Shown: piece after piece, positions 1-64,000 of the stretch | Position numbering within the stretch: position 1 is the first letter of the stretch | Layout of the letters: every line of letters begins with the position of its first letter | Assembly: GCF_038561935.1 (NCBI RefSeq) | Contig: NZ_CP102770.1 | Coordinates: 1,116,001 to 1,180,000, forward strand | Source: Myxococcus stipitatus | GTDB taxonomy: Bacteria; Myxococcota; Myxococcia; Myxococcales; Myxococcaceae | Reading direction: 5' to 3' | Length of the DNA: 64,000 nucleotides | Notes under the pieces: model-generated | What the model saw: only the letters and a program-made list of their open reading frames with translations | Database searches by the model: none | What the model was told of the DNA's origin: nothing | Program-made: the position numbers and the translations under genes

Positions 1-2
1 CG

Positions 3-896
3 GAGCAGGCCGCGGGGCTGCCGGTGGATGCGCGCTCGGACATCTACGCGGTGGGCAACATCCTCTACGAGATGCTCACCGGGCATCCGCCCTTCCGGGT
101 GGAGGCCTTCGGGCAGCTGGTGGTGCACATCATCACCCAGCCGCCTCCGCCGCTGCCTTCGCACCTGCCCTCGGGTGAGCCGCTGCCGGCCGCGCTCGCG
201 GAGCTGGTGATGCGGTGCCTGGCCAAGGACCCGGAGAGCCGTCCGCAGTCGCTCGCCGAGGTGATGACGGGGCTGCTGCTCGTGCCCGTGCAGGCGCCCG
301 CCGCGCTGGAGGCGTCGGAGCGGCCCACGAAGAAGCTTCCCTCGGTGGCGGGCATCATGGGGCGCCGCCGCCTGGCGATGGCGTCCGCGGGCGGCGTGGC
401 GACGCTGCTCCTGGCGGCGATGGTGTGGGCGGGGGCGCGCTCGTCGACCGCGCCCGTGGCGGAGACCGAGGCGCTCTCCGTCGTGGCGCCGGGGCGGCTG
501 GCGGAGGCCGTGGCGGAGATGGCGCCCACGGCGGAGCAGAAGCCCATGGCGCCGCCCGTCACGCTCACGGTGCGCTCCTTCCCGGAGGGCGCGAAGGTGG
601 TGCGCGCGGACACGGGTGAGGAGCTGGGGCTCACCCCGCTGGTGCGGGAGCTGCCGCGCCGCGAGGTGCCGTTGGACCTGCGCGTGGAGCTGTCGGGTTA
701 CGTGCCGCTGAAGCGTTCGGTGAACCTGAACGCGCACACGGAGCTGGACCTGCCGCTGGTCAAGTCGCTCACGGCGCCCAAGCCGAAGGCGAAGGCCCCC
801 GAGAAGAAGGCGACGCGGAGCGAGGCCCCGTCGCGCAAGGCCTCGTCGCGCAAGGCGGCGGTCCGCTCGGCGAGCGCGGAGCCCGCGGCGCGCTGA
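3..896 (+). CDS. Ser/Thr protein kinase with C-terminal PEGA domain (5' end missing)
   Basis: Only the last 297 residues lie in the window; the reading frame is open at the left edge. It begins in the kinase C-lobe: a partial PEQA, then the SDIYAVG block of subdomain IX and the C-lobe helices ending near LAKDPESRPQSL. A single membrane segment follows (about residues 123-144 of the fragment), then a short extracytoplasmic PEGA-type repeat containing SFPEGAKV (about 188-245) and a Lys/Ala/Ser-rich tail. This is the common myxobacterial layout of cytoplasmic kinase, one transmembrane helix and an external beta domain, so it probably relays an envelope signal to cytoplasmic targets. The catalytic loop and nucleotide-binding lobe are outside the window, so activity cannot be judged. 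Confidence 0.9.
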   Translation, partial: EQAAGLPVDARSDIYAVGNILYEMLTGHPPFRVEAFGQLVVHIITQPPPPLPSHLPSGEPLPAALAELVMRCLAKDPESRPQSLAEVMTGLLLVPVQAPAALEASERPTKKLPSVAGIMGRRRLAMASAGGVATLLLAAMVWAGARSSTAPVAETEALSVVAPGRLAEAVAEMAPTAEQKPMAPPVTLTVRSFPEGAKVVRADTGEELGLTPLVRELPRREVPLDLRVELSGYVPLKRSVNLNAHTELDLPLVKSLTAPKPKAKAPEKKATRSEAPSRKASSRKAAVRSASAEPAAR

Positions 897-920
897 GCGA
901 CGACGCGGTGGCGCGGCGGG

Positions 921-1409
921 TCAGCGCGAGATGGCTTGCGCGAGGACCTGCGCGGCGATGCGGGAGATGCGCTCGTCGAAGCCGTCCGCGTCGTGGAAGG
1001 TGAGGCGCACGTCGCCCACCTCCAGCTTCGCGCCGGGGTGCAGGAGGGCTCCGTCCGCGGCGAGCTCCTGTCCGTTCATGCTCACGGGCCTCGAGTCCGC
1101 CACGCGCGCCACATGCCAGCCGTGGTGGGGGCGCGGCGTGAGGATGAGCTGCTCGCGCGACACGGTGGCGTCGTTGACGACCAGGGCGTTGTGCGAGGCG
1201 CGGCCCAGGCGCATGGGCCCTCGCTCGGCCAGGGCCACGAGCTCGAAGCACATGGCGTCTCCTGCGGGCAGGCAGTCCCGGAGGTCCGAGAGGGGCAGGC
1301 GGGTAGCGCCCACGTTCCCCTCCGTCGTCTCGGGGACGTTCCACGCGCCGGCCTCCCACACCAGCCAGGGGTGTGGGTACTTGGCGCGAAACTTCTCCTT
1401 CAGTGCCAT
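921..1409 (-). CDS. FHA domain protein
   Basis: A 162-residue protein with a forkhead-associated (phosphothreonine-binding) fold at about residues 50-140: RLGRASHNALVVND followed by TVSREQL carries the conserved Gly-Arg and Ser-Arg positions, and SMNGQEL the Asn-Gly turn. No enzymatic domain is visible, so it is probably an adaptor reading Thr phosphorylation. The start at 1409 is preferred because GTGAGG lies 6 bases upstream. An in-frame ATG at 1451 would add 14 hydrophobic residues but has a poorly spaced SD. It runs convergent with the kinase fragment 24 bases away, which makes a functional link to that kinase possible but unproven. Confidence 0.85.
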   Translation of the reverse strand: MALKEKFRAKYPHPWLVWEAGAWNVPETTEGNVGATRLPLSDLRDCLPAGDAMCFELVALAERGPMRLGRASHNALVVNDATVSREQLILTPRPHHGWHVARVADSRPVSMNGQELAADGALLHPGAKLEVGDVRLTFHDADGFDERISRIAAQVLAQAISR

Positions 1410-1598
1410 GTGCTGCCTCACCAGCAGCGAGAGCAGCAGTGCGCGAGCCATGCGAGACTCATAACCTCTTCGGCGGCCGATGGGCGCGAGAAGGTGGGTA
1501 TCGGTGTCCACGAATGGTCGGAAACCGGCCGGGGAGGCCCACTCGCACCCAGCCGGGAGCCTGTAGTACACCCCTGACCACATTTGTTGGGAGGTTCC

Positions 1599-2141
1599 AT
1601 GCGTCGTCTGTTGCTCGCTCCGCTCCTGCTTCTGGTCCCCGCGTGCCAGGGTGAAACCGCGAAGGACGTCACGGCCACGGTGGTGGGAAAGACCGTGGAG
1701 GTGGCGAAGGGCGCGGGGAGTGGGGTCGTGGAGGGGTTCAAGGAGGGCCGCAAGGGCGCGGCGAGCGCGGATGGCTCGCAGACGCTGTCGACGCCGGAGG
1801 AGGTCTACGCCAACACGGAGCTGTCCGTGCTGGAGGCGAAGCCTTCCGAGTCGGGCGGGGTAGAGGTGGTGCTGGCGGTGACGAACAAGACGCAGCACCC
1901 GCTGCACCTGCTGGGCCTGCATGAGAGTGGTGGGGCGCAGCTGTTGGACAAGGAAGGCTTCGCCACGCCGCTGCAGGCGCGCTCGCCGGGACAGTCGGCG
2001 GACTCCATCAAGGTGCCGCCGTCGGTGAAGGTGAAGGCGAGCATCTATTTCGATGGTGAGGCGGCGAAGGCGCAGAAGGTGCGGCTGTGGGGGCGTGAGT
2101 TCCCGGTGTCCACCGTCACCGCCGCGACGCCCAAGCCGTAA
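1599..2141 (+). CDS. Small predicted lipoprotein
   Basis: A 180-residue protein with an N-terminal hydrophobic signal peptide and a lipobox ending VPAC (Cys16), so it is probably an acylated envelope protein. After Cys16 comes an Ala/Gly/Lys-rich stretch (about 20-55), then a globular part with alternating beta-type segments (about 70-170) that includes VEVVLAVTNKTQHPL, resembling immunoglobulin-like domains of exported proteins. The start is set by a strong SD (GGGAGG at 1589-1594). The gene is followed 35 bases later by another lipoprotein gene in the same direction. No enzymatic motif was found and the function is unknown. Confidence 0.8.
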   Translation: MRRLLLAPLLLLVPACQGETAKDVTATVVGKTVEVAKGAGSGVVEGFKEGRKGAASADGSQTLSTPEEVYANTELSVLEAKPSESGGVEVVLAVTNKTQHPLHLLGLHESGGAQLLDKEGFATPLQARSPGQSADSIKVPPSVKVKASIYFDGEAAKAQKVRLWGREFPVSTVTAATPKP

Positions 2142-2156
2142 GGCAAGGCGGGTTCA

Positions 2157-2171
2157 CTCCAGCCCCTGGAG
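2157..2171 (+). promoter_or_regulatory. Hairpin that can hide the SD of the next gene
   Basis: CTCCAG (2157-2162), loop CCC, CTGGAG (2166-2171) form a perfect 6-bp stem. The GGAG of the right arm (2168-2171) is the SD for the ATG at 2177. In a read-through transcript from the upstream lipoprotein gene (stop at 2139-2141) the hairpin would reduce translation of the downstream gene unless it is opened. Confidence 0.45.
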
Positions 2172-2176
2172 CCGTG

Positions 2177-3595
2177 ATGCGCCGTCTGTCCGCCGTCGTG
2201 CTGTGGGCCAGTCTGCTGTCCGGCTGTGAGGGAAATGAGGGGCCGCGGTACATGCGGCCCCCTCCGTTCACCCAGACGTTTCCGGATGCGGGCGTGGTTC
2301 CGGATGCGGGGCCGGTGAGCTGGGCGTGTCAGCGCGGGGCCGTGGTCCACGGCGCGCCCATCTCGTTGCTGGCGGACCTGCAGCTCGCGATGAGCCGCGC
2401 CACGTCGTCCGAGGCGCGCACGCAGGCCATCGACCGCTTCGTGGCGGAGGTGGAGGCGAAGGGCGGCACGCCGCTCGTGAGTGACGCGAGCGCGGGCCAG
2501 CAGCGGGTGGCGTTCTTCGTCCGAGGTGCCGCTGGCCGCGACACGTTCGTGGCGGGCGAGTTCAATGCGTGGTCCTCGAGCGCGACGCCGCTGACGCAGG
2601 TCCGGGACACGGACCTGTTCCTCGCGGAGGTGGTGATTCCGCGCACGGGGCCGCAGCCGTACAAGCTGGTGAAGGGAGACTCGTACGTCGAGGACCCCGG
2701 GGCGCGGCATGTGACGTGGGACCGGCTCAACCGCAACGGCGTGGGGCAGTTCAACTCGCTGGTGTACCCGGGGGCGCAGGACGCGACGAAGGGGCGGCTC
2801 ACGGCCTGGTACGACGTGCGTGCGACGGGGTTGGGGGATGCGCGGGATGTGTTTGTCTACACGCCGGCGCGTTACGACGGTCCCGAGTGTCCGGTGCTGC
2901 CGGTGATGTATGTGCATGATGGCAACGAGAGCCTCACGCGAGAGTCCTTCGTGGACGCGGCGGATGCGCACTACGCGGCCCGGCCCGAGGACGCGGCGGT
3001 GTTGGTGTTCGTGGCGTTGCCGAGTCAGGACGTGCGACTGGCGCAGTACACGTTTCCTCCGGCGCGAGCACCGGGGTGGCCCACGCCGCGAGGGGATGAG
3101 TACCTGGCGTTCGTGAAGGACGACTTGATGCCGAAGGTGGAGGCGGGCTTCCGGGTGAAGACGGGGGCGGCGGACACGGGCATCAGTGGTGCGTCACTGG
3201 GTGGGCTCATCTCCGTGTACGCGGGGTTCCGGTATCCGGAGGAGTTCGGCTTCGTGGGGACGCAGTCCGGGACGATGTTCTGGCCGCACGATGGCGAAGT
3301 GGACCGGGACGACGGCAACGCGATGGTGGTGCGCGCGGGGCAGGAGCCGGTGGTGCCGGTGCGTTTCTACGTGGACCATGGCTCGCCCGAGTCCGGCTGT
3401 ACGCGAGATGGGGAGGAGGGGGCTGACGACTGTCAGTCCAATCTCCAGTTCGTGGCCGCGCTGCGCGCGCGGGGTTACTCGGTGGCCCATGTGAATGAAG
3501 TGCGTGGGGGACACGACTGGGGCTTCTGGAAGAAGCGACTGCCGAAGATGCTCTGCGCGTTCCGGAACACGGACCCGCGAGTGTGTGGGCTCTGA
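2177..3595 (+). CDS. Lipoprotein esterase of the enterochelin-esterase/esterase D type
   Basis: A 472-residue protein with a signal peptide and a lipobox ending LSGC (Cys17). The middle (about 110-200) resembles an early-set/carbohydrate-binding 48-like domain (RVAFFVRGAAGRDTFVAGEFN), the usual N-terminal partner of Fes/IroE-like esterases. The C-terminal alpha/beta hydrolase has VMYVHDGNES at the oxyanion strand, the nucleophile elbow SGASLGG and the catalytic His in GGHDWGFW. Reaction class: ester hydrolysis; substrate unknown, with siderophore or carbohydrate esters plausible from the family. ATG 2177 is chosen over GTG 2174 because GGAG ends 5 bases before the ATG. A second, non-lipidated member of the same superfamily is encoded at 19723-20787. 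Confidence 0.82.
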   Translation: MRRLSAVVLWASLLSGCEGNEGPRYMRPPPFTQTFPDAGVVPDAGPVSWACQRGAVVHGAPISLLADLQLAMSRATSSEARTQAIDRFVAEVEAKGGTPLVSDASAGQQRVAFFVRGAAGRDTFVAGEFNAWSSSATPLTQVRDTDLFLAEVVIPRTGPQPYKLVKGDSYVEDPGARHVTWDRLNRNGVGQFNSLVYPGAQDATKGRLTAWYDVRATGLGDARDVFVYTPARYDGPECPVLPVMYVHDGNESLTRESFVDAADAHYAARPEDAAVLVFVALPSQDVRLAQYTFPPARAPGWPTPRGDEYLAFVKDDLMPKVEAGFRVKTGAADTGISGASLGGLISVYAGFRYPEEFGFVGTQSGTMFWPHDGEVDRDDGNAMVVRAGQEPVVPVRFYVDHGSPESGCTRDGEEGADDCQSNLQFVAALRARGYSVAHVNEVRGGHDWGFWKKRLPKMLCAFRNTDPRVCGL

Positions 3596-3600
3596 GGCAT

Positions 3601-3616
3601 CCGCTGGTTGCAGCGG
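3601..3616 (+). terminator. Possible hairpin terminator
   Basis: CCGCT (3601-3605) and AGCGG (3612-3616) pair across a 6-base loop just after the esterase stop. There is no T-tract, so termination is uncertain. Confidence 0.25.
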
Positions 3617-3742
3617 GTGCTGAGTGAGGTAGGTCGACTTCGCCCCTTTGTCCGGTGCGGGCAAGATGGGCCGAATGTCGGAGTGCCCCTGTAAGGCTGG
3701 AAGGTGCTCGCGGTGCGCGGGCACATGCCGGGGGGACATTCC

Positions 3743-5074
3743 ATGTTGCTTCGCTGGGGGGCGCTGCTGCTCTTCGCGGTCATGACAGGGTGCGCGACGA
3801 GTCGAGTCGTGCGACTGGAGTCCGGGCAAGACTCCTTCGTCATCACGCCTCGGGAGGAGCCGGGCGCGGAGGTGGATGCAGCGGAGCTCGATGACGACGA
3901 GTTCACCGAGGCCATCGCGGAGCTGGGCCGAGACGTGCGGCCGGTTCGCAATCCCATGCAGCGGGCGCGAGAGCTCTTCGGGGTGCCTTCTCGCAGCGGC
4001 GTGTTCGGCTTTGAGGGCCATCCGGGTCGGCTCATCCCGCAGCGCACGGACGAGGAGGGACTTCATCTCCTGGAGTCCTACGCGGACGACGGGCTGACGA
4101 AGGCCTATGGCCAGTGGTGTGAGCGGAAGGACCAGCCCGGGGACTGCTTGCGCCTGCTGGTGGAGGGACCGCTGCTCGCCAGTGATGGCAAGTACACGTG
4201 GGCCTTCGCCATCGCGATGGACTCCGTGTGGGACGAGACGGCCGAGGCGCTGGAGGACCTGGCGGACCCGGGCGCGGTCATGGCGACCATCACCTCGGCC
4301 GCGACGATGTACCTCCTCTTGTGGGTGTTGCCCGAGCCCTTCTCGAAGGGAGTGGCGGCGACGCTGACGGCCCTGGCCATCGCCTACCTGGGCGTAGACA
4401 CGGTGTGGCGGCTGTTGGACGGGTGGCTGACATTGGTGCGCGAGGTGGAGCGGGCCACGACGTATGCACAGCTCAGCGCTGCGGGTGAGGCGTATGGCGA
4501 AGTGCTCGGGGAGAACGCGGCACGCGTCTTCGTGATGCTGGCCACGGCGGCCATCGGCAACACGGTGGGGCTGGCCGCGAAGGCCTCGAGGCTACCGGGC
4601 TCCGCGCAGGCGGCGCTGGCCGTGGAGTCGCAGGCGGGCTTCCAGTTCGCGGCGGTGGGCAGCGTGCGCTCCGTCGCGGTGGTGGCGGATGGCTTCACCC
4701 TCGCGCTCGCGCCCAACGCCCTGGCGATGGTGAGTCAGGGGATGAAGGGCGGGCATCGCCACCACATCGCCACGAACAAGAACGACATCTCTTCGGCGCG
4801 GGGAGGACCTTGGACGCCCAGGTTCCGGCAGCTCTTCGCGAGGGCAGGGATGACGCTCAAGGACCCCGAGAACATCGTCGAGGTCGTGGGTCACAAGGGT
4901 CCGCATCCTCAGCAGTACCACCGGCGCGTTCTTGACCGATTGGAGGAAGCGCTGGGGGCATGTCGGAAGGTGGTAGATTGCCGCGAAGCCCTTGCGAGAG
5001 AGCTACGCAGCCTCGCGAAGGAAGCCCAGACCCCAGGCTCGAAGCTCCACGAGCTGCTGACTCAGGGCAAGTGA
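3743..5074 (+). CDS. sitA: SitA-type lipoprotein polymorphic toxin with C-terminal AHH/HNH-like nuclease
   Basis: A 443-residue protein with signal peptide and lipobox MTGC (Cys17). The body, about residues 20-330, has the pattern I recognise from the SitA5 family of Myxococcus polymorphic toxins: CATSRVVRL, AELGRDVRP, WCERKDQPGDCLRLL, then hydrophobic PEPFSKGVAATLTALAIAYLG and AARVFVMLATAAIGNT. The C-terminal module (about 335-440) has GHRHHIATNKN (His338, His340, His341), an FRQLFARAGM helix and GPHPQQYHRRV, the conserved layout of AHH/HNH-superfamily nucleases. Known SitA proteins are lipid-anchored and move between cells by TraA/TraB outer-membrane exchange, killing non-immune siblings. 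The start at 3743 has GGGGGA 6 bases upstream; ATG 3725 is an alternative. The likely immunity gene begins 19 bases downstream. Nuclease activity is inferred. Confidence 0.82.
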   Translation: MLLRWGALLLFAVMTGCATSRVVRLESGQDSFVITPREEPGAEVDAAELDDDEFTEAIAELGRDVRPVRNPMQRARELFGVPSRSGVFGFEGHPGRLIPQRTDEEGLHLLESYADDGLTKAYGQWCERKDQPGDCLRLLVEGPLLASDGKYTWAFAIAMDSVWDETAEALEDLADPGAVMATITSAATMYLLLWVLPEPFSKGVAATLTALAIAYLGVDTVWRLLDGWLTLVREVERATTYAQLSAAGEAYGEVLGENAARVFVMLATAAIGNTVGLAAKASRLPGSAQAALAVESQAGFQFAAVGSVRSVAVVADGFTLALAPNALAMVSQGMKGGHRHHIATNKNDISSARGGPWTPRFRQLFARAGMTLKDPENIVEVVGHKGPHPQQYHRRVLDRLEEALGACRKVVDCREALARELRSLAKEAQTPGSKLHELLTQGK

Positions 5075-5093
5075 GGCCGCAGGGAAGTCCACC

Positions 5094-5663
5094 ATGTCGA
5101 CTCGATACTTCAGGCTTGAGGAAGAGGTGCTGGCTGGGAACTGGTATCTGGGGACTCCCCTGGATGCGCATGGCGAGGAATTGGAGGACATGAGGGAGTT
5201 CTCGTCGGGCGAACCCGTGCATGCGCGGAGCGGCATGATGATTCCCATCAGTGAGTCCGGGCGTCGGCGTGATTTCAACATGGCGGGCGCCGGTAGGACC
5301 CCTGTCGTCCACATCAAGGTCGCCACCCTCTTCGCGGAGCTGGCGCCTGATGATGTGCAACTCATCCCGGTCGACATCAAAGGCTGCCCGGATGAGTACC
5401 AGATTCTCGTGGCCACCCGGCGCATCCGCTGCATCGATGACCAGGCCTCGGAAGAGATACTGCGCTGGAAGCCCGAGGACGAACGGCCGGACAAGTTCGG
5501 CATGTACCGCGGCGTCTACGGCATGCGCATCGACAAGTCGAAAGTGGGCGACGCCAAGGTGTTCCGCACCTGGGGTTGGACCGTCGCCCTCATCGTCTCC
5601 GAGGACATCAAGAACGCCATGGAGCGCGCCCGGGTGACGGGCGCGGAGTTCGAAGAGGTCTGA
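5094..5663 (+). CDS. Predicted immunity protein (Imm11/DUF1629-like)
   Basis: A 189-residue cytoplasmic protein with no signal peptide or membrane segment. The sequence has the character of the Imm11/DUF1629 immunity group: N-terminal MSTRYFRLEEEV, a central FAELAPDDVQLIPVDI segment, a QILVATRRIRCIDDQAS block and a C-terminal ALIVSEDIKNAMERARVTG helix resembling the end of many DUF1629 proteins. It starts 19 bases after the SitA-like toxin gene with an AGGGA SD, the usual toxin-immunity order. The inferred role is to bind and neutralise the AHH nuclease domain made by itself or delivered by a sibling. The family call rests on overall pattern and position. Confidence 0.72.
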   Translation: MSTRYFRLEEEVLAGNWYLGTPLDAHGEELEDMREFSSGEPVHARSGMMIPISESGRRRDFNMAGAGRTPVVHIKVATLFAELAPDDVQLIPVDIKGCPDEYQILVATRRIRCIDDQASEEILRWKPEDERPDKFGMYRGVYGMRIDKSKVGDAKVFRTWGWTVALIVSEDIKNAMERARVTGAEFEEV

Positions 5664-5669
5664 CCCCCC

Positions 5670-6521
5670 TCACAGCTTCGCGACGATGGCGCGGGCGAGC
5701 CGGCGCGGTGCTTCCGCGTCCAGTGACAGGAACAGCGACGGCTCGGTGACCTCCACCTCCTGCAACCGCGTGACGCCCGTGTTGTCCGTGGCCACGTCCA
5801 CGCGCGCGTACAGCAGCGGCCGGTCGATGGCCTCCAGCACGCGCTCGGTGAGCTTCATCTCCTCGCTGTTGTCCGGAGTGAAGACCGTGGGCTTCGCGAA
5901 GCCCCGGGGCGCGGACTGGAGCGTCGGAGGCCGGCGCACCGCGTGGCTGAACGCCCCGTCGATGAAGATGTAGCTGCGCTCACCCTCCGTCTCGAACGCC
6001 TTGAGATACGGCTGCACCATCAGCTCGCAGCTCGCCGTCAGGTCCGTCACGAGCGACGTCGCCGAGGCCGCCTCCGCTCGCGGGATGATGTACGTCTTCA
6101 GCGCGCCCGCCGACACCGCCGGCTTGAGCACCAGCGCCTCCCAGCCGAACGACTGCATCAGCGCTTCCAGGTCCAGCCCGCCGCCCTTCTCCACCCAGAC
6201 CGTCGGCGTCACGGGTACCCCCTTCGCCTCCAGCTCACGCAGGTACAACTTGTGCGTGTTCCAGCGCAGCACCTCCGCGGAGTTGAAGAGCTTCGTGATC
6301 CGGCCCACCTTCTCCGCCCATGCGACGAACGTGTCCCGCCGCAGATGGCTGTCCCAGACCGTGCGCACCACCGCGGCCTTCACCTCGCGGAAGTCCACCG
6401 CCGGGTCGTCCCAGATGACAGGCCGCGCGTCGACCCCCAGCTCCGCGAGCGCAGGCAACAGCGGCGCGTCGTACGCGTCGAGCTGAGGCAGACCGGAGTA
6501 GGTGAGAATCGCGACGTCCAT
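5670..6521 (-). CDS. ATP-grasp domain protein
   Basis: A 283-residue protein with an N-terminal pre-ATP-grasp region (MDVAILTYSGLPQLDAYD) and ATP-grasp features: WEALVLKPAVSAGALKTY (nucleotide-binding lysine and glycine-rich loop, about 147-165), ELMVQPYLKAFETEGERSYIFIDG (about 187-210) and the metal-binding ARVDVATD and EVEVTEPSLFL segments near the end. Such enzymes use ATP to form an acyl-phosphate that is attacked by an amine or thiol, as in glutathione synthetase or RimK. The last segment resembles glutathione synthetase-like members seen in many proteobacteria. The substrate is unknown. It converges with the immunity gene (6-base gap) and has no obvious operon partner. Confidence 0.8.
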   Translation of the reverse strand: MDVAILTYSGLPQLDAYDAPLLPALAELGVDARPVIWDDPAVDFREVKAAVVRTVWDSHLRRDTFVAWAEKVGRITKLFNSAEVLRWNTHKLYLRELEAKGVPVTPTVWVEKGGGLDLEALMQSFGWEALVLKPAVSAGALKTYIIPRAEAASATSLVTDLTASCELMVQPYLKAFETEGERSYIFIDGAFSHAVRRPPTLQSAPRGFAKPTVFTPDNSEEMKLTERVLEAIDRPLLYARVDVATDNTGVTRLQEVEVTEPSLFLSLDAEAPRRLARAIVAKL

Positions 6522-6667
6522 GGTGTGGCTCCTGATGAGGCGTGCGAGCCCTAGTTATCGCGAAGCCTCCACCCGCGCAGGAGTTTCGAGCCCCCTCTCC
6601 TCGAGTGGCCGCAAGCCAGCCCGGTTGTCCGAGCGGCCGACGCTCCCTCACACCAACAGTGCTGGCG

Positions 6668-8278
6668 TCAGGCCGAGCGCCGCGCGGATGCCTCGGGAGC
6701 GGACGGCTGCTCCCGCGACTCCTGCGCCTGCCCCTGCTGGGCCCGCTCCTGTGCCTCGCGCAGGACCCCCGCGAGCAACGCCTGCCCCCGAGGATAGGGC
6801 GTCGCCTCGCCCTCCAGCGCGAGGAGCTGCTGCCGCAACACCGCGCCACTCGGGGTGCGCCGCTCCGGCTCCTTCGCCAGCAGCTTCATCACCACCGCGT
6901 CCAGCGCCGCGGGGACCTCGGGGTTGTAGCGCGAGGGCGGCTCCAGCTCCTTGTCCAACGTCGCCCGCAGGATGTCCTCCTGCGTGGAGCCCTGGAGCGC
7001 GCGGCGCCCCGTGAGCGCCTCGTGCAGCGTGAGCCCCAACGCGAAGAGGTCCGCGCGCCCATCGAAAGGCCGGCCCGCCGCCTGCTCCGGCGCCATGTAG
7101 CCCAGCTTCCCCCGCACGTTCCCCACCGCGGTGAGCTGCGAGCGCGCCGCATCCCGCGCGATGCCGAAGTCCGACAGCTTCACGTCCCCGAAGCGCGACA
7201 CCAGGATGTTGGGCGGATTCAAGTCGCGGTGCACCAGCCGCAGCGGCTGCCCATCGGCGCCCGTGCGCCGATGCAGGTAGTCCAGCGCCGACGCCAGCTC
7301 CGCCCCCAGGAACGCCACCGCCGCCACCGGCAGCGGCCTGCGCCCCACGCCGCGCAGCAGCGCGCTCAGCGGCATCCCCTCCACGAACTCCATCGCCAGG
7401 AAGTACGTCCCACCATGCCGCCCCAGGTCGAACACCTGGACGATGTTGGGGTGGTTGAGCGACGAGCACAGCTCCGCCTCCCGGCGGAACATCGTCACGA
7501 ACTCGTCGTCGTCCGCGACGGACGGGAGGATGCGTTTGAGCGCCACCTGCTTCTGGAAGCCACCCTCCGGGCAGTACGTGGCCCGGTACACCTCCGCCAT
7601 GCCGCCCGCGCCCACGCGCTCGTGCAGCACGTACTTCCCCATCACCTCCTGCTCGCGCAGCGCGGACAGCGCGCCCTTCGTGAGCTTCATGAAGTGCCGC
7701 GCCATCGTGGCCGTGAAGATTCCCGCCGCCACGAAGAAGAACGAGCGGATGGCGATGAAGCGCGGCGTCAGCGTGAGGAGCGCCGACTCCGGCAACAGCG
7801 GCAGCACGGCGAAGAAGTAGATGGCCAGGTACTCCGTCGCGACCAGGATGCCCGCCGCCAGCGCCAGCCGGGGGTTGCTCCGGAGCGCCGCCAGCGTAAT
7901 CAGCGTGGGCCAGATGACCAGCGTGGGCGCCGTCAGCGCGTAGATGGGCCCCTGGAAGCGCAGGTCCACCGCGAGCACCACCGCGGGGATGCTGACCTCG
8001 ATGGCCACGTTGAACCAGGGGATGACCGGGTGGAACACCCCCGCGCTCAGCACCCGCCACAGCGCGAAGTAGTAGATCGCCAGCGCCGCGGCCAACCCCA
8101 TGAGCGCCTGCGTCAAACCCCACCCGAGCGATGAGCCCAGCGACGCCGCCACCAGGACCGACGCCCCGCAAAGCCCCGCCATGAAGCGCGCCACGGACCG
8201 CTCCTGGGCCTGGGCGTCGCGTCGGAGGTGTCCATCCAGGAAGCGGGAAACGGGGCTCGTCAGGGTGTGGGCCGTCAT
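6668..8278 (-). CDS. Ser/Thr protein kinase with multi-span N-terminal membrane domain
   Basis: A 536-residue protein. Residues about 30-200 contain roughly six hydrophobic segments (for example AIYYFALWRVL and VATEYLAIYFFAVLPLL), forming an integral-membrane sensor rather than the single helix typical of myxobacterial kinases. The kinase domain (about 215-480) has the P-loop ERVGAGGMAEVY, catalytic HRDLNPPNIL, DFGIA and GYMAPEQ. In the catalytic loop the usual HRDxKPxN Lys is Asn, a substitution that needs biochemical assessment. The tail after 490 is Gln/Glu/Ala-rich. The start at 8278 is the first ATG giving a plausible N-terminus; the SD is weak. It is transcribed away from the large lipoprotein gene at 8493, with a 214-bp divergent spacer. 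Confidence 0.87.
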   Translation of the reverse strand: MTAHTLTSPVSRFLDGHLRRDAQAQERSVARFMAGLCGASVLVAASLGSSLGWGLTQALMGLAAALAIYYFALWRVLSAGVFHPVIPWFNVAIEVSIPAVVLAVDLRFQGPIYALTAPTLVIWPTLITLAALRSNPRLALAAGILVATEYLAIYFFAVLPLLPESALLTLTPRFIAIRSFFFVAAGIFTATMARHFMKLTKGALSALREQEVMGKYVLHERVGAGGMAEVYRATYCPEGGFQKQVALKRILPSVADDDEFVTMFRREAELCSSLNHPNIVQVFDLGRHGGTYFLAMEFVEGMPLSALLRGVGRRPLPVAAVAFLGAELASALDYLHRRTGADGQPLRLVHRDLNPPNILVSRFGDVKLSDFGIARDAARSQLTAVGNVRGKLGYMAPEQAAGRPFDGRADLFALGLTLHEALTGRRALQGSTQEDILRATLDKELEPPSRYNPEVPAALDAVVMKLLAKEPERRTPSGAVLRQQLLALEGEATPYPRGQALLAGVLREAQERAQQGQAQESREQPSAPEASARRSA

Positions 8279-8492
8279 CGCGGGTCGCACTCTACAGAAA
8301 GGTGGGAGCCAGACGCTTGGCGCACCCCGCCGAGCCCACGGGTGTGCCCATGGGGCCTTCGCGACTGCCCCGGGATTCGTCGCGAGGACCCCTGGGGTCG
8401 CCTGTCGCTGAAATGTTTCACGGGATACTCTCCGCGCGTGTCGTAGGACGTGCCGCTTCACCCCTGGCCGGAGTCTCCGGGAGACCCACGAG

Positions 8493-11400
8493 ATGCGAAA
8501 GTCCCCTCGCTTATGGTTGGCCGCGCTTGGCGCGGTGCTGTTGGTACAAATCGGTTGCTCGGATGACGACGGCAGGTGCGTTGGTGAGAAGTGTGACCCC
8601 CCTGTCACGGCGGCGTGTGGAAACAACGCGCTGGAGGAGGGGGAGCAGTGTGACGACGGCAACCAGGTGGGGGGGGACGGCTGCGAGGCGGACTGCTCGA
8701 CGACGCCCGTGCCGGAGAAGCCCGTCTGTGGCAACGGGAAGGTGGAGGACGTCGAGGTCTGTGACGACGGCAACACCGTGGACGGCGACGGCTGTCAGGC
8801 GGACTGCTCGCTGACGGTGACTCGCTGCGCGGCGGCGGAGGCGCCTCCCCTCGCGGATGGCGCGACGTGCGCGGTGACGAAGTCCGGCAATGGCGCGCGG
8901 CTCATCACCGGCCTGGTGCTGATGGAGAAGGAGACGCTCGCGGGCGGGCAGGTGCTCGTGAACGCGCAGGGCGTCATCACCTGTTCGTCGTGTGACTGCT
9001 CCACGGCCGAGGGCGCCGCCGAGGCCACCCACGTGTCGTGCCCGACGGGTGTCATCTCCCCGGGCCTCATCAACGCGCATGACCACGTCAACTACCGGTC
9101 GCCGCCGCTCGCCTCGTCGGATGAGCGCTACGAGCAGCGCCTGGATTGGCACCATGGCCTGCGCAACCACACGGAGCTCAACAACAGCAGCGCGGCGGGC
9201 GTGGATGCGGTGAGCTTCGCGGAGCTGCGCCACCTGATGGCGGGCACCACGTCCATCGCGGGCGCGGGGTCGGGCGGCTCCGCGGGTCTCCTGCGCAACC
9301 TGGACATCGTGCTGGTGAGCCGGCAGGAGGGCCCGGACCTGTGGCCCGTCGTCTCCAGCCTCTACCCGCTGGGCGACACGGAGACGGACACCTATGCGGA
9401 GGGCTGTGGCTATTCCTTCCTGCCGAGGACGTCGAGCCTGCCTCGCTACGCCGCGTACCTGCCGCACATCGCCGAGGGCATCAACAAGGAGGCCTTCAAC
9501 GAGTTCCGCTGTGTGTCGGCGGGCGCCAACGACGTGCTGATGGCGCGCACGGCGCTGGTGCAGGGCATCGCGCTGACGGCGCGGGAGATCGGGCTGATGG
9601 CGGACCGGGGCACGGGCCTCGTGTGGACGCCGCGCTCCAACATCGCGCTGTATGGCGACACGGCCATGCTGCCCGCGTTCAAGCGCATGGGCGTGAGCGT
9701 GGCGCTGAGCACGGAGTGGCTCCAGTCCGGCTCCATGAACATGCTGCGCGAGCTGAAGTGCGCGGACTCGCTCAACTCGACGTACTTCTTCCGGGCCTAC
9801 AGCGACCAGGAGCTCTGGCGCATGACGACGGCCAACGCGGCGGAGGCGCTGAACGCGCAGAGCCGCCTGGGCCGCATCGCCCCGGGGATGCTGGGGGACC
9901 TGGCGGTCTTCTCGCTGCGCACGTTCGCGAAGTCCCCGCACCGCGCGGTCATCACCGCCGAGCCGGCGGACGTCGTGCTGTCGATGCGCGGCGGCAAGGC
10001 GCTCTACGGTGACAGGACGCTGGTGGAGGCCCTCAAGGGAACCTCGGAGGCCTGCGACACCGTGGACGTGTGCGGCAAGCCCAAGTCGGCCTGCCTCCAG
10101 TCGGAGCTGGGCAAGGCGCTGGCGGCGCTGCAGGCGGCCAACGCCACCGCGTATCCGCTGTTCGCCTGTGGTGTCCCGGAAGGGGAGCCCGTGTGCTTGC
10201 CCCAGCGCATCGCGAACGAGCCGAAGTGGCCCGCGTCCGTGACGGGCTCCAATGTCTACTCGGGCGAGACCCGCGCGGATGACCGGGATGGCGACGGGCT
10301 CAAGGGCCGCGCCGACAACTGCCCGTTCGTCTTCAACCCCATCCGTCCCATGGATGGTGGCAAGCAGGCCGACTCGGATGGCGACGGCGTGGGCGACGCG
10401 TGCGACGTGTGCCCGCTGGCGGCGAACTCCACCTCGTGCACGCCGAAGGTCGTGGGCGATGACGACCACGACGGCATCCCGACGTGGCAGGACAACTGCC
10501 CGTTCACGGCCAACGCCGACCAGGCGGACCGGGACGGCGACGGCAAGGGCGATGTGTGCGACGCGTGCGACGTGGCGAACCCCGGCAACCTGGGCTGCCC
10601 CTCCACCATCCACGCGCTGAAGACGCCCGATGGCGACCGCCTGCCTCTGGAGGGCAAGGAGGTGGCGCTCACCGACGCCATCGTCACGGGCGTGGTGAAG
10701 GGCACGTCGACGAACGAGGGCTACTGGCTCCAGGTGCATCCGCTGCCGTCGGGGACGAGCGTGGAGCACTCGGGCATCTACGTGTACTCGCCCAAGGCGG
10801 ACCTGGCGGTGGGTGACCGGGTGGACATCACCACGGGCGTGCTGACCGTCTACAACGGCCTGCCGGAGTTGATCGACGTGAAGTACGCCAAGCGCAGCAG
10901 CAAGAACGCGCTGCCCGCGCCGGTGGTGGTCACCTCGGCGGATGTCCGCACGGGGGGGCCTCGGGCCGCGGCGCTGGAGGGGGTGCTGGTGGAGGTGCGC
11001 GACGTGGTCGTCAACACCGCCGTGGACCGGTTCGTCCAGTTCCTGGTCAACGAGAGCGGTGACGCGGGGCAGCCGTCGCTGATGGTGGACGACGCCGCGT
11101 ACTCGTATGACCCGCCGGTGGTGGGCACGCGCTACGGCTCGCTGCGCGGCGTGCTGACGTACAACTTCAGCGACTCCAAGGTCGTGCCCCGCAGCCTCGC
11201 GGACCTGGCGCCGCCGCTGCCGACGCTGACGGGCTTCGGGCCCGGCGGGTACGTCCGCATGGGCGGCACCAGCCCCGTCAGCACCTTCCCGCAGGCCCTG
11301 ACGCTGACGCTGTCGGGTCCGTACACGGAGGCGCTGGAGGTCTTCATCACCTCGAGCAACAGCAGTGCGCTGCGCGTGCCCAATGGAGTGGTGACGGTGC

Positions 11401-13022
11401 CCAAGGGCCAGAGCTCCGTGGAGGTGAAGGTGGAGCCCCTGGCGTCGGCGGCGAACGTGACGCTCACCGCGACGCTGCGAGCCACCTCGCTCCAGTCATC
11501 GTTCCGCGTGCTGGGCGCGGCGGAGGAGCCAGCGGTGGTCGGCGTGACGCCTTCCGACGTGACGGTGGTGCCGGGCGGCACCGTGTCCTTCACGGTGGAG
11601 TTGGACCGTCCGGCTCCCGCGAATGCCTCCGTGGCGTTGAGCGTGAATCCGACGACGGGCTTCGGCACGCTGACGCCCGCCAATGGCGTGCTGCCGGTGG
11701 CGCTGAACGCGACGCAGGCGTCGTTCTCGCTCACGGTTGACGAAGCGGCCGTGGGGCCCACGGGCACGGTGAGCGCGGGCATCGGCTCGAGCAGCGCCAC
11801 CGCCACGGTGACGCTGGACCTGACGGCGCCGAGGCTCGCGACGCTGACCCCGGACGCGCCGGTGACGGTGGGCTACGGGCAGACGCAGGAGTTCCGCGTG
11901 ACGATGTCCTCGGCGCCCACGGAGGATGTCTCCGTGACGCTGGCCGCCACGCCGGGCACGGGCGTCACCCACTTCGGCACGGTGCCGGCGACGGTGACGG
12001 TGCCCGCGGGGGCGACGGAGGCCACGTTCCTCTTCACCGCGGATGCGCTGGGTGACGGCACGGGCACGGTGTCCGCGTCGCTGCTCGGGGTGCGTCGGAG
12101 CACGGACGTCACGGTGACGCCGCCGCCGCCGAAGCTCGCGTCCATCTCTCCCGAGCGTCGGACGGTGTACTTCGGTGCGACCCAGGCCTTCACGATGACG
12201 CTGGACCGCAAGGCTCCCGCGGGCGGCGTGGTCATCGCGCTGGAGCTGGCTCCCGCCACGGGGCTGGGGACGCTGCCCACCGCGACGGTGACGGTGCCGG
12301 AAGGCGCGACGCAGGTGCAGGTCCAGTTCACCGCGGGGACCACGGCGAGCACGGGCACGCTGTCCGCGACGTATGCCGGCGTGACGAAGGTGGCGGAAAT
12401 CACCACCGAGGAGCGCCCGGCCACCGGCCACCTGGTCGTCAACGAGTTCGACTACGACCCGGTGGGCACGGACTCGTCCGTGCTCAGGGAGTTCGTGGAG
12501 ATCTACAACCCGACCAGCGCCCCCGTCTCCCTGTCGGGCGTGTACATCGTCCTCATCAACGGCAATGGCGCCCAGCCGACGAGCTACGACAAGTACGACC
12601 TGACCGACCTCCAGGTCCTGGAGCCGGGTGAGTACCTGGTGCTGGGCCACCCGAACGTGCTGGAGTCGATCGGGAACCAGACGGGCGTCAAGGTGGTGGA
12701 GCTGCCCGTCGGCAAGTCCATCCAGAACGGTGGCGCTCCGGTGGGGGATGCCATCGCCATCTACGACAGCGTCCAGAACATCCTGATGGACTCGGTCTCC
12801 TACACGGGGTCCGTCTCGAGCGCGACCATCCAGTGGGAGGGCGGGGCGCCGCGCGGGCCGTTCAACTTCGTGGAAGGACCTCGGAGCCCCACGGGTCTGG
12901 CGGACGCGAACGCGCAGGGCTCGCTGGGTCGCAAGGCGGACAGCTCGGACACGAACGACAACGTGGATGACTTCCGCTTCTCCCCCACGCTCACGCCGGG
13001 TCGGCAGAACATCCTGCCCTAG
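8493..13022 (+). CDS. Giant lipoprotein: DUF4215 repeats, amidohydrolase-like domain, TSP3 repeats and lamin-tail domain
   Basis: A 1509-residue protein with signal peptide and Cys22 lipobox. Two DUF4215 Cys-rich repeats (about 42-68 and 79-105; CxDGNxxxGDGCxxxC) are followed by a metal-dependent amidohydrolase-like domain (about 130-515) with the HxH motif His196-Asp-His198. Two positions that are normally metal ligands look altered: the usual VH is VQ (Gln357) and the usual GTD is STE (Glu408). Next come thrombospondin type 3-like Ca-binding repeats (DRDGDG and DSDGDGVGD, about 595-700), an OB-like segment, several beta-sandwich repeats of about 100 residues (about 930-1300) and a C-terminal lamin-tail domain (about 1310-1450). 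It is probably a surface or secreted protein. The start at 8493 has a GGGAG site 9 bases upstream. Enzymatic activity is doubtful. Confidence 0.87.
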
Positions 13023-13067
13023 TGAGACCCACGGGGCCTCGCGCTCCGTGACAGCGGAGGTCCAGGC

Positions 13068-13101
13068 TCGGGCGGCTCTCTCGATGAAGAGGGCCGCCCG
13101 A
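13068..13101. terminator. Bidirectional hairpin terminator
   Basis: TCGGGCGGC (13068-13076) pairs with GCCGCCCGA (13093-13101), and additional CTC/GAG pairing is possible inside. It lies between two convergent genes (stops at 13022 and 13127), so it can serve both. Confidence 0.7.
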
Positions 13102-13126
13102 AGTCTTTCGAGGCGTCAGGCGCGCC

Positions 13127-14386
13127 TCACGCCAGCAGCGTCACCTTGACGATTTCCGGCCCGGTGCCGACGCGAAGGGGCGGGCCCCAGAAGCCGGTCC
13201 CCTGGCTGACGTAGATGTGCTGGCCGTTCTCCTCGTAGTGCCCCGCCTTGTGTTCCCACATGGCGGAGACCACGAGCGTGAAGGGGAAGAACTGTCCGGC
13301 GTGCGTGTGCCCGGACAGCTGCAACCCCATGCCCGCCCGCGCCGCCACGCGCCAGTTGGCGGGCTGGTGCGCGAGCAGCACCGCGGCCCGGTCCGGCTGT
13401 CGGCCGAGCACGGCCGCCTCCAGGTCATAGCCACGGCCAGGGCCCATGTCCTTCGCCGCCCAGTCGTCCACGCCCACCAGGTCGAACGAGGCCGCCGAGT
13501 CACCCACGCGCACGTGCCGGTTGCGCAGCACCTGCACGCCCATGCCCTCCAGCGCCTCCGCCCACGTGTTCGCGTTCCAGTAGTACTCGTGGTTGCCGGT
13601 GACGAAGTACGTCCCGTCCCGGGTGCGGAGCTCCCGCAGCGCGGCCACCGAGGGCCCCAGCGTCGGCACATTTCCATCCACGAGGTCCCCGGTGATGGCC
13701 ACCAGGTCCGGGTGCAGCGCGTTGCAGCGCGCCACCAGCTCGTCCATGAAGCGGCGCTGGATGAGCGGCCCCACGTGGATGTCGCTCAGGTGGACGAGCG
13801 TGTAGCCATCCAGCTCCCGAGGCAGCCCCGGAAGCCGCACCGCCACCTCATTCACCACGGGAGGATGGAACGCGTTCCAGGCCCCGTAACCCGACAGTCC
13901 TCCCGCGGCGAGCGCCGCGCCTCCCGCCGAGACACGCGCCAGGAAGCGCCGCCGCTCCACGTTCACCGCGGGCACCTCGGCGGGCGCCGCGAGCACGGCG
14001 ACAGCGGGCGCCGTCCCCGCGCCACTCGCGGCCACCACACCGGGCTCCGCGGAGACGAGCGCGGCCTTCGCCCGGCGCACGAGCCGCGTCGCCAGTCGAG
14101 CGCCGCCGATGAGCCACAAGGCGAAGAGCAGATAGAGCGAGAGGCCCATCCACATCCACACGGCGGTGGCCACCTTGAAGGTGAAGTCCAACGGCAGCAC
14201 GCGCGTCAGGGTGAAGGACAACAGCAGCAGGGTGCACAGCACCGCCATCACGCCCATTCCCACAAGGCGCCACATGCGGTTCTCCGAGGTGTCCGAGAAC
14301 AGGCGCCGGTACAGGTAGATGTGGACTCCCACGATGGGCCCACTCGTGAGGAGCACGAAGATGACGAAACGCACCCATGAGTTCAT
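13127..14386 (-). CDS. Membrane-anchored metallophosphoesterase
   Basis: A 419-residue protein with about four transmembrane segments in the first 110 residues (FVIFVLLTSGPIVGVHIYLY is one), an Ala-rich linker, a basic/hydrophobic segment around ERRRFLARVSAGGAALAAGG that resembles a twin-arginine-like or anchor region but lies internally, and a calcineurin-like phosphoesterase domain (about 195-415). Metal ligands are visible in order: SDIHVG, GDLVDG, GNHEYY, AHQP and SGHTHAGQ. The domain order resembles the YkuE/YaeI-type phosphoesterases. The catalytic domain is probably on the periplasmic side. The start at 14386 is supported by GGGGTGG immediately upstream; longer in-frame extensions have no SD. 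The natural substrate is unknown. Confidence 0.88.
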   Translation of the reverse strand: MNSWVRFVIFVLLTSGPIVGVHIYLYRRLFSDTSENRMWRLVGMGVMAVLCTLLLLSFTLTRVLPLDFTFKVATAVWMWMGLSLYLLFALWLIGGARLATRLVRRAKAALVSAEPGVVAASGAGTAPAVAVLAAPAEVPAVNVERRRFLARVSAGGAALAAGGLSGYGAWNAFHPPVVNEVAVRLPGLPRELDGYTLVHLSDIHVGPLIQRRFMDELVARCNALHPDLVAITGDLVDGNVPTLGPSVAALRELRTRDGTYFVTGNHEYYWNANTWAEALEGMGVQVLRNRHVRVGDSAASFDLVGVDDWAAKDMGPGRGYDLEAAVLGRQPDRAAVLLAHQPANWRVAARAGMGLQLSGHTHAGQFFPFTLVVSAMWEHKAGHYEENGQHIYVSQGTGFWGPPLRVGTGPEIVKVTLLA

Positions 14387-14596
14387 GTCCACCCCATCCT
14401 TGCCGACCGCCGCCGCGTCGCAATGGCTTCCGCGTGAAGAAACGTGAACCCCTCTGGCGGATGGCGGTGGCTCGGGCTCTCGTGGCGGGGTCCTTCTCTC
14501 GCGGCGGCCTCTCGGGGCGACGCTCCGCGCCCCCAGGCTTCTCATTCGCCGGGGAGACGAGTATGGACGGCCGCTTTCTCGTGCTGGAGGCAAGTG

Positions 14597-17500
14597 ATGC
14601 GGAAGGACAACGTGATGGCGAGGCCGGGCTTCGCACAGGTCTTGGTGCTGAGCGCCTGGCTCGCCCTGGGGTGTGAAGGCACCTCGAGCTCCGCGGAACC
14701 GTCTCTCGCTTCGGCCACGCGCTCACAGGCCCTCGCGTCCGCGACGTCGAAGGTCGCCGCGGGCGCGCAGCACTCGCTCTATGTCACGCAGGCCGGCACC
14801 GTGTGGGCGTGGGGTGGCAATGGCTCCGGCCAGCTGGGCATCGGAAGCGTGTCCTTCCAGCGCGTCGTCGCCCGGCAGGTGCCGGGGCTGACGGACGTCA
14901 CGAGCATCGCCGCGGGAGATGCCCACTCGCTCGCGCTGCGCGCGGACCGCACGGTGTGGACGTGGGGAGGCAACAACGCGGGCCAGGTGGGGGACGGCAC
15001 CAACGTCGACCGCCCCACGCCGCGGCAGGTGCCGGGGCTCTTCGACGTCATCGCCGTCGCGGCGGGTGAGTTCCATTCGCTGGCGCTGCGCGCCGATGGC
15101 ACCGTGTGGGCCTGGGGCAGCAACTTCTATGGCCAGCTCGGACGGGGCCACTCGCAGCCGGGCCCCTCTCCCGCGCAGGTCGTGGGGCTGACGGGCGTGG
15201 TGGCGCTCGCGGCGGGCTTCGACTTCTCGCTCGCCGTGCGCTCGGACGGCACCGTGTGGGCCTGGGGCGCCAACGGCTCCGGACAGCTGGGGGATGGGAC
15301 CTACATCCAGCGTCTGGCACCCACGCAGGTGTCCCAGCTCCAGGGCGTCTCCGCCGTGACGGCGGGCCTCTATCACGCGCTCGCGCTGCGCACGGATGGG
15401 ACGGTGTGGGCGTGGGGCTCCAACTCCTCCGGGCAGATGGGCGATGGGACGTGGACGGACCGCCCTACGCCGGTGCAGGTCACCTCCCTCGCGCGAGCGA
15501 AGGCCGTGGCCGCGCAGGACGCGGGCTCGCTGGTGTTGCTCGATGACGGCGGGGTGTTCGCGTGGGGGCTCAACTCGCAGGGACAGCTGGGGACTGGCAC
15601 CACCACGGACAGCCCGCTCCCCGTGCGCGTGAAGGGGCTGGGCGCGGTGACGTCGTTGGCGGCGGGGACGCAGCACGCGGTGGCGCTGCGCGCCGATGGC
15701 ACGCTGTGGACATGGGGCAACGGCGCCACGGGCCAGCTGGGCCACGGCAGCTCCGAGCGCCTGCTCTCGCCGGAGGTCGTCACGCGCTTGTCGAACGTGG
15801 CCTCGGTCGCGTCGGGCAGCTTCCACTCGGTGGCCTCGCTGTCGGATGGCTCGGTGTGGACCTGGGGGCGCAACACCAACGGCCAGCTGGGTGATGGCAC
15901 CACGACCGAGCGCCACCTGCCCGTCCGCGTGCCGGGCCTCTCCGACGTGGTCTCCGTGAGCGCGTCGGGACATCACTCGTTCGCGCTGCGCGCGGATGGG
16001 ACGGTGTGGGGCTGGGGCCGCAACGCGCAGGGACAGCTGGGGGACGGGACGACGAAGGACCGCGCCTCGCCCGTGCTCGTGGCAGGCTTGAGCAGCGTGA
16101 AGGCGCTGGCCGCGGGCGGCAGCCACATGGTGGCGCTGCGCACCGATGGCACCGTGTGGACGTGGGGCTACAACGGCACGGGGCAGCTCGGGGATGGCAC
16201 CACGACCGACCGCCGCGCGCCGGTGCAGGTATCCGGCCTGTCGGGGGTGGTGTCCGTGGCCGCGGGCGCCTACTTCTCGCTGGCCCTGCGCTCGGACGGC
16301 ACCGTGTGGGCGTGGGGCGACGGCTTCGAGGGACAGCTGGGCGATGGCGCGGGTGTCCAGCGCGCGTCGCCGGTCCAGGTGACGGGGCTGACGCGGGTGA
16401 TGAAGCTGGCCGCGGGCGCCGCGCATGGCCTGGCCGTGCGGGACGACGGCACCGTGTGGGCGTGGGGGGACAACACCGAAGGACAGATTGGAGACGGCTC
16501 GTGGTCCGACCGGTTCCGCGCCGTGCAGGTCTACGGCGTGACGGGCGTGTCCTCCGTCGTCGGTGGGCTGTACCACTCCATGGCCCTGGCGCAGGACGGG
16601 ACGCTGCGTGTCTGGGGTGGCAACGCGTATGGCCAGTTCGGTGATGGCGGTGTCGCGCCGCGCGTCGTCGCGGGCGCGGTGCCCGGCCTCTCCGGCATCA
16701 AGCGGCTGGGCGCCAGCTACCTGCATGTGCTCGCCGTGCGCGAGGACGGCACGCTGCTGTCGTGGGGCTACAACCGCTTCGGGCAGCTCGGCCTGGGCGC
16801 GGCGGGCTGGAGCTCGCTGCCGATGCAGGTGCGGGGACTGGGGCAGGGGCGCAGGCTCTCCGCGGGACGTGCGCACTCGCTGCTCGTGCGCGCGGATGGC
16901 ACCGTGCTCGCGTGGGGACAGAACACCTCCGGTCAGCTCGGGGATGGCTCGACGACCCATCGCACGGCGCCGGTGCGCGCGCGCGACCTCCCGTGCGCAC
17001 GCGCGGCGTCGGCGGGCAGGCGGCACTCGCTGGTGCTCGCGTGTGATGGCACCGTGTGGGCATGGGGAGGAAACGACAAGGGACAGCTGGGCGATGGCGG
17101 CGTCACGTCGCGCGCGTACCCCGCGAAGGTGGAGGGACTGTGGGGCGTGGTGGCCGTGCTCGCGGGAGGAGACTCCTCGATGGTGCTGCGCGCGGACGGC
17201 ACGGTGTGGACGTGGGGCGCGAATGACAGCGGCCAGCTCGGTGACGGCACGCTGGGAGACCGCGCCTCGCCCCTGGAGGTGAAGGGCTTGTCCGGCATCG
17301 CCACCGGCGTGATGGGCGAGTCCCACGCGCTCGTCGTGGGCCAGGACGGCACCGTGTGGGCCTGGGGCGCGAATGGCCGAGGCCAGCTGGGCGATGGCAC
17401 CACCACCTCCAGCGCGTCGCCCGTGCGGGTGGCGGGACTGTCCGCCGCGATGAGCGTCAGCGTCGGACAGGCGTACTCCCTCGCGGTGCTCCCCGACGGC

Positions 17501-18952
17501 ACGGTGTGGAGCTGGGGCGCGAATGACAGCGGACAGCTGGGGGATGGCACCAACGTGGCGCGCACCACGCCCAAGCCCGTGCAGGACCTGTCCGAGGTCA
17601 AGGCGGTGACCGCGGGCGCGCACCACGTCGTGGCGGTGCGCCATGACGGGACGGTGTGGGGCTGGGGCGCCAATGCCTTCGGCCAGGTGGGGGATGGCTC
17701 GCACTTCTGGCGCTTCCGTCCCGTGCGCGTGGAGGGACTCGCCAACGCGGTGGAGACGTCGGCGGGCGAGCAGCACTCGCTGGCGCTGCTGGGGGACGAG
17801 CGCGCGCTGTCCTGGGGCAGCCATGAGTACGGCCAGCTCGGGGACGCGGAGTCGGGGCCGAGCCTGGAGCCCGTGGGCGTGAAGCTGCCGAGTTCGAAGA
17901 TGTGGGTGCCCGTCGTCTCCGTGAGCGCGTGGCATCAGCACGCGACGGCGCTGCTCTCGGACGGCACGGTGCAGACGTGGGGCGACAACGCGGACGGGCA
18001 GCTCGGAGATGGCACCACGGAGAGCCGGGCGACGCCCATCACCGTGGCGGGCCTGGGGTCGATGGTGGCCGTGGCTCCGGCGGCGCGCCACACGCTGGCG
18101 CTGCGCGCCGATGGCACCGTGTGGGCTTGGGGCGACAACACCTTCGGGCAACTGGGTGACGGCTCCAACACGCGGCGCACGCTGCCGGTCCAGGTGGTGG
18201 GGCTGGAGAAGGTGACGGCCATCGCCGCGGGCAGCTACCACTCGCTCGCGGTGCGCGAGGACGGCACGGTATGGGCCTGGGGCTACAACGTCTTCGGCCA
18301 GCTGGGCGACGGGACGATGGACGCGCGCGCCGTGCCCACGCGCATGCTGGAGCTGGAGGGCGCGGTGGCGGTGGCCGGTGGCGAGTACCACTCGCTGGTG
18401 TTGCGCTTCGACGGGTCGCTGTGGGCCTGCGGCAACAACGCCCACGGCCAGCTGGGCGAGGGCACCTTCACCAACCGCTTGTCACCCTTCCCGGTGGTGC
18501 AGCTGGACCAGGTGCGGACGGTGCGCGCGGGCGGCTACCACTCCGTCGCGCTGCGCGAGGACGGCACCGTCTGGACGTGGGGCCACAACGGCCAGGGCCA
18601 GCTGGGCGATGGGACGGTGACGACGCGGCGGGTGCCCGCGCCGGTGCCCGGACTGACGGGGGTCGCGTCCGTGGGCGCCGGGACGTCGCACACCTTCGCG
18701 GTGGGCTCGGAGACCTGGGCGTGGGGGCGCAACTCGCACGGGCAGCTCGGCACGGGGGACAGCTCCGACCGGCTGGAGCCCACCGTGGTGAAGGGGCTGC
18801 ACGGCGTGACGAGCGTGCTGGCGGGTGGGGACTTCTCGGTGGCCCAGGGCGCGGATGGCAGCGCGATGAGCTGGGGCACCAACGTCCACGGCACCCTGGG
18901 CATCGGCCTCCCGGGGCAGCGCACCGTGCCGGGGGCCGTGACGCTGCCCTGA
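14597..18952 (+). CDS. RCC1-repeat lipoprotein with 28 repeats
   Basis: A 1451-residue protein with a signal peptide and lipobox ending LALGC (Cys26). Almost the whole chain is RCC1 (regulator of chromosome condensation) repeats of about 50 residues, each with a pattern like DGTVWAWGxNxxGQLGDGT followed by a VxGLxxVxxVAAGxxHSLAL strand. I count 28 copies; copies 6, 13, 21, 25, 27 and 28 depart most from consensus, for example SLWACG in copy 25 and ERALSWG in copy 21. RCC1 propellers have seven blades, so 28 copies would make four propellers. Such proteins act as binding scaffolds; the ligand is unknown. GGAGG at 14586-14590 fixes the start at 14597. Near-identical DNA repeats make it prone to recombination and assembly errors. 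Confidence 0.9.
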   Translation: MRKDNVMARPGFAQVLVLSAWLALGCEGTSSSAEPSLASATRSQALASATSKVAAGAQHSLYVTQAGTVWAWGGNGSGQLGIGSVSFQRVVARQVPGLTDVTSIAAGDAHSLALRADRTVWTWGGNNAGQVGDGTNVDRPTPRQVPGLFDVIAVAAGEFHSLALRADGTVWAWGSNFYGQLGRGHSQPGPSPAQVVGLTGVVALAAGFDFSLAVRSDGTVWAWGANGSGQLGDGTYIQRLAPTQVSQLQGVSAVTAGLYHALALRTDGTVWAWGSNSSGQMGDGTWTDRPTPVQVTSLARAKAVAAQDAGSLVLLDDGGVFAWGLNSQGQLGTGTTTDSPLPVRVKGLGAVTSLAAGTQHAVALRADGTLWTWGNGATGQLGHGSSERLLSPEVVTRLSNVASVASGSFHSVASLSDGSVWTWGRNTNGQLGDGTTTERHLPVRVPGLSDVVSVSASGHHSFALRADGTVWGWGRNAQGQLGDGTTKDRASPVLVAGLSSVKALAAGGSHMVALRTDGTVWTWGYNGTGQLGDGTTTDRRAPVQVSGLSGVVSVAAGAYFSLALRSDGTVWAWGDGFEGQLGDGAGVQRASPVQVTGLTRVMKLAAGAAHGLAVRDDGTVWAWGDNTEGQIGDGSWSDRFRAVQVYGVTGVSSVVGGLYHSMALAQDGTLRVWGGNAYGQFGDGGVAPRVVAGAVPGLSGIKRLGASYLHVLAVREDGTLLSWGYNRFGQLGLGAAGWSSLPMQVRGLGQGRRLSAGRAHSLLVRADGTVLAWGQNTSGQLGDGSTTHRTAPVRARDLPCARAASAGRRHSLVLACDGTVWAWGGNDKGQLGDGGVTSRAYPAKVEGLWGVVAVLAGGDSSMVLRADGTVWTWGANDSGQLGDGTLGDRASPLEVKGLSGIATGVMGESHALVVGQDGTVWAWGANGRGQLGDGTTTSSASPVRVAGLSAAMSVSVGQAYSLAVLPDGTVWSWGANDSGQLGDGTNVARTTPKPVQDLSEVKAVTAGAHHVVAVRHDGTVWGWGANAFGQVGDGSHFWRFRPVRVEGLANAVETSAGEQHSLALLGDERALSWGSHEYGQLGDAESGPSLEPVGVKLPSSKMWVPVVSVSAWHQHATALLSDGTVQTWGDNADGQLGDGTTESRATPITVAGLGSMVAVAPAARHTLALRADGTVWAWGDNTFGQLGDGSNTRRTLPVQVVGLEKVTAIAAGSYHSLAVREDGTVWAWGYNVFGQLGDGTMDARAVPTRMLELEGAVAVAGGEYHSLVLRFDGSLWACGNNAHGQLGEGTFTNRLSPFPVVQLDQVRTVRAGGYHSVALREDGTVWTWGHNGQGQLGDGTVTTRRVPAPVPGLTGVASVGAGTSHTFAVGSETWAWGRNSHGQLGTGDSSDRLEPTVVKGLHGVTSVLAGGDFSVAQGADGSAMSWGTNVHGTLGIGLPGQRTVPGAVTLP
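14765..18930 (+). repeat. Tandem repeat array of about 150 bp units encoding the RCC1 blades
   Basis: Twenty-eight copies of a unit of roughly 145-160 bp. The best-conserved core, GGCACCGTGTGGGCNTGGGG, recurs nearly unchanged in many copies. The array is coding throughout. Confidence 0.85.
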
Positions 18953-18958
18953 AGAAGA

Positions 18959-18983
18959 GGCCCGGGGCGTGACGCTCCGGGCC
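18959..18983. terminator. Hairpin terminator between convergent genes
   Basis: GGCCCGG (18959-18965), an 11-base loop and CCGGGCC (18977-18983) form a strong stem 6 bases after the RCC1 stop and before the leftward gene ending at 18995. Confidence 0.65.
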
Positions 18984-18994
18984 CTCCGCCGCGA

Positions 18995-19618
18995 CTACGG
19001 CTTGCGCGGGCTCACGGCCGGCGCGGAGAGCTCGGAGCCAATCTGCCGCCACTCCTGCGCGTAGGCGCCTCGGGTGAAGGCGCGCAGGTCCTCGCTCGTC
19101 ACGGCGCCTCGCGCCAGCGCGGTGTCCAGCGCGCGCACGACGGCGGCGCGGTGCGGCTGCTCGACGTAGGGGTTGCCCTCGCGGAACACCTCGCCGAAGA
19201 GCGACTCCAGGCGGCCGTCCTGCTTCAGCCGCTCGACGATGCGCGTCTGAGACATGGGCTCATCCGCGTGGGCGTGCAGCATGGCGGAGGCCATCCCGCC
19301 CTGCGCGTCGGCGTCGGGGAACTCGGAGAGCAGCTCCAGCTCCGCGTCCGCTCCGGCGATGGCCTGGGCGTGCGCGTCCGCGGCGAGCGACGTCAGCGCA
19401 CCGCTCAGGTCCGGCGTGCCGCGCGGAGGCGTCCGGCGGTCCGGCTCGAAGTCGCTGCGTCCCTGGAAGGGGCTCACCGCACGAGCTGTCGGGAGGTCCT
19501 TCTTTCCCGGGACTTGCTGGGCGCTCTTGGAGGCGGAGTCCGGCCGCTCCGTGCTGGAGCGCTCCGTGGAGGAGCCCTTCGGCGGGGACGTGCGGTTTCC
19601 ACCATCAATGCGCGACAT
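18995..19618 (-). CDS. Protein of unknown function
   Basis: A 207-residue protein with no signal peptide, membrane segment or recognised domain. The first 80 residues are Ser/Pro/Lys-rich and probably disordered. The rest is helical with many acidic and Ala residues (LTSLAADAHAQAIAGADAELELLSEFPD) and several short helices up to the C-terminus. The ATG at 19618 has a GGAG 9 bases upstream; an in-frame upstream extension exists but would be Pro-rich without an SD. It is the last of a leftward run that includes the esterase-like gene upstream, separated by 104 bases. Function not assignable. Confidence 0.6.
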   Translation of the reverse strand: MSRIDGGNRTSPPKGSSTERSSTERPDSASKSAQQVPGKKDLPTARAVSPFQGRSDFEPDRRTPPRGTPDLSGALTSLAADAHAQAIAGADAELELLSEFPDADAQGGMASAMLHAHADEPMSQTRIVERLKQDGRLESLFGEVFREGNPYVEQPHRAAVVRALDTALARGAVTSEDLRAFTRGAYAQEWRQIGSELSAPAVSPRKP

Positions 19619-19722
19619 GCATGCGCTCCAGGAAGACGGGGAGCCCTTTGGGGGCATGGCTCCGGGACGTCTCCAGGAGGTTATCGGGCCCCCCCGGCTC
19701 CAGTTGCGTCCCAAGTCGAAAA

Positions 19723-20787
19723 CTAGCGGCGCCTGGGCGACAGGACAGGGGGGAACAGGCACTCCAGCCCACGCACCACGTCATCCCTCCAGGCTGGATA
19801 GTTGTGTCCCCCACTGTATTCCCGGTACTCGACGCGGTGCCCCGAGGCCGTCAGCAGGGGGGCGAGCCGCTGGTTCCCCTCCAAGAGGACCTCGAAGCGA
19901 CCGCAGCTCATCCACACCCTCAGCGGGCGGCGGGGGACGTGCCGGGCCAGGTCGAAGACGACGAACTCGTGATTCTCCACGACGAAGGCGCCCGACTGGG
20001 TCAGCACCTGTCCGAAGACCTCCGGCGCGCGCAGCCCGGTGAACAGGGCCATGAGTCCCCCCAGGGACGCCCCCAGCACCGCGTGCGCGCCGGGGTGGTG
20101 CCGCTCGTCCAGCAGGGGCAGGTGGGCGCGGGCCAGGGGCAGCACCTTCCACAGCAGGAGGGCCACGGTGTACTCGCTGCACGCGTACTCCACGCCTCGC
20201 GTCATGCCGCCGTTGGAGACGAGCGCCAGGGCCACCGGGCGCATGCGCTCATCGGCGACGAGCGTGTCCACCAGCTCCGGCAGGCGCACGCGGCGCAGGT
20301 AGTCCTCGCCGTCGAACACCACCAGCAGCGGCACGGGCTCTCGCGTGGGCGGGGTGTACAGGTACACGGTGCGCTGGCCATCCAGGCCCACGTCGGACAT
20401 GTCCACGCGGTGCTGGGTGACGCGTCCCCGAGGCGCGCCCCGAGGTCTGCGCGCCGGCAGCGAAGGCCCCCCTTCCGGCATGTAGAACGCATGGTTCACG
20501 TCGCCGAAGCCGTTGTCGGAGACGCGGGGGTTGAAGTCGTCGCGCAGCCGCTGTCCGCGCGCGTCGAACAGCGCGTACTCGACATAGGCATCGCGAGGCA
20601 GCGCCAGCGAGCGGACCCAGAGCCCCGGCGCCACGCGCTCCAGGGCGAGGGGCTCCCCCCGCCAGTCCTGGAAGTCTCCCTGGAGGAACACGGGCCCCCG
20701 GCCGCGCCACACGAAGGTGGCCGTGTCTCCCGTGATGACGGGCGTCCCCTCGGCGCGCGCGCGTACTTCCAGCTCCCTGGCGTCCAT
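19723..20787 (-). CDS. Enterochelin-esterase-like alpha/beta hydrolase
   Basis: A 354-residue cytoplasmic protein without a signal peptide. The N-terminal third (about 15-100) resembles an early-set beta-sandwich (GPVFLQGDFQDW), the usual partner in Fes-like esterases. The hydrolase domain has VPLLVVFDGEDY, nucleophile elbow LGASLGGLMALF, QSGAFVVE and catalytic His in YSGGHNYPAW. The inferred reaction is cleavage of ester bonds in a carboxylic substrate such as a siderophore; the substrate cannot be read from sequence. It shares fold and motifs with the lipoprotein esterase at 2177-3595 but lacks its lipobox, so it works in the cytoplasm. It lies 11 bases downstream of the TIGR01777 oxidoreductase and may be cotranscribed with it. 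Confidence 0.83.
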   Translation of the reverse strand: MDARELEVRARAEGTPVITGDTATFVWRGRGPVFLQGDFQDWRGEPLALERVAPGLWVRSLALPRDAYVEYALFDARGQRLRDDFNPRVSDNGFGDVNHAFYMPEGGPSLPARRPRGAPRGRVTQHRVDMSDVGLDGQRTVYLYTPPTREPVPLLVVFDGEDYLRRVRLPELVDTLVADERMRPVALALVSNGGMTRGVEYACSEYTVALLLWKVLPLARAHLPLLDERHHPGAHAVLGASLGGLMALFTGLRAPEVFGQVLTQSGAFVVENHEFVVFDLARHVPRRPLRVWMSCGRFEVLLEGNQRLAPLLTASGHRVEYREYSGGHNYPAWRDDVVRGLECLFPPVLSPRRR

Positions 20788-20798
20788 GGCTCGTCAAC

Positions 20799-21704
20799 CT
20801 ATGACAGCAGGTGCCGCAGTGCTCCTTCCACCTCGGGGAAGCGGAAGGTGAAGCCCGCCTTCTGCGCGCGCGAAGGCAGCACGCGCTGACCCTCCACGAC
20901 GACCTTCGCCATCTCCCCCAGGGCCGCCTTCACCACGAAGGCGGGGACGTGAATCACCGACGGCCGTCCCAGCGCATGGCCCAGCGCGTGCGCGAAGGCC
21001 GCGTTGGTGACGGGCTGGGGCGCCGTGGCGTTGAAGGGGCCTTCCAGCGGCGTGTCCCCGAGCACGAAGCACAGGAGCGCCTGCGCGTCCTCGCGATGAA
21101 TCCAGCTCACGTACTGCCGGCCATTGCCGACGGGCCCTCCAGCGCCGAGGCGGAAAGGGGGCAGCATCTTGTGCAGCGCGCCGCCCTCGGGGTGCAGCAC
21201 CACGCCCATGCGCACCACGGCCGTGGAGATGTTCGCCTCCCGCGCGCGCGCCGCCTCCGCCTCCCATGCCACGCACACCCGCGCGAGGAAGTCGTCCCCG
21301 GGCGAGCTCTCCTCCGTCAGCGGCTCCGCCTCGCGCGCGCCTCCGTAGTAGCCGATGGCGGACGCGGACACGAAGCGCTTCACCGTGCCCGCCGCCTTCG
21401 CCGCCTCCACCAAGGACCGTGTCCCCTGTACCCGGCTGTCGTGGATGCGCTGTCTGGCATGCGCGTTCCACCGCTGCGCCACGGGCTCACCCGCCAGATG
21501 CAGCACCGCCTCCGCGCCGGCCAGGGCCTCCGGAGACACCGCCGTCCCCGTGTCGTACGCGGCCCCCGTCACCCCCGGAGGCAGCCGCTCCAGGGCCTTG
21601 GGCACGTCCCGCGCGAGCACGTGGACGTGGTGGCCCTGCCTCAACAAACCCTGGACAACGCCCACGCCCAGAAAGCCCGTGGCCCCCGTGACAGCCACCT
21701 TCAT
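20799..21704 (-). CDS. TIGR01777-family epimerase/oxidoreductase
   Basis: A 301-residue extended short-chain dehydrogenase of the TIGR01777 (YfcH/SulA-like) group. The N-terminal nucleotide-binding motif is VTGATGFLGVGVV. Then come VLHLAGEPVAQRWNAHARQRI, SASAIGYYGG (the SDR Ser and Tyr region) and the diagnostic VVRMGVVLHPEGGALHKMLPPFRLGAGGPVGNGRQ run; FNATAPQPVTN also matches the family. The physiological substrate is unknown. Its start overlaps the stop of the upstream thioredoxin-fold gene in an ATGA (21701-21704), so the two are translationally coupled. It reads away from the carotenoid operon. Confidence 0.88.
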   Translation of the reverse strand: MKVAVTGATGFLGVGVVQGLLRQGHHVHVLARDVPKALERLPPGVTGAAYDTGTAVSPEALAGAEAVLHLAGEPVAQRWNAHARQRIHDSRVQGTRSLVEAAKAAGTVKRFVSASAIGYYGGAREAEPLTEESSPGDDFLARVCVAWEAEAARAREANISTAVVRMGVVLHPEGGALHKMLPPFRLGAGGPVGNGRQYVSWIHREDAQALLCFVLGDTPLEGPFNATAPQPVTNAAFAHALGHALGRPSVIHVPAFVVKAALGEMAKVVVEGQRVLPSRAQKAGFTFRFPEVEGALRHLLS

Positions 21705-22264
21705 GGCGTGGCTCCCGGGGCCACGGGGGTCGTCAGGTCCACGCCCACCAGCTGGCTGAGCGCGGAGAAGAACGCCACCTGCTCCTCGGGCTTCATCCGC
21801 CCGGAGTGCCGGTAGACCACCGCGCCTCGCGCATCGAGCAACAGGACATTCGAGGTCTTCATGGGCAGGGACCATGGGGATGCACCCATCGCTCCGTCCA
21901 GGTCGACCAGGATGGGCACCCCCACCTTCTTTTCTTCATCCCTCACATAGGAGAGGGCAATCTGCCGTGCGGGGAAGAAGTCGAACGCCTTCAGGTTGGC
22001 CACCGCCACCACCCAGGCGGAGCCCAGCAGGTTCCGCTCACGCCCCCGCGCGAAGAGGTCCTCCTTCAGTCCCGCGTTGAGCGTGGTGGAGTCCCTGTCC
22101 TCGTAGAACAAGATGACCGGTTTGCCCCGCCACCGGGACAGCCGGACCGGGTCCCCGCTGGAAGTTCGTAACGCGGCATCGGGTGGGACGTCCGGTGGAT
22201 TGGATGCGAGAGCGGCCTGCGTGAGCAGGACCACTGCCAGCGTGCCGGTGATCCACAGCTTCAT
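21701..22264 (-). CDS. Exported thioredoxin-fold protein lacking cysteines
   Basis: A 187-residue protein with a signal peptide (hydrophobic residues 3-20, cleavage probably after ALA). The body (about 30-170) has a redoxin-like fold: RLSRWRGKPVILFYEDRDS, a KVGVPILVDLDG strand and NVLLLDARGAVVYRHSG with the typical final beta-hairpin. It contains no cysteine at all, so it cannot be a conventional thiol oxidoreductase; YtfJ-like proteins show similar loss. The function is unknown, possibly binding. It starts in the spacer shared with the carotenoid operon promoter and is divergent from it. The downstream oxidoreductase is joined by ATGA. Confidence 0.72.
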   Translation of the reverse strand: MKLWITGTLAVVLLTQAALASNPPDVPPDAALRTSSGDPVRLSRWRGKPVILFYEDRDSTTLNAGLKEDLFARGRERNLLGSAWVVAVANLKAFDFFPARQIALSYVRDEEKKVGVPILVDLDGAMGASPWSLPMKTSNVLLLDARGAVVYRHSGRMKPEEQVAFFSALSQLVGVDLTTPVAPGATP

Positions 22265-22280
22265 GGAAGGTGACCCCTAG

Positions 22281-22319
22281 TGGACAAGGTTTATACAGAC
22301 ATTAGACATAGCCTTGACA
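22281..22319 (+). promoter_or_regulatory. CarA/CarH operator: four TNNACA repeats at 11-bp spacing
   Basis: TGGACA (22281-22286), TATACA (22292-22297), TAGACA (22303-22308) and TTGACA (22314-22319) are spaced exactly 11 bp apart, one per helical turn. The Thermus CarH operator is made of tandem 11-bp direct repeats with TNNACA core, and CarA/CarH homologues are encoded at the end of this operon. The fourth repeat is also the -35 hexamer, so bound protein would block RNA polymerase. Confidence 0.75.
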
Positions 22320-22342
22320 AGCCATGGACGCAACGCTACCTC
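22314..22342 (+). promoter_or_regulatory. Predicted sigma70 promoter of the carotenoid operon
   Basis: Consensus -35 TTGACA (22314-22319), a 17-bp spacer, and a weak -10 (TACCTC, 22337-22342). Transcription would begin near 22349. This places the ATG at 22324 upstream of the transcript, so translation of crtE must begin later. Confidence 0.6.
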
Positions 22343-22380
22343 TGGAAGGACGGACAGCTGTGAAACTGGAGGAATCACCC

Positions 22381-23466
22381 GTGGCCCTTCCTCGTCTCGC
22401 GGTGTTGCCGTCCCCGGCGGAAGTCCCCCTGGAGCGGGCGTGGCTGTCGCTCATCCATGCGCAGGTGGAGGCGTCGTTGGGGGAGCTCTTCGAGCTGCCC
22501 GATGAGGTGGGCATCGACGCGCGCTGGTCTCGGGCGATGGAGGAGGCGAAGGCCTTCACGTTGCGCCCCGCGAAGCGGGTGCGGCCCCTGCTGGTGATGG
22601 CGGGGCACTGCCTGGCGCGAGGCACGCCCGTGGTTCCCTCCGAGCTGTGGCGCTTCGCCGCGGGGATGGAGCTGCTCCACACCTTCCTGCTCATCCACGA
22701 CGACATCGCGGACCGCGCCTCGCTGCGGCGCGGGGGCGCGGCGCTGCACCGCGTGCTGGCCCCGGGCCGCATGGGCGAGGACCTGGCGGTGGTGGTGGGA
22801 GACCACCTCTTCGCGCGCTCCTTGGAGGCGATGCTGGAGTCGGGGCTGCCGGGCGTGGCGAAGGTGGTGCGCCACTACCTGGCGGTGTGTCGGCACACGG
22901 CCGCGGGCCAGTACCTGGACCTGGCGCTGGGGCACGCGCCGCTGTCGGAGGTGTCGCTCTTCCAGGTGCTGCGCGTGGCCTATCTCAAGACGGCGCGCTA
23001 CGGCTTCTGCGCGCCCTTGGTGTGCGGCGGGATGCTGGGCGGCGCGAGCGCGGAGGTGCTCGAGGGCCTGGAGCGCGTGGGCCGCCACGTGGGGCTCGCG
23101 TACCAGCTCCAGGACGACGTGCTGGGGCTCTTCGGAGACTCGCGCGTCGCGGGCAAGGCGTCGGACGGGGACTTCATGCAGGGCAAGCGCACCTTCCCGG
23201 TGCTCGCGGCGCTGGCTCGGGCCACGCCGAGCGGGCGCGCGGAGCTGGAGGCGCTGTGGTCGCTGCCCGAGTCGGGCAAGGACGCGGAGGCGCTCCTGCG
23301 GGCACGGGCGCTGGTGGAGCAGTTCGGCGGTCGCGCGGCGTGTGAGCGGATGGTGGAGCGGAGCACCCGCGCCGCCCGGCGGGCGCTCCAGTCGCTGCCC
23401 AACTCCCATGGCGTGAGGGACTTGCTGGATGTCCTCATCGTCCACCTCTCGCGGCGTGTGTCTTGA
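22381..23466 (+). CDS. crtE: Geranylgeranyl diphosphate synthase
   Basis: A 361-residue trans-prenyltransferase that condenses farnesyl and isopentenyl diphosphates to GGPP, the carotenoid precursor. The first Asp-rich motif is HDDIAD (Asp107, Asp108, Asp111) and the second is LQDDVLG (Asp245, Asp246); the prenyltransferase signatures AKRVRPLL and LLHTFLLIHDDI are clear. The GTG at 22381 is chosen because GGAGGA sits 7 bases upstream; an ATG at 22324 lies between -35 and -10. It is the first gene of the 11-gene operon. The next gene starts 8 bases after its stop. Confidence 0.92.
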   Translation: MALPRLAVLPSPAEVPLERAWLSLIHAQVEASLGELFELPDEVGIDARWSRAMEEAKAFTLRPAKRVRPLLVMAGHCLARGTPVVPSELWRFAAGMELLHTFLLIHDDIADRASLRRGGAALHRVLAPGRMGEDLAVVVGDHLFARSLEAMLESGLPGVAKVVRHYLAVCRHTAAGQYLDLALGHAPLSEVSLFQVLRVAYLKTARYGFCAPLVCGGMLGGASAEVLEGLERVGRHVGLAYQLQDDVLGLFGDSRVAGKASDGDFMQGKRTFPVLAALARATPSGRAELEALWSLPESGKDAEALLRARALVEQFGGRAACERMVERSTRAARRALQSLPNSHGVRDLLDVLIVHLSRRVS

Positions 23467-23473
23467 GGAACCC

Positions 23474-25030
23474 ATGAGCGGACGCACGCAAGGCAGACGG
23501 GTGGTGGTGGTGGGCGCGGGCGTGGGAGGCCTGGCCGCGGCGGCGCGGCTGGCGCACCAGGGCTTCGAGGTGCAGGTCGTCGAGAAGACAGGGGCGCCGG
23601 GTGGGCGCTGCGGCCGGCTGCGAGTGGACGGGTTCACCTGGGACCTCGGTCCCACCATCGTGCTGATGCCGGAGGTGTTCGAGGAGACCTTCCGCGCGCT
23701 GGGCCGCCGAATCGAGGACTACCTGACGTTGCTCAAGTGCGAGCCGAACTACCGGCTGCACTTCCGGGATGGCTCGGACGTCACCTTCACCTCCGAGCTG
23801 TGCGCCATGGGACGCGAGCTGGAGCGGGTGGAGCCCGGCAGCTACGCGCGCTACCTCGCCTTCCTCGCGCGGGGACGTGTCCAGTACCGCACCAGCCTGG
23901 ACCACCTGGTGGGCCGCAACTACGCGGGCATCACCGACTACCTCTCGCCGCGAGTGCTGGCCCGCATCTTCCAGGTGCGCGCGCACCGCCGCATGTACTC
24001 GGACGTCAGCCGCTACTTCCGCGATGACCGGCTGCGCGCGGCGATGACGTTCCAGACGATGTACCTGGGCGTGTCTCCCTTCGAGTCGCCCGCGGTGTAT
24101 GGCCTCCTGCCCTTCACCGAGCTGGGCGTGGGCATCTGGTTTCCGAAGGGTGGGCTGTACGCCATTCCCCAGGCGCTGGAGCGGCTGGCGCTGGAGGAGG
24201 GCGTGCGCATCCACTACGGGACGCCGGTGGAGCGCATCCTCACGGAGGGCGGGCGCACCACGGGGGTCCGGTTGCAGGGCGGCGAGGTGATGGAGGCGGA
24301 TGCCGTGCTGTGCAACGCGGACCTGCCCTACGCCTACGAGAAGCTGCTGGACCCGGAGGCCACCCAGCTCAAGCGGCGCGAGAAGCTGCGCTACACGTCC
24401 AGCGGCTACATGCTCTACCTGGGGCTGCGGCGGAAGTACCCGGAGCTGCTGCACCACAACGTGGTGTTCGGCCGCGACTACCGGGGCTCGTTCGACGACA
24501 TCTTCGAGCGCTTCCGCGTGCCGGAGGACCCGAGCTTCTACGTCAACGCGCCCACGCGCACGGATGCGTCGATGGCGCCCGCGGGCAAGGACTCGCTCTA
24601 CGTGCTGGTGCCCGTGCCGCACCAGCATCCGTCGCTGGACTGGAAGGTGGAGGGGCCGAAGGTCCGCGCCAAGGTCTTCGCGCGGCTCGCGGAGCTGGGC
24701 TTTCCGAAGCTGGAGTCGGACATCGAGGTGGAGCGTGTCTTCACGCCCGATGACTGGGCGGGGACGTTCAACCTGGCGCGTGGCAGTGCGTTCGGCCTGG
24801 CGCAGAACTTCTTCCAGATTGGTCCCTTCCGGCCGTCGAACCAGGACGCGAAGGTGAAGAACCTCTTCTTCGTCGGGGCCTCGACCCAGCCGGGGACGGG
24901 GCTGCCCACGGTGCTCATCTCCGCGCGGCTGGTGACGGAGCGGCTGACGGACTGGGCGCGGGCGCGGGGCGTGACGCTGGTGTCTCGCGAGCGGGCGCCG
25001 ACGTCCGTGTCGAAGAAGGAGGCGGCGTGA
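23474..25030 (+). CDS. crtIb: Phytoene desaturase (first of two)
   Basis: A 518-residue FAD-dependent carotenoid desaturase. The N-terminal Rossmann motif is VVVVGAGVGGLAAAARLAHQG (split here as a GxGxxG pattern). The C-terminal flavin segment is NLFFVGASTQPGTGLPTVL, the CrtI-type signature. It inserts double bonds into phytoene at the membrane. Order and operon position match CrtIb of the Myxococcus xanthus carB operon, where two CrtI enzymes cooperate. The ATG at 23474 has GAGGA 4 bases upstream. The stop overlaps the crtB start as GTGA. Sequence alone does not separate phytoene from later desaturation steps. Confidence 0.9.
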   Translation: MSGRTQGRRVVVVGAGVGGLAAAARLAHQGFEVQVVEKTGAPGGRCGRLRVDGFTWDLGPTIVLMPEVFEETFRALGRRIEDYLTLLKCEPNYRLHFRDGSDVTFTSELCAMGRELERVEPGSYARYLAFLARGRVQYRTSLDHLVGRNYAGITDYLSPRVLARIFQVRAHRRMYSDVSRYFRDDRLRAAMTFQTMYLGVSPFESPAVYGLLPFTELGVGIWFPKGGLYAIPQALERLALEEGVRIHYGTPVERILTEGGRTTGVRLQGGEVMEADAVLCNADLPYAYEKLLDPEATQLKRREKLRYTSSGYMLYLGLRRKYPELLHHNVVFGRDYRGSFDDIFERFRVPEDPSFYVNAPTRTDASMAPAGKDSLYVLVPVPHQHPSLDWKVEGPKVRAKVFARLAELGFPKLESDIEVERVFTPDDWAGTFNLARGSAFGLAQNFFQIGPFRPSNQDAKVKNLFFVGASTQPGTGLPTVLISARLVTERLTDWARARGVTLVSRERAPTSVSKKEAA

Positions 25031-26043
25031 GCACCTCCACGGATGGGGCGCTGGTGCGCCAGGGGTACGCGTTGGCTCGGAAGGTGACGCGTCACCACGC
25101 GAAGAGCTTCTTCTTCGCGTCGTATCTGTTGTTCGGACAGCGCCGGAAGGCGGCGTTCGCGCTGTATGCGTTCTGCCGACGGCTCGACGACCTGGTGGAT
25201 GAGGCGGGGCCGGGGATGGAGGAGCTGTCCGTGCGGCTGGCTCGGGCGCGGAGCCGGGTGGCGGAGCTGTATGTGTCCATGCCGGAGCTGGCATCGGAGG
25301 AGCTGGGGCCGCCGGGGGAACGGCTCCAGGGTGGGGGAGCACGCTCGCCGTGGGACGCGGGGGAGTTCGCGGCGCTCGCGCATACGGTGCGGCACTACCG
25401 GATTCCGGAGCAGCCCTTCCAGGACCTCATCTCCGGCATGGAGATGGACCTGACGAAGCACCGCTATGCGACGTGGGCGGAGCTGGACCTCTACTGCTAC
25501 CGCGTGGCGGGTGTGGTGGGGTTGATGCTGACGCCGGTGCTGGGGTGCTCGGATGTGACGGCGCTGCGGCCGGCGGCGGACCTGGGCCGGGGCATGCAGC
25601 TGACGAACATCCTGCGCGACGTGCGCGAGGACCTGGAGCGAGGCCGGGTGTACCTGCCCGCCGAGGAGCTGGCCGCGTTCGGGCTGTCCGAGGAGGACCT
25701 GCGGCGAGGCACGGTGGATGCGCGGTGGCGGGACTTCATGCGCTTCCAGGTGGCTCGGGCGCGCTCGTACTACGCGAGGGCGGCGCAAGGGGTGCCTTCG
25801 CTGACGGGCTTCGGGAGCCAGCGGATGGTGCGGCTGATGGGCGCCATCTATGGCGACATCCTTCGCGACATCGAGGCGCGGGACTTCGACGTGTTCAGCG
25901 CGCGGGCGCATGTGACGACGAAGCGCAAGCTGGTGCTGGCCGCGGCGTCGTTCCTGCGTCCCGAGTCCGTGCTGCCCACGCTTCCCGAGGGCACGCGCGT
26001 GCCACTGCTTCCGGGGGTGCTGGAGGAGCGGCGTCATGGGTGA
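25027..26043 (+). CDS. crtB: Phytoene synthase
   Basis: A 338-residue squalene/phytoene synthase that joins two GGPP into phytoene. Visible signatures: HHAKSFFFAS, the first Asp-rich motif RLDDLVDE (Asp54, Asp55, Asp58), YCYRVAGVVG and the second motif QLTNILRDVREDLERGR, which together hold the Mg-diphosphate ions. The GTG start at 25027 overlaps the crtIb stop (GTGA) and the stop lies 8 bases inside crtIa, so it is tightly coupled both ways. Length and motifs are normal for the family. Confidence 0.95.
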   Translation: MSTSTDGALVRQGYALARKVTRHHAKSFFFASYLLFGQRRKAAFALYAFCRRLDDLVDEAGPGMEELSVRLARARSRVAELYVSMPELASEELGPPGERLQGGGARSPWDAGEFAALAHTVRHYRIPEQPFQDLISGMEMDLTKHRYATWAELDLYCYRVAGVVGLMLTPVLGCSDVTALRPAADLGRGMQLTNILRDVREDLERGRVYLPAEELAAFGLSEEDLRRGTVDARWRDFMRFQVARARSYYARAAQGVPSLTGFGSQRMVRLMGAIYGDILRDIEARDFDVFSARAHVTTKRKLVLAAASFLRPESVLPTLPEGTRVPLLPGVLEERRHG

Positions 26044-27499
26044 GGCGCGCAAGAGAGTCGCGGTGGTGGGGGGCGGCATCGGCGGGCTCACCGCCGCGGG
26101 GCTGTTGGCTCGGGATGGGCATGACGTGACCCTCTTCGAGGGCGGGGCCTCGCTGGGGGGCAAGGCCCAGGCCGTCACGGTGGATGGCGTGACGCTGGAC
26201 ACGGGGCCCACGCTGTTGACGTTGCCGGACCTGGTGCGGGGCACGTTCGAGCAGCTGGGCGCACTGGACCTGATGCCTCCGCTCACGGAGCTGAAGACGC
26301 AGTGTGCCTACCGGTTCGCGGATGGGAGCACGTTCACCGCGTTCAAGGAGCTGGAGCGCACCGTGGCGAGCGCCGACCGCGTGAGCCCAGGAGAGGGTGA
26401 AGGGCTTCGTGACTTCTTCGCCGAGGCCGAGGCCATCTGGAGGGCCGCGGGTGAGCCCTATCTGGAGGCGCCATTCGAGGGCATGGCCGGCTTCATGGGG
26501 CGCGTGGCTCGGCGGGGGATTGGCGCGGTGCTGGCGGGGATGCGGATGTCGTCCCTGCATGAGCTGGCCGTGAAGCACCTGCGCACGCCCCAGCTTCAGC
26601 AGTACGTGGGCCGCTTCGCGACCTACGTGGGGGCCTCGCCCTATGAAGCGAGCGCCGCCTTCGCGCTGATTCCGCACATCGAGCGGGCGATGGGGGTCCA
26701 CCATGCGCAAGGGGGCGTGGGCGCGCTGGTGGAGGCGCTGGGGCGCGCGGTGCGCAGGCTGGGGGTCACCGTGCATCTCCAGACGAAGGCGCGCTTCGAG
26801 CGCACCGGCGACGGCTATCGCGTGAGCGCGGGCGCGGAGGCCGCGGGCTTCGACAGCGTGGTGGTGAACGCGGACCCGCTGGAGTCGCTGCATCGCGGTG
26901 AGGAGTCGCTGGCGCTCTCCGGCTACGTGTTGTTGCTGGAGGTCGAAGGTCGCCCCTCGCTGCCGCACCACACGGTCCTCTTCGGTGGGGACTATCGGCG
27001 CGAGTTCGACGAGCTGTTCCGTGGGCAGCTCGCGTCGGACCCCACGGTGTACTTCTGCAACCCGTCCGCCTCGGACACCACCATGGCTCCGCCGGGCCGC
27101 ACGGGCCTGTTCGTCATGGTGAACGCACCGCCCTTGCCCGTGGGGGCCGGGAGGGCGGAGGCGGAGGCTCGCGCCTGGGAGCAGCACGGCGAGCGGGTGA
27201 AGGCGCAGATGTTCGAGAAGCTCTTCGCGCACTACCCGGAGCTGCGCGGACGCGTGCGGGTCCTCGGCCAGCGCTCGCCGGTGGACTTCGCGGCGCAGGG
27301 AGCGCCGGGCGGGTCCATCTATGGCTTCCTGCCTCACGGCAAGTTCGGTCCGTTCCGTCGTCCTCGCATCCGAGGCACCACGCCGGGCCTGTTCTTCGCG
27401 GGCGGGGGGACCCATCCCGGTGGGGGGGTGCCGCTGGTGATGTTGTCGGGGCGCTTCGCCGCGGAGCTGGCCTCGGTGCATCTGCGGAGGCGTGCATGA
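26036..27499 (+). CDS. crtIa: Phytoene/carotenoid desaturase (second of two)
   Basis: A 487-residue CrtI-like FAD oxidoreductase with the dinucleotide motif VVGGGIGGLTAAGLLARDG, TLDTGPTLLTLPDL near residue 50, and the C-terminal FFAGGGTHPGGGVPLVMLSG signature. It corresponds by position to CrtIa of the M. xanthus carB operon. Its divergence from crtIb suggests a division of labour: early phytoene desaturation versus a CrtD-like late step cannot be decided from sequence. It starts 8 bases before the crtB stop and its stop overlaps the crtC start (ATGA). Confidence 0.88.
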   Translation: MGEARKRVAVVGGGIGGLTAAGLLARDGHDVTLFEGGASLGGKAQAVTVDGVTLDTGPTLLTLPDLVRGTFEQLGALDLMPPLTELKTQCAYRFADGSTFTAFKELERTVASADRVSPGEGEGLRDFFAEAEAIWRAAGEPYLEAPFEGMAGFMGRVARRGIGAVLAGMRMSSLHELAVKHLRTPQLQQYVGRFATYVGASPYEASAAFALIPHIERAMGVHHAQGGVGALVEALGRAVRRLGVTVHLQTKARFERTGDGYRVSAGAEAAGFDSVVVNADPLESLHRGEESLALSGYVLLLEVEGRPSLPHHTVLFGGDYRREFDELFRGQLASDPTVYFCNPSASDTTMAPPGRTGLFVMVNAPPLPVGAGRAEAEARAWEQHGERVKAQMFEKLFAHYPELRGRVRVLGQRSPVDFAAQGAPGGSIYGFLPHGKFGPFRRPRIRGTTPGLFFAGGGTHPGGGVPLVMLSGRFAAELASVHLRRRA

Positions 27500-28419
27500 G
27501 CACCTCGCGAGTCATTCCGATGCCGCCGAGTGAGGCGGGGGCGTATCGCTGGTTCTACGCGGATGTCTCGGCGGGGCCGTTCAGCGCGGTGTGCATCTTC
27601 ATGTTGGGCTCGCTGTTCTCACCGCGCTACTCGGTGGCCGCGAGGCGCGGCGGGGGGCCGATGGAGCACTGCGCGGTGAACTTCGCGCTCTACCACGAGG
27701 GGGGGCGTCGCCTCTGGGTGCTGAGCGAGTACCCCCAGGCGGAGGTGGTGGAGGGGAAGCAGCTTCGCATCGGCCGCTCGACGCTGAGCTATGGGGAGGA
27801 CGGCGCGGTGCGGATGGAGGTGGCGGACTGGACGGCGCCGTGGGGGCGGCCCGTCAGCGCGCGGCTCACGCTGGAGCCGCTGACGCCGTCGGGGGAGGTG
27901 GTGCGGCTCATGCCGGGGCTGCCGCACTACTGGCAGGCGGTGGCGCCGCGTGCCCGGGCGCGGCTGGAGGTGCCCTCGTTGGGGGTGAAGGAGGAAGGGC
28001 TCGGCTACCACGACACGAACCACGGCGATGAGCTGCTGGGGGAGCGGCTCGCGGGGTGGCACTGGACGCGGACGCATCATCGAGAGGCGACGGTGGTGGA
28101 CTACCACCTGCCGGATGGCGTGGAGCCGCTGCGGATGGTGGCGCGCGAGGAGGGGGTGTGGTGTGGCTGCGGTTCGGAGCCGCCGCTGCGCTCCACCGTC
28201 ATCACGGGCTGGGGGCTGCGCGTGCCCTCGCAACTCCAGACGGGCAACGTGGTGGTGGGGGAGGGGCGCCTGCTCGAGTCGTCGCCCTTCTATGCGCGCA
28301 TGGAGGCGCGGCAGGACTCGCTGGACTGCATGGGCGAGGTCGCGGACTTCCGCCGCTTCCACTCACCCTTCATCCGCTGGATGGCGCACTTCCGCACGCG
28401 CATGGGGACGGCGGCATGA
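27496..28419 (+). CDS. crtC: Acyclic carotenoid 1,2-hydratase (hydroxyneurosporene synthase)
   Basis: A 307-residue protein of the CrtC family, which adds water across the terminal double bond of acyclic carotenoids. Typical lipocalin-like stretches are visible: YRWFYADVSAGPFSAVCIFMLGSLFS at the N-terminus (a family hallmark when read in two parts), FALYHEGGRRLWVLSE and GYHDTNHGDELLGERL with conserved His/Asp residues. The hydroxyl introduced is the attachment point used for glycosylation in myxobacterial carotenoids. It overlaps crtIa and the glycosyltransferase by 4 bases each. Confidence 0.88.
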   Translation: MSTSRVIPMPPSEAGAYRWFYADVSAGPFSAVCIFMLGSLFSPRYSVAARRGGGPMEHCAVNFALYHEGGRRLWVLSEYPQAEVVEGKQLRIGRSTLSYGEDGAVRMEVADWTAPWGRPVSARLTLEPLTPSGEVVRLMPGLPHYWQAVAPRARARLEVPSLGVKEEGLGYHDTNHGDELLGERLAGWHWTRTHHREATVVDYHLPDGVEPLRMVAREEGVWCGCGSEPPLRSTVITGWGLRVPSQLQTGNVVVGEGRLLESSPFYARMEARQDSLDCMGEVADFRRFHSPFIRWMAHFRTRMGTAA

Positions 28420-29564
28420 GCGCACTGACCAACGGGGGGCCTGGCTGGGGGCTCGTCGGCGTCGCCTGGGCCGTGCTCGCCATGGGCTTCAGCGCCGTGG
28501 CGCTCTTTCGCCTCGGGCGCCTGCGACGCGCGCACGTCCCGCTGGGCACCCGGCCCGCCGTGCTGCTGTTGCGCCCCGTCGATGCACCGACGGCTCGCGA
28601 GCTGGAGAACCTCACGCGGCCCATCGACTACGCGGGGCCGCTGGAGCAGGTGGTCGTGTCGCCCTATCGGCCTCGACTCCCTCCAGGCGTGAGCTGGCTG
28701 CCGAGCGACCCTCCCGCTCCCAACCGCAAGGTGGGGCACCTGCTCTACGCATTGGAGGCCCTGCCCGTGGGCTCGCGGGTCGTGCTGGCGGTGGACGCGG
28801 ATGTCGCCGTCACGGGCGCTCTCGTGGAGGGGCTCGTGGCCCCGCTGCTTCAAGGCGCGGCGCTGAGCACCGCGGCCCCGACGCCCATCGATGCGCATGA
28901 CGGCGCGGGCCGAGCCATGGCGGGTCTCCTCCGCTACACGCACCACAGCTTCCTCGCGCTCCAGGTGATGAGCGCGGGCGCGAAGGCCATCTGTGGCAAG
29001 GCCCTGGGCGTGTCCCCCACGGCGATGGAGGAGCTGAAGCACTTGTCCGACCACATCGGCGAGGACCTGGAGCTGTCGAAGCGTCTGCACGCGCGAGGAC
29101 TCCAGGTCGCGCTGAGCACCGTGCCCGCGTGGGTTCCCCTCGGAACCGTGCGCACGTGGGACGTGCCGCTGTCCCGCTTCACGCGCTGGATGCGCGTGCT
29201 GGCCAGCCACCGCCCCGCGCTGTTCCCCACCGTGCCGCTGCTGTTCACGCCCACGGTGCCGCTGGTTCTGCTGGCCGCGCTCCTGGGCTCGCCCCTGTTG
29301 TCGCTCGCGGTGACGGTGCTCGTGGGCCTGCGTGTCCTGCTGGCCCTGCGGCTCGACGCGCTGAGCGCGCCGCATGAAGAAGCGTCGCGTGGGCGGAGCC
29401 GCGCGATGACGGACTGGCTGCTGGGAGAGCTGCTGCTCCTCGCGGCCTTCGGGGTTTCACTGGGGCGGCAGGGCACGGTGACGTGGCGCGGGCACACGTA
29501 CGCGTTGCTGCCTGGAGGCCGGATGGTACGGGTGTGGCCGGAGCTGAACGGAGGACCGGGATGA
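28416..29564 (+). CDS. Membrane glycosyltransferase family 2-like protein in the crt operon
   Basis: A 382-residue protein with an N-terminal transmembrane segment (about 8-28), a GT-A catalytic domain (about 43-260) and two or three C-terminal membrane helices (about 270-315 and 345-360). The domain shows GTRPAVLLLRPVDAPT at the start, the AVDADVAVTG motif that carries the metal-binding DxD, and a GEDLELSKRLHARG segment like the ED acidic motif of ceramide glucosyltransferase-like GT2 enzymes. It probably glycosylates the hydroxyl made by CrtC, as myxobacterial carotenoids are glycosides; the sugar cannot be predicted. Coupled by ATGA to crtC and to crtYc. Confidence 0.78.
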   Translation: MSALTNGGPGWGLVGVAWAVLAMGFSAVALFRLGRLRRAHVPLGTRPAVLLLRPVDAPTARELENLTRPIDYAGPLEQVVVSPYRPRLPPGVSWLPSDPPAPNRKVGHLLYALEALPVGSRVVLAVDADVAVTGALVEGLVAPLLQGAALSTAAPTPIDAHDGAGRAMAGLLRYTHHSFLALQVMSAGAKAICGKALGVSPTAMEELKHLSDHIGEDLELSKRLHARGLQVALSTVPAWVPLGTVRTWDVPLSRFTRWMRVLASHRPALFPTVPLLFTPTVPLVLLAALLGSPLLSLAVTVLVGLRVLLALRLDALSAPHEEASRGRSRAMTDWLLGELLLLAAFGVSLGRQGTVTWRGHTYALLPGGRMVRVWPELNGGPG

Positions 29565-29929
29565 CTTACGCGCGATTTCTAGGGCTGTTCGTCTTGCTGC
29601 CCATTCTCTTCCAACTCTGGCGCTACCGGCGCACCTTCACCCCGCGCACCCTGGCGCCGATGGGCCTGTTGCTGGTGGTCGTCTACGCGGCGACGTCGCC
29701 CTGGGACAACCTGGCGGTGAAGTGGGGCCTCTGGGGCTTCGATGCACACCGCATCTGGGGCATCAAGCTGGGCTACCTGCCGCTCGAGGAGTATCTCTTC
29801 TTCGGCCTCCAGACCTTGCTCGTGGGGCTGTGGGCGCGGGCGCGACTGGCTCGCGCCCTGGCGCCGAAGGAACCCGCCGTCTCCGTCGTGCCGAGCCCCG
29901 TGCTGGCCCCTCGCGAGGTGTCGTCATGA
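29561..29929 (+). CDS. crtYc: Lycopene cyclase subunit CrtYc
   Basis: A 122-residue membrane protein with three hydrophobic segments and the conserved PLEEYLFF motif (about residues 70-77) of the heterodimeric lycopene cyclase family. Together with CrtYd it converts an end of lycopene into a beta ring. The start ATG is inside the ATGA overlap with the glycosyltransferase stop, and its stop overlaps the crtYd start. The C-terminal 20 residues are Pro/Val-rich and outside the conserved fold. Confidence 0.9.
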   Translation: MTYARFLGLFVLLPILFQLWRYRRTFTPRTLAPMGLLLVVVYAATSPWDNLAVKWGLWGFDAHRIWGIKLGYLPLEEYLFFGLQTLLVGLWARARLARALAPKEPAVSVVPSPVLAPREVSS

Positions 29930-30285
29930 TGGAGACGCGCTGGGCCTATCTCATCCACCTGTTGGCGTGGACGCTGCCCGTCATCCTCTTCCAGCTGTGG
30001 ATGCTGGTGCGCCACTACCAGGAGCGCTCGGGCGCCGTGCTGCGCGCGGTGCTGCCTCCCGCCTTCATCGTGGGCCTGTACCTCGCGGTGGCCGACCACC
30101 TGGCCATCACCACGGGCATCTGGAACTTCGGTGACGGCCTGCACCTGGGCATCTACCTGGGCGTGGTGCCGCTGGAGGAGGTCATCTTCTTCCTGGTGAC
30201 CAGCGTGCTGGTGTCCCTGGGCCTGGCCCTCTTCACGGGACTGGTGGAGCTCCTGGCGAAGCGGTCGGAGGCTCGCGCCCCGTGA
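29926..30285 (+). CDS. crtYd: Lycopene cyclase subunit CrtYd
   Basis: A 119-residue membrane protein with three predicted helices and the second PLEEVIFF motif (about residues 83-90). CrtYc and CrtYd are similar to each other and are fused in fungal-type cyclases; here they are separate polypeptides. An ATG at 29926 or the adjacent ATG at 29929 can start it; the first overlaps the crtYc stop. The stop overlaps the acyltransferase GTG by 4 bases. Confidence 0.9.
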   Translation: MMETRWAYLIHLLAWTLPVILFQLWMLVRHYQERSGAVLRAVLPPAFIVGLYLAVADHLAITTGIWNFGDGLHLGIYLGVVPLEEVIFFLVTSVLVSLGLALFTGLVELLAKRSEARAP

Positions 30286-30959
30286 TTCCCGCGGCCAAGG
30301 GGGGGCCCTTCGGGTGGATGCTCGACGCGTACATCGGGCGGAAGTTCCGCTCGGCGTTTCGCGGGCTCTGGGTGCGCGGGGAGCTTCCCGCGCCAGGGCC
30401 CGGGCGGCTCGTGTACTTGAATCACACCAACTGGTGGGACGGCTTCATGCTGCACCAGCTCTCACACGTCGCGGGCTGGGATGGCTATTGCCTGATGGAG
30501 GAGGAGAACCTCCGCCGCTACCGCTTCCTCGCGCGCATCGGCGCCTTCAGCATCCGCCGCAAGGACCCTCGCTCCTCCGTGGAGTCACTGCGCTACGCAC
30601 GCGAGCTGCTCCGCCGTCCGCGCTCGGCGCTGTATGTCTTTCCCGAGGGAGAGCACCGCCCCCCGGGCGAGCTGCCCCTGCGGATGGAGCGCGGCGTGGA
30701 GCTGCTCGGGCGGGTGTCTCGCGTGGAGTGTGTGCCCATCGCCGTGCGCTACACCTTCTTCGAGCATGAGCGCCCGGACGTGCTGCTGGAAGTAGGGACG
30801 CCGCATCCTCCCGGCCCGCTGTCCGTCTACCAGTCCGGCCTGGAGTCGGTGGTGCGCAGGCTCCTGGCCGCGACGACGCTGGACGGCTTCACGCTCAAGG
30901 TCTCCGGCGCGCGCGGTGTCGCCGAGCGATGGGACACCGTCCGAGGGATGTCGCCATGA
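30282..30959 (+). CDS. PlsC-like acyltransferase
   Basis: A 225-residue lysophospholipid-acyltransferase-like protein: the catalytic motif is NHTNWWD (an NHxxxxD version of HX4D), followed by FPEGEHRPPG (the FPEG motif that binds the phosphate or acceptor). It has no signal peptide; the N-terminal helix may contact the membrane. In the carotenoid operon its likely task is attaching a fatty acid to the sugar of the carotenoid glycoside, since esterified carotenoids are characteristic of Myxococcus; phospholipid acylation is the alternative. The GTG at 30282 is set by the GTGA overlap. The stop overlaps the carA start. Confidence 0.82.
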   Translation: MIPAAKGGPFGWMLDAYIGRKFRSAFRGLWVRGELPAPGPGRLVYLNHTNWWDGFMLHQLSHVAGWDGYCLMEEENLRRYRFLARIGAFSIRRKDPRSSVESLRYARELLRRPRSALYVFPEGEHRPPGELPLRMERGVELLGRVSRVECVPIAVRYTFFEHERPDVLLEVGTPHPPGPLSVYQSGLESVVRRLLAATTLDGFTLKVSGARGVAERWDTVRGMSP

Positions 30960-31822
30960 TGGTCCGCATCCGCACCATGGCCCGACTCACGGGCATCCGA
31001 GAGGCGACGCTGCGCGCGTGGGAGCGGCGCTACGGCTTTCCTCGTCCCTCCCGCCTGGAGGGCAACAACTACCGCGTCTACTCCCGCGAAGAGGTGGAGT
31101 CCGTGCGCCGCGTCGCCCGGCTCGTCCAGCGGGATGGGCTGGCGGTGAGCGACGCCATCGCCCAGGTGGAGAACGCGTCGCTGGATGTGCCGCCCGGCAT
31201 GGACCGGCTCACGGCGCGCTTCTGGCCCGCAGCGCGGTTGATGGACACCGAGGAGATGTCGCGGGTGCTGACGACCGCCCGGGAGTCGCTCGACGTGGAC
31301 ACGTACTGCGACGAGTTCCTCCTCCCGCTGCTGCGCGAGATGAGCTCCTGGCTGGACATCGCCCGGGAGCACCTGGCGTCGGCCCTGGTCCGCCATCGGC
31401 TGTGGCAGGTGCTGTTGAGCGTGGAGAGCCCGGCCCTGGGTCCTCGCGCACTCCTGGCGTGCCCCCCTGGGGACTTCCACGAGGGCGGACTTCTGGGCCT
31501 GGGCGTCCACCTCAAGCGCAAGGGCTGGCGCGTGACGATGCTCGGGGCGGACACTCCCGCTGACGCGCTGCGTGCCGCCTGTGCGCAGGTGTCTCCGGAC
31601 CTGGTGGCGCTGTCCTTCGTGCAGAGCCGCGAGCGGGCGGAATTTCAATCCCTGCTGGAAGAGGTGCTACGGGCCTGTTCGCCCGTGCCCGTCGCGCTCG
31701 GGGGCCCGGCCGCGCGCCAGCACCTGCTGACCACCTTCAACACGGGGGCTCAGTACGCCGAGTCCGCCGAGGAGATGATTGCCCTGTGGAATCAGGCGCG
31801 ATGCGCGCAGAATCGCCCCTGA
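30956..31822 (+). CDS. carA: Transcriptional repressor CarA (MerR HTH plus B12-binding-like domain)
   Basis: A 288-residue protein. The N-terminal MerR-type winged helix (about 1-75) has MARLTGIREATLRAWERRYGF and the NYRVYSREEV wing; the C-terminal half (about 95-288) is a cobalamin-binding-like domain with the DxHxxG motif (Asp173, His175, Gly178). The light-sensing Wx9EH motif of CarH is not intact: here Trp132 is followed after only five residues by Glu138-His139, and no His follows the Trp. This agrees with M. xanthus CarA acting without B12. It represses the operon promoter, presumably at the repeat array at 22281-22319. The start at 30956 overlaps the acyltransferase stop (ATGA) with GAGGG 8 bases upstream. 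Confidence 0.9.
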   Translation: MMVRIRTMARLTGIREATLRAWERRYGFPRPSRLEGNNYRVYSREEVESVRRVARLVQRDGLAVSDAIAQVENASLDVPPGMDRLTARFWPAARLMDTEEMSRVLTTARESLDVDTYCDEFLLPLLREMSSWLDIAREHLASALVRHRLWQVLLSVESPALGPRALLACPPGDFHEGGLLGLGVHLKRKGWRVTMLGADTPADALRAACAQVSPDLVALSFVQSRERAEFQSLLEEVLRACSPVPVALGGPAARQHLLTTFNTGAQYAESAEEMIALWNQARCAQNRP

Positions 31823-31832
31823 CCTCATCCCC

Positions 31833-32735
31833 ATGGCCGAGCGCACCTACCGAATCCACGTAGCGGCGGAGCTGTCAGGTGTTCGGGTGGAGCTCATCCG
31901 CGCCTGGGAGCGTCGCTACGGAGTCCTTCAGCCGTTGAGAACCCCCGCGGGCTACCGCGTCTACACGGAGCGGGACGTGGCCGTGCTCAAGCGGCTGAAG
32001 AAGCTGACGGATGAGGGCGTGGCCATCAGCGAGGCCGCGAAGCTCCTCCCGCAGCTGCTCTCGGAGCTGACCGCCACGCCCGCGGCGAACGGCGATGTGC
32101 ACGGCTCCGCCGCGGCGCTGACCTTCTGGCGGGACGCGGCGCTGATGGCCGCGGAGGCGTATGACCAGGGCGGCGTGTCCACGGTGGTGGATGACGTGCT
32201 GTCCGCGCTGCCTCCGCTCAAGGCCTTCGAGGGAGTGCTCGCTCCGCTCCAGCGCGAGGTCGGCGAGCGATGGCACCAGGGCGAGCTGTCGGTGGCGCAG
32301 GAGCACCTGGTGACGCAGGTGGTGCGCGCGCGGCTGGTGAGCCTGCTGCACTCGGCCCCCGAGGGCGGACGGCGCCACGCGGTGCTCGCGTGTTTCCCGG
32401 ACGAGGAGCACGAGCTGGGGCTCCTGGGCGTGGCGCTGCGCCTGCGGCACGCGGGCTTCCGGGTGACGTTGTTGGGGCAGCGCGTGCCGGCGGGAGACCT
32501 GGGGCGCGCGGTGGCGAGTCTGCGGCCGGAGCTCTTGGGGCTGTCCGCCGTCACCGACTCCGGCAAGGACGTCTTTCGCGACACGCTCTCCCAGCTCATG
32601 CGCGCGCTGCCGGCGGACCTCTCCGTCTGGGTGGGCGGCGCGGCGGCGGTGGCTCACGCGGACACCGTCACCCGCCTGGGCGCGCGGCTGTTCAGCGACG
32701 AGCGGGATTGGGAGCGCTTGCTGGCGGGGGAGTGA
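31833..32735 (+). CDS. carH: B12-dependent photoreceptor repressor CarH
   Basis: A 300-residue protein paralogous to CarA. The MerR HTH (about 1-75) is followed by a helical cap and cobalamin domain with every residue expected for a light sensor: Trp147-His148, then Glu157-His158 giving the Wx9EH motif, and the ExHxxG loop (Glu191, His193, Gly196). His193 is the expected lower axial ligand of adenosylcobalamin. By homology to M. xanthus and Thermus CarH it binds AdoCbl in the dark, forms tetramers and represses; light breaks the Co-C bond and releases DNA. It begins 10 bases after the carA stop without a clear SD. Its last 44 bases overlap the gene on the opposite strand. Confidence 0.92.
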   Translation: MAERTYRIHVAAELSGVRVELIRAWERRYGVLQPLRTPAGYRVYTERDVAVLKRLKKLTDEGVAISEAAKLLPQLLSELTATPAANGDVHGSAAALTFWRDAALMAAEAYDQGGVSTVVDDVLSALPPLKAFEGVLAPLQREVGERWHQGELSVAQEHLVTQVVRARLVSLLHSAPEGGRRHAVLACFPDEEHELGLLGVALRLRHAGFRVTLLGQRVPAGDLGRAVASLRPELLGLSAVTDSGKDVFRDTLSQLMRALPADLSVWVGGAAAVAHADTVTRLGARLFSDERDWERLLAGE

Positions 32736-33777
32736 GGGGGCCGCGCACGCGCTCGAGGAGGGCGATGCGTCCCGAGTCCCCGACGGCCCAGACGCGTCCG
32801 CCTCCGGCCCCGGAGCGGGACGACGCGACGGCGTGAAAGCCCAGCGGCCCCAGCGGTATCCAGCTCCGCGCGCCATCCACCGACAGCTCCGAGCCCGAAG
32901 GGCCCACGGTGACGAGCGTGGGCCCCGGAGCGCCGTGCACCAGGGCGATGCCGGAGCGGTAGCCCGCGGGACGCGTGCGCGGCGCGCTCCACGTCTTGCC
33001 GCCATCGAACGTGACGGCCAGGTTGCCCGTCGGGTCGGAGTGTCGTTGGTGGTTGCCACCCACGGCGATGCCCTGCTGCTCACTCCAGAAGAGCAGCGAG
33101 AAGACGCCGCCGCCGTCGCCCGTGGCCAGGGGTGTCCTGGCCGCGCTCCAGGACATGCCTCCGTCCGTGGTGCGCAGGACGCGCGCCGCGGCGCCTCCCA
33201 TGCCGAACCACGCGTGCTGGGTGCCTCGCGTGGCGATGCTCGTGCCGCTGGCGGCGAAGCCCGCTTCACCAGGGAGCGCGGGCGGAAACGCGGTGGCGGG
33301 GAGCGGCGTCCAGGTGGCGCCGCCGTCCGACGTGGCCACGACGAGGAACCGGCCCTCCACCGGGTCGCTGAAGGCGAGCCCCCGGCGCTCGTCCCAGAAG
33401 GCCATGCCGTCGAAGAACGCGCCCGCGGTGGTGTTGGTGAACTGGAGCGTCCAGCTCTTTCCCCCATCCACCGTCTTGTAGATGCGGGACCTGGTCCCCT
33501 CGCCGATGGAGAGCAGGTAGGCCGTCGTGTCGCTGAAGGCGTCCACGTCCCGGAAGTCCAGCTCCTCGGCTCCCGGGACGGTGCCCGCCTTCCACGTCTG
33601 GCCTCCGTCCGTGGTCAGGACGAAGGTCCCCTTGTCTCCGCTCGCCCAGGCCACGCGCGGGTTGACGGCGCTGATGCCTCGGAGCCGCACGGTGGTGTGG
33701 CTCGTCTGTTCCTTCCACGCCATGCTGGAGCTGCCCAGCGACAGCAGCACCGCCAGCCCCATCGCTCCCACCATCAT
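32692..33777 (-). CDS. Exported BNR/YCF48-like beta-propeller protein
   Basis: A 361-residue protein with an N-terminal signal-like segment (GAMGLAVLLSLG) and repeated Asp-box/BNR motifs: TTDGGQTWKAG, TVDGGKSWTLQ, TSDGGATWTPL, TTDGGMSWSAA, TFDGGKTWSAP and SVDGARSWIPL. Each marks a blade of a six- or seven-bladed propeller like the plant YCF48/photosystem II assembly factor family. It probably binds something in the envelope; no catalytic site is visible. The SD GGAGGAGG is in the hairpin immediately upstream. Its 3' end overlaps the carH 3' end by 44 bp, convergent. Confidence 0.85.
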   Translation of the reverse strand: MMVGAMGLAVLLSLGSSSMAWKEQTSHTTVRLRGISAVNPRVAWASGDKGTFVLTTDGGQTWKAGTVPGAEELDFRDVDAFSDTTAYLLSIGEGTRSRIYKTVDGGKSWTLQFTNTTAGAFFDGMAFWDERRGLAFSDPVEGRFLVVATSDGGATWTPLPATAFPPALPGEAGFAASGTSIATRGTQHAWFGMGGAAARVLRTTDGGMSWSAARTPLATGDGGGVFSLLFWSEQQGIAVGGNHQRHSDPTGNLAVTFDGGKTWSAPRTRPAGYRSGIALVHGAPGPTLVTVGPSGSELSVDGARSWIPLGPLGFHAVASSRSGAGGGRVWAVGDSGRIALLERVRGPLTPPPASAPNPARR

Positions 33778-33781
33778 CGTG

Positions 33782-33804
33782 CCTCCTCCCGAGAGGGGAG
33801 GAGG
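33782..33804 (-). promoter_or_regulatory. Hairpin combining SD sequestration and possible attenuation
   Basis: Reading leftward, CCTCCTCCC (33804-33796) pairs with GGGAGGAGG (33790-33782), which is also the SD for the gene starting at 33777. The upstream ADYC gene stops at 33812-33810, close enough for its ribosome to open the stem. It could be a terminator, but no T-run follows. Confidence 0.6.
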
Positions 33805-33809
33805 GTAGC

Positions 33810-35297
33810 TCAGGGCTGGGGGAGCTGGTTGGACTTGGACTCGTTGAAGACGATGCTCTGGTAGTACTGCTTGGCTTCCTGCGCGGAGTCGCAGATTTCA
33901 GCGCACCGGGGCATCGTGGGGTAGAGGCGGCAGTCGTTGGTGATGTTCCCGTTCTGGTCGTACTTGGGCGCGTTCAGCTGCACGCACGGCGCCTCCAGGT
34001 GCTGCCACCGCCAGTGGCTCAGGCACGCGGGGCCCTCGGGCCTCCAGCCCGCCTCGAAGGTCATGTCCGCCGGAGGAGGAGACTGGGGCGCGGGGATGAT
34101 GCTGGGGTTCATGCTGTCCCAGGGCCGGATTTTCGTGCCGTCCTGGGTGAAGGACGTGCCGTTGCCGCAGTAGTCCGCGCGAGCCATGCGGGTGCAGGCC
34201 CAGTGCGCCATCGTCACGCCGCCGGACTGGGTGCCGTCCAGCCAGGGCTTGTAGCCCCAGCGGTAGCACTTGGCGAGCACGCCCGGGTCACACGCGAAGG
34301 TGAAGTGCTCGGTGCTCTCGGAGCGGTTGCCCGCGCTGGAGAACGTCCCCGACAGCGGCGCGGCCCAGCCCCAGCCCACGTTGGGGTCCACGCCCGTCGT
34401 GCACAGGTCCACGCTGGGGGCGCCCGTGGTGGGCGGCGGGCGGACCTTCACGCGGTAGAGGAACGTCTCGCCGCTGTCGTCCCAGATGCCCGGCGACTCC
34501 GGGATGGTGATGGTGTTGGCGTTGCGCGCGTCCACGATTTCGAGCGTGGTGTTGAAGTAGAGCTCGCTCTGCCTCCGCGCGCCCATCCGCGCTCCGATGA
34601 GCTGCGCTCCACGCAGGCGCTTCGCCTTGGCGGGGAAGACCGGCGCGGTGAGCGTCCTCACGGGCGCGCTCCACTGGGTCTGGCTGGAGGCCATGGGCGC
34701 GTCGAGCACCGTGTAGATGCCGCTTGCGGGGCAGGTGAAGGTGACCTTGGGGCAATAGATGGCGCACTCGAGGGGGCTGCCGGGCGTCGGCACGCCGTGG
34801 CCCAGGTAGCCCGGGCCCTGGTGCTCACAGGGCTTCTCGTCCGCGCAGACGCGCAGGATGGGCTTGCCCGAGCAGCTCCCGGTGGTGCCCGAGCAGGTTC
34901 CGGTGGAGAGCGTCACCTGCGTGCCGGGGGTACACACGCCCTGGCCCGCGACGGTGAAGCCACAGCTGCGCTCCGGGCCGCTGGTGGGCAGGAGGCAGGC
35001 GGCGAGGCTGGGCGTGGTCCCCTGCACCTGCAACGTCATGTCGGCTTCGAGCGTTCCGCGGTGCAGCAGGAGCTTCGCCGCGCGGCGGTTGCCGTCGTAC
35101 ATCACGGCGGCATCCGCGTACCGGATGGCCTCCACCGAGGTGCCGTGGAGCTGGGTGCCCTGGGAGTGGGAGTCGTCGCCTTCGATGGAGGCGGCCTGGG
35201 ACTCCATCTCGGCCGCGGTGTCCTCGGGGACGGGGCCACAGGCGAGGAGGAGGGAGAAGCACAGACTCGATGACAGCAGTCGGGACAGGGTTCTCAT
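33810..35297 (-). CDS. ADYC-domain lipoprotein
   Basis: A 495-residue protein with signal peptide and lipobox LLAC (Cys20). It has many cysteines (about 20) after Cys20, spaced as in secreted disulfide-rich proteins. A C-terminal segment with ARADYCGNGTSFTQDG contains the namesake A-D-Y-C motif of the myxobacterial ADYC domain, preceded by CYRWGYKPWLDGTQ and followed by a Trp/Cys-rich end. Function unknown. The ATG at 35297 is preferred: GAGG lies 8 bases upstream and the resulting N-terminus is a canonical lipoprotein signal. The upstream spacer holds the palindromic element at 35430-35463. It ends 33 bases before the beta-propeller gene and may be cotranscribed with it. Confidence 0.78.
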   Translation of the reverse strand: MRTLSRLLSSSLCFSLLLACGPVPEDTAAEMESQAASIEGDDSHSQGTQLHGTSVEAIRYADAAVMYDGNRRAAKLLLHRGTLEADMTLQVQGTTPSLAACLLPTSGPERSCGFTVAGQGVCTPGTQVTLSTGTCSGTTGSCSGKPILRVCADEKPCEHQGPGYLGHGVPTPGSPLECAIYCPKVTFTCPASGIYTVLDAPMASSQTQWSAPVRTLTAPVFPAKAKRLRGAQLIGARMGARRQSELYFNTTLEIVDARNANTITIPESPGIWDDSGETFLYRVKVRPPPTTGAPSVDLCTTGVDPNVGWGWAAPLSGTFSSAGNRSESTEHFTFACDPGVLAKCYRWGYKPWLDGTQSGGVTMAHWACTRMARADYCGNGTSFTQDGTKIRPWDSMNPSIIPAPQSPPPADMTFEAGWRPEGPACLSHWRWQHLEAPCVQLNAPKYDQNGNITNDCRLYPTMPRCAEICDSAQEAKQYYQSIVFNESKSNQLPQP

Positions 35298-35429
35298 GCG
35301 AAGGACCTCGGGTTTCATTCGACTCATTCGGGAGCGTGTAGAGCATCCCGCGTGCCATGGGGATGTCCGGAGATACCTGGGGGACGGCAAGGTTGGCGCA
35401 CCGGAGGGGGGGCAAAGCGGCGGCGGTTA

Positions 35430-35463
35430 CCGGCAAGACTTGCCGGTCCGGCTGAAGTTGCCG
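35430..35463. repeat. Palindromic promoter-region element, copy A
   Basis: A 17-bp perfect palindrome CCGGCAAGACTTGCCGG (35430-35446), followed by a conserved half-element GAAGTTGCCG (35454-35463). It lies about 135-165 bases upstream of the ADYC lipoprotein start and closely matches the copy at 42963-42995. Confidence 0.65.
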
Positions 35464-35479
35464 TCCACGAGGCGGTTTT

Positions 35480-38400
35480 TCAGGAGCGGGGCGTGGCGCA
35501 GACGCGCAGGCCGATGAGGGCCTCGCGCTGGGTGGGCTCCACGCGGTCCCGGTTGGCGCTGTGCGCGGTGAGGTCGCTCTGGTACCAGCTCCCGCCCTGC
35601 GCGGAGGGCTTGGCCGGGTCGACGCTGGAGCGGGTCCATTCCCAGACATTGCCCGCCAGGTCATCCACGCCGAAGGGGCTGCGCGAGCGCGGGTGGCTGC
35701 CCACTTCGTCGGGACCGAAGCCTCCGGGCTCGCGGCCGTACGTCACGTCGTGGTTGGCGTCGTCCGGGCCCAGCCAGTCTCCCGACGGGTAGCGCCGGCC
35801 ATCCGCGCCCCGCGCGGCCCGCTCCCACTCATGCTCCGTGCAGATGCGCGCGCCGGGGACGCGGCCCGTCTGGTCCAGCCAGGCGACGTAGGCGAGGGCA
35901 TCATCGAAGGAGATGGCGGACACGGGGAAGCGCAGCCAGTCCTGCTCGGCGCGGCGCGTGCGCTTGTCATAGCGCAGGCGCTCTCCGTCGCGGACGCTGT
36001 AGCTGGCGGAGGCGGGCCGCAGGTTGAGGCGCCAGCGGCCGTCCTGCTCCTGGGCCAGGTCCACCACGGTGAGCCTGCGGCGCGAGCCCGGCATGCGCGC
36101 GGTGCGCTCGTCGGGCGTCAGCGTCTCGAGGAAGGCGATGTACTCGCCGAAGGTGACCTCGTGCCGCGCGATGAGGTACGCGCCGGTCTCCACCTCGTGG
36201 AGCGGGGGCGCGAAGAAGAAGGCGCGCCGCAGGTACTCGCTCTCGGAGGCGCCCTGGAGGAAGCGGCCGGAGGGGATGTACACGAAGCCCTGGGGCACGG
36301 AGGCCGGCGTGGGCAGCGCGAGGTCCAGCGCGAGCGCCTCTCCGGGGCCGAGCAGCACGGGGACTCGCACGGGCGTCCGGCCCGGGGCTTCCACGAGCAG
36401 GAGATGGGAGCCGGTGGGCAGCTCCACGTCACGCAGCGGCGTCTGGCCCAGGTCGCGTGTCTTCTCCTCCGGGAGGCCGGGCAGGGTGTTGAGCAGGCTC
36501 ACGCGTGCGCCCGCGGGAATCGTGGTGAGCGAGACGCGCGCGGGAGATTGGAGCTTCTGGCGCCGGGCGCCGGAGGTGTCGTAGGTCGCCAGCCGCGCGA
36601 GGAGCTGGGTGCGCAGCTCGGTGTTTCGTTGGCGGTCGGCTCTCGTGACGCGCTCCACGAGGAGGTCGGCGAGGGGGCCGTTCACGCGGGAGCTTCCCGG
36701 GTCCAGGCCCCACGCGGTCTCCAGCGCGGCCTGGGCCTTCAGGGAGAGCGTCTCGATGGCTTGCTCTTCGGCGAGGACCTGGGACCAGAGGGCCTCGGCG
36801 GCCTCGCGGCGCTCGGGACCCGGGGTGTCGAAGAGGGTGAAGGCTTGCTCGCGGAGCTGGTGGGCGCGGGTGTCCTTCAGGTGGGCTTCCTCGCGGAAGC
36901 GCCGCGCTTCGTCCAGGTGGTGGGTGATGCGTGCTTCCAGCTGCGCGCGCGACTGGATGCGGGTGACGGCGACCACGGCGAGCAGTGCGAGGGGCGCGGC
37001 GATGGCGACGGTCCAACGGGCGAGCCTGCGGCGGCGGGCCTTCTGCTGGGAGCGGGCGAGGAAGGTTTGTTGGGCGGGGGCCTCGGGGAAGACGTTCGCG
37101 GCGCGGGCTTCGGTGAGCTGGCGCTCGGCGTAGAGCAGCTCGGCGGGGCGGCCCAGGCGTTCCCACTCGGCGGTGGCGCGTGCGAGGCGGTGGCGGATGG
37201 CGCGGCGCTGCTCGTCCTGGCCGAGCCAGCCGCGCAGCGTGTCCCAGCCCGTGAGCAGGCTCTCGTGGGCGAGGGTGTAGACGCCTTCGCCGCTCTCGGC
37301 CTCGCCCGCGGTGAGGAGGCGGCCGCGCACGAGTCCGTCGAGGACGGCGCGCCCGTTGTCATCGTCGGGGCCGCGCAGCAGCTCGTCGCGGGTGCGGCGC
37401 AGGCGGGTGCCCTCGGGGGTGACGAGCTCGAGGAGCAGCTCGCGGGCGCGGGGGCGCTGCTCGGGGCGGAGGCGGTCCACCACGGCGTCCGCGTGGCGGG
37501 CCAGGGCGCCCTCGACGCCGCCGAGCGAGGTGAGGGCCTCGGAGGGGATGACTCCGCGCGGGACGTCTCGTGCTTCCCACAGGGCTTCGAGGGCGAACTG
37601 GAGCAGGGGCAGGCCGCCGTCTGCGCGGGCGGCGGAGGTGACGAGCGCGTCGACGAGGGCGGGGGACTCGAAGCGCACGCCGAGGGCGCGGGCGGGGCCT
37701 TCCACGGCTTCGCGCAGGCCGCGCTCGGACATGGCGCGGACGAGGTACAGGGCGCGAGGGAGCTCATCGCCCAGGCCGGGCAGCGCGGCGAGACGGGTGA
37801 GGCAGTCGCTGCGGGCGGTGGCGAGGATGCGGACGCGGGGGGCGCGGTGCAGGAGGAGCGCGAGCTCGTCGGCGAACTTCGCGGCCTGGGTGGGGTCGGA
37901 GAAGGTGACGAGCTCTTCGAGCTGGTCGATGAAGAGGAGGACGGGGGCCGCGCGGGTGGGGCGGCGGCGGAGGGCTCGGGCGAGGGCGCCGGGCTCCTCG
38001 GTGTTCACCAGGGCGAGGAGGGACTCCGCGCTGGTGGCGAGCACGGGGGCCAGGGCATCCGCGAGGGCGTCGAGCGGCTGTCGCCCGGGCGTGCATGCGA
38101 CGAGGGTCCACGCGGGGCCGTCATCGCCGCGAGCGGCACCGGAGACGGCGGGCACGACACCCGCGCGGCAGAGGGAGGACTTGCCGACGCCGGAGTCGCC
38201 GGCGAGGAGGACGAAGCGCTCGCCGCGGAGGCGGTCGATGATTTCGCGCAGCTCGGGTTCGCGGCCGAAGAAGACGCCTCGGTGTTCGGCCTCGAAGGTG
38301 CGCAGGCCCCGGTAGGGATTTCCGGAGGGGAGGGGGCTGGCGTGGGTGGGGAGGGCGAGGGACTCGAGGGCCTCGCGGAGGGCGTCGCCGGACTCGAAGC

Positions 38401-39700
38401 GTTCAGCCGGGTCGGGGGCGAGACAGCGGTCCACGATGGCGGCGAGGCCCGCGGGGAGGTCGAGTTGCTGGCCGGCGAGGGGAGGGGGGCGCTGTTCGAG
38501 CACGGCGCGGCCGAGCGCTTCGATGGGGACGTCTTGATGGGGTGCGGAGCCCGTGCACAGCTCGTGGAGGAGAACGCCGAGGGCGTAGATGTCACTGGCG
38601 CGGGTCGCGGGCTCTCCACGCCAGAGCTCGGGCGAGAGGTAGAGCGGGGTGCCGGGAACATCGAACACGAGCCGAGGCGGGTCACGGAGCTCGAATGGCA
38701 CACCGTCCCAGGGGCCACCGGGAGCGGAGGGAGAGACGGGGCTCGCGATGTCGCGAGGCGCGGTCGCGCGGTGCGGGCCGTCACCCGTCTGATGCGGGCG
38801 GGTGTCGACAGGGGCGGCGGGGGGCGATGACTGAATCAGCGCCTGTCGCGCATCGAGTCCCTCAAGCGCGGAGGCCGCATGTCCTAGAGGACGTGTCTCG
38901 ACCGTTGATGCTGGCGCGGATGATTGAGCCAAGGCGCGCTGCGCATCGCTCGGCGCGGAGGTCTCCCGTCCGAGAGGCCGTGTATCAACCGGTGATGCCG
39001 GCACGGGCGCCCGCGCTGGCGGCCGGGTCTCCACGGGATGAGAGAACCCCGCCACATCCCCGCCCTCCGACGAATCGCTCGCGACCTCATCTCCGCGCCC
39101 GGTATCGAGCAGCGCGAGCGGAGCATCCCGCCCCGTGTCGCGCACCTCCGAGGCCGCGCCGTCGAGCCCCACCCTCCCAGCCCACGTCCGCGGCCCGCCT
39201 TCCCCCGTCAGCGACTCCGCGAGCCCGAAGTCGAGCAGCTTCACCTCTCCGTCCTCGGAGAGAATCGCGTTCGCGGGCTTGATGTCCCGATGCAGCACCC
39301 CGCACCGATGCGCCGCCGCGAGCCCTCGCGAGAGCCCCACCGCCAGCGTCAACACCTGCCGCCCCTCCAGCGGCAAGACCAACCTGTCCAGCGGCTCCCC
39401 ACGCACGAGCTCGGACACCAGATACGGCTGCCCGCGAACCTCACCCACGCGATGGATGGCCACCACGTTGGGATGTTGGAGCCGAGCAATCGCCCGGGCC
39501 TCCTGGAAGAACCGCGCCCGAGCCACCGCGTCCGGCAGTCCTCCCCCCGGCGTCGCGATGAACTTCACCGCCACCAACCGGTCCAGGAGCGTGTCCCGCG
39601 CCAGGAAGACTTGCCCCATGGCGCCGCGCCCCAGCCGCCGCAGGACCTGGTACTCCTCGAACTCGCGCGGTGGCTCCAGCGGCCCGGGCGGCATACTCAT
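35480..39700 (-). CDS. Ser/Thr kinase - P-loop ATPase - PEGA-like - FGE-sulfatase fusion protein
   Basis: A 1406-residue multidomain protein. Kinase: GRGAMGQV, Lys46 of VAVKF, HRDIKPAN (137-144), DFG 157-159, then an atypical insertion to GTPLYLSPE (350-358). The insert holds four (V)[ED]TRP copies at 223, 238, 267 and 298 and a tandem repeat of about 30 residues. Next is a signalling ATPase: FGREPELREII, Walker A GDSGVGKS (500-507), Walker B VLLFIDQLEEL. One membrane helix near 893-913 follows, a PEGA-like segment near 1055, and an FGE-sulfatase domain (about 1137-1400: VYIPSGRFLQG, NVWEWT, GGSWYQSD). FGE-like domains in such bacterial fusions often bind ligands rather than modify sulfatases. 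The start at 39700 overlaps the FHA activator stop (ATGA), so both are one unit. Confidence 0.88.
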   Translation of the reverse strand: MSMPPGPLEPPREFEEYQVLRRLGRGAMGQVFLARDTLLDRLVAVKFIATPGGGLPDAVARARFFQEARAIARLQHPNVVAIHRVGEVRGQPYLVSELVRGEPLDRLVLPLEGRQVLTLAVGLSRGLAAAHRCGVLHRDIKPANAILSEDGEVKLLDFGLAESLTGEGGPRTWAGRVGLDGAASEVRDTGRDAPLALLDTGRGDEVASDSSEGGDVAGFSHPVETRPPARAPVPASPVDTRPLGRETSAPSDAQRALAQSSAPASTVETRPLGHAASALEGLDARQALIQSSPPAAPVDTRPHQTGDGPHRATAPRDIASPVSPSAPGGPWDGVPFELRDPPRLVFDVPGTPLYLSPELWRGEPATRASDIYALGVLLHELCTGSAPHQDVPIEALGRAVLEQRPPPLAGQQLDLPAGLAAIVDRCLAPDPAERFESGDALREALESLALPTHASPLPSGNPYRGLRTFEAEHRGVFFGREPELREIIDRLRGERFVLLAGDSGVGKSSLCRAGVVPAVSGAARGDDGPAWTLVACTPGRQPLDALADALAPVLATSAESLLALVNTEEPGALARALRRRPTRAAPVLLFIDQLEELVTFSDPTQAAKFADELALLLHRAPRVRILATARSDCLTRLAALPGLGDELPRALYLVRAMSERGLREAVEGPARALGVRFESPALVDALVTSAARADGGLPLLQFALEALWEARDVPRGVIPSEALTSLGGVEGALARHADAVVDRLRPEQRPRARELLLELVTPEGTRLRRTRDELLRGPDDDNGRAVLDGLVRGRLLTAGEAESGEGVYTLAHESLLTGWDTLRGWLGQDEQRRAIRHRLARATAEWERLGRPAELLYAERQLTEARAANVFPEAPAQQTFLARSQQKARRRRLARWTVAIAAPLALLAVVAVTRIQSRAQLEARITHHLDEARRFREEAHLKDTRAHQLREQAFTLFDTPGPERREAAEALWSQVLAEEQAIETLSLKAQAALETAWGLDPGSSRVNGPLADLLVERVTRADRQRNTELRTQLLARLATYDTSGARRQKLQSPARVSLTTIPAGARVSLLNTLPGLPEEKTRDLGQTPLRDVELPTGSHLLLVEAPGRTPVRVPVLLGPGEALALDLALPTPASVPQGFVYIPSGRFLQGASESEYLRRAFFFAPPLHEVETGAYLIARHEVTFGEYIAFLETLTPDERTARMPGSRRRLTVVDLAQEQDGRWRLNLRPASASYSVRDGERLRYDKRTRRAEQDWLRFPVSAISFDDALAYVAWLDQTGRVPGARICTEHEWERAARGADGRRYPSGDWLGPDDANHDVTYGREPGGFGPDEVGSHPRSRSPFGVDDLAGNVWEWTRSSVDPAKPSAQGGSWYQSDLTAHSANRDRVEPTQREALIGLRVCATPRS

Positions 39701-41535
39701 TCCGTTGAGGAACCTCTGCGGGTGACTCGTGGATGAAGTCCGAACTGCTTCAGCTTGAACGAGAACGTTCGGATGGGCATTCCAATCATTTCCGCCGCAC
39801 GCGTCTGGACCCCCTCCGACGCCTCCAGCGCTTCAATCATCCGCTTTCGCTCCAGCTCCCGAATCTCCTGAGCCAGCGGAATCCGAGGCCGCGCCGTCTG
39901 CGCCGCGACCGGCTCCTGCGGCTCCACCTCCGCCGCGGGCACCTGCGCCGAGGTCTTCCCTCCCAGCATCCGCGCCGGAAGGTGATGCGGCTCCACCACA
40001 TCCCCCGTCACCGCCGCCGCCGCGTAGTCCATCAGGTTGCGCAGCTCCCGCACATTCCCCGGCCACGAATGCCGGGCCAGCGCATGCAGCGTCCCCGAGG
40101 CCAGCACCAGCTCCCGCCGCCCCAGCGCCGCGCACGCCCGCTCCAGGAAGTCCCGCGCGAGCATCGGCACCTCGCGAGGCCGCTCCCGCAGCGGCGGCAA
40201 CAACACCGTCGCCGCGCCCAACCGGAAGTACAAATCCTGCCGGAAGCGCCCCGCCGCCACCTCCGCCTCCAGGTCGCGATGCGTCGCCGCCACCACCCGG
40301 ATGTCGATGCTCCGCTCCCGCGTATCACCCACCCGCGTGATGCGCCGCGACTCCAGCGCCCGCAGGAGCTTCGCCTGCGCGGACGCGGGCAGCTCGCCCA
40401 CTTCATCCAGGAACACCGTGCCGCCCTGCGCGCTCTCCAGGAAGCCCACCCGCGTCGCCGTGGCCCCCGAGAACGCCCCGCGCTCATGGCCGAACAGCTC
40501 GCTCTCCACCAGCCCCTCGGGGAGCGCCGCGCAGTTGACCGGAACGAACGGCCCCGCCGTCCGCCGGGACCAGTGATGCACCGCGAACGCCGCGTTCTCC
40601 TTGCCCGCCCCCGTCTCGCCACACACCAGCACTGGCAGCTCACTGGCGGCAAGCCGCCGCAGCAGCGCATACAGCTGCGCCATCGCCGGGTCCGCCACCA
40701 GCACCGTGCGCTCCGCCAAGGTCAGCCGGGTGACCCCGTCCACCGCCGACGCGAAGCCCCCCGCCGTCGCCGTCCTCGCCGCCATGCGCGCCGCGGCCAC
40801 CAGCGTCTCCGCGTCACACCCATCCGACGGACACGTCGCCGCGCCCACCCGCGCCCGAGGACTCGCCGCGAGCAGCGCCTCCACCCGCTCCCCCAACCCC
40901 TCCTCACCCGGCTCGCCGGACACCTCCGGCAGGAGCCACAGCAGGTGCTCTCCATCGAGCCACCCCGCCGCCTCCGCGGGCCCCGCATCCGTGCTCAGCA
41001 CCGCCTCCACCGCCTCGCGGCCCGCCGCGCTCGGCGCCTCCAACGCCAACGCGAGCACCGTGAGCGGCCGGCCATACCGAAGCGCGCGCTCCACCTCCTC
41101 GCGCAGCTGCCCCATCCACCGCTCCGCCTCCAACGCCCGCCGCGCCGGCATGGGCCGATGCCGGGCACGCACCACCGCCACCACCGCTCCAAAGGCGACC
41201 ACATCCCCGGACATCAACGGCCGGGCTTCTTCAATGTGCTGCCCGTTCAGCGTCGTCCCGTTCTGGCTCCCCAGGTCCACCACCCGCGCGCCCTCCTCCG
41301 TCACCAGGATGCGCGCGTGTCGCCGCGAGACACTCTCGTCCTTCAGCTTCAGGTCCGCCTTGTCATCGCGACCCACCAGCACGACACCCTCGGCGGGGAG
41401 CGGAAAGCGCCAGGAGGACTCTCCCTCCAGCACCAACAGGTAGGCGGCGCTCGCCCCGGACGACTCGGAGCTGACTCCGATGGGACGCGTATCTCGAACG
41501 TGGGGAGGGGGTGCGGCCATCGGACGGACGTCCAT
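39697..41535 (-). CDS. FHA-domain sigma54-type transcriptional activator
   Basis: A 612-residue regulator. An N-terminal FHA domain (about 30-130) has VLVGRDDKADLKL, SVSRRHARIL and SQNGTTLNG. A linker of about 150 residues follows, then the AAA+ domain (about 285-525): Walker A GETGAGKE, GHERGAFSGATA, Walker B GGTVFLDEVGEL, arginine-finger region and WPGNVREL. A Fis-type HTH (RAAEMIGMPIRTFSFKLKQFG) ends it. The GAFTGA loop that contacts sigma54 reads GAFSGA, a conservative Thr-to-Ser change. The FHA domain suggests control by threonine phosphorylation, plausibly by the kinase translated from the overlapping ATGA immediately downstream. The start at 41535 is the first plausible ATG and lacks a clear SD; ATG 41520 is an alternative. 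Confidence 0.88.
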   Translation of the reverse strand: MDVRPMAAPPPHVRDTRPIGVSSESSGASAAYLLVLEGESSWRFPLPAEGVVLVGRDDKADLKLKDESVSRRHARILVTEEGARVVDLGSQNGTTLNGQHIEEARPLMSGDVVAFGAVVAVVRARHRPMPARRALEAERWMGQLREEVERALRYGRPLTVLALALEAPSAAGREAVEAVLSTDAGPAEAAGWLDGEHLLWLLPEVSGEPGEEGLGERVEALLAASPRARVGAATCPSDGCDAETLVAAARMAARTATAGGFASAVDGVTRLTLAERTVLVADPAMAQLYALLRRLAASELPVLVCGETGAGKENAAFAVHHWSRRTAGPFVPVNCAALPEGLVESELFGHERGAFSGATATRVGFLESAQGGTVFLDEVGELPASAQAKLLRALESRRITRVGDTRERSIDIRVVAATHRDLEAEVAAGRFRQDLYFRLGAATVLLPPLRERPREVPMLARDFLERACAALGRRELVLASGTLHALARHSWPGNVRELRNLMDYAAAAVTGDVVEPHHLPARMLGGKTSAQVPAAEVEPQEPVAAQTARPRIPLAQEIRELERKRMIEALEASEGVQTRAAEMIGMPIRTFSFKLKQFGLHPRVTRRGSSTE

Positions 41536-41621
41536 GCTGGCACGCCCGCGCGGAGTCGGGCAACTCAAGGGAATCGTGAAGACACGAACCCGTGGCCGTT
41601 CAGGAGGGGGAGGAGCCACGC

Positions 41622-42287
41622 TCAGGGGCGCCGGGTGAAGGGCAGGTCTTCACCCGCGCGCGAGAGATAGACGCGAGAGCTCCACCGTCCCCCTTCGTTG
41701 CGGGGGCGCAGGACGGCCTGGCCCTGAATCCCCGGCACCTTCAGCAGCAGCGACAGCAGCTCCGCCCGAGCCTCGTGCCCGTCATGCTCCACCTCCAGCG
41801 TGCACAGGTGCGTGCGGCACTCCACGCGGGTGAGCCGCGAGCCCGTGAAGCTGGGGGCCCGGAAGGACTCCGTCACGAGCGACTCGGTGCGTCCGGCCCA
41901 GTCCGCGTCCCGAGGCTCCGTGTTCGCCGCGGCCTCCAGCTCCGCGTCTATCTCCTTCACCCGCTCCAGCCGCGCCTGCTCCGCCGCCGCGCGCGCCTGC
42001 TCCCCTGACACGGGAGGCTTCTCATCCGAAGCCTCCCGCGCCGGAGCTTCCGCCACGGACGTGGGGGGACGTTGCGCCAGCGCACCCTGCTGCCGGCGCA
42101 GGGCCTCCAGCTCCGCGCGCAGCGCGCGGACCTCCTGCTCCAGGTCCGCTGGAGCACTCCTCGGTGGTGTCGCGAGAGCGGACGGCGCCGCGGGCTCGCG
42201 AGGTGTCTCCCCCCAGATGCTCCACACCCCAGCGGTGGCCACGACAGCTCCAGCCAGCCCCAGGACTCCCCAGCGGACCTTGGACAT
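41622..42287 (-). CDS. Membrane-anchored coiled-coil protein of unknown function
   Basis: A 221-residue protein with an N-terminal membrane anchor (about residues 5-25, GVLGLAGAVVATAGVWSIWG), then Pro/Ala-rich and charged coiled-coil segments (LEQEVRALRAELEALRRQQG and ARAAAEQARLERVKEID), and a small C-terminal domain with a Cys pair in VECRTHLCTLEV that might form a disulfide in the periplasm. No known family recognised. It starts 5 bases after the stop of the secreted protein gene upstream, so they are probably cotranscribed; it ends 86 bases before the activator start, possibly in the same transcript. Confidence 0.72.
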   Translation of the reverse strand: MSKVRWGVLGLAGAVVATAGVWSIWGETPREPAAPSALATPPRSAPADLEQEVRALRAELEALRRQQGALAQRPPTSVAEAPAREASDEKPPVSGEQARAAAEQARLERVKEIDAELEAAANTEPRDADWAGRTESLVTESFRAPSFTGSRLTRVECRTHLCTLEVEHDGHEARAELLSLLLKVPGIQGQAVLRPRNEGGRWSSRVYLSRAGEDLPFTRRP

Positions 42288-42292
42288 GGCGG

Positions 42293-42787
42293 CTACTCCG
42301 AGACGTAGATGCTGGCGAGCACCGAGTTGAAGCCCGCGTAGGTCTTCGGCAGCTCGCAGCGCACGGTGATGTAGCCGAAGAAGGACGCGAGCGCGGGCGC
42401 CAGGTTGATGGAGATGCTCTTGGCGTTGGCGGTGTCCGCGCCGCTCGTCTGGCCGGAGCCGGCGAGGACGGCGGTGCCGTCGGCCTCCGTCACCGTCGCG
42501 GTGCAGCGGACGTCATCGTCCAGGCTCGCGTCGACGACCGTGACGAGCACCGACACGTCCTCGTTGAGGTTGGTGACGGTGACGTTGCGCTGCACCGGGC
42601 AGACGACCTCGAGCGTGGAGCCCGTGGTGTTGACCAGCCGGCCGCTGCGGTAGATGGAGGGCGTGCCGAAGCCCGACACGGAGGTGCAGAGGCCACCGGC
42701 GTAGGTGGCCGGACCGGCCGCCGCGGGCAGGGCTCCGAACAACACGACAGCCGCCGCCGCCTGCTTCAGGAGCGTGTGATTCGACAT
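42293..42787 (-). CDS. Small secreted protein of unknown function
   Basis: A 164-residue protein with a clear signal peptide (LLKQAAAAVVLFGALPAAAG), cleavage probably after ALPAAA. The mature part is rich in Ser, Thr, Val and Gly with predicted beta strands and only a few cysteines (CTSV, VVCP, VRC). It may be a small secreted beta protein. The start has AAGGAAG upstream. In the 280-bp leader upstream are two dyads including the element at 42930-42995. The coiled-coil membrane protein follows after 5 bases. No homolog recognised. Confidence 0.75.
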   Translation of the reverse strand: MSNHTLLKQAAAAVVLFGALPAAAGPATYAGGLCTSVSGFGTPSIYRSGRLVNTTGSTLEVVCPVQRNVTVTNLNEDVSVLVTVVDASLDDDVRCTATVTEADGTAVLAGSGQTSGADTANAKSISINLAPALASFFGYITVRCELPKTYAGFNSVLASIYVSE

Positions 42788-42929
42788 GGATGTCTTCCTT
42801 TTCCAGCGCGTCCCCCCGCGAGCTGTCGCGACATGCGCAAGCCCCGGAGGCGTGCTGGGGTGAAGGAAGAGCAACCGCGATGCCAGCGCTCCGCAGCACC
42901 TGCTCCAGGAGGACGCGGCCCGGCGGCCC

Positions 42930-42995
42930 GCAAGCCTTGCCGGACCGGGCCCGAAGCGGGGCGGCAAGACTTGCCATGTCCGGCGGAAGTTGCCG
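42930..42995. repeat. Palindromic promoter-region element, copy B, with a second dyad
   Basis: GGCAAGACTTGCC (42963-42975), a perfect dyad, and GAAGTTGCCG (42986-42995) reproduce copy A at 35432-35463 with one inserted base. A second, related dyad GCAAGCCTTGC (42930-42940) is centred 34 bp away. It lies about 145-210 bases upstream of the secreted protein start at 42787. Confidence 0.65.
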
Positions 42996-43067
42996 GAGGG
43001 CGGACGCGAAGAAGCCCCGGCCGCGCACGGGCGCCGGGGCTCCTGTCCCAGGCCCGCGCGCGAGCGG

Positions 43068-44528
43068 CTACTTCGTCGCGGGAGTCTCGGGCGTCGCCGG
43101 AGCCGCGGCGGGCCTTGCGGCGACCTGGCGCTGCGGCTGGAGCGCGGGCGGCGAGGCGGAGAGCGCGCCCAGGTACAGCCGTCCCTGGAAGCCGTGGGGC
43201 TGGGGCGTGGTGAAGAGCTGCAGGCCCGCCGCCTGCTTCGAGGACTGCCGCGCCTCGAGCGTGGGGCTGATGCCGAAGACGTTGCACTCCACGTTCTCCC
43301 ACACGTTGTAGCGGCAGGCGAACTGGGAGCCGCGCTGGAAGCCCACGTCCAGGGAGCGCACGGCGGCGGAGGGCAGGGCGCGGGCGACGCGAGCGCCCAT
43401 GGGCTGGAGGTCACCGTCCCAGTTCACCTCCGTGGTGCGTGCGTGGACGCTGCCGGTGAGCGCCAGCGTCCAGGCCTGGGGGCGCGCGGCCTGGGCCTTG
43501 AGCAGGTGCTCGGCCAGCTGCGCCTCGCGCTCGTTGCCCTGGGCCTTGTCCGCGTCGATGGCGGTGAGGGCCACGTCCTTGCCGGAGGCGCGCAGGCGGC
43601 GGGTCTGCTCGACGAGCCAGAGCATGGCGCTGCTGCTCCTGCCGTCCTGGTACGTCCGGCGCCAGAAGGCGCTCCCCGTGAGGAGCTCCTGCACCGCCGT
43701 GGAGTCGCCGTTGCTCTCGAGGTAGCGCTCCAGCAGCGGCTGCTCGGAGAGGGGGATGGACAGGGCCAGCGTCACGGGCAGCCCCTGGGACGAGGCCTCG
43801 CACACCATCCGCATCATCGCGGCCGGCACTTCCTTCGTGCCCAGCGGGTCCGCCACGAGCAGCACGCCGCCCGCGGAGAACAAGGCCGCGGCGCCCTCGA
43901 CGGGCGCTCCACACTCGGGCGGGAGGGCCGCCGGGGTCTCCGCCTGCTCATCCCCCTCCATCACCACCGAGCGGATGAGCACGGGGGGATTGCCGCTGAC
44001 CAGCTCCAGCGCGGGCGCCATCTCCAGGCGCGCCAGCAGCTCCTGCTCGAGGCTCAGGTCGCGGTAGCCCGTCGCCGGCTCGTAGCCCTCCAGCCTGGGG
44101 GCGTTCTTGAGGTCGTCGGCCAGGGGGCGCAGGTCCACCAAGGGCGGCTGCCCGCTGACCCGGTCCGCCGCCTGGGTGCCGACGCCCGACATATGCGTGT
44201 AGCGCAGGCGGAAGATGCGCACGAGCGACTGCCGGGGGCCGAGCCGCTCTCCCTTGATGTAGTAGCGCTCGGGCGGGACGACGTCGGGGATGAAGGAGGA
44301 GAACATCACCGTCCCGTGCTCCCGCTCCAGGACGTCGAGCCGCAGCTTCTCGGTGAGGAGCGTCCGCGCCGTCATCATCGCGTCCTCCACGGGCGCCAGA
44401 TAGATGACCTCGTGCGTGGGCGTCTCGTACTTGCCCGTCTCCGGGTTGTATTGGGTGGAGAGGCCGCGTGAGAAGACCGAACAGCCCATGCAGCCCAAGA
44501 GCCCCAGCACCATTCCAAGCCGTCGCAT
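43068..44528 (-). CDS. Tandem lipoprotein paralog 1
   Basis: A 486-residue protein of a three-member tandem family. Short N-terminal signal with lipobox-like LLGC (Cys13) or CMGC (Cys16). Shared landmarks: STQYNPETGKYETPTHEV, the motif PPERYYIKG, GVLLVADPLGT, GSAFWRRTYQDGRSS, WLVEQTRRLRASGKDV and LALTGSVHARTTEVNWDG. The C-terminal part (SIPLSEQPLLERYLES to GSVHAR) loosely resembles the ChaN/TIKI fold (final G-x-x-H), but the first GExH motif is absent, so this is only a weak suggestion. The tail is Pro/Ala-rich. Function unknown. It is last in the triplet, separated by 99 bases. Confidence 0.8.
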   Translation of the reverse strand: MRRLGMVLGLLGCMGCSVFSRGLSTQYNPETGKYETPTHEVIYLAPVEDAMMTARTLLTEKLRLDVLEREHGTVMFSSFIPDVVPPERYYIKGERLGPRQSLVRIFRLRYTHMSGVGTQAADRVSGQPPLVDLRPLADDLKNAPRLEGYEPATGYRDLSLEQELLARLEMAPALELVSGNPPVLIRSVVMEGDEQAETPAALPPECGAPVEGAAALFSAGGVLLVADPLGTKEVPAAMMRMVCEASSQGLPVTLALSIPLSEQPLLERYLESNGDSTAVQELLTGSAFWRRTYQDGRSSSAMLWLVEQTRRLRASGKDVALTAIDADKAQGNEREAQLAEHLLKAQAARPQAWTLALTGSVHARTTEVNWDGDLQPMGARVARALPSAAVRSLDVGFQRGSQFACRYNVWENVECNVFGISPTLEARQSSKQAAGLQLFTTPQPHGFQGRLYLGALSASPPALQPQRQVAARPAAAPATPETPATK

Positions 44529-44627
44529 GACTTCCTTTCGTGAATCAGGCAGGGCCCGGGAGGTCCGCTCCCGGACAAGGGGGGCGCGAGCCGCCGCCGA
44601 AGTGGCGGGCTCGCGCCTGACATCGCG

Positions 44628-46052
44628 CTACTTCGCGGCGGACGGGTGGTTGGAGGCCGTCACCTGGCGCTGCGGCTGGAGCGCCGGAGGCGACGCGTTC
44701 AGCGCGCCCAGGTACAGCCGGCCATGGAAGCCGTCGGGCTTCTGGGCGGAGTAGAGCTCCAGGCCCGCGGTCTGCTTGGAGGACTGCCGCGCCTCGAGCG
44801 ACGGGCTGATGCCGAAGACGTCGCACTCCACCTCGCCCCAGATGTTGTAGCGGCAGGCGAACTGGGAGCCGCGCTGGAAGCCCACGTCCAGCATGCGGGT
44901 GGCGGGCAGGGCGCGCGCCACGCGGGCCCCCATGGGCTCGAGCTTCCCGTTCCAGTTCGTCTCGAGGGTGCGCGCGTGGATGCTGCCGGTGAGCGCCACC
45001 GTCCAGGCGTGGGGGCGCGCGGCCTGGGCCTTGAGCAGGTTCTCGGCCAGCTCGGCCTCGCGCTCATTGCCCTGCGCCTTGTCCGTGTCGATGGCGACGA
45101 GGGCCACGTCCTTGCCGGAGGCGCGCAGGCGGCGCGTCTGCTCGACGAGCCAGAGCATGGCGCCGCTGCTGCGCCCGTCCTGGTACGTCCGGCGCCAGAA
45201 GGCGCTGCCCGTGAGGAGCTCCTGCACCGCGGCCACGCCGCCGTCGCTCTCGAGGTAGCGCTCCAGCAGCGGCTGCTCGGAGCCGGGGAGGGACAGCGCC
45301 AGCGTCACCGGCAGCCCTTGGGCGGTGGCCTCGCACGACATCCGTACCAGCGCGGACGGGACCTCCTGGGTGCCCAGGGGGTCGGCCATGAGCACGACGC
45401 CTCCCGCGGAGAACAAGGACGCGGCGCCCTCCACGGGAGCGCCACACTCGGGGGCGGCCCTGGCGGTGGCCTCGGCCGCTTCACCCGGGTCCTCGATGAC
45501 GACCGAGCGGACGTGAATGGGCGGATTGCCGCTGACGGGCTCCAGCGCGGGCGCCATCTCCATCAGCGCCAGCAGCTTCTGCTCGATGTCCATGTCGCGA
45601 TACCCGAACGCCGGCTGGTAGCCCTCCAGCCCCGGGATGTTCTTGAAGTCCGTCGCGAGGTTCTTCGGCCAGGGCTGCTGGCCGGCCCGGCTGGTGGCAT
45701 CCGGGCCGGACGGCGAGAGCTGGTTGTAGCGGACGCGGAAGACGCGGACGAGCGACTGCCGGGGCCCCAGCCGCTCGCCCTTGATGTAGTAGCGCTCGGG
45801 CGGGATGACGTCCGGGATGAAGGAGGAGAACATCACCGTCCCGTCCTCCTTCTCGAGGACGTCGAAGCTCTGGGCCTCCAGGATGCGCCGGGCCGACATC
45901 ATCGCGTCCTCGACGGGCGCGAGGTAGACGACTTCGTGCGAGGGTGTCTCGTATTGACCCGTTTCGGGGTTGTATTGCGTGGAGATGCCTCGCGTGAAGA
46001 ACGAGCAGCCCATGCAGCCCAGGAGTCCCAACACCATTCCAATCCGTCGCAT
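44628..46052 (-). CDS. Tandem lipoprotein paralog 2
   Basis: A 474-residue copy of the same family, very similar in its central and C-terminal parts to the flanking genes: SFIPDVIPPERYYIKGERLG, GVVLMADPLGTQEVP, AFWRRTYQDGRSSGAM, LALVAIDTDKAQGNEREAEL and GSIHARTLETNWNG (written here in pieces). Signal start MRRIGMVLGLLGC gives the same lipobox. It keeps the family's charged STQYNPETGQYETP segment, and it lacks the Pro/Ala-rich C-terminal tail of paralog 1. It starts 24 bases after the stop of paralog 3, so the two are likely cotranscribed. No catalytic residue set is recognisable. Confidence 0.8.
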   Translation of the reverse strand: MRRIGMVLGLLGCMGCSFFTRGISTQYNPETGQYETPSHEVVYLAPVEDAMMSARRILEAQSFDVLEKEDGTVMFSSFIPDVIPPERYYIKGERLGPRQSLVRVFRVRYNQLSPSGPDATSRAGQQPWPKNLATDFKNIPGLEGYQPAFGYRDMDIEQKLLALMEMAPALEPVSGNPPIHVRSVVIEDPGEAAEATARAAPECGAPVEGAASLFSAGGVVLMADPLGTQEVPSALVRMSCEATAQGLPVTLALSLPGSEQPLLERYLESDGGVAAVQELLTGSAFWRRTYQDGRSSGAMLWLVEQTRRLRASGKDVALVAIDTDKAQGNEREAELAENLLKAQAARPHAWTVALTGSIHARTLETNWNGKLEPMGARVARALPATRMLDVGFQRGSQFACRYNIWGEVECDVFGISPSLEARQSSKQTAGLELYSAQKPDGFHGRLYLGALNASPPALQPQRQVTASNHPSAAK

Positions 46053-46076
46053 CGTCGTCTCCTCCGGTGGGTGGTT

Positions 46077-47630
46077 CTATTTGGTCGCGGGTGTGTGGTG
46101 AGCGGCGGTGGCTTGTCGCTGTGCTTGGAGGGCCGGAGGCGACGCGTTCAGCGCGCCCAGGTACAGCCGGCCATGGAATCCGTTCTGCTGCGGTGAGGCG
46201 AAGAGCTCCAGTCCCACGGTCCGCTTGTCGGACTGCCGGGCCTCGAGCGTGGGGCTGATGGCGAAGACGTTGCACTCCACCTCATCCCAGACGTTGTAGC
46301 GGCACGCGAACTGGGTGCCGCGCTGGAAGCCCACGTCCAGCGCCCGCGTGGAGGGCAGGGCGCGCGCCACGCGAGCGCCCATGGGCTCGAAGTCGCCATC
46401 CCAGCTCACCTCGGTGGTGCGCGCGTGCACGCTGCCGGTGAGCGCCAGCGTCCAGGCCTGGGGCCGCGCGGCCTGGGCCTTGAGCAGGTGCTCGGCCAGC
46501 TGCGCCTCGCGCTCGTTGCCCTGCGCCTTGTTCGCGTCGATGGCGGCGAGCGCCACGTCCTTGCCAGAGGCGCGCAGGCGGCGGGCCTGCTCGACGAGCC
46601 AGAGCATGGCGCGGCTGCTGCGTCCGTCCTGATACGCCCGGCGCCAGAACGCGCTGCCGGAGAGCAGCTCCTGCGCGTCCGCCGACTCGCCGTCGCTGGC
46701 GAGGTACTGCTCGAGCAGCGGCTGCTCCGAGACGGGGATGGACAGGGCCAGCGTCACGGGCAAGCCCTGGGACGTGGCCTCGCACAGCATCCGCAGCGCC
46801 AGGGTGGGCACCTCCTGGGTGCCCAGCGGGTCCGCGACGAGCAGCACGCCCCCCGCGGAGAACGTCGACGCGGCGCCATCCACGGGCGCGCCACACTCGG
46901 GGGCGATGGTGGCGGTGGCCTCACCGGCCTCGTTCCAGCCCTCCATCATCATCGAGCGCATGGGCACCGGACTGTTGCCGCCGACCAGCTCCAGCGCGGG
47001 CGCCATCTCCAGGCGCTCCAGGAGCTTCTTCTCGATGCCCATGTCGCGGTAGCCGCTCGTCACGCGGAAGCCTTCCAGCCCCGGGGCATTGGGGAAGGGG
47101 TTCGCCATGGCGAACTGCCGGGGCATGGACTTCACGTCGGCCGGCGAGCTCGTCGGCGCGCTCATGTTGGCTTCCATCCGCGAGTCGAGCGGGTTCAGGT
47201 ACTCGTGCATCTCCTGGCGGTTGTTGCGGCTGGTGAGGTCGTTGAACTGCTTGGGCCCCTCCTCGATGAGGTTCTCCATCTCGCTGTAGCTGAGCCGGAA
47301 GACCCGCACGAGCGTCTGCCGGGGGCCCAGCCGGACGCCCTTGATGTAGTAGCGCTCGTGGTTGCGCAGACCCAGGCGGTTCTTGCCCGGCTCGTGGGCG
47401 GAGGAGAACATCTCGAGTCCGCCCTCCTTCTCGAGGATGTCGTAGCGCTCCTCCTCGAGGATGCGCCGCGCCGTCCTCATCGCGTCCTCGACGGGGACCA
47501 GATAGACGACCTCTTGCGTGGGGACCTCGTACTCGCCCGTCTCCGGGTTGTACTGGGTGGCCAGTCCCCGGGTCATGTTGGCGCAGCCCACACAGCCCAG
47601 GAGCCCCAGCATCATTCCAAACCGTCGCAT
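46077..47630 (-). CDS. Tandem lipoprotein paralog 3
   Basis: A 517-residue protein and the first transcribed of the three. It has the same lipobox (MRRFGMMLGLLGC) and C-terminal half. It is longer by about 30 residues because of an insertion near residues 145-185 (IEEGPKQFNDLTSRNNRQEM onward, rich in Asn/Met). The usual PPERYYIKG is replaced by NHERYYIKG. The C-terminal motifs GSVHARTTEVSWDG and SASPPALQ-like tail are retained. The start ATG is 47630; a strong upstream SD was not identified. The 258-bp upstream region is divergent with the permease. Confidence 0.8.
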   Translation of the reverse strand: MRRFGMMLGLLGCVGCANMTRGLATQYNPETGEYEVPTQEVVYLVPVEDAMRTARRILEEERYDILEKEGGLEMFSSAHEPGKNRLGLRNHERYYIKGVRLGPRQTLVRVFRLSYSEMENLIEEGPKQFNDLTSRNNRQEMHEYLNPLDSRMEANMSAPTSSPADVKSMPRQFAMANPFPNAPGLEGFRVTSGYRDMGIEKKLLERLEMAPALELVGGNSPVPMRSMMMEGWNEAGEATATIAPECGAPVDGAASTFSAGGVLLVADPLGTQEVPTLALRMLCEATSQGLPVTLALSIPVSEQPLLEQYLASDGESADAQELLSGSAFWRRAYQDGRSSRAMLWLVEQARRLRASGKDVALAAIDANKAQGNEREAQLAEHLLKAQAARPQAWTLALTGSVHARTTEVSWDGDFEPMGARVARALPSTRALDVGFQRGTQFACRYNVWDEVECNVFAISPTLEARQSDKRTVGLELFASPQQNGFHGRLYLGALNASPPALQAQRQATAAHHTPATK

Positions 47631-47825
47631 GACTATCTCCGCGCAGCAGGGCCCAGGAGGTCGGGACAGGGCCACCGGACTGTGTCAAAGCGTCGAAACG
47701 CTTGGAGCGTGCGGGCATATCGATCATCCCCCGCCGCGCCGCCTCGACCCTCGATTGGACCACACCTCCCGAGAGGATGGGCATGGCCCCGGGGCTCGGT
47801 TCGTCCCAACCGACCCAGGGAGTGT

Positions 47826-47844
47826 CCTCGGCCGCGAGCCGAGG
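47826..47844. other. Hairpin in the divergent spacer
   Basis: CCTCGGC (47826-47832), loop CGCGA, GCCGAGG (47838-47844) form a 7-bp perfect stem about 45 bases upstream of the permease GTG. It is a possible regulatory structure in the 5' leader; role unknown. Confidence 0.35.
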
Positions 47845-47888
47845 GGGCGGTTTGGTGCCGGGGGCTGGGGTGTAGTGAACTGAGGCCC

Positions 47889-49172
47889 GTGACCGCCTCC
47901 ACCGTCGCCGTCCCCTCGCCCCCGCAACGCACGGTGGGACCCATCCAGCTGTTGGCGCTGGGCGTCAATGGCATCGTCGGCGTCGGCATCTTCTTCGCGC
48001 CCGCGGGCGTCGCCGCGCGGATGCCGGGCATGGGCGCGGTGCTCGTGTTCCTGCTCACCGGGCTGGCGCTGGTGCCGGTGGCGCTGGCGTTCGGCGTGCT
48101 GGGGCGCCGCTTCGACTCGGATGGCGGGCCGGTGGTCTTCGCGCGAGCGGCCTTCGGTGAGCGCGCGGCCTTCCTCGTGGGCTGGGTGGCCTATGTCAGC
48201 GCGTTCCTGAGCACCTCCGCGGTGATAGTCGGGCTGTCGCAATCCGTGGCGCCCTCGCTGGGGCTGGAGGGCCCGGTGGGGCAGCGCGTGCTGGCGTCGG
48301 CGCTCGTCACGGCGTTCGCGGGCATCGTCGCCTCGGGCATCCGGGTCTCCGCGCGCGCGTGGACCGCGCTCACCGCGCTCAAGCTGCTGCCGCTGGCCGC
48401 GCTGCTCGTCGCGTTCGCCTCCGTGACGGCGCCGCCCTCCATGGCGCCTCCGACGGTGGGGATGGCGGACAGCGCGTGGCTGCGCGCGGGGCTGGCGGTG
48501 ATGTTCGCCTACCAGGGGTTCGAGGTCGTCCCGGTGATTGCCGGGCAGGTGCGCTCGTCGGCGCGCACCGTGCCGCTGGCCACGGTGGGCTCGCTGCTGG
48601 GCGCGGTGCTCTTGTACGTGGGGCTGGTCTGGGCGTGTGTCGCGGCGCTGCCGAACCTGGCCACGTCGACGGCGCCCTTGGCGGAAGCGGCGGGCGTGTG
48701 GGGCGGGGCGGCGCTGTCGCGCGTGGTGACGGCGGGCACCAGCGTGTCCGCGCTGGGCATCTGCGTGGGGATGATGGTGACGACGCCGCGCTACCTGTCC
48801 GCGCTGGCGTCGGGCGGACGGACGCTGTTCGGCCTGGATGAGATGTCCGCCCGGGGCGTGCCCGTGCGAGCGCTGGCCGTCACGTGGGTGGTGGTGGTGT
48901 TCTTCGTCAACCTGGGCAACCTGCCGGAGCTCTTCGCGCTCTCCAGCATCGCCGTGCTGATGCAGTACGGCGTCACGGCGGCGTCGCTCGCGTGGCTGTC
49001 ATGGCGGAGGGAGCGGGGGCTGCGCCCGGTGCACGCGCTGTTGGCGGTGCCCACGCTGGGGTTCGGCGTGACGCTGGTGGCGTTCGGCGCGAGCGCCCGG
49101 GAGGCCGCCACCACATCCATCGCGGTGGTGGCGGGCCTGGTGCTGCTGGGCCTGTCCCGGCCGAGGGCCTAG
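47889..49172 (+). CDS. APC-family amino acid permease
   Basis: A 427-residue integral membrane protein with about 12 hydrophobic helices and the family opening GPIQLLALGVNGIVGVGIFFAP (glycine-rich first helix, quoted in part), GPVVFARAAFGERAAFLVGW in TM2-3 and YQGFEVVPVIAGQV in TM6. It probably imports an amino acid or amine using the proton or sodium gradient. Substrate unknown. The GTG at 47889 has a GAGG 3 bases upstream. It ends in an interlocked CTAG with the opposite-strand glutamine synthetase; both stop codons share 49170-49171. Adjacent location to nitrogen metabolism may be chance. Confidence 0.85.
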   Translation: MTASTVAVPSPPQRTVGPIQLLALGVNGIVGVGIFFAPAGVAARMPGMGAVLVFLLTGLALVPVALAFGVLGRRFDSDGGPVVFARAAFGERAAFLVGWVAYVSAFLSTSAVIVGLSQSVAPSLGLEGPVGQRVLASALVTAFAGIVASGIRVSARAWTALTALKLLPLAALLVAFASVTAPPSMAPPTVGMADSAWLRAGLAVMFAYQGFEVVPVIAGQVRSSARTVPLATVGSLLGAVLLYVGLVWACVAALPNLATSTAPLAEAAGVWGGAALSRVVTAGTSVSALGICVGMMVTTPRYLSALASGGRTLFGLDEMSARGVPVRALAVTWVVVVFFVNLGNLPELFALSSIAVLMQYGVTAASLAWLSWRRERGLRPVHALLAVPTLGFGVTLVAFGASAREAATTSIAVVAGLVLLGLSRPRA

Positions 49173-50608
49173 AACTGGCTCCAGAGGTACTGGTTGGTGA
49201 CCTCGTGGTGGAACTGGATTTCGGAGTACTTCACGCGCGTGCCCAGCTGCTTGGGGCAGCGCTCGGCGGAGGCCGTCTTCAGCTCGGCGAACTTGCCCTG
49301 CACGTTCTCGCCCAGGATGCTGGAGATGAACTGGCTGCCCTTGAAGAGACGGACGGCGTCGAAGATGTTGTCGGGCAGGAAGCGGGTGCGGCTGCGCTTG
49401 CTCTCCGCGTCCTCCTGGGGCTGCGGGCCCTCCAGGCCGGTGCGCAGGAGCACGTAGCTGGCCAGGTACGGGTTGGCGTCCGGGCCCACGGAGCGGCACT
49501 CGACGCGAGCGGAGCGCTCGTTGCCGTAGGGGATGCGCACCATGGCGCCGCGGTTGTTGGCGCTGGCCTTGATTTGATTGGGCGCCTCGAAGTGCGGGTC
49601 CAGCCGGCGGTACGCGTTCACGCTGGAGTTGAGCACCAGGCAGATGTCATTGGCGTTGGTGAGCAGCCGGTCGATGAAGTCCCAGCCCAGCTGGCTCAGG
49701 CCATCCTGGCCGCCCTTCTCGTAGAACAGGTTCTTGCCGCCCTTGGACAGTGACATGTTCATGTGCATGCCATTGCCATTGACGCCCGTCACCGGCTTGG
49801 GGAGGAAGCTGGCGGTGGTGTCCATCTGCGCGGCAACCTGGCGGCAGAGCAGCTTGTAGAGCTGGATCTGGTCGGCGGAGATGAGCGCCTCGCTGTACGT
49901 GAAGTTCATCTCGAACTGGCTGGGCGCCACCTCGGGATGGTCCTTCTCGTTCTGGAAGCCCATGGCGCGCTGGGCCTCGGCGGCCTTGTCGATGAAGGCG
50001 CGCAGCGGGTCTCCGGGCAGCGAGTGGTAGTAGCCGCCGGTGGAGATGAAGTCGAACTTGCCCGTCTCGTGGTAGTGGCGCTCGGCGTCGCGGCCCTTGA
50101 ACAGGAAGCCTTCGACCTCGGGCGCGGTGTGGAAGACGGTTCCGTCCTTCTGGTACAGGGCCTCGGTGATGCGCTTGAGCTGGCCGCGCATGTCCGAGTG
50201 GTACGGGGTGCCGTCGCGCTCCAGCACTTCGCTGAACACCAGCACCTTGCCGGGGCCGAAGATGTCGGAGGGCAGCCAGTAGAAGGAGCCCCAGTCGACG
50301 TTCAGGCGCAGGTCACTCTCCGCCTGCTGGGAGAAGCCGCGGATGGAGGAGCCGTCGAAGGTGAGGTTGTCGGCGCTCTTGAGCAGGAACTTCTTGTCGT
50401 AGTCCAGCATGTGCAGCCGACCCTCGAGGTCGGTGAAGCACACGGTGACGGCCTTCAGGGCGCGCTCGTCGGTCAGGTACTTGATGCGCTCCTCACGGAC
50501 CTTGTCCGGGGACTCACGCCGCAGGCGCTGCTCCTTCACCCGCAGGTTGCGCTCCTCGAGCTCGTCGTAGGGAATCTCGAGGAACGTCCTCAACCCTTTT
50601 GTGTCCAT
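49169..50608 (-). CDS. Type I glutamine synthetase-like enzyme
   Basis: A 479-residue protein of the GlnA superfamily; glutamine synthetases make glutamine from glutamate, ammonia and ATP. Motifs are visible: KFLLKSADNLTFDGSSIRGF (latch region), EVEGFLF (metal Glu), VAPSQFEMNF, GVNGNGMHMNMSL (ATP/metal), ANNRGAMVRIP and ARVECRSVGPDANPYL. An N-terminal extension of about 40 residues (MDTKGLRTFLEIPYDELEER) precedes the usual start. The adenylylation site NLYDLPP is missing in the region after ANPYL, so this enzyme is probably not controlled by GlnE. SD GGGAGG 8 bases upstream. It may be a variant GS with another amine acceptor. Confidence 0.9.
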   Translation of the reverse strand: MDTKGLRTFLEIPYDELEERNLRVKEQRLRRESPDKVREERIKYLTDERALKAVTVCFTDLEGRLHMLDYDKKFLLKSADNLTFDGSSIRGFSQQAESDLRLNVDWGSFYWLPSDIFGPGKVLVFSEVLERDGTPYHSDMRGQLKRITEALYQKDGTVFHTAPEVEGFLFKGRDAERHYHETGKFDFISTGGYYHSLPGDPLRAFIDKAAEAQRAMGFQNEKDHPEVAPSQFEMNFTYSEALISADQIQLYKLLCRQVAAQMDTTASFLPKPVTGVNGNGMHMNMSLSKGGKNLFYEKGGQDGLSQLGWDFIDRLLTNANDICLVLNSSVNAYRRLDPHFEAPNQIKASANNRGAMVRIPYGNERSARVECRSVGPDANPYLASYVLLRTGLEGPQPQEDAESKRSRTRFLPDNIFDAVRLFKGSQFISSILGENVQGKFAELKTASAERCPKQLGTRVKYSEIQFHHEVTNQYLWSQF

Positions 50609-50904
50609 ATCCGTGCCTCCCTGGCCGTGAGCGCCCCCGTGGGCGCCGCAAATCCGTGGGCACAGAATTTACATCTGGGGGGTTGAAATCAAGTCTAAAT
50701 CTCAGGCGGACAAATATAAAAATGAAGCCATGAAGACTTTAGGCCCGCTCGGTAACACTCCCAGGCATGTGCGGGGGGCTCGGAGTGACACCTACCGGAC
50801 ACTCGAAGGGGCTGAACGGCCGCCTGCCCGGCGGGGCCATGGACAGGGGGGAGGGGCGGACAGGTGCTTCGTGGGTCCGTTGTGCTGGGGACCGGCGTAC
50901 CCTG
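50609..50904. other. Intergenic leader, partly AT-rich
   Basis: Spacer between the glutamine synthetase start and a rightward gene. About 50660-50745 is unusually AT-rich for this genome (CAAATATAAAAATGAAG). On the minus strand, CTTGAT (50693-50688) and TAAATT (50671-50666), 16 bp apart, could be a weak glutamine synthetase promoter. No gene, repeat or terminator was recognised in the rest. Confidence 0.4.
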
Positions 50905-51741
50905 GTGCGCTCACCTCGTCTCGTGGAGTCCGCCTTGGCCGCGCCGCCGCGCTCGCATCCCCTCTCGCGTGAAGCACTGGTCCCCGCTGTCCAAGCCGTC
51001 GTCGAGGAGCTCCTGGGCGGGCGCTTCGTCGCGGTGACACCTGCGGAGGGGGAGCGGCTGTCGCGGTGTCTGCTGCACGAGCCCACGCCCGCGACCTTCG
51101 AGGACCTGCTGGCGCGCCTCTACGCCGCTCCGGCTCATGGGCAGGACGTCTTCGGTGATGAGCTCAGCGCCTTCGCGCTCGTGAAGCTGGCCCTCCACCT
51201 GTATGGCGCCCCGAGCCGGCGGGCCACGGTGCCCGGCGACCTGGTCATCTCGAACCACCGGGAGGATGCGGTCCCCAGTCCGTTCTGGGTGCCGGGGAAC
51301 CTCGAGGTCCAAGGCACCCTCACGGTCGACGAGGGGGCGTGGCTGCTGTGTACGGGCAATGTCCAGGTGGGTGGCACGACGCTCGACTACGAGCCGGGCT
51401 CGGTCATCGCGGTGGGAGGCTCGCTGACGACGACGCGGCTGTGCACCATGGGGGCTGTCACCATTGGCGGGCGGCTGGAGGTCTCCGACTCGCTCCTGGC
51501 CTGGCGCAATGACTACCGGCTCGTGGTGGAGGGCGGGCTTCACGCGGGGCTGCTCGTGGCGTGGGACCACACCGTCCACGCGGAGGTGAGTGCGGGAGTC
51601 CGGCTGGATACAGACGCGACTCCGGAGGTGCTTCACTCGCACCTGCGGGCGGATATCCTTGCTGGGGAAGGCCGCGCCATGACCTTGGATGTCGAGGCCG
51701 CGGATGGAGTGTTGCGCCGCGATGAGTCTCTTCGCGGCTGA
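50905..51741 (+). CDS. Beta-helix-like protein of unknown function
   Basis: About 278 residues; no signal peptide. The N-terminal part (to about 100) is helical with ALVPAVQAVVEELLGGRFVAV. After about 105 there are regular beta-strand turns rich in Gly and Val (FWVPGNLEVQGTLTVDEGAW, TGNVQVGGTTLDYEPGS, IAVGGSLTTTRLCT, AVTIGGRLEVSDSLL), like the right-handed beta-solenoids of polymer-forming (bactofilin-like) proteins. It may form a rod-like platform. The start is uncertain: GTG 50905, or TTG 50934 (GGAG 6 bases before it); an upstream ATG at 50839 is also in frame. The next gene begins 22 bases downstream. Confidence 0.6.
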   Translation: MRSPRLVESALAAPPRSHPLSREALVPAVQAVVEELLGGRFVAVTPAEGERLSRCLLHEPTPATFEDLLARLYAAPAHGQDVFGDELSAFALVKLALHLYGAPSRRATVPGDLVISNHREDAVPSPFWVPGNLEVQGTLTVDEGAWLLCTGNVQVGGTTLDYEPGSVIAVGGSLTTTRLCTMGAVTIGGRLEVSDSLLAWRNDYRLVVEGGLHAGLLVAWDHTVHAEVSAGVRLDTDATPEVLHSHLRADILAGEGRAMTLDVEAADGVLRRDESLRG

Positions 51742-51763
51742 GGCTCATGCCACGGAGTGTCTG

Positions 51764-52690
51764 ATGCCACCGACCATCCAGCGGACCTGGGGTGTCTTGT
51801 TCAACCAGTGGTCCGAGTGGAGCAGCAAGGACCCCGCCGCGCAGCTCTTGTTGGAGATGCTCGCGGATCTGGGCGTCGCGGTGGAGGCGGGAGTCGGTGG
51901 TGGAGATGCGCTCGAGCAGGCGAAGCGGACCTTCGCGAAGTGGAACAACCGCGCGACGGTCAGGCACGACGAGCGCGACGCCATGCAGGTGGAGCTCGTC
52001 CAGGCGCTCGAGAACCTGGACAACGCGACGCTCTGCTCCATCTGCGAGCGGGGCAAGGTCCTCGAGGAGCGTTTCCCCGCTGGGAACGTTCATCTTGCGG
52101 GGAAGATGCCCATCCCCAATATCGCCTTCATCAAGGAGGCCTCAAAGGTCGAGGGCTTCTCGGGGACGAACCTGGGGTTGAGAGAGGTCATCTTGGATTC
52201 GGCGTTGATGGACCGCGTCTTCAAGCATGACCAGGTCAAGTCCATCTGCTTCCTGAAGTGCACCTATCCCGAGAGCTGGGATGACTTCACACTCGGCCTC
52301 CTGCCCAGGCAGAGGAGGCTGATCTTCTATGGAGCCCACGCGTCGGGGGCTCCGGGCTTCATGCTGGATGGGCTGAGGCGCATCACCTCCCTGCGCATCC
52401 TGGAGTTCATCATGGCGGACTTCGTGCACCACGAGGACTGCTACGAGAGCCTGAGGCAGATGTATCAGCTCACCACCCTGAGCCTCGCGCGGACCCTGAC
52501 GCGGGAGAAGTCCGGCGGGTGGGAGCGGGACGCGGCGATGAGCATGCTCCTGCATCTCATCAAGCACGGCGACCTCGTCGAGCTGAACCTGGCCTGGTGC
52601 AGCATCTTCACTGACGGGGACTACATGCGTCTCGCGAACGAGCTCAAGAGGAAGGGCGGCCACCTGATTGTCAGTGAGAGCAAGTCGTGA
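51764..52690 (+). CDS. Protein of unknown function, leucine-rich C-terminal half
   Basis: A 308-residue cytoplasmic protein with no recognised catalytic motif. The N-terminal half is charged and helical (LADLGVAVEAGVGGGDALEQ). From about 140 the pattern is of alternating leucines at about 24-residue intervals (GLREVILDSALMD, DQVKSICFLKCTYP, GLRRITSLRILEFIMAD, QLTTLSLARTL, LVELNLAWCSIFTDG), suggesting a short irregular leucine-rich-repeat solenoid. The ATG at 51764 has GGAG 6 bases upstream. It lies 22 bases after the beta-helix-like gene and may form a two-gene operon with it. Function unknown. Confidence 0.65.
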   Translation: MPPTIQRTWGVLFNQWSEWSSKDPAAQLLLEMLADLGVAVEAGVGGGDALEQAKRTFAKWNNRATVRHDERDAMQVELVQALENLDNATLCSICERGKVLEERFPAGNVHLAGKMPIPNIAFIKEASKVEGFSGTNLGLREVILDSALMDRVFKHDQVKSICFLKCTYPESWDDFTLGLLPRQRRLIFYGAHASGAPGFMLDGLRRITSLRILEFIMADFVHHEDCYESLRQMYQLTTLSLARTLTREKSGGWERDAAMSMLLHLIKHGDLVELNLAWCSIFTDGDYMRLANELKRKGGHLIVSESKS

Positions 52691-52776
52691 GGCCGAGCCG
52701 CGTGCAGTGCGTCATCGCCCGCCTGCATTGACGGCGAGGCTTGCCCCTAAGGCGGGGCTGTTCTCAGGATGCCCGT

Positions 52777-53583
52777 ATGTCCTCCCTGTGGGTTCTCGAC
52801 GAGCCGTCTCCCTCCCCCTTTGCGCGCATCGCTTATGGCCCGGGGCCACACCACTTTGGAGAGCTGCGGATTCCTTCGGGCCCTGGGCCGCATCCGGTGG
52901 TCGTGGTCATCCACGGGGGCTTCTGGCGCGCGAAGTATGGCCTCGAGTACATGGGACATGCGTGTGCCGCGCTGACGGCGAGCGGCTTCGCGACGTGGAG
53001 CCTGGAGTACCGCCGCATCGGACATGAAGGCGGAGGCTTTCCGGGCACGTTCGAGGATGTCGCGCTCGGCACGGACCATCTGCGTGCGCTCGCGGGGGCG
53101 CATTCGTTGGACCTGTCTCGTGTTGTCTTCACGGGACACTCCGCGGGAGGTCACCTCGCGCTGTGGCTGGGGGCGCGGCACCGGCTGCCTGGGCGTGGCG
53201 TGTTGTGTCGCGGCAATCCGCTGCGGCCTCGCGGGGTGGTGGCGCTGGCGGCCGTGTCCCATCTGCCGCGTGCGTTCGAGTTGCGATTGAGCGACGGTGT
53301 CGTGGAGTCCTTCATGGGCGGCACGCCCGAGGCGCTCCCCGTGCCCTACTCGCTGGCCTCGCCCTCCGCGCTCCAGCCGCTGGGGCTGCCGCAGGTGCTC
53401 ATCCACGGCGTGGAGGACGACACGGTTCCCGTGGCGATGAGCGAGGACTTCTGTGCCCGGGGCCGTTCGCTCGGAGATGCCGTGAGCACGGTCAGCCTGT
53501 CGGGCGCGGGGCACTTCGAGGTCGTCGACCCTCGCTCGCGGGAGTGGCCTCGCGTGATGGAGGCCCTCCGCTCGCTGATGTGA
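52777..53583 (+). CDS. Alpha/beta hydrolase, kynurenine formamidase-like
   Basis: A 268-residue hydrolase. The oxyanion-hole motif HGGFWR (VVVVIHGGFWR) is typical of kynurenine formamidases of the alpha/beta type. Nucleophile elbow GHSAGGHLALWLG, acid in VEDDTVPV and His in GAGHFEVVDP complete the triad. The expected reaction would be hydrolysis of N-formylkynurenine, fitting the kynurenine genes at 56.8-63.6 kb on the opposite strand, which lack a formamidase; but other carboxyl or amide esterases share the motif, so the role is inferred. The ATG at 52777 has AGGA 7 bases upstream. It stands alone, 86 bases after the previous gene. Confidence 0.75.
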   Translation: MSSLWVLDEPSPSPFARIAYGPGPHHFGELRIPSGPGPHPVVVVIHGGFWRAKYGLEYMGHACAALTASGFATWSLEYRRIGHEGGGFPGTFEDVALGTDHLRALAGAHSLDLSRVVFTGHSAGGHLALWLGARHRLPGRGVLCRGNPLRPRGVVALAAVSHLPRAFELRLSDGVVESFMGGTPEALPVPYSLASPSALQPLGLPQVLIHGVEDDTVPVAMSEDFCARGRSLGDAVSTVSLSGAGHFEVVDPRSREWPRVMEALRSLM

Positions 53584-53768
53584 GTCCGAAGTACGGACGC
53601 GAATGCAGACACAGGCGGATGCCTGTCGTCGCTCCCGTGGCAGGGCGTGTCGCCCATGCGACGCTCCGGCCTCCCGCAGGTCGACAGTGCATGAGCCCGC
53701 GTCCGAGATTCCGAGGGTCCGGGCTGTATCCCTTGGACGAATCGCCTCGGGCAGAGCGGAGGATTCGG

Positions 53769-54533
53769 ATGACGAGGGGAACGCGAGGGTGCTCCTGGCT
53801 CCTGGCCTTGGTGGTCCTGTCGGGAGTCGGTTGCAAGACGACGTCGCGGATGGACGTCACGTTCGAGCAGGACGCGCTCGGGGCGGCGCCAGCCACCTTC
53901 CCGGCGCCGAATCCGCCGAACGATGTGCTGGCTTCCTATTCGTCCACACAGACGACGTCCGTCGTCGTGGCCGACCCCTCGGGAGGACAGCGACTTCGCA
54001 TCACGCCGCAGCCCTCTTTCGTCAGCGCTCCCGACTTCCGCAAGCGCGCCATCCTCGTCACCTCCGACGCGTTCACGGCGGGCGCGAGCATCCGGGGGCA
54101 CCTGCGCATCCGGATGGAAGGGACGGGCCAGCTCTTCATCGGGTTGCGCGCGGTCAACGGCCCGAACATGAGTGACTTCCTGGGCGGCTTCTCGGCGGGG
54201 AACTACCAGGCGAGTACCAGCCGCATCGAGCTGCTGAACCCCTTCACCGAGAACGGCATGGAGGGCAACTTCCCGCTGTTCACCTCCGCGGGTGTCCTGG
54301 CCCAGGTCGTCAGCGGACAGGCCGTGGACATCCAGTGGAGCATTGACCAGGCCTCGCGCTTTCTCGCCGCCAGCGTCTCGGGCGGGCCGTCCGTGTCGAC
54401 GAACTTCGCCGCGACGTCGAACGGCATTGCGGTGACTCCGATAGAGCGGCTCGGTCTGTGGATATGGCTGGGCAATCCCTCCTCGAACACCACGGCCTTC
54501 GTCGACAACCTCTACGTCGAGGAATACAAGTGA
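53769..54533 (+). CDS. Predicted lipoprotein with beta-sandwich
   Basis: A 254-residue protein with an N-terminal signal (WLLALVVLSGVGC, Cys22). The remaining part (about 28-254) has alternating beta strands and turns: QRLRITPQPSFVS, GHLRIRMEGTGQLFIGLRA, DIQWSIDQASRFLAASVSGG and FVDNLYVEEY at the end, which resembles the laminin-G/concanavalin-like jelly-roll domains often found at the surface, with a terminal NLYV strand. It contains no catalytic motif. GGAGG 6 bases before the ATG fixes the start. It converges with the peptidase gene after 13 bases. Function unknown. Confidence 0.75.
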   Translation: MTRGTRGCSWLLALVVLSGVGCKTTSRMDVTFEQDALGAAPATFPAPNPPNDVLASYSSTQTTSVVVADPSGGQRLRITPQPSFVSAPDFRKRAILVTSDAFTAGASIRGHLRIRMEGTGQLFIGLRAVNGPNMSDFLGGFSAGNYQASTSRIELLNPFTENGMEGNFPLFTSAGVLAQVVSGQAVDIQWSIDQASRFLAASVSGGPSVSTNFAATSNGIAVTPIERLGLWIWLGNPSSNTTAFVDNLYVEEYK

Positions 54534-54546
54534 CACAGGCGGAGGC

Positions 54547-56781
54547 TCACTCCCGCCGGGTGGAAGCAGGCTTCTCCTTCAGCATCTGGATGGCGCGCTC
54601 CAGCAGCTCGTCCCGGCCCGCGCGGAGGCCCGCGAGGGTGGGGCGAAGCTTCACGTGGGGCTCCAATCCCTTGCGCTGAAGCTGCCGCCCATCGCCGTGG
54701 CGGATGTTCGCGCCAGTGAAGGTGAAGCGAACCCCTCCGGGCAGCACCGCATGGGTGATGTCTCCGTTGGCGCCCGCGGTCGGGCTGCCCACGAAGACCG
54801 TATCCGCCGTGCCCTCCAACATCAGCCCCGTGTGCTCCGCCTGGCTCATGGTGCGCGTATCAATCAGCGTGACGGTGCGTCCTTGATACTTGAAGGGGGC
54901 GCTCGTGGAGGCCTGGCTCGTGTTCTTCATCCATCCGGAGTGCAGCCCGCCCACGACCGGAGCCTCCCCGAGGGCGAACGGTCGCGAGCCCTTCACGTCG
55001 AGGTAGGGCGCCAGCGCCCACAGGCTCCCGCGCGGGTAGTTGCGCAGGTCGAACACGATGCCTCGGGTGTCCTTGAGCTTCTCGAACAGGGCGGGCACCT
55101 GCCAGGGCTCCAGCAAGGCGAGGTCGACGAGCCCGATGTTCCCCTCCAACACCTGGTAGGCCTCCTTGCGCGACGAAGGCGGGAACCCCTGTCCTTGTTT
55201 GTAGGTGAGCTTCACCTCCTTGACGCCCTTCGCATCCCGCACGGTGAGCCGCGCCTCGGAGCCATCGGGCCCCGCGAGCGCGCGTCGCAGCGTGACGTGC
55301 CGATGGAAGTCCTGCGTGGAGGCCGATGTGTATGGGGCGAACTTGCGCGCGCGCTCGTCGATGGGCTCTCCGTTGACCTTCTCGATGATGTCGCCCACCG
55401 CGAGCCCGGGCACGCTCTCCGGGAGGAACACGTCCTGCACGACGGCCTTGCCGTCGATGTCCGTCACCCAGAGCGGCGCGTTGACGCCGAAGAACCGCTG
55501 GAGCTCGGGGTGTCCGCGCACGTTGACATGTCCGTCGCGCAGCCAGGTGCCCACCTCGGCCAGCGAGAGCACGTACTCGGTGGCGTTCCGGGCCTTCTCC
55601 ATCTTCTCGAGGATCGCCGGCAGGCGAGTCTCCCAGGGCTGGTCCATCAAGTCCGGGTAGGCGAAGAAGGAGTCCACCGCTGTCCACAACTTGGCCCCAG
55701 CCAGGATGCGCAGCTCTCGGGACGGATAGAGCGCATCGGCGTAGGTCGGCTCCGGACGCCAGGGGGCGGTCGGCCGAGGGGTCCTGGCGGGAAGACTCCC
55801 GCGCTTGGGAGGGCGGGTCGCCAGCGAGAGTGCCTGTCGCATCCCCTCGTCGGGCCCGTCCATGTGGACCCGGACGGGGCGAGCCAGGTCCGCGGTGAGC
55901 GGGAGCACCGGCTCGTTGATGCTCATCATCGCGCGGTAGCCCTCGCCCAGGGGGAGTGGAATCTGGAAGTTGATGGAGGAGTCGTCGAGCGGGCCCTCCG
56001 TGACGAGGAGCGCCTTGCCTTGCGCCTGCAGCGCGAGGACGGACAGGTCGAGGGCCGTGCCCGAGTCGACGAGGAAGACGAGCAGGGCGGGCTTCTTGCC
56101 GGGAGTGCCCGTGACGAGGGTGCTCGCGGAGACGATGAAGTGGGTCTCATGGACGCTCTGCTCGCCGTCCTGGGGCTTCAGTCCGATGTGGGCCACCTCG
56201 CGCGTGCCGGGCACGCTGAGCTCGCCCTCGATGAAGTGGGGCAGCAGCGCGGGCAGCACCCATGGGAGGCCATAGCGCGTGAGTCCTCGCATGCGCAGGT
56301 CCAGCACCACCGCGCGAGCCTTCGCCGCGTCCGCGTCGAGGGTCTGCTCCAGCTCCGCCCAAGCGGACTGCGCCTCGGGGCCCAGGAGGTTGCGGAGGTC
56401 GAGCACGAGGACGTCCTTCTCCCAGCTCTTGAGTGCGCGCGGCGTGGGAGGAGGAACGGACGTGGCGGGAGGTGTCTCGGGCTCCACCAGCGTGGCCGGG
56501 TCTCCGAGCGCCGCGAGCATCCCCTGGACGGCGGCGGCATAGGACTGGGCATCGCGCGCGGCCTCGACCTTGGGCAGCGCGGAGAGGAACGCCGCATCCC
56601 ATTCGGCGGGCTTGGAGAGGGCTTGCGGGTGGCGGAAGCGAACGGTGCCCCAGAGCTTCACGAGCTGGATTCGACGCTCGGTGGAGCGGGCTTCAGGGGC
56701 CTGTTGCGCCAGCCCGCGCGAAGGCAGGCTGGTGAGGGTCAACAGCAGCACGGCGACCCAGGGAAGGTGTCCTCGCCTCAT
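54547..56781 (-). CDS. S41-family peptidase (C-terminal processing type) with signal peptide
   Basis: A 744-residue exported protein (signal peptide to about LAQ, residue 25). The C-terminal half has a PDZ-like region (VQDVFLPESVPGLAVGDIIEKVNGEPIDE, quoted in parts) and tail-specific protease features: GIVFDLRNYPRGSLW, TLIDTRTMSQAEHTGLML with the predicted catalytic Ser in MSQAEH, and VFVGSPTAGANGDITH. The N-terminal 330 residues have a second, more divergent related fold (VLDLRNLLGPEAQSAW, VVLDLRMRGLTRY, LVTEGPLDDSSINFQIP). The start gives a clean signal peptide. The substrate is probably an envelope protein. The 59-bp gap to the SDR gene upstream separates it from the kynurenine operon, although they share direction. 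Confidence 0.85.
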   Translation of the reverse strand: MRRGHLPWVAVLLLTLTSLPSRGLAQQAPEARSTERRIQLVKLWGTVRFRHPQALSKPAEWDAAFLSALPKVEAARDAQSYAAAVQGMLAALGDPATLVEPETPPATSVPPPTPRALKSWEKDVLVLDLRNLLGPEAQSAWAELEQTLDADAAKARAVVLDLRMRGLTRYGLPWVLPALLPHFIEGELSVPGTREVAHIGLKPQDGEQSVHETHFIVSASTLVTGTPGKKPALLVFLVDSGTALDLSVLALQAQGKALLVTEGPLDDSSINFQIPLPLGEGYRAMMSINEPVLPLTADLARPVRVHMDGPDEGMRQALSLATRPPKRGSLPARTPRPTAPWRPEPTYADALYPSRELRILAGAKLWTAVDSFFAYPDLMDQPWETRLPAILEKMEKARNATEYVLSLAEVGTWLRDGHVNVRGHPELQRFFGVNAPLWVTDIDGKAVVQDVFLPESVPGLAVGDIIEKVNGEPIDERARKFAPYTSASTQDFHRHVTLRRALAGPDGSEARLTVRDAKGVKEVKLTYKQGQGFPPSSRKEAYQVLEGNIGLVDLALLEPWQVPALFEKLKDTRGIVFDLRNYPRGSLWALAPYLDVKGSRPFALGEAPVVGGLHSGWMKNTSQASTSAPFKYQGRTVTLIDTRTMSQAEHTGLMLEGTADTVFVGSPTAGANGDITHAVLPGGVRFTFTGANIRHGDGRQLQRKGLEPHVKLRPTLAGLRAGRDELLERAIQMLKEKPASTRRE

Positions 56782-56840
56782 GGTGCTGACCTCCGCGACG
56801 GAGAAGCCAGCGAGGTTATCCCAGTCTTCCCTCGGCGGTC

Positions 56841-57578
56841 TCAGAAGCCGCGCTGCGCTCCACCGTCGACGCAGATGGACTGGCCGGTGACGTACGACGC
56901 CTGCTCGGACGACAGGAACGCCACCAGCGCGGCCAGCTCCTCGGGACGTCCCAGCCGCCGCGCGGGAATCTGCGGCGCCACCTTCTCGTCCGTGAGCCCC
57001 AGCTCCGTCATCCGCTCCGTCGCGTGGTAGCCCGGCAGCACCGCGTTCACCGTGACGCCGTGCTGCGCCACCTCGTTGCTCACCGTCTTCACCAACCCGA
57101 GCAACCCCGCGCGCAAGCCATTGGACACCGTGAGGTTCGCCATCGCCTCACGCGCCGCCAGCGATGTCACCAGCACGATGCGGCCCCACTTGCGCTCCCG
57201 CATCCCCGGCAGCGCCGCCTGCATCCCATCCACCGCCGCCATCCACAGGCTCTGGAAGCCCACCTGCCACTGCTCCGCCGTCAGCGCCTCGAACGGCCCC
57301 GCAGGCGGCCCGCCCGTGTTCACCACGAGCACATCCACACCGCCCAGCTTCGCCGCCACCTCGTCCACCAGCCGCCGCGCCGCACCCGGCTGCGTCAAGT
57401 CACACGGCACCGCCAGCGCCGCGCCCAGCGACTTCGCCGCCTTCTCCAGCTTGTCGCCACCGCGCGAGCAGATGGCCACCGTGGCCCCTTCCTTCACCAG
57501 CGCCTGCGCCGTCGCGTAGCCCAGCCCCGCCGACGCGCCCATGACGAGCGCGCGCCTACCCTTCAGTCCGAAATCCAT
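56841..57578 (-). CDS. Atypical SDR-family oxidoreductase
   Basis: A 245-residue short-chain dehydrogenase-like protein: cofactor motif GASAGLGYATAQALVKEG (TGxxxGxG type), NTGGPPAG in place of NAG, VTSLAAREA (catalytic Ser region) and C-terminal GQSICVDGGAQRGF. The catalytic YxxxK is missing: the position expected to be Y-x-x-S-K reads ANLTVSNGLRAG, so Tyr becomes Leu and Lys becomes Asn. Such atypical members occur in a subfamily annotated as 3-oxoacyl-ACP reductase-like. It starts 23 bases before the end of kmo and is the last gene of the kynurenine transcript, with AGGAG upstream inside kmo. Its metabolic part is unclear. Confidence 0.82.
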   Translation of the reverse strand: MDFGLKGRRALVMGASAGLGYATAQALVKEGATVAICSRGGDKLEKAAKSLGAALAVPCDLTQPGAARRLVDEVAAKLGGVDVLVVNTGGPPAGPFEALTAEQWQVGFQSLWMAAVDGMQAALPGMRERKWGRIVLVTSLAAREAMANLTVSNGLRAGLLGLVKTVSNEVAQHGVTVNAVLPGYHATERMTELGLTDEKVAPQIPARRLGRPEELAALVAFLSSEQASYVTGQSICVDGGAQRGF

Positions 57579-58953
57579 CCGCGTGCTCCTTCATGAATGG
57601 CACCAACCGCTCCTGGATGAGCCGCCCGGCCCGCTCCAGGTCCACGTCCTCGGCGCGCGTCAGCCCCTCGGACAGCTCGGAGACGATGCCACCGGCAATC
57701 GCTCCCACCTCGTACGCCAGCCGGTACGGCACGCGGCTGAAGCTCACCATCGAGTAGCGGCTGACGAACGTTCCGGGGAAGGCATTGAGCAGCACCTTCT
57801 CCACCGCCTTCTCCAACAGGAAGCGCGGGTTGCCCGTGCTGTCGCGCATCTCGATGAAGTTCTCCACCGCCATGTCCGCGATGGCATCCGCGTTCGTCTT
57901 GCGCAGCTTCTCCAGCGCGCCGAACAGGCTCTCCCACGAGCCGTGCTCCGCCAGCAGCCGGTTGAACACCGTGACGTCCTCGAAGCCGCAGTTCATCCCC
58001 TGGCCGAAGAACGGGACGATGGCGTGCGCCGCGTCACCCAACACCACCGCCTTGCCGCCCGCATGCCACGGCGCGCACTTCACCGTCACCATGCTGCCCG
58101 TGGGCCGAGCGAAGAACGCCTCCACCAAATCCGGGATGAGCGCCTTCGCGTCCGCGAACTGCTCCTCGAAGAACGCCTCCAGCCGCGCGGGCGTGTCCAG
58201 GGACTCGAAGCTCACCGGCCCCTTCCACGGCAGGAACAACGTACACGTGAAGCTGCCGTCCTCGTTGGGCAGCGCAATCAACATGTACGTGCCTCGCGGC
58301 CAGATGTGCAGCGCGTGCTTCTCCATCTGGAACGTGCCGCCCGGGCCCGCCGGAATCGTCAGCTCCTTGTAGCCGTGTCCCAGCTGCTCCTGCGTCGACG
58401 CGAATCCAGGCACCTGCTCCAGCGCCTGGCGCACCGCGGAGCCCGACCCATCCGTGCCGAACACCACGCGGCCTTCCTCGCGGCGCTCCTCGCCCGTGCC
58501 CTCGTCCACCACCGTGAGCGCGCCCGTCTTCGCATCCAGGTGCGTCACCCGCTGCCGGTAGCGGAAGCGGACCCGTCCCGACTTCTCCGCCGCCGACATC
58601 AGGAACTTGTTCAGCCACGCCCGCGACAGCGAGTTGATGTGCTGCGAGTCGTCCTTGCCGTAGGGCTGATAGACGAGCGAGCCCTTCGGCGGATGAATCA
58701 TCCGTCCCCGCATGGGGATGGCGTGGCGGAGCGCCTCCTCCTCCAGCCCCTGCTGTCTCAGCGCGTACAGGCCGCGCGTGGAGATGGCGAGGTTGATGGA
58801 GCGCCCCGCGTCGATGACCTCGCGGCGCATGTCCGGGCGGCGCTCCAGCACCTCCACGGAGTAGCCCTGGCGGGCCAGCTCCACCGCGAGCAGCGAGCCC
58901 ACCAGGCCCGCGCCCACGATGATGACCTCAGCGTTCTGCTCAGTCGCGCGCAT
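57556..58953 (-). CDS. kmo: Kynurenine 3-monooxygenase
   Basis: A 465-residue flavin monooxygenase that hydroxylates L-kynurenine to 3-hydroxykynurenine using NADPH and O2. FAD-binding motif VIIVGAGLVGSLLAVELARQ, the EVIDAGRSINLAISTRG segment specific to Kmo, and the second FAD motif GDAAHAIVPFFGQGMNCGFED are plain. The C-terminal part is mostly helical, as in known enzymes. It overlaps kynU by 14 bases upstream and the SDR gene by 23 bases. The start at 58953 has GGAGG 3 bases upstream in kynU. Length matches the family. Confidence 0.95.
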   Translation of the reverse strand: MRATEQNAEVIIVGAGLVGSLLAVELARQGYSVEVLERRPDMRREVIDAGRSINLAISTRGLYALRQQGLEEEALRHAIPMRGRMIHPPKGSLVYQPYGKDDSQHINSLSRAWLNKFLMSAAEKSGRVRFRYRQRVTHLDAKTGALTVVDEGTGEERREEGRVVFGTDGSGSAVRQALEQVPGFASTQEQLGHGYKELTIPAGPGGTFQMEKHALHIWPRGTYMLIALPNEDGSFTCTLFLPWKGPVSFESLDTPARLEAFFEEQFADAKALIPDLVEAFFARPTGSMVTVKCAPWHAGGKAVVLGDAAHAIVPFFGQGMNCGFEDVTVFNRLLAEHGSWESLFGALEKLRKTNADAIADMAVENFIEMRDSTGNPRFLLEKAVEKVLLNAFPGTFVSRYSMVSFSRVPYRLAYEVGAIAGGIVSELSEGLTRAEDVDLERAGRLIQERLVPFMKEHADGFRTEG

Positions 58954-60217
58954 GGGCCTCCAGGGTCCGCACGAAGCGGTAGACGTCGGTGAAGGAGCAG
59001 TACAGCGGCGCGGGCGCCGCGCGGATGATGTCCGGCTTGCGGAAGTCGCAGATGATGCCCGCGTCAGACAGGCGCTTGAGCATCCCCTGCGCCTCGCCCT
59101 TGAACCGCAGCGACAGCTGCGCGCCCCGCTGCTTCACGTCCCTGGGCGTGATGATGCGCACGAAGCCCGGAGGCAGCTTCTCCAGCAGGAACTCCAGGTA
59201 GCCGGTGAGCTTCTCGCTCTTCGCGCGCAGCGCCTCCATGCCCGCTTGGTCGAACAACTCGAACGAGGCCCGCAGCGCCGCGAGCTGGAGGATGGGCGGG
59301 TTGGACAGCTGCCACCCCTCCGCGCCCGGCAGCGGGTCGAACGTCGGCCCCATCTGGAAGCGCGTGGCCTTGTCGTGCCCCCACCACCCCTCGAAGCGCG
59401 GAATGTCCTTCGAGCGCGCATGCCGCTCATGCACGAACACCCCGGCCAGCGAGCCCGGGCCTCCGTTGAGGTACTTGTACGAGCACCACACCGCGAAGTC
59501 CGGCCCGTCGTCATGCAAGGCCAGCCGCAGGTTGCCCGCGCCGTGCGCCAGGTCGAAGCCGACGAAGCAGCCCTTGGCGTGCGCCGTCTTCGTAATCGCC
59601 GGGATGTCGAACGCCTGGCCCGTGAGGTAGTTCACGCTGCCCAGCATCACCAGCGCGACCTCGTGCCCGTGCTGGTCCAGCGTGGCGAGGATGTCCTCGG
59701 TGCGCAGCGTCTCCTCACCCGGGCGAGGCCTCAGCTCCAGGATGGCCTCACGCGGGTCATACCCGTGGAAGCGCGCCTGGGACGCCACCGCGTACTGGTC
59801 CGAGGGGAACGCTCCGCCCTCCACCAGAATCTTGAAGCGCGTCTTCGTGGGTCGGTAGAACGACACCATCATCAGGTGCAGGTTCACCGTCAGGGTGTTC
59901 ATCACCACCACTTCTTGAGGCTTCGCGCCCACCATCCGCGCGGCCTGCGCCGTGACGAGCTCGTGGTAGTGCAGCCACGGGTGCCGGCCGTGATGGTGGC
60001 CCTCGACGCCGAACCGGGCCCAGTCCTCCAGCTCCTCCTGCACGTAGCGCGCGGCGTTCTTCGGCTGGAGCCCCAGCGAGTTGCCAGCCAGGTACACCAG
60101 CGGCTTGCCATCCGGCCCCGGCGGGAAGTGGAACGCGTCGCGGAAGGAGCGAAGGGCGTCGGCCTCATCGGCGCGGCGCGCGAAGTCCTCGGTGTCCTCG
60201 AAGAGATGCGTCGTCAT
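58940..60217 (-). CDS. kynU: Kynureninase
   Basis: A 425-residue PLP-dependent enzyme that cleaves 3-hydroxykynurenine to 3-hydroxyanthranilate and alanine. Visible: YLAGNSLGLQPKNAARYVQEELEDW (substrate site near the N-terminus, quoted in part), FVGFDLAHGAGN with the pyridine-ring Asp, and the Schiff-base Lys248 in VWCSYKYLNGGPGS. RFEGWWGHD is also characteristic. The ATG at 60217 is supported by the 4-base ATGA overlap with the ACMSD stop. Overlaps kmo by 14 bases. Confidence 0.95.
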   Translation of the reverse strand: MTTHLFEDTEDFARRADEADALRSFRDAFHFPPGPDGKPLVYLAGNSLGLQPKNAARYVQEELEDWARFGVEGHHHGRHPWLHYHELVTAQAARMVGAKPQEVVVMNTLTVNLHLMMVSFYRPTKTRFKILVEGGAFPSDQYAVASQARFHGYDPREAILELRPRPGEETLRTEDILATLDQHGHEVALVMLGSVNYLTGQAFDIPAITKTAHAKGCFVGFDLAHGAGNLRLALHDDGPDFAVWCSYKYLNGGPGSLAGVFVHERHARSKDIPRFEGWWGHDKATRFQMGPTFDPLPGAEGWQLSNPPILQLAALRASFELFDQAGMEALRAKSEKLTGYLEFLLEKLPPGFVRIITPRDVKQRGAQLSLRFKGEAQGMLKRLSDAGIICDFRKPDIIRAAPAPLYCSFTDVYRFVRTLEAHARD

Positions 60218-61230
60218 GGTGCGAAGTCCTCGCGGGCGCGGCCCAGCCACGCCAGAGCGTTCTTCCAGAGCAGCTGCTCGCGAGTGTCCAGGGACAGCTC
60301 GGTCAGCGAGTCGATGAGGGTGCCCGGGCGGTCCTCGCCCAGGGGGAAGGGATAGTCACTGCCGAGCGCGACCTTGTCCTGGCCGAACAGCTTGACGATG
60401 AAGCGCAGCGTGTCCGCGTCGTGCACCAGCGAGTCCACCCAGAAGCGGCCCAGGTAGTCGCGCGGCGGCACCTTGTTGTCCACGGCGACCAGGTCCGGAC
60501 GGGCCTCGAAGCCGTGCTCGATGCGGCCCAGCGTCCCGGGGAACGAGCCTCCGCCGTGCGCGAACGCGAAGCGCAGCTTGGGCAGCCGCTCCAGCACCCC
60601 GCCGAAGATGAGCGAGCACATGGCCAGCGACACCTCCGCGGGCATGCCCACCAGCCACGGCAGCCAGTACTTCTGCATCTTCGCCTCGCCCATCATGTCC
60701 CACGGGTGGACGAAGATGGACGCGCCCAGCTCGCTGGCCGCCTCGAAGAAGGGGAACAGCTTCTCGTCGGAGAGGTTCCAGTCGTTGACGTGGCTGCCAA
60801 TCTGCACGCCCGACAACCCCAGCTCCTTCACGCACCGCTCCAGCTCCCGAATCGCCAGCTCCGGCGACTGGAGGGGCACGGTGCCCAGGCCCGCGAAGCG
60901 CTGGGGGTGCTCGCGCACCACGCCGGCCAGGTGGTCATTCAGGAAGCGGGACAGGTCCGCGCCGTGCTCCGGCTTCGTCCAGTAGCTGAACATCACCGGC
61001 ACGGTGGAGAGGACCTGGACGTGGACGCCCGTCGCATCACACTCCTCGATGCGCTTCACCGGGTCCCAGCAGTTGCTCTCGATTTCGCGGAAGAACTTCC
61101 CGTCGTCGCGCAGCATGCGCGCGCGGCACGGCTTGTGGTGGTCCAGCGTGATGAAGCCGCCGTAGCCATAGCGCTCGGCGAAGCGCGGGAGCTTCTCGGG
61201 CAACAGGTGCGTGTGGATGTCGACCTTCAA
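60214..61230 (-). CDS. 2-Amino-3-carboxymuconate-6-semialdehyde decarboxylase
   Basis: A 338-residue amidohydrolase-superfamily protein (human ACMSD is 336). It begins with the metal-binding DIHTHLLP (HxH), and has VHPWDMMG, FAHGGGSFPGTLGR and GSDYPFPLGED ligands. It decarboxylates the open-chain product of 3-hydroxyanthranilate cleavage, diverting it from quinolinate. It starts with TTG (61230) that overlaps the TGA of the HAO gene (TTGA); no ATG is available near. Its stop overlaps the kynU start. Confidence 0.92.
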   Translation of the reverse strand: MKVDIHTHLLPEKLPRFAERYGYGGFITLDHHKPCRARMLRDDGKFFREIESNCWDPVKRIEECDATGVHVQVLSTVPVMFSYWTKPEHGADLSRFLNDHLAGVVREHPQRFAGLGTVPLQSPELAIRELERCVKELGLSGVQIGSHVNDWNLSDEKLFPFFEAASELGASIFVHPWDMMGEAKMQKYWLPWLVGMPAEVSLAMCSLIFGGVLERLPKLRFAFAHGGGSFPGTLGRIEHGFEARPDLVAVDNKVPPRDYLGRFWVDSLVHDADTLRFIVKLFGQDKVALGSDYPFPLGEDRPGTLIDSLTELSLDTREQLLWKNALAWLGRAREDFAP

Positions 61231-61751
61231 CGCGCCGGCCCTCCCTTGGTGACCTTCGTCCCGCACTTCTTGCAGGTGCAGTTGTCGGGGTTGCCGTAGA
61301 AGTGCTCGAAGATGGGGGGCAGCTGCGTCACCAGGTTGGTGACGTGGACGAACTCCTCGTAGAGCTTCTCGCCGCACGAGGGGCATATCCACATGAAGCC
61401 ATCCATCTCGTGGGGGAGGCGGCGGCGCTCCAGCACCAGGCCCACCGTGCCGGCGGGACGCTGCGGCGAGTGCGGCACCTTGGGCGGCAGCAGGAAGATG
61501 TCGCCCTCGTCGATGGCGATGTCCACCGGCTTGCCGTCCTCGAGGACGCGCAGGGTGATGGAGCCCTCGAGCTGGTAGAAGAACTCCTCGCCCTCGTTGA
61601 TGTGGTAGTCCGTGCGCGCGTTCGGTCCGCCGACGACGGTGACCATGAACTCGCGGTCGGCCCACACCTGCTGGTTGCCGACGGGCGGCTTGAGCAGGTG
61701 GCGGTGCTCGTCAATCCACTTCTTGAAGTTGATGGGAGTCAGGCGGCCCAT
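61227..61751 (-). CDS. 3-Hydroxyanthranilate 3,4-dioxygenase
   Basis: A 174-residue cupin that opens the ring of 3-hydroxyanthranilate with O2. The cupin metal site is YHINEGEEFFYQL and VPHSPQRP; GPNARTDYHINEGEEFFYQ is a family hallmark, with conserved Arg. The C-terminal rubredoxin-like iron site is present in full: CPSC and CKKC, typical of bacterial enzymes. It begins directly after the RidA-like gene stop (0-bp gap) and ends overlapping the ACMSD TTG. Confidence 0.95.
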   Translation of the reverse strand: MGRLTPINFKKWIDEHRHLLKPPVGNQQVWADREFMVTVVGGPNARTDYHINEGEEFFYQLEGSITLRVLEDGKPVDIAIDEGDIFLLPPKVPHSPQRPAGTVGLVLERRRLPHEMDGFMWICPSCGEKLYEEFVHVTNLVTQLPPIFEHFYGNPDNCTCKKCGTKVTKGGPAR

Positions 61752-62180
61752 TCATTCGTCTCCGATGGTGGCGATGCACTTGAGCTCGATGGCGATGGGC
61801 GTCGGCAGCCGATTGATTTCGAGCGTCGTCCTGCACGGCGGGTTGTCCTTGAAGTACTCCGCCCACAGCCGGTTGTAGGTGGGGAAGTCCTTCTTCATGT
61901 CCGTGAGGTACACGGTGACGTCCACCAGCCGCTCCCACGAGGAGCCCGCGTCCTCGAGGATGTAGCGGACGTTGCGGAACACCGAGTGGCACTGCTTCTC
62001 GATGTCGTAGGAGAGGATGTTGCCCTCGGCGTCCAGCTCCACGCCGGGAATCTTCTTTGTGCCCCGCTCCCTGGGGCCCACGCCCGACAGGAACAGCAGG
62101 TTGCCCACGCGTCGCGCGTGGGGGTACAGGCCCACGGGCTCCGGGGCCTTCTGGGAATCGACTCGCTCACTGGTGCTCAC
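61752..62180 (-). CDS. RidA-family 2-aminomuconate deaminase
   Basis: A 142-residue YjgF/RidA-fold protein. The trimeric fold signature is seen in GNLLFLSGVGPRERGT, RNVRYILEDAGSSWERLVDVTVYLTDM and the C-terminal PTPIAIELKCIATIG with the conserved Glu. In operons with 3-hydroxyanthranilate dioxygenase and ACMSD this protein deaminates 2-aminomuconate (AmnD/NbaF type), which is the most likely function here. It lies 21 bases after the aldehyde dehydrogenase and immediately before HAO. Confidence 0.88.
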   Translation of the reverse strand: MSTSERVDSQKAPEPVGLYPHARRVGNLLFLSGVGPRERGTKKIPGVELDAEGNILSYDIEKQCHSVFRNVRYILEDAGSSWERLVDVTVYLTDMKKDFPTYNRLWAEYFKDNPPCRTTLEINRLPTPIAIELKCIATIGDE

Positions 62181-62201
62181 GTCGTGTCTCCGTCCAGCGC
62201 G

Positions 62202-63644
62202 TCACAGCTTGATGCACACGTTCTTGGGCTCGGTGAAGAAGCGCAGCGCTTCCCAGCCGCCCTCGCGTCCCACGCCCGAGTCCTTCACCCCGCCGAACGG
62301 CGTGCGCAGGTCGCGCAGCATCCAGCAGTTCACCCAGACAATGCCGCTGTGCAGCCGGGCCGCGAAGCGGTGTGCCCGCGACAGGTCCTTCGTCCACACG
62401 CTGGCGGCCAGGCCGTACTTCGTGGCGTTCGCCCACGCGAGCGCCTGGTCCTCGTGGTCGAAGGGAATCAGCGTGGCCACCGGGCCGAAGATCTCTTCCT
62501 GGTTGGTGCGGCAGGAGGCGTCCAGGCCCTCGATGAGCGTGGGCTCCACGAACCAGCCCTCGGCGCAGCGGCCGGAGAGGCTCGCGCGCTTGCCTCCGGT
62601 GAGGATGCGCCCGCCCTCCTGCTTCGCCAGGTCGATGTAGCCCATCACCTTGTCGAAGTGCTGCTGCGACACCAGCGCGCCCTGCTCCGTGCCGGCCTCC
62701 AGCGGGTCGCCCACCTTGAGCGCGCGCGTGCGCTCCACCAGCGCGTCGCGGAAGCGCGGGTAGAGGGAGCGCTGCACGAAGATGCGCGGGCCACAGAGGC
62801 AGATCTGCCCCTGGTTGGAGAAGGACGAGCGCACCGTGGTGGCGAGTGCTTCGTCGAAGTCGCAGTCCTCGAAGATGACGTTGGGATTCTTCCCGCCCAT
62901 CTCCAGCGAGAGCTTCTTGAAGGCGGGCGCGGCCACGCGGGCAATCTCGGCGCCGACGCGGGTGCTGCCCGTGAAGGAGATGGCGGGGATGTCCGGGTGC
63001 TGGCTCATGGCCGCGCCCACCTTGGGGCCCAGGCCGTGGACGATGTTGAGCACGCCCGGGGGCAGGCCCACGTCACGGCAGACCTGGGACAGCAGGTAGG
63101 CCGTCATGGGCGTGACTTCGGAGGGCTTGGCGACGACGCAGTTGCCCATGGCCAGCGCGGGCGCGAGCTTCCACGTGAGGAGATAGAGGGGCAGGTTCCA
63201 CGGGGAGATGCAGCCGACGACGCCCAGGGGTGAGCGCAGCGTGTAGTTGAGGGCGACGCCGTCGGTGGCGTGGGCCTCGCTGGAGAACTGGGTGACGGCG
63301 TCCGCGAAGAACTCGAAGTTGAGGATGCTGCGCGGGATGTCGACGGTGGAGGCGACGGCCAGCGGCTTGCCGGAGTCGATGGACTCCGCGAGGGCGAAGT
63401 CGGGCAGGCGCTGACGGATGGTGTCCGCGATGCGGCGGAGCATGCGTGAGCGCTCGGCGGCGGGGGTGGCGGACCAGGCGGGGAAGGCGCGCGAGGCGGC
63501 CTCCACGGCGCGCTGGACGTCGCTCTCGTCGGAGTCGGGGACCTGCGCGTACGTCTTCGCCGTCGCGGGCTCGGGCTTGTCCAGCCACGTACCTCCGCGG
63601 GCGGGCAGCAGCTCTCCCCCGATGTAGTTGAGCACCTTCTGCAT
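62202..63644 (-). CDS. 2-Aminomuconate 6-semialdehyde dehydrogenase
   Basis: A 480-residue NAD(P)-dependent aldehyde dehydrogenase of the ALDH8/AmnC type. Motifs: WNLPLYLLTWKLAPALAMGN and KPSEVTP (cofactor), FTGSTRVGAEI, LEMGGKNPN (general base Glu) and SNQGQICLCGPRIFV containing the catalytic Cys, and EEIFGPV. It oxidises the 2-aminomuconate semialdehyde formed after ACMSD. GGAGG 6 bases before the ATG. It is the first gene of the kynurenine operon; its upstream region reaches the window edge. Confidence 0.92.
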   Translation of the reverse strand: MQKVLNYIGGELLPARGGTWLDKPEPATAKTYAQVPDSDESDVQRAVEAASRAFPAWSATPAAERSRMLRRIADTIRQRLPDFALAESIDSGKPLAVASTVDIPRSILNFEFFADAVTQFSSEAHATDGVALNYTLRSPLGVVGCISPWNLPLYLLTWKLAPALAMGNCVVAKPSEVTPMTAYLLSQVCRDVGLPPGVLNIVHGLGPKVGAAMSQHPDIPAISFTGSTRVGAEIARVAAPAFKKLSLEMGGKNPNVIFEDCDFDEALATTVRSSFSNQGQICLCGPRIFVQRSLYPRFRDALVERTRALKVGDPLEAGTEQGALVSQQHFDKVMGYIDLAKQEGGRILTGGKRASLSGRCAEGWFVEPTLIEGLDASCRTNQEEIFGPVATLIPFDHEDQALAWANATKYGLAASVWTKDLSRAHRFAARLHSGIVWVNCWMLRDLRTPFGGVKDSGVGREGGWEALRFFTEPKNVCIKL

Positions 63645-64000
63645 GGCGGACCTCCGTGTGTGCCCACTCCCGCCGTGGACCGCGAGTGCCCACGCCAGAC
63701 CCAGGTCGAACGCGGCGCAATGTACGCAACCCCTGGACCCGTCACCAGCATCACGGGCAGGGGCGTTCAGTGCCCCTCGCTTGGTGCCACGCCCCGTGGT
63801 TCAGGCCCGACACGTCCCGGCGGAAGGCCTGCCACCTCGAGGCGGAAGCCTGCGTGTTCCGCCTGAATGACGCGGAAGGACAAAGACGGGAGGGCGACGC
63901 GACGGGCTCTCAACCAGAGGGCTCCAACACGGCTTGAGCGGACCGGGTCATCACCACGCTGGGGACCCTCACGCCGAAAGACAGTCGAGGTCGCCCCTGC
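63645..64000. other. Promoter region of the kynurenine operon, no gene recognised
   Basis: 356 bases upstream of the aldehyde dehydrogenase. Short open frames here look random. A perfect inverted repeat lies at 63840-63864 and a related direct repeat just before it (about 63829-63839). I see no clear sigma70 promoter; a promoter must lie here if the operon starts with the dehydrogenase. Confidence 0.45.
63840..63864. promoter_or_regulatory. Inverted repeat upstream of the kynurenine operon
   Basis: AGGCGGAA (63840-63847), a 9-base centre and TTCCGCCT (63857-63864) form perfect 8-bp arms about 195-220 bases upstream of the first gene. A partial copy, GGCGGAAGGCCTGC, starts at about 63829. It may be an operator or a terminator of a gene beyond the window. 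Confidence 0.4.

Follow-up and report, generated by a model that had tools for sequence, protein, structure and literature searches.

The window analysed here, a stretch of 64,000 nucleotides from Myxococcus stipitatus, contains a carotenoid (crt) operon on the forward strand, a gene that diverges from it and, between the two, an array of short direct repeats. The features concerned are listed below, where DR denotes a full and dr a degenerate repeat unit and the counts refer to the survey of related loci described further on.

21701..22264, reverse strand: divergent gene of 187 aa, probably thioredoxin-like and without cysteine, accompanying the array in all 63 anchored loci
22277..22287, forward strand: DR1, a unit of the form nnnnTnnACAn with TGGACA at 22281-22286, full in 51 of 63 anchored loci
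22288..22298, forward strand: DR2, TATACA at 22292-22297, full here and in 17 of 63 loci, degenerate (dr2) in most relatives
22299..22309, forward strand: DR3, TAGACA at 22303-22308, full in 62 of 63 anchored loci
22310..22320, forward strand: DR4, TTGACA at 22314-22319, which is the -35 box; the anchoring itself fixes this unit in 63 of 63 loci
22321..22331, forward strand: dr5, TGGACG at 22325-22330; T in 54 of 54 unique arrays, last motif letter (22330) G in 50 of 54
22337..22342, forward strand: -10 box of P crt, TACCTC, 17 bp after the -35 TTGACA
22381..23466, forward strand: crtE, which opens the crt operon and encodes a polyprenyl synthetase (Pfam PF00348, E 2.1e-48 on the ORF from 22324)
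30929..31822, forward strand: carA ORF, MerR plus B12-binding domain, no intact Wx9EH (PDB 2jml, E 6.7e-34)
31779..32735, forward strand: carH ORF, MerR plus B12-binding domains, Wx9EH intact WHQGELSVAQEH (best PDB match CarH 5c8d, E 6.7e-27)

The mechanically predicted crtE ORF started at the ATG at 22324, inside the promoter. The start is probably the GTG at 22381, which we preferred over the GTG at 22360 and which has a GGAGG (22368-22372) 8 bases upstream. Ten ORFs from 22324 to 32735 were scanned against Pfam. After crtE came two amino-oxidase-type desaturase genes flanking a phytoene synthase gene; of the further ORFs in the operon, one had no counterpart in Pfam, one matched a glycosyltransferase, one a lycopene cyclase (weakly, under the Pfam cut-off) and one an acyltransferase, while the last two, carA and carH in this order, matched MerR plus B12-binding domains. 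The sequence RAWERRY (RxWERRY) was present in both predicted regulators. For CarH, Wx9EH and the H-motif of D/ExHx2G/P...SxT/V...GG were found by regular expression and RxWERRY and x41-SxV-x27-GG were counted by eye, a regular expression requiring SxT having given no match; for CarA, the SxV/GG part of the B12 motif was counted by eye. PDB 2jml, the match of the carA product, is the DNA-binding domain of CarA (PMC8156234). By these signatures, ORF 31779-32735 is a predicted CarH (MerR with RxWERRY, Wx9EH and B12 motif) and ORF 30929-31822 a predicted CarA (CarA-type DNA-binding domain, B12 motif and no intact Wx9EH). The array precedes this crt operon ending in carA-carH and marks the candidate promoter of these genes.

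Direct reading of the array bore out the sequence-only reading that had drawn attention to it: TGGACA, TATACA, TAGACA and TTGACA follow each other at exact 11-bp steps and the last of them is the -35 box. That reading had counted four repeats, and four full units are indeed present, but the number of units is five: it overlooked TGGACG, also in register, which departs from the motif only in its last letter, G in place of A. One step upstream of the array, GTGACC at 22270 is no unit. The -10 box TACCTC is the hexamer quoted for the M. xanthus PB promoter in PMC8156234. A sigma-70 scan of 22200-22420 on both strands gave nothing at threshold; the scan accepts only -10 boxes that end in T, unlike TACCTC.

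TNNACA is likelier in AT-rich promoter DNA, a general argument for which shuffles are the sole test, and the repeats could in principle reflect chance or the composition of the promoter around the -35 box and be read by no repressor. The three-unit pattern gave two overlapping matches in the window, where 100 shuffles had 0.00 on average. In the whole genome of 10,166,364 bases, a perfect three-unit array was matched twice, in overlapping positions that both belong to the array at 22281, and the reversed pattern used as control had 0 matches. When the 55-mer was shuffled 200,000 times by mononucleotides, three tandem units appeared in 2 shuffles and four in 0. Self-identity of the 55-mer at lag 11 was 0.50; among 20,000 shuffles, 6 attained this value at lag 11 and 88 at some lag between 5 and 20. 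Genome uniqueness, window shuffles and 55-mer shuffles led us to reject a chance origin of the repeats. The period of 11 recurs, too, among the loci of more distant genera (11 of 20), and footprints have been published on the orthologous site (PMC9304148), so that a composition effect read by no repressor is improbable in the extreme. A genome search for a second CarA/CarH site with up to 3 of 16 mismatches returned three other places, scattered and unconvincing, against one for the control pattern, and therefore no second four-unit site is claimed.

For the survey, 96 genomes of the family were searched for CrtE, and 84 gave a match. Among the 96 CrtE matches listed, 94 were taken with their flanks, one (G048 C717, at a contig start) was omitted and the window was used for the match in its own genome, which made 95 loci, 75 in nine genera and 20 in more distant genera. 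In the 75 loci, arrays were anchored by TTGACA as unit 4 with at least 14 of 20 motif letters. An anchored array was found in 63 of the 75 (63 of all 95 crtE-type loci). Eleven of the 12 remaining loci had neither array nor divergent gene, and their genomes contained another crtE locus that was anchored; they were treated as paralogous crtE genes. The twelfth, L093 of G029, belongs to a real crt cluster whose array contains one extra base pair, inserted between units 2 and 3, so that units 1-2 no longer stand in register with the rest. A Myxococcus-type crtE and array were also seen on a contig labelled Comamonas sp. KCTC 72670 (L013), a record that is probably mislabelled or contaminated.

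A strong CarA match followed the array in 53 and a CarH match in 59 of the 63 anchored loci, as counted within the fetched stretches. Neither was present in four short stretches (L086, L092, L095 and L145), and CarH occurred without a strong CarA match in four loci of genus g7 and two of g5. In L097 and L098 (genus g5), CarA matches upstream of carH and outside it amounted only to short pieces (53% over 52 aa and 38% over 129 aa); in these two loci carA may be lost or decaying although the array persists.

The most common arrangement was DR1-dr2-DR3-DR4-dr5 (39 of 63), followed by four full units plus dr5 (8), dr1-dr2-DR3-DR4-dr5 (6) and dr1-DR2-DR3-DR4-dr5 (5); all five units were full in two loci, and three other patterns occurred once each. 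These two loci (L124 of G004 and L129 of G007, genus g3) have more full units than any arrangement in the portion of PMC9304148 available to us. The sequence-only reading had looked to orthologous promoters for conservation of its four units, and here the survey supported it in part: the 11-bp array is shared by most crtE loci of the nine genera, but units 1-4 are all full in just 10 of 63, because unit 2 is usually degenerate. Of these 10, the window, G070 and G061 belong to one clade; the rest come from genera g6 (four loci), g3 (two) and g7 (one). On a tree of CrtE-CrtI-CrtB, for which CrtI and CrtB were found at 60 of the 63 anchored loci, the state with units 1-4 all full needs 6 changes and a full DR2 needs 8, as expected of a four-unit site that is recurrent, not general, in these sequences. 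The members of the window's clade (the window itself, G070, G061 and G072) have a spacer of 17 bp between the -35 and -10 boxes, and the other 59 loci, one of which (L096) has a poor -10 match, have one of 18 bp. The 1-bp difference (22320-22336 in the window; loci L052-L054) sits just after dr5. Three of the four loci with the 17-bp spacer carry the perfect four-unit array, and G072 has a degenerate third unit.

Scored as at least 11 of 12 letters over three units, period 11 fitted all 63 anchored loci, 11 of the 20 distant loci and none of the 11 paralogous loci, while the other periods from 7 to 16 reached at most one locus per group. The count in the anchored loci is favoured by the anchoring, so the distant loci provide the independent, unanchored test; nine of these 20 had no three-unit array at the threshold. 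At the level of single columns, the T/ACA positions of units 1, 2, 3 and 5 averaged 2.75 changes on the tree compared to 4.64 for the other columns of those units and 11.4 for 30 columns of the upstream flank. The in-phase T/ACA comb was the lowest of 11 phases, with the comb shifted by one column close behind (3.06), and phases 6 and 7, the two columns just after the motif, were also well conserved. A Mann-Whitney comparison of T/ACA columns with the rest gave p 0.005, a value that ignores relatedness. Of its motif, unit 2 retains CA alone, the T and the first A having changed 12 and 9 times, respectively; since these two positions change as often as the flank, the perfect DR2 of the window may be the result of drift rather than selection. 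The fifth unit presents the opposite picture, as its composition among the unique arrays points to a nearly fixed TnnACG unit and not to a decaying one. Perhaps dr5 is kept weak on purpose, or is used by another factor in the promoter spacer.

For M. xanthus, a perfect inverted repeat upstream of the -35 box has been described (PMC9304148), which we took as AAGGTT-N6-AACCTT, read from the surveyed sequences. CarA dimers, and those of CarH, might read such inverted repeats, the model put forward first for M. xanthus, the 11-bp direct repeats being incidental. The arms pair at 6 of 6 positions in 23 of the 54 unique arrays (all 14 of genus g6, 9 of 19 of g1 and none elsewhere), and this is the best inverted-repeat centre in the family. 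However, direct repeats persist where the arms fall to 4 of 6 pairs, as in the window (AAGGTT and GACATT), which thus lacks the perfect inverted repeat of a palindromic CarA operator, or to 1-4 of 6, as in g2, g3, g5, g7, g8 and g20. Arm columns also changed more, with a mean of 4.33 against 2.75 for T/ACA columns, some columns belonging to both sets, and M. xanthus CarA is described as binding the palindrome-free Cystobacter operator (PMC9304148). Going by these counts, direct repeats are family-wide and the palindrome is found only near M. xanthus. In the nearest genera conservation alone does not exclude a palindrome, because the inverted repeat is itself conserved in g6 and g1; taken together, these data make it very unlikely that the inverted repeat is what the repressors read. 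The family-wide result agrees with PMC9304148, whose EMSA and footprint results point to recognition of direct repeats, not palindromes, by CarA as well, and it adds evolutionary support for direct repeats over palindromes that is independent of the published footprints. The sequence-only reading had presented direct repeats as a new and distinct alternative to the M. xanthus palindromes; this claim to novelty does not hold, as PMC9304148 had already proposed a direct-repeat operator for P crt of Cystobacterineae.

The array, its uniqueness in the genome, its conservation and the regulator genes with their motifs are direct observations. With both repressor genes lying in the same operon, the reading of the site as a CarA/CarH direct-repeat operator overlapping the -35 box is the most likely one, and we are highly confident that CarA and CarH share it as their operator at the promoter of the carotenoid operon (P crt, PB), where it comprises five tandem 11-bp direct repeats. 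Because a step of 11 bp corresponds to approximately one repeat per DNA turn, the repeats would lie on one face of the DNA. The CarA and CarH repressors would cover four adjacent repeats, either DR1-DR4 or DR2-dr5, and would block sigma-A RNA polymerase at the -35 box. Light would photolyse the AdoCbl of CarH and, by analogy with relatives, light-induced CarS would remove CarA, whereupon transcription from crtE through carH could start. In the clade of the window, the perfect unit 2 would turn DR1-DR4 into an uninterrupted four-unit site. Plausibly, the full DR2 and the 17-bp spacer represent a stronger promoter held by a stronger operator, a difference in strength that we infer. M. stipitatus would be expected to behave like its relatives, in which others have demonstrated binding, footprints, control by B12 and light, and CarS. 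No binding, footprint or light experiment on M. stipitatus was found in the literature searched, and the word stipitatus is absent from the main text of PMC9304148, a study of 27 genomes. As a natural variant with four perfect repeats and a 17-bp spacer, the site suits tests of repeat quality against promoter strength, and the survey extends the published model by identifying unit 2 as the freely varying unit.

Sites of this type are already understood in close relatives, to which the window contributes a variant arrangement; the one lead with some novelty lies in the position that the array shares with the divergent gene. This gene is single-copy in the genome, and 17 bp separate its ATG from the T of DR1. 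Besides its constant presence at anchored loci, it was found in 79 of the 95 loci overall and in 0 of the 11 paralogous ones, and 62 of the 146 genomes in a phylum sample had it, including three from outside the family. The first residue could be aligned in 60 loci, where it was 11-29 bp from DR1 (in three of them, from genus g7, the codon was CTG and not ATG), so that the promoter of the divergent gene must overlap the array or lie beyond it. The encoded protein has no cysteine in any of the anchored loci, and one or two in 4 of the 16 other loci. Pfam gave hints to AhpC-TSA, YtfJ and Redoxin, all below the cut-offs (E 0.025-0.035), and sequence matches in the PDB were weak and mostly of the thioredoxin family (E 0.26-0.77). 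The structure model was poor (pLDDT 54.9, with 88 of 187 residues under 50) and, searched with Foldseek, it matched ResA-like thioredoxins (best E 1.5e-05, TMq 0.43). These matches suggest that the protein probably has a thioredoxin-like fold, and its N-terminus, read by eye, that it is probably exported. The divergent gene is unmentioned in the text of PMC9304148 and PMC8156234 available to us, and no title on it was found in a search that covered little of the subscription literature on the M. xanthus cluster.

This arrangement raises the question of whether the array is a two-way operator that represses crtE and the gene at 21701-22264 alike, a reading that would add to that of a shared CarA/CarH operator and does not compete with it. 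The consistent pairing of gene and array, the absence of the gene from paralogous loci, its short distance to DR1 and its single copy all fit such a role, as does a promoter-like match that runs backwards through the array:

22290..22320, reverse strand: candidate promoter of the divergent gene within the operator, TTGTCA (22320-22315), 19 bp, TATAAA (22295-22290), 10 of 12 consensus matches

Across the family, whose sequences are related, the backward match averaged 8.21 of 12 against 6.97 in shuffles. In contrast, no conserved divergent promoter was found in the family array alignment, where the -10 columns vary freely and array columns 9-14 have 4-13 changes each. In G162, from another family, the gene is divergent to crtE without any array (best four-unit score 10 of 16 in 14 kb), which indicates that the gene can be linked to crtE in the absence of the operator. 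G100 has two copies of the gene, and the 14 kb surrounding each of them showed no array; one copy (C139) is about 9 kb from crtE. In G129 the gene and the best crtE match, a weak one, are on different contigs. On balance we regard two-way repression as possible but slightly less likely than not. If it occurs, the divergent gene would belong to the light regulon and the photoprotective response would include a new envelope component, encoded by a family-wide conserved and unstudied gene, which would plausibly have its role alongside carotenoids or membranes rather than in thiol redox reactions. As a conserved neighbour of the array, this gene offers a concrete candidate for an additional element of the light response.

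The assignment as a shared CarA/CarH operator can finally be set against the known systems. The P crt class has at least two tandem nnnnTnnACAn units accompanied by degenerate ones, and the window has four full units plus TGGACG; its -35 TTGACA is embedded in DR4, as it is here. In this class, some 55 bp are bound by CarA and, in the dark and only when AdoCbl is present, by CarH. The Myxococcus P crt is given as DR1-dr2-DR3-DR4(-35)-dr5 in PMC9304148, while the window, G070 and G061 have DR1-DR2-DR3-DR4-dr5. Since the same study lists several arrangements, with three DRs as the general case, the array of the window is a variant and not a non-member. A single promoter region is considered there for the crt cluster in Cystobacterineae.

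The closest system is P crt (PB) of M. xanthus, for which one operator common to CarA and CarH has been established (PMC8156234). It likewise has five 11-bp units in register, a TTGACA -35 box within unit 4, dr5 after the -35 box, a TACCTC -10 box, and carA and carH in the operon. It differs from the window in having dr2 (ATCGCA) instead of a full TATACA unit and an 18-bp spacer (L008) instead of 17 bp, and in its inverted repeat, which is broken here. P crt of C. fuscus, as described in PMC9304148, also consists of tandem DRs with the -35 box in DR4 and two overlapping four-repeat sites, footprinted in that species. There, CarH bound as two dimers produced four evenly spaced hydroxyl-radical tracts with a spacing of 10-11 nt; Cystobacter CarH forms dimers, two per four repeats, and is the only myxobacterial CarH purified natively in that study. 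The arrangement in C. fuscus is dr1-DR2-DR3-DR4-dr5 and CarA is missing, whereas here unit 1 is full and carA is present. Among more distant systems, the CarH operators of Thermus thermophilus (three DRs) and Bacillus megaterium (four DRs, comparable to the four full units here) are likewise built of nnnnTnnACAn units that recur every 11 bp and overlap with promoter elements (PMC9304148, PMC8156234). Both are bound by tetramers according to these sources, one AdoCbl-CarH tetramer occupying the four tandem DRs of the B. megaterium type. The sequence-only reading had proposed that the four units might engage all four DNA-binding heads of a tetramer; the myxobacterial precedent, in Cystobacter, is two dimers on four repeats. 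Unlike the T. thermophilus and B. megaterium sites, that of the window combines a carA gene in its operon with a fifth unit in its array.
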